Source of the DNA: a bacterium
GTDB taxonomy: Bacteria > UBP15 > UBA6099 > DSWB01
NCBI GenBank assembly: GCA_020061125.1
Contig: JAGUYV010000418.1
Location: forward strand, 1 to 8,776
Direction of reading: 5' to 3'
DNA length: 8,776 nt
In this document: piece by piece, positions 1 to 8,776 of the stretch
Position numbering within the stretch: position 1 is the stretch's first letter
How the letters are laid out: each line of letters opens with the position of its first letter
Translations under genes and position numbers: made by a program
The notes under the pieces: model-generated
Seen by the model: only the letters and a program-made list of their open reading frames with translations
Database searches by the model: none
Told to the model about the DNA's origin: nothing

Positions 1-1
1 G

Positions 2-352
2 GACGGCGTGGAACCGGCCCGCGTTTACATTGACCCGCTCATTCTTCCCGCCGGAGTGGATCAGGCCAACGGCCCCGCAGCCATCGAGGCCGTGGCCGCC
101 ATCCGGGCGGCGCACCCCGGCGTGCGCACCGTGTGCGGACTCACCAACATCTCCTACGGCCTGCCCGCCCGTGCATTGCTGAACCGCACCTACCTGGCCC
201 TGCTCATCGCCGCGGGTCTGGACGCCGCCATCGTGGACACCACCAACGCCAAGCAGAATTCCGTGATGCTCGCCGCTCTGGCCCTCACGGGCCGCGATCC
301 CTATTGCGCCGATTTCATCGGCGCGTTCAGAAAACAGCTCCTGGACATCTGA
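2..352 (+). CDS. Methyltetrahydrofolate:corrinoid methyltransferase-like protein, 3' end (5' truncated by window)
   Basis: Only the last 116 codons are present; the frame is open to the window edge, so the true start lies upstream. The fragment reads as the C-terminal half of a pterin-binding TIM barrel of the AcsE/MetH-pterin type, which moves the methyl group of methyl-tetrahydrofolate to a corrinoid protein. Visible signatures are the strand IDPLILP, the segment CGLTNISYGLP (visible residues 45-55), and LLNRTYLALLIAAGLDAAIVD. The Asn of GLTN (codon 146-148) sits where the family has the Asn that hydrogen-bonds the pterin. In acetogens and other anaerobes such proteins act in the Wood-Ljungdahl methyl branch, but related enzymes demethylate other methyl donors, and no CODH/ACS genes are visible here to decide. 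The stop is 8 bases before the next gene, so the two are probably co-transcribed. The fold assignment is firm; the exact substrate is not. Confidence 0.82.
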   Translation, partial: DGVEPARVYIDPLILPAGVDQANGPAAIEAVAAIRAAHPGVRTVCGLTNISYGLPARALLNRTYLALLIAAGLDAAIVDTTNAKQNSVMLAALALTGRDPYCADFIGAFRKQLLDI

Positions 353-360
353 CAAGGCGC

Positions 361-2877
361 ATGCCGCGAAAAGCCTCTCAATCCCTGCTCCTGCTGGCCG
401 CATATCTGCTCACGGCCGGGCTGCTCGCGTGCACCCCGTGGTTCATTCTGCCCCAGTGCCTGCTCCTGGCCCTGCCGCCCTTCGCACTGCTCATCGGCCT
501 CACCTGGACAACGGCCCGGCCCGAATACGCCGCCACCACGGAAACCCGCACCGACCCCATCGAGGATCTCGATCCCCCGGCCCGCAAAATCCTGTGGCTG
601 AACGGCTGGTGGGAGTTCCGCCTGCCCGCGGACCAGCGCTGGCGCCGCTGCCATGTGCCCCATTCCTGGAACACCATCCGCGGTCTCGAATATTACGAAG
701 GCCAGGGCTATTACCGCCGCCTGTTCAAAATCGAGGAAGGCTGGAGCCTGGGCCGCGTGGCGCTCCACTTCCGGGGATGCAACTACCGCACCGTGGTGTC
801 CATAGACGGCCGCGAGGCCGGGCGCCACGAGGGCGGCTATACGCCCTTCTCCATAGACATCACGGACCGCGTCAGCCCGGGCCGCCGCTGCGAACTCGAG
901 GTCATGGTGGACAACCGCTTGAGCCGCGACTCCGTGCCCAATGTGGTGGGCTGGCGCAACGAGGGCGGCATCCTGCGCGAAACCTGGCTCGAAACCACGC
1001 GCCCCATCCACATCACGGACGCGACCGCCGTGTGCGAACCCGACCTCAAGGGCCGCGCCGCGGTCAAGCTCACGGCGCGCATCGAAAACCCCGAATGGAC
1101 GCCCCGGGACTACCACATCGAGGTCTTCTCGCCCCAGGGCGCGCTCGTGCACGAGCACAAAGCCGAAAACTGGGGCATGCAACAGCTCGAACACGATTTC
1201 GAAATCAATTTCGTTTCTCTCTGGAGTCCACAGAATCCGGCCCTGTACACCTGCCGCATCACCATGCTCGGTGAAGAAGAAGACCAGTTCGTGATCCGGT
1301 TCGGAGTGCGCAGCATCGGGGTCCGGGACAACCGCCTCTTGCTGAACGGAGAACCCCTTGCATTGCGCGCCGTTTCCAGATTCGCGGATCATTACGGCGC
1401 GGGCATGGTGGAAACCCTGGCCGCAATAAAGGAAGACCTGCGGCGCGTGCGCGATGCGGGCTTCAACTGCGTGCGCCTGGGGCCGGTCCCGGCGCACCCC
1501 AAAATTCTCGAACAATGCGACCGACTGGGCCTGCTGGCGATCGAAGAACTGCCCGCATGGTACGGCATGAGCTTCGATCTGTCCGATCCCATGTACCAGC
1601 AGGCCGCCGCGGACCAGTTGAAGGAGCTTATCCTGCGGGACCGCAACCACCCGAGCGTGCTCATGTGGGGCCTGGCGCACAACATCGAAAACGAAACCCA
1701 GGAAGGCCGCTGGTTCCTCGAACGCCTTGTGAAAACCGCCAAAGGCCTGGACGACCGGCCCGTTTACTTCACCGCCGGAGGCGCCGCGGACAAGGACATG
1801 TGCGCGGACCTCGCCGATGTCGTGGTGATCGAGCAGTGGGGCACGGGTATGGAGCACTTCGACGCCATGCGTGGAGATATCGCGCAATGGGGCCGCCGCG
1901 CCGGGGACAAGCCTCTCGTTGTCATGTTCGCGGGCGTGCCCGCCCTGCGCGGCGCAACCATGCGCTGGGGCGGCCACTGGAGCGAAGACCGCCAGGCCCT
2001 GATCATGCAGCAGTACATCAAACAGATCGGCGCGCACGAGCGCGCCGCGGGCTTCGTGGCCGGCGCCCTGTGCGACTACCGCGACCCGAGCAATGTGGCC
2101 GGCCCCGTGCCTTTCATGCGCCTGTCCGGATTTCTGAACCACTGGCGCGAGCCGAAGACATCTTACGATGTAATCAAGCGGCTGCTCGTGGACAATGAGG
2201 AAGTCAAACTGTCCCCGGCCCAGCGCCGGGTGCCCATCACCTCGTTCTCCAAAGCCGTGGGCGTGATCGCCGCGCTCGTTGGCCTGGTGTTATGGTTCAA
2301 GCTCGGCGCAGCGGCTTCGGCGCTGTTCTACAACCCCGACCTGTTCCTCCAGCGCCATCCCGGCGCCGCGGCGTTCGGCGTGGCGGCCCTGGCCTTCTGC
2401 TTCACCGCCGTGGCCTGGGCCGTGAACATCAACAGGTTCATAAAGTCCGCGCCACGCAAGATCATGGGCGCCATACACATGCCCTACTACCTGCTCCTGT
2501 CCCACCTGCTGCGATCCGAGGCCATGATGTTCGCGTGGTCGTATGTCACCGTGGCCGTGATTTTCACCTTCTCAACCACGGCCCTGCACCTGGCCACGGA
2601 TCCCGCGCAGCCGTTTCTGGCCGTGGCCGCGCTCACGGCGGCGTGCACCATGCCCGACGCCATTTTCGCCCTCACCGCATTTTTCCGCCTGCCCCTGTGG
2701 TTCTCGGTCACGGTTTTCCATGTATGGAAAGCCGCAATATGCTTCAAGGTGCTCGGCCCTCTGGGCATGTTTATCTATGTGTTCGCCGCGCCCTATCTGC
2801 TGGTGGGCGGGTTCTTCGCATTTGTGCAATGGAAATTTCATTTGCTGAAATACGCGAGGAAAATGCTCAAGCGGTAA
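361..2877 (+). CDS. Membrane-anchored glycoside hydrolase family 2-like protein, probable pseudoenzyme
   Basis: This 838-aa protein starts at ATG 361. The open frame extends further upstream, but there it overlaps the preceding gene, and 361 gives a sensible basic/hydrophobic N-terminus (MPRK). Two hydrophobic segments lie at about residues 8-30 and 33-50. A GH2 sugar-binding jelly-roll follows (about 80-218; LNGWWEF, VPHSWN, GGYTPFSIDIT, NEGGI). Then come an Ig-like domain (about 219-315) and a TIM barrel (about 320-610; LNGEPLALRAV, FNCVRLG, RDRNHPSVLMW). The C-terminal 210 residues hold about six membrane segments (632-656, 669-692, 722-745, 752-772, 779-800, 802-823) and a basic tail. GH2 enzymes are beta-glycosidases using two Glu residues. 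Here the acid/base motif WSxGNE reads WGLAHN (436-441), and the nucleophile motif TEYG reads MFAG (522-525). Classical hydrolysis is therefore unlikely. I do not recognise the C-terminal membrane domain. Only a weak AAGG (354-357) precedes the start. Confidence 0.88.
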   Translation: MPRKASQSLLLLAAYLLTAGLLACTPWFILPQCLLLALPPFALLIGLTWTTARPEYAATTETRTDPIEDLDPPARKILWLNGWWEFRLPADQRWRRCHVPHSWNTIRGLEYYEGQGYYRRLFKIEEGWSLGRVALHFRGCNYRTVVSIDGREAGRHEGGYTPFSIDITDRVSPGRRCELEVMVDNRLSRDSVPNVVGWRNEGGILRETWLETTRPIHITDATAVCEPDLKGRAAVKLTARIENPEWTPRDYHIEVFSPQGALVHEHKAENWGMQQLEHDFEINFVSLWSPQNPALYTCRITMLGEEEDQFVIRFGVRSIGVRDNRLLLNGEPLALRAVSRFADHYGAGMVETLAAIKEDLRRVRDAGFNCVRLGPVPAHPKILEQCDRLGLLAIEELPAWYGMSFDLSDPMYQQAAADQLKELILRDRNHPSVLMWGLAHNIENETQEGRWFLERLVKTAKGLDDRPVYFTAGGAADKDMCADLADVVVIEQWGTGMEHFDAMRGDIAQWGRRAGDKPLVVMFAGVPALRGATMRWGGHWSEDRQALIMQQYIKQIGAHERAAGFVAGALCDYRDPSNVAGPVPFMRLSGFLNHWREPKTSYDVIKRLLVDNEEVKLSPAQRRVPITSFSKAVGVIAALVGLVLWFKLGAAASALFYNPDLFLQRHPGAAAFGVAALAFCFTAVAWAVNINRFIKSAPRKIMGAIHMPYYLLLSHLLRSEAMMFAWSYVTVAVIFTFSTTALHLATDPAQPFLAVAALTAACTMPDAIFALTAFFRLPLWFSVTVFHVWKAAICFKVLGPLGMFIYVFAAPYLLVGGFFAFVQWKFHLLKYARKMLKR

Positions 2878-2907
2878 ACTGGCGCATTGAGGCGTTCATC
2901 CGCGAAA

Positions 2908-4113
2908 TCAACTCGAGGGCGTTTCCGGTTCTCCGGGGCGCTTATTCATGGGAACATAGACGCAGCCTTCCTCGCCGCAGTAGTTGCCGATGTATTCAGC
3001 GCGCGGGCGGTAGAGCTGGGGCTTGGGTTGCGCTTCGGCGAACCGCTCCTCGATGACATGCGCGCACCAGCCGGCCACGCGGCTGAACGCGAACACGGGC
3101 GTGAACAGGTGCGGCGGAATGCCCATGTAGAAATAGGCCGACGCGCTGAAGAAATCCACATTCGGGTAGATGTCCGCGTTCTTGAGCCGCTTGAAATGCT
3201 TGACCGTGGACTCCATCACGGCCACGGACATGTCGTACCACGATGTGTCGCCGGTGATTTTGCCCAGCCGTTCGCTCATGGGCTGGAGCACGAACATGCG
3301 CGGGTCATAGGTCTTATACACGGCATGCCCCATGCCGAACACCTTATTGCCGCTCTCGAGGGTGGTTTTTACATATTCGTCAACATTTTCGATGCTGCCG
3401 ATCTGGTGCAGCATTTCCATAACGCGGGTGTTGGCGCCTCCGTGCAGCTCGCCACTCAAGGCGCCGCAGGCCGCGGACACCGCGGCGTACATGTGCGCGC
3501 GCGTGCTGGCAACCTCGCGCGCCGCGAAAGTCGAGGCGTTGAAGGTGTGATCCGCATGCAGCACCAGGGCCACATCCAGTTCGCGCGCCACGCCCGGATC
3601 CGGCGCCTGCCCGTGCAGCATGTACAGGAAATTCGCCGCATGGGACAAGTCCGTGCGCGGCCGCACGATGGGTTGCTGGCTGCGGATGCGCTCCCAGTAC
3701 GCCACCATGGTAGGCAGCTTGGCGATGAGGTTGATGGCCCGGTCGTAGTTGGCTTCCTTGGATTCGTCGCGCGGATCCGCGTCGTAATCCGCCAATAGCG
3801 AAGCCGCGGATTGCACCACATCCATGGTGCCGGCCGTGGCCGGACGTTCCTGCAAGTTGTGCACCATCATGTCCGGCAGATCGCGGTTCAAAATCATCTG
3901 CGAGGTGAAGTGGCGCAGCTCCTCCGCGCCCGGCAACCGGCCGTATATCAGCAGATACGCCGTTTCCTCGAATGTCGAATTCCTGGCGAGATCGTGTATG
4001 TGGTACCCCCGGTAATACAGGTTGCCCTTGTCTCCCTCGACCTTGCTGATTTTCGTGTCCGCCACGGTGATGCCGCGAAGGCCAATGTTTTTCGTGCTGT
4101 TGGGATCCGCCAT
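2908..4113 (-). CDS. gltA: Citrate synthase
   Basis: Condenses acetyl-CoA and oxaloacetate to citrate, the entry step of the TCA cycle, in the cytosol. The 401-aa product has the length of the short homodimeric class (Bacillus, archaeal and methylcitrate synthase type) rather than the longer hexameric Gram-negative type. The catalytic triad is intact: His224 (GELHGGA), His263 (GMGHAVY) and Asp320 (PNVDFF). Further conserved segments are LVLHADHTFNAS (183-194), YDPRM (269-273) with Arg272, RVAGW (345-349), and RPRAEY (369-374). The ATG at 4113 is preferred over an in-frame GTG at 4122: AAGGTG (bases 4125-4120, minus strand) sits 6 bases before the ATG and overlaps the GTG. The gene ends convergently 30 bases from the GH2-like gene and is divergent from the redox operon, which suggests shared control. 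2-Methylcitrate synthase is the main alternative; the sequence does not exclude it, but no prp genes are nearby. Confidence 0.95.
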   Translation of the reverse strand: MADPNSTKNIGLRGITVADTKISKVEGDKGNLYYRGYHIHDLARNSTFEETAYLLIYGRLPGAEELRHFTSQMILNRDLPDMMVHNLQERPATAGTMDVVQSAASLLADYDADPRDESKEANYDRAINLIAKLPTMVAYWERIRSQQPIVRPRTDLSHAANFLYMLHGQAPDPGVARELDVALVLHADHTFNASTFAAREVASTRAHMYAAVSAACGALSGELHGGANTRVMEMLHQIGSIENVDEYVKTTLESGNKVFGMGHAVYKTYDPRMFVLQPMSERLGKITGDTSWYDMSVAVMESTVKHFKRLKNADIYPNVDFFSASAYFYMGIPPHLFTPVFAFSRVAGWCAHVIEERFAEAQPKPQLYRPRAEYIGNYCGEEGCVYVPMNKRPGEPETPSS

Positions 4114-4119
4114 GTCATT

Positions 4120-4125
4120 CACCTT
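4120..4125 (-). promoter_or_regulatory. Ribosome binding site deciding the citrate synthase start
   Basis: On the minus strand AAGGTG is followed by a 6-base spacer (AATGAC) and ATG at 4113-4111. The last three bases of the site form an in-frame GTG (4122-4120) that could be mistaken for the start. That GTG has only an A-rich stretch upstream and no clear Shine-Dalgarno. Confidence 0.7.
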
Positions 4126-4143
4126 TTCGCAAAAATTCGTTAA

Positions 4144-4212
4144 TCCGGGAACCGTTCCTCTGGAACATCTGTAAGTATTTTAACATGAAATTCGGGGTTT
4201 CAGGTTCCCGGA
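4144..4212. repeat. Perfect 10-bp inverted repeat plus GGAAC/GTTCC half-sites around the citrate synthase promoter
   Basis: TCCGGGAACC at 4144-4153 and its exact reverse complement GGTTCCCGGA at 4203-4212 are separated by 49 bases. The centre of symmetry (about 4178) falls on the candidate citrate synthase -10 box. The left arm also belongs to a short palindrome, GGAACCGTTCC (4148-4158), and another GGAAC lies at 4162-4166. The region thus has four GGAAC/GTTCC half-sites. This looks like an operator for a dimeric or looping regulator. One arm lies upstream of the predicted transcription start, so an RNA stem using both arms is unlikely. The regulator is unknown. Confidence 0.5.
4177..4185 (-). 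promoter_or_regulatory. Candidate extended -10 promoter for citrate synthase
   Basis: Read on the minus strand, TGTTAAAAT is an extended -10 element (TGn followed by TAAAAT, 5 of 6 matches to TATAAT). It lies in the AT-rich gap about 65 bases upstream of the ATG at 4113. The -35 is weak: CTGAAA at 4203-4198, with 15-base spacing. An extended -10 can compensate for a poor -35. Transcription would start near 4170, giving a leader of about 57 bases. Confidence 0.45.
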
Positions 4213-4274
4213 GCATTGATGAATGATTTTCGGAATTTACAATGAGGCCATGCGCGAACACCACCCCGCCATCC

Positions 4275-4304
4275 TTGACTTTGAACCCGAGCGTGGCTTA
4301 ACAT
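4275..4304 (+). promoter_or_regulatory. Candidate sigma70-type promoter for the redox operon
   Basis: TTGACT (4275-4280, 5 of 6 to TTGACA), an 18-base spacer, then TAACAT (4299-4304, 4 of 6 to TATAAT). Transcription would begin near 4311 and leave about 66 bases of leader before the TTG start at 4377. It lies in an AT-richer stretch. It is a pattern match only, and the -10 is moderate. Confidence 0.4.
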
Positions 4305-4364
4305 TTCAGCGTGGCGTTATTTTCAATGAACAATCGCACGGCGCAACCTTAATCACAGCGGCAC

Positions 4365-4370
4365 GAGGTG
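4365..4370 (+). promoter_or_regulatory. Ribosome binding site favouring the TTG start at 4377
   Basis: GAGGTG at 4365-4370 is followed by the 6-base spacer TTTCTT and TTG at 4377. The GTG inside this site (4368-4370) is in frame and gives a three-residue-longer product, but it has no comparable Shine-Dalgarno of its own. The layout mirrors the citrate synthase start. Confidence 0.6.
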
Positions 4371-4376
4371 TTTCTT

Positions 4377-6176
4377 TTGAAAGAAAAGCGGCTCTACCTG
4401 CGAAATGAAGAAGAGAAATTCGAGGGCACGGCCTATGCGCGCCAGGTGGTGCGGGACATCCGGTTCTCCACGGATGCGCGCGACTTCGGGTACATCGCCG
4501 AGAACATCCCCTGCCAGGACGCATGCCCGGTATACACCAACATCCCCGGCTACATCCGCTGCATATTCGAAAACCGCAACGGGCGCTCCTACGAGCTGAA
4601 CCGCATGGTGAATATCCTGCCCGGCGTGCTGGGCCGTATCTGCAGCCGCCCCTGCGAGGCGCGCTGCCGCCACGGCGAAAGCGATCTGGGCGAACCCGTG
4701 AAAATCTGCCACCTCAAGCGCGCGGCCGCGGACCACAAGCACGCCGGACACCGCATCTCCGAAAACCTGTTCGCTCCCTCCGGCAAAACCGTGGCCGTGA
4801 TCGGCAGCGGCCCCTCGGGCCTGGGCGCAGCCCACGACCTCGCCGCGCTCGGCCACAAGGTCGCCCTCTACGAATCCATGCCGCGCCCCGGCGGCATGCT
4901 CATGTACGGCATCCCCGAGTTCCGCCTGCCGCGCGATCTGCTCATGCTCGAAATCAGCAACATTCTGCGCCTGGGCGTGGACCTTCATTCGGGCGTGGCC
5001 GCAGGCCGCGACATTTCTCTCAAGGATCTTTTGAAAAAATACGACGCCGTGGTTTTGACAACGGGCACGCTCTCGCCCAACGATCTCGGCATCCCCGGCG
5101 AGTCCCTTCCCGGCGTGCTCTCGGGCCTGGATTTCATGATGCGCGTGAACCAGGGCGAAACCCCGGATGTGGGCGAGCGCGTGGCCATCATCGGCGACGG
5201 ATTCACGGCCATGGACTGCGCCCGCACCTGCATGCGCTTCGGCGCCAGGGAGGTCACGGTCAACATCCGCAAAACCGAGGAATTCATGCCCGTGGACGAG
5301 CATGAAATCTTCGAGGCCAAGTTCGAGAAAGTCAAAATCATCGGCCTGGTGAACTCCGTGCGCATCCTCGGCAAAGACCGGGTCGAGGGCATCGTGTTCG
5401 AGCGCAACCGGCTCGAATTCTCGCGCACGGGCGCGGGCCGCGACACTGTGCCGATCGGCAACTCCGAATTCGAGGTCCCCTGCGACACGGTCATCGCCGC
5501 CATCGGCCAGAACCCGGCCACGGATTTCAACGATGTGAAATTCAAGCTCGACGGCCACCGCATTTTCACGAAAAACGGAACCCACGCCACGAGCGTGAAA
5601 AACCTGTTCGCGGCCGGGGACTGCAACACCGGCGCGAGCACGGTGATCGCGTCCATCGCCCAGGGCCGCGGCTGCGCGCACGAGGTGGACGCCCTGTTCG
5701 CGGGCCGAAAACGCAAGACCATGCTCGTGCGCTTCGAACCCGCGGAACAGACCGACCGCCAGCGCGCCTGGGACTTCATCCCCCCGGTGCCCATGCCCGC
5801 CGCGGACCGCTCCGAGCGCCTCGCCGATTACCGCAACGAGGTCGAGCAGGGCTTCACTCCGGAGCAGGCGCTCGAAGAATCCAAACGCTGTTATCTGTGC
5901 TATCTCAAATATGAAATCAATGTGGACCGCTGCATCTACTGCTTCGCGTGCATTGATGTGGCCCCGCGCGACTGCATCAAGATGATCCACGATGTGGCCA
6001 TCAAGCCCTCCGGCGCTTACGGCGACTTCATGCAGACCCGCGACTGGACCGATGTGCGCGCCATCGCCATTGACAACAAGCGCTGCATCCGCTGCGGCAA
6101 GTGCTACGAAGTCTGCCCCACGCAGTGCATCCACATCATCAAAACCGAACTCATCGAGCAGGATCTGGAGGCGTAA
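4377..6176 (+). CDS. GltD/NfnB-like FAD- and NAD(P)-binding oxidoreductase with N-terminal Fe-S and C-terminal ferredoxin domains
   Basis: The 599-aa protein is numbered from TTG 4377; a GTG at 4368 is the alternative start. In family terms it is a glutamate synthase small subunit-like electron transferase that passes electrons between NAD(P)H, FAD and Fe-S centres. The N-terminal domain is of the DPYD domain-II type, with Cys46 and Cys50 (CQDACP) and Cys89, Cys93, Cys97 (CSRPCEARC). Next come the FAD site GSGPSGLGAA (from 143), PRPGGMLMYGIPEFRLP (169-185), and the second nucleotide site IIGDGFTAMDCA. AAGDCN (412-417) closes the FAD domain. The C-terminal ferredoxin region has Cys519/522/525 (CIYCFAC) and CIRCGKCYEVCP (570-581). 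The first motif has Ala529 where a fourth Cys is normal. No glutamate synthase large subunit is present. Its operon partners suggest it serves as electron-output subunit of the 2-oxoacid oxidoreductase. Its stop overlaps the next start by one base. Confidence 0.88.
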   Translation: MKEKRLYLRNEEEKFEGTAYARQVVRDIRFSTDARDFGYIAENIPCQDACPVYTNIPGYIRCIFENRNGRSYELNRMVNILPGVLGRICSRPCEARCRHGESDLGEPVKICHLKRAAADHKHAGHRISENLFAPSGKTVAVIGSGPSGLGAAHDLAALGHKVALYESMPRPGGMLMYGIPEFRLPRDLLMLEISNILRLGVDLHSGVAAGRDISLKDLLKKYDAVVLTTGTLSPNDLGIPGESLPGVLSGLDFMMRVNQGETPDVGERVAIIGDGFTAMDCARTCMRFGAREVTVNIRKTEEFMPVDEHEIFEAKFEKVKIIGLVNSVRILGKDRVEGIVFERNRLEFSRTGAGRDTVPIGNSEFEVPCDTVIAAIGQNPATDFNDVKFKLDGHRIFTKNGTHATSVKNLFAAGDCNTGASTVIASIAQGRGCAHEVDALFAGRKRKTMLVRFEPAEQTDRQRAWDFIPPVPMPAADRSERLADYRNEVEQGFTPEQALEESKRCYLCYLKYEINVDRCIYCFACIDVAPRDCIKMIHDVAIKPSGAYGDFMQTRDWTDVRAIAIDNKRCIRCGKCYEVCPTQCIHIIKTELIEQDLEA

Positions 6177-7198
6177 TGCCCAAAAACGACCATTATGTGA
6201 TCATCGGCAACGGCCCGGCTGGCAACGCGGCCGCCGACACCCTGCGCGCCAGCGACAAGCTCGCTCGCATCTCCATCATCTCGGACGAGATGTTCACTTT
6301 CTACTACCGCCACAGGCTGCCGGAATTCCTCACCGGCGCACTGGACGCGGACGCCCTCACCGTGCGCCCCTACACGGTGTACAAAGACAACAATGTCCGC
6401 ATGCGCCTGGGCCAGTGCGTGGAGCGCATTGACCCCGCGGACAAAACTCTGTACCTCAAGCACATGGAAAAGGTGCATTACACAAAGCTGCTCATCGCCA
6501 CCGGCGGCCGCGCCTTCACGCCTCCGCACCTGGCGCCGTTCCGCGACAGCCTGTGCTTCATGACCCGCTACACCGACGCGCTCCAGCTCAAGCCACGCAT
6601 CCAGGACGCGCAGTCCATCCTCATCCTCGGCGGAGACCTCATCAGCCTCAATGTCCAGCAGCAGCTTCTCAAAGCCAAAAAGACCGTGTACTTCGCGCTC
6701 AACCCGGACAGCTTCTGGCCCCTCAAGCTCACCCCCGAGATGGCCGCCCGCATCCAGAAAAGCCTGGAGAAAAAAGGCGTGGCCTCGTGCGTGGCAGGCG
6801 ACATTCAGGACATCGCCTGCAAGAAAAACGGCAAGCTCGAAGTCACCCTCGACAGCAAGTGCGCGTTCACCGTGGACCTCGTGGGCTGCTTCATGGGCCT
6901 CACGCCCAACATCGAGTTCATCCTCGGCTCGGGCATAGACACCGAGCGCGGCGTGCTCGTGGACGACCGCCTGCGCACCAACTTCCCCGATGTCTACGCC
7001 TGCGGCGACTGCGCGCAAATCTACAATCCCGCCCTCAAGGACTACTGGGTCTCCGTGGGCTGGCACAACGCCGAACTCCAGGGCCGCACCGCCGCCCTCA
7101 ACATCCTCGGCGACACCAAGGTCATCAAGCCCCTCAAGCAGGGCGTGCTCGAGGTCGAGGGCCTCAAGGTCAACACTTCGTGGTGGAAAAAATTCTAA
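6176..7198 (+). CDS. FAD-dependent oxidoreductase (NirB-N/rubredoxin reductase-like) with degenerate NAD(P) motif
   Basis: The 340-aa protein starts at ATG 6176, sharing one base with the preceding TAA (TAATG), with GGAGG at 6167-6171 as ribosome site. The tight coupling implies stoichiometric synthesis with the GltD-like protein. The fold is a class-III pyridine nucleotide-disulfide oxidoreductase. The FAD dinucleotide motif is IIGNGPAGNAA (9-19), followed by ATGGR (108-112) and the C-terminal FAD motif YACGDCA (274-280). The Phe-Tyr-Tyr-Arg-His-Arg-Leu segment (42-48) resembles the 'YxRxxL' region of NirB-like reductases. The NAD(P)-binding motif, normally GGGxIGLE, reads GGDLISLN (152-159), losing the third Gly, the Gly before Leu, and the acidic residue. 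The protein may receive electrons from a partner instead of NAD(P)H. No redox-active CxxC disulfide is seen. The natural substrate is unknown. Confidence 0.85.
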   Translation: MPKNDHYVIIGNGPAGNAAADTLRASDKLARISIISDEMFTFYYRHRLPEFLTGALDADALTVRPYTVYKDNNVRMRLGQCVERIDPADKTLYLKHMEKVHYTKLLIATGGRAFTPPHLAPFRDSLCFMTRYTDALQLKPRIQDAQSILILGGDLISLNVQQQLLKAKKTVYFALNPDSFWPLKLTPEMAARIQKSLEKKGVASCVAGDIQDIACKKNGKLEVTLDSKCAFTVDLVGCFMGLTPNIEFILGSGIDTERGVLVDDRLRTNFPDVYACGDCAQIYNPALKDYWVSVGWHNAELQGRTAALNILGDTKVIKPLKQGVLEVEGLKVNTSWWKKF

Positions 7199-7240
7199 CA
7201 GGTTTTCAGCGCTTCGCTCCGGGAGATTAAACACACAATC
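7199..7240 (+). other. Short intergenic gap with small hairpin between flavoprotein and korA-like gene
   Basis: These 42 bases are the only real gap inside the redox operon. They include AGCGCTTCGCT (about 7208-7218), able to form a 4-bp stem with a 3-base loop. No T-run follows, so it is not a classical terminator. I see no promoter here, and the three genes most likely share a transcript. Confidence 0.3.
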
Positions 7241-8776
7241 ATGGCAAATGTAGACATCGTAATCGAAATATGCGGCATGGCCGGCGAGGGCGTGATCTCG
7301 GGCGGCGAAATCCTGGCCCGGTGCATGAGCGACCAGGGCTTCGACATCATGTCCTTCGACAGCTACCCCGCCGAAATCCGCGGCTTCGGCAAGTGCGTGG
7401 CCCACACACGCATCGGCAGCAAACCCATCCTTTCGCCGGGCAAATACTCGGACATCCTCATCTCGCTCAACGACAAGCACGCCATCGAGCAACTGCCCGC
7501 GCTGCGCGAAACCGGCGTGGTGATCTACGACAGCATGCCGCGCGCCTACCTCGAAGAAGACGAAAGCATCGCCGGCTGGATCGAGCCGGGCATGACCTCC
7601 TACGGCGTGCCCCTGCTCCAGCTCTCGCACAAGGCCGCGGGCGACGCGCGCGGACGCAACATGGTGGCCCTCGGCGCGCTCGCCGCCCTGTTCCACATCA
7701 ACCCGGACGCCATGACCGCCACACTCAAAAAACGCTATGCCAAAAAGAAACAAATCGTCATTGACAACAATGTGAACTCGTTCCTCGAAGGCTTCAACTG
7801 GACCCGCGAGAACATCGTCAAAACCGACCGGCTCTCGTTCGGCGGCGTGCGCGCCAAAGCCGCGGACAAGGCCATCATGAGCGGCAACCAGGCCGTGGTG
7901 CGCGCCGCCCTGGACAGCAACATCCACCTCTACGCCGGTTATCCCATCACCCCGGCCACCAGCATCATGGAATACCTCGCGCGCCAGCTCCCGCTCTCCG
8001 GCGGCGTGCTCGTGCAGACCGAGGACGAAATCTCGGCCATCGGCCATGTGATCGGCGCGGGCTTCGCGGGCAGGCGCGCCATGACCGCCACCAGCGGTCC
8101 CGGCCTGTGCCTCATGAGCGAGTTCATCAACTACGCCGCCATGGCCGAGTGCCCCGCCGTGATCGTGAACTCGCAGCGCGGCGGCCCCAGCACCGGCCTC
8201 CCAACAAAAACCGAGCAGTCGGATCTGAACATCGCCCTGTTCGGCGCGTCAGGCGATTCCCCGCGCATCGTGCTCGCCCCGCGCTCCGTGGCCGAGTGCC
8301 ACTCCTTCACATGCATGGCATTCCACCTCGCCGAAAAATTCCAGACCCCGGTCATTCTGCTGCTCGACTTCTTCCTGTCCCGCAGCCTCAAGAACATTGA
8401 CCACCCCAAGCTGCCGGACAAAAAATGGCTGGCGTCCAACCTCGCGCCGTCCGCCGCGGACCTCAAGGACTACAAGCGGTTCAAGATCACGGACAGCGGG
8501 GTGTCCCCGCGCGCCCTGCCCGGCACGCCCGGCGGCATGCATGTGGCCACGGGCCTCGAACACAACGAAAAGGGCAAGCCCGTGTACGACGCGCGCTCCC
8601 ACGCGGCCATGACCGCCAAGCGATACCGCAAGCTCGACCACGCCGCGCGCGAAATCCCCCGCCCCCTGTGGACCGGTGACAAAAAGGACATCGCCGTGGG
8701 CGTTCTAACCTGGGGCTCCACCGCGGGCGCGGCCATGGAAGCCGTGGACCGTGCACGCGCCGCGGGCGTGCGCGCC
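7241..8776 (+). CDS. korA: 2-oxoacid:acceptor oxidoreductase, fused gamma-alpha subunit (3' truncated by window)
   Basis: The frame is open from ATG 7241 through the last base: 512 codons with no stop. The enzyme oxidatively decarboxylates a 2-oxoacid with CoA to an acyl-CoA and passes electrons to ferredoxin or a flavoprotein. The gamma domain is N-terminal (about 1-190; CGMAGEGVISGGEIL at 11-25, SYPAEIRGFG). The alpha domain follows from about 213 (SGNQAVVRAA), with the hallmark YPITP at 234-238, ED near 265, TSGPG (284-288) and RGGPSTGLPTK (313-323). The visible 3' end enters alpha domain II (DIAVGVLTWGSTAG). Fused gamma-alpha subunits are usually about 560-650 aa, so a modest C-terminal part is missing. 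A 2-oxoglutarate enzyme is favoured by the divergent citrate synthase, but a branched-chain or other 2-oxoacid is possible. GGGAGA (7221-7226) lies 14 bases before the start, longer than usual. A TPP-binding beta subunit gene should follow outside the window. Confidence 0.93.
   Translation, partial: MANVDIVIEICGMAGEGVISGGEILARCMSDQGFDIMSFDSYPAEIRGFGKCVAHTRIGSKPILSPGKYSDILISLNDKHAIEQLPALRETGVVIYDSMPRAYLEEDESIAGWIEPGMTSYGVPLLQLSHKAAGDARGRNMVALGALAALFHINPDAMTATLKKRYAKKKQIVIDNNVNSFLEGFNWTRENIVKTDRLSFGGVRAKAADKAIMSGNQAVVRAALDSNIHLYAGYPITPATSIMEYLARQLPLSGGVLVQTEDEISAIGHVIGAGFAGRRAMTATSGPGLCLMSEFINYAAMAECPAVIVNSQRGGPSTGLPTKTEQSDLNIALFGASGDSPRIVLAPRSVAECHSFTCMAFHLAEKFQTPVILLLDFFLSRSLKNIDHPKLPDKKWLASNLAPSAADLKDYKRFKITDSGVSPRALPGTPGGMHVATGLEHNEKGKPVYDARSHAAMTAKRYRKLDHAAREIPRPLWTGDKKDIAVGVLTWGSTAGAAMEAVDRARAAGVRA

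Follow-up and report, generated by a model that had tools for sequence, protein, structure and literature searches.

A conserved GH2-fold membrane protein of the candidate phylum UBP15 with an erased active site, a probable binding or assembly scaffold

The window, that is, the whole stretch of 8,776 nucleotides analysed here, carries a gene for a GH2-fold protein that has lost its active site and ends in a polytopic membrane tail (Table 1). Four points are established: the protein has a GH2 fold, canonical active-site residues have been lost throughout the order, selection is purifying, and tail and GH2 are fused in every copy. Judging from the sequences, it is probable that this polytopic membrane protein uses its non-hydrolysing GH2 body as a binding or assembly scaffold. 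The body would then be a docking or scaffolding module that the tail anchors to the membrane.

Table 1. Features of the window and of the GH2-fold gene (TM, transmembrane)
Feature	Position	Strand	Basis or remark
Pterin-binding methyltransferase (MeTr-like) gene, 3' part	2-352	+	Immediate upstream neighbour
GH2-fold membrane pseudoenzyme	361-2877	+	838 aa, ATG at 361
N-terminal pair of hydrophobic helices (aa 8-47), likely TM hairpin	382-501	+	Hydropathy
GH2 N-terminal jelly-roll ("sugar binding") domain, aa 75-215	583-1005	+	Pfam
GH2 Ig-like domain, aa 216-318	1006-1314	+	Pfam
GH2 TIM barrel, aa 319-608; active site erased	1315-2184	+	Pfam, alignment, fold search
LGPVP	1477-1491	+	Sequence
RDRNHPSVLMW motif	1636-1668	+	Sequence
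GLAHN (in place of acid/base motif)	1669-1683	+	Sequence
Asn441 codon, acid/base Glu position (GUS E413)	1681-1683	+	Alignment
Glu443 codon, two residues beyond acid/base position	1687-1689	+	Alignment
KPLVVMFAG (nucleophile stretch)	1909-1935	+	Sequence
Phe523 codon, nucleophile Glu position (GUS E504)	1927-1929	+	Alignment
C-terminal polytopic membrane tail, aa 609-838, probably about six TM	2185-2874	+	Hydropathy
Citrate synthase	2908-4122	-	Follows the GH2-fold gene
Iron-sulfur flavoprotein	4368-6176		Follows citrate synthase
NAD-dependent reductase	6173-7198		Follows the flavoprotein gene
2-oxoacid:acceptor oxidoreductase alpha subunit	7241 to window end		Follows the reductase gene

Domain Layout and Predicted Structure

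The jelly roll, Ig-like domain and TIM barrel that characterize the GH2 fold superfamily are all present, and the three Pfam families score above their cut-offs (PF02837, 40.1 bits against 28; PF00703, 32.6 against 23; PF02836, 81.6 against 21). In addition, residues 93-606 align with the solved GH2 beta-galacturonidase 6ncw (1.5e-45). With helices at its N-terminus and a multi-TM tail at its C-terminus, the protein has the membrane-tailed GH2 design (N-terminal TM helix or signal peptide, GH2, C-terminal multi-TM tail). A Pfam search with the tail matched no family; Yip1, suspected from the look of the tails, was dropped when Pfam gave no match. Among 60 genomes searched, the tail was confined to the UBP15 order and was always fused to GH2.

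For the whole protein, AlphaFold2 with a seven-row alignment gave a weak model (pLDDT 53), which places the N-terminal helices at residues 2-23 and 30-48. The GH2 part alone was modelled with middling confidence (pLDDT 67). Structure searches with this second model place beta-glucuronidases, beta-galacturonidases and beta-galactosidases of GH2 at the top (Foldseek E down to 2.6e-39; VIA Z 26). However, the rmsd is about 17 A despite the Z of about 26, which suggests wrong domain placement, and the model is therefore read at the level of fold and not of catalytic geometry.

Loss of the Active Site

Escherichia coli UidA (GUS) and LacZ served as yardsticks for the active site. Compared with GUS, all nine canonical positions tested are replaced, whether catalytic or adjacent (N412>H, E413>N, E504>F) or contacting the substrate (D163>G, H330>P, Y468>W, W549>G, N566>R, K568>S), and LacZ H357 is likewise replaced, by F. 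The protein thus lacks the sequence features of a GH2 retaining glycosidase: the acid/base glutamate of the NE motif, where barrel strand 4 ends, the nucleophile glutamate on strand 7 and the conserved substrate residues. The residue numbers and motifs given in the original prediction (Asn441, Phe523, LGPVP) are correct when counted from the ATG at 361, and so is its statement that both catalytic glutamates are replaced. It was too narrow in confining the loss to these two residues, since seven further canonical positions, and with them the whole cleft, have gone.

Direct reading of the sequence finds no aspartate or glutamate from Lys517 to Ser541, so a shift in the alignment cannot rescue the nucleophile. 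Both glutamates are present in every tail-less GH2 of the same alignments, as they are in another GH2 protein of the same genome (C448, L035); the loss is therefore not a peculiarity of the genetic code or of sequencing.

Orthologues in the Order

All seven genomes of the order, the window's own and six others, contain an orthologue with the full TM-GH2-TM architecture. The six were recovered by an alignment-based contig scan, whose matches include the MAGs bacterium UBP15_UBA6099 and ADurb.Bin236, names that we take to indicate the candidate phylum UBP15; a single-protein scan recovered none. The identity is 42-45% along the entire protein and extends into the tail, and one of the six (in G005) is divided by a contig end.

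The catalytic positions are gone in every orthologue. At position 441 the orthologues have N, S, R or D. For position 523, one alignment gives F, H or L, and a second, shifted by one column, gives F, K, P or Q. Nearly all nine positions are also replaced in the orthologues and in a paralogue group of the order (group B, below); the exceptions are N412, kept in L006 and L011, Y468, kept in most of group B, and D163 with H330, both kept in L034. Catalytic residues that drift in this way amid a conserved remainder suggest, as we infer, an active site freed from its former role. The original prediction had proposed to align homologues and ask whether the substitutions are conserved: the loss itself is common to all seven, while the residues that replace the old ones are not conserved.

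The protein could still be an enzyme, either by means of displaced catalytic residues such as Glu443 or through a different chemistry. Glu443 is invariant across the seven orthologues, and the G005 orthologue has Asp at 441. Against this, the stretch that should hold the nucleophile is free of acids, position 523 varies as described, the substrate residues are lost, and in the wider clade of dead tailed proteins other residues, among them A, P, D, N and M, take the place of Glu443. Glu445, the second displaced candidate of the original prediction, is E, G, D and D among the orthologues. This part of the prediction is not supported, and we consider an enzyme of this kind very improbable.

Selection on the Gene

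Among four species of one genus, the dead GH2 gene has a dN/dS near that of the neighbouring gyrB (0.05-0.10 against 0.02-0.06), and the frame is open at full length in every genome where the contig allows. Gone catalytic residues and fast-diverging tails would also be seen in a decaying gene that stays open by chance, but the intact frames and low dN/dS values make decay scarcely credible. The original prediction of a pseudoenzyme under selection is thus supported by the low dN/dS, by the loss of the active site in all seven genomes and by the conserved architecture.

Conservation is uneven along the GH2 body. Across four lineages, 40% of the jelly-roll columns and 39% of the Ig columns are invariant, against 27% in the barrel, so a contact surface is more likely to lie in the first two domains, and docking would probably proceed through them.

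Sugar Binding or Scaffolding

The original prediction had left the role of the protein as "sugar-binding or scaffolding". Under the first of these, the protein would be a membrane-held lectin that binds a glycan with the old cleft or with the jelly roll. The Pfam name of the GH2 N-terminal domain refers to sugar binding, this domain is the best conserved part of the protein, and the loss of catalysis with binding kept is a common path. However, the cleft residues that correspond to GUS D163, H330, Y468, W549, N566 and K568 are all replaced and vary among orthologues, and in GH2 enzymes the jelly roll chiefly serves to complete the active site. Since the loss spans the whole cleft, a scaffold is the likelier of the two roles, and we consider a lectin unlikely.

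The Side of the Membrane

The scaffold reading can be refined by asking on which side of the membrane the body lies. In this order, one extra TM helix at the N-terminus and another before the tail may have inverted the GH2 body, which would make it a cytosolic scaffold to which periplasmic glycans are out of reach. In the window group (group A), two hydrophobic helices at the N-terminus take the place of the one TM helix or signal peptide of groups B to D, and the N- and C-termini are both basic (two and five Lys/Arg, respectively), which is consistent with an N-in/C-in topology and a body inside. On the other hand, hydropathy on its own is a weak guide to a cytoplasmic body, and a positive stretch likewise precedes the tail in groups B and D, in which a single N-terminal TM helix puts the body outside. 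More generally, the single N-terminal TM helix or signal peptide of groups B to D implies that their GH2 bodies should be outside. We hold the inversion as a tentative and rather doubtful addition to the scaffold reading.

A Wider Clade of Membrane-Tailed GH2 Proteins

Tailed proteins were used as queries, with two profiles, to search 386 genomes. Group B (L030-L034) is a paralogue within the order that has its own tail and a dead site. Group C extends to 11 families beyond the order (f4, f10, f48, f54, f56, f77, f84, f173, f178, f241 and f248); its members have an N-terminal signal or TM helix, GH2 and a tail of 5-7 TM helices, and in none is the catalytic pair intact. One of them (G350) has Glu at the acid/base position and has lost the nucleophile. 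Conversely, Asp stands at the nucleophile position without the acid/base residue in G196, G202, G333 and the group B protein of G001. In group D (L012, L064 and L065, from G046, G191 and G323), a tail is combined with an intact catalytic pair, and these proteins are apparently membrane-integral glycosidases.

In a tree built without the active-site columns, which has no outgroup root and has long branches in group C, a branch (97/92) separates 22 dead tailed proteins from the rest. Group D holds together (100/99), as do 15 tail-less active proteins (95/91), and group D sits between the dead tailed proteins and the ordinary GH2 enzymes. An earlier tree of 33 rows agreed, with a weaker dead group (76/59). 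The least history that fits is one gain of a tail followed by one loss of catalysis, and the window protein would thus likely descend from a membrane-tailed and still catalytic GH2, such as those of group D. Comparison by hhalign found no relation among the tails of groups A to D; with the tails unalignable, a single tail origin would rest on the GH2 tree with its long branches.

Taken together, groups A to C may represent an ancient and unrecognised bacterial class of polytopic GH2 pseudoenzymes, with a single origin in a catalytic GH2 that already had a tail, which many lineages now keep as a scaffold of the cell envelope or, in the UBP15 order, of the cytoplasmic face, a proposal that in our estimation falls somewhat short of probable. 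In the open-licence papers searched, no description of GH2 pseudoenzymes with membrane tails was found.

Gene Neighbourhood

In each of the order's seven genomes, the MeTr-like gene lies directly upstream of the dead GH2 gene. The start ATG and the upstream stop overlap by 8 nt in five of them (ATGCATAG or ATGTATAG); in G001 a putative TTG start gives an 11-nt overlap with the MeTr-like stop, and at the window locus there is an 8-nt gap. The two genes look like a translationally coupled pair, which does not in itself imply a joint function, and a pterin-binding methyltransferase has no obvious link to a membrane scaffold.

The MeTr-like genes of one genus (L038-L041) have dN/dS values of 0.22-0.56, several times those of the adjoining dead GH2 gene, although the dS values are low and a contig end truncates one of the copies. 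In G001, the MeTr-like protein (L037, 9061-9999) has lost the N-terminal ERIN motif (FIPVDDNIVAGW versus FITIAERINATRK), and the genome contains a second MeTr copy (G001:C84) that is 42% identical to the query MeTr.

In group C, an SMC gene lies beside or near the dead GH2 gene in seven genomes, and a gene for a GWxTD domain (PF20094) in seven. These smc and GWxTD loci belong to several families (L046, 8773-16936; L118, L119, L120, L124, L125, L127, L130 and L131). A GWxTD search in the UBP15 order gave no match, but the control was also without a match anywhere; no paper on GWxTD was found in the open-licence papers searched. The neighbours thus differ by lineage and give no single functional clue.

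Further along the window (4368-8776), the row of genes for a flavoprotein, a ferredoxin-type reductase and a 2-oxoacid:acceptor oxidoreductase resembles the genes of a phenylglyoxylate dehydrogenase-type complex.

Comparison with Known Systems

The window protein shares the order jelly roll, Ig-like domain and TIM barrel with E. coli UidA and with 6ncw of Eisenbergiella tayi, and the folds match. It differs from both in that the catalytic and substrate residues are replaced and membrane helices are present at both ends.

The Klotho proteins of animals belong to GH1 and have a single TM helix. Like the window protein they are membrane-anchored and have a glycosidase fold, in this case that of pseudoglycosidases used as co-receptors (PMC10628560); the families differ (GH1 versus GH2) and there is no sequence relation. 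Similarly, 4F2hc (SLC3A2) and rBAT (SLC3A1) are dead alpha-glucosidase ectodomains of amino acid transporters, in which a membrane-held glycosidase fold serves a membrane partner without cutting sugar (PMC8537225). The working principle of the window protein may be of this kind, but with the polytopic part in the same chain. This is an analogy and not a relation: 4F2hc and rBAT are eukaryotic, have one TM helix and work with a transporter that is a separate chain, and the GH13 alpha-amylase fold of SLC3-type heavy chains is absent from the window protein, whose fold is GH2.

Membrane scaffolds made from dead glycosidases are thus already known in animals, from GH13 and GH1. The fold would be put to a new use in a bacterial GH2 counterpart that carries a polytopic tail of its own and is seen here in at least 11 families as well as an entire candidate order. 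It would also be a warning against annotating such genes as beta-galactosidase or beta-glucuronidase. In the active tailed proteins of group D, the state "before" the loss would be at hand, so that the loss of function could be studied directly.
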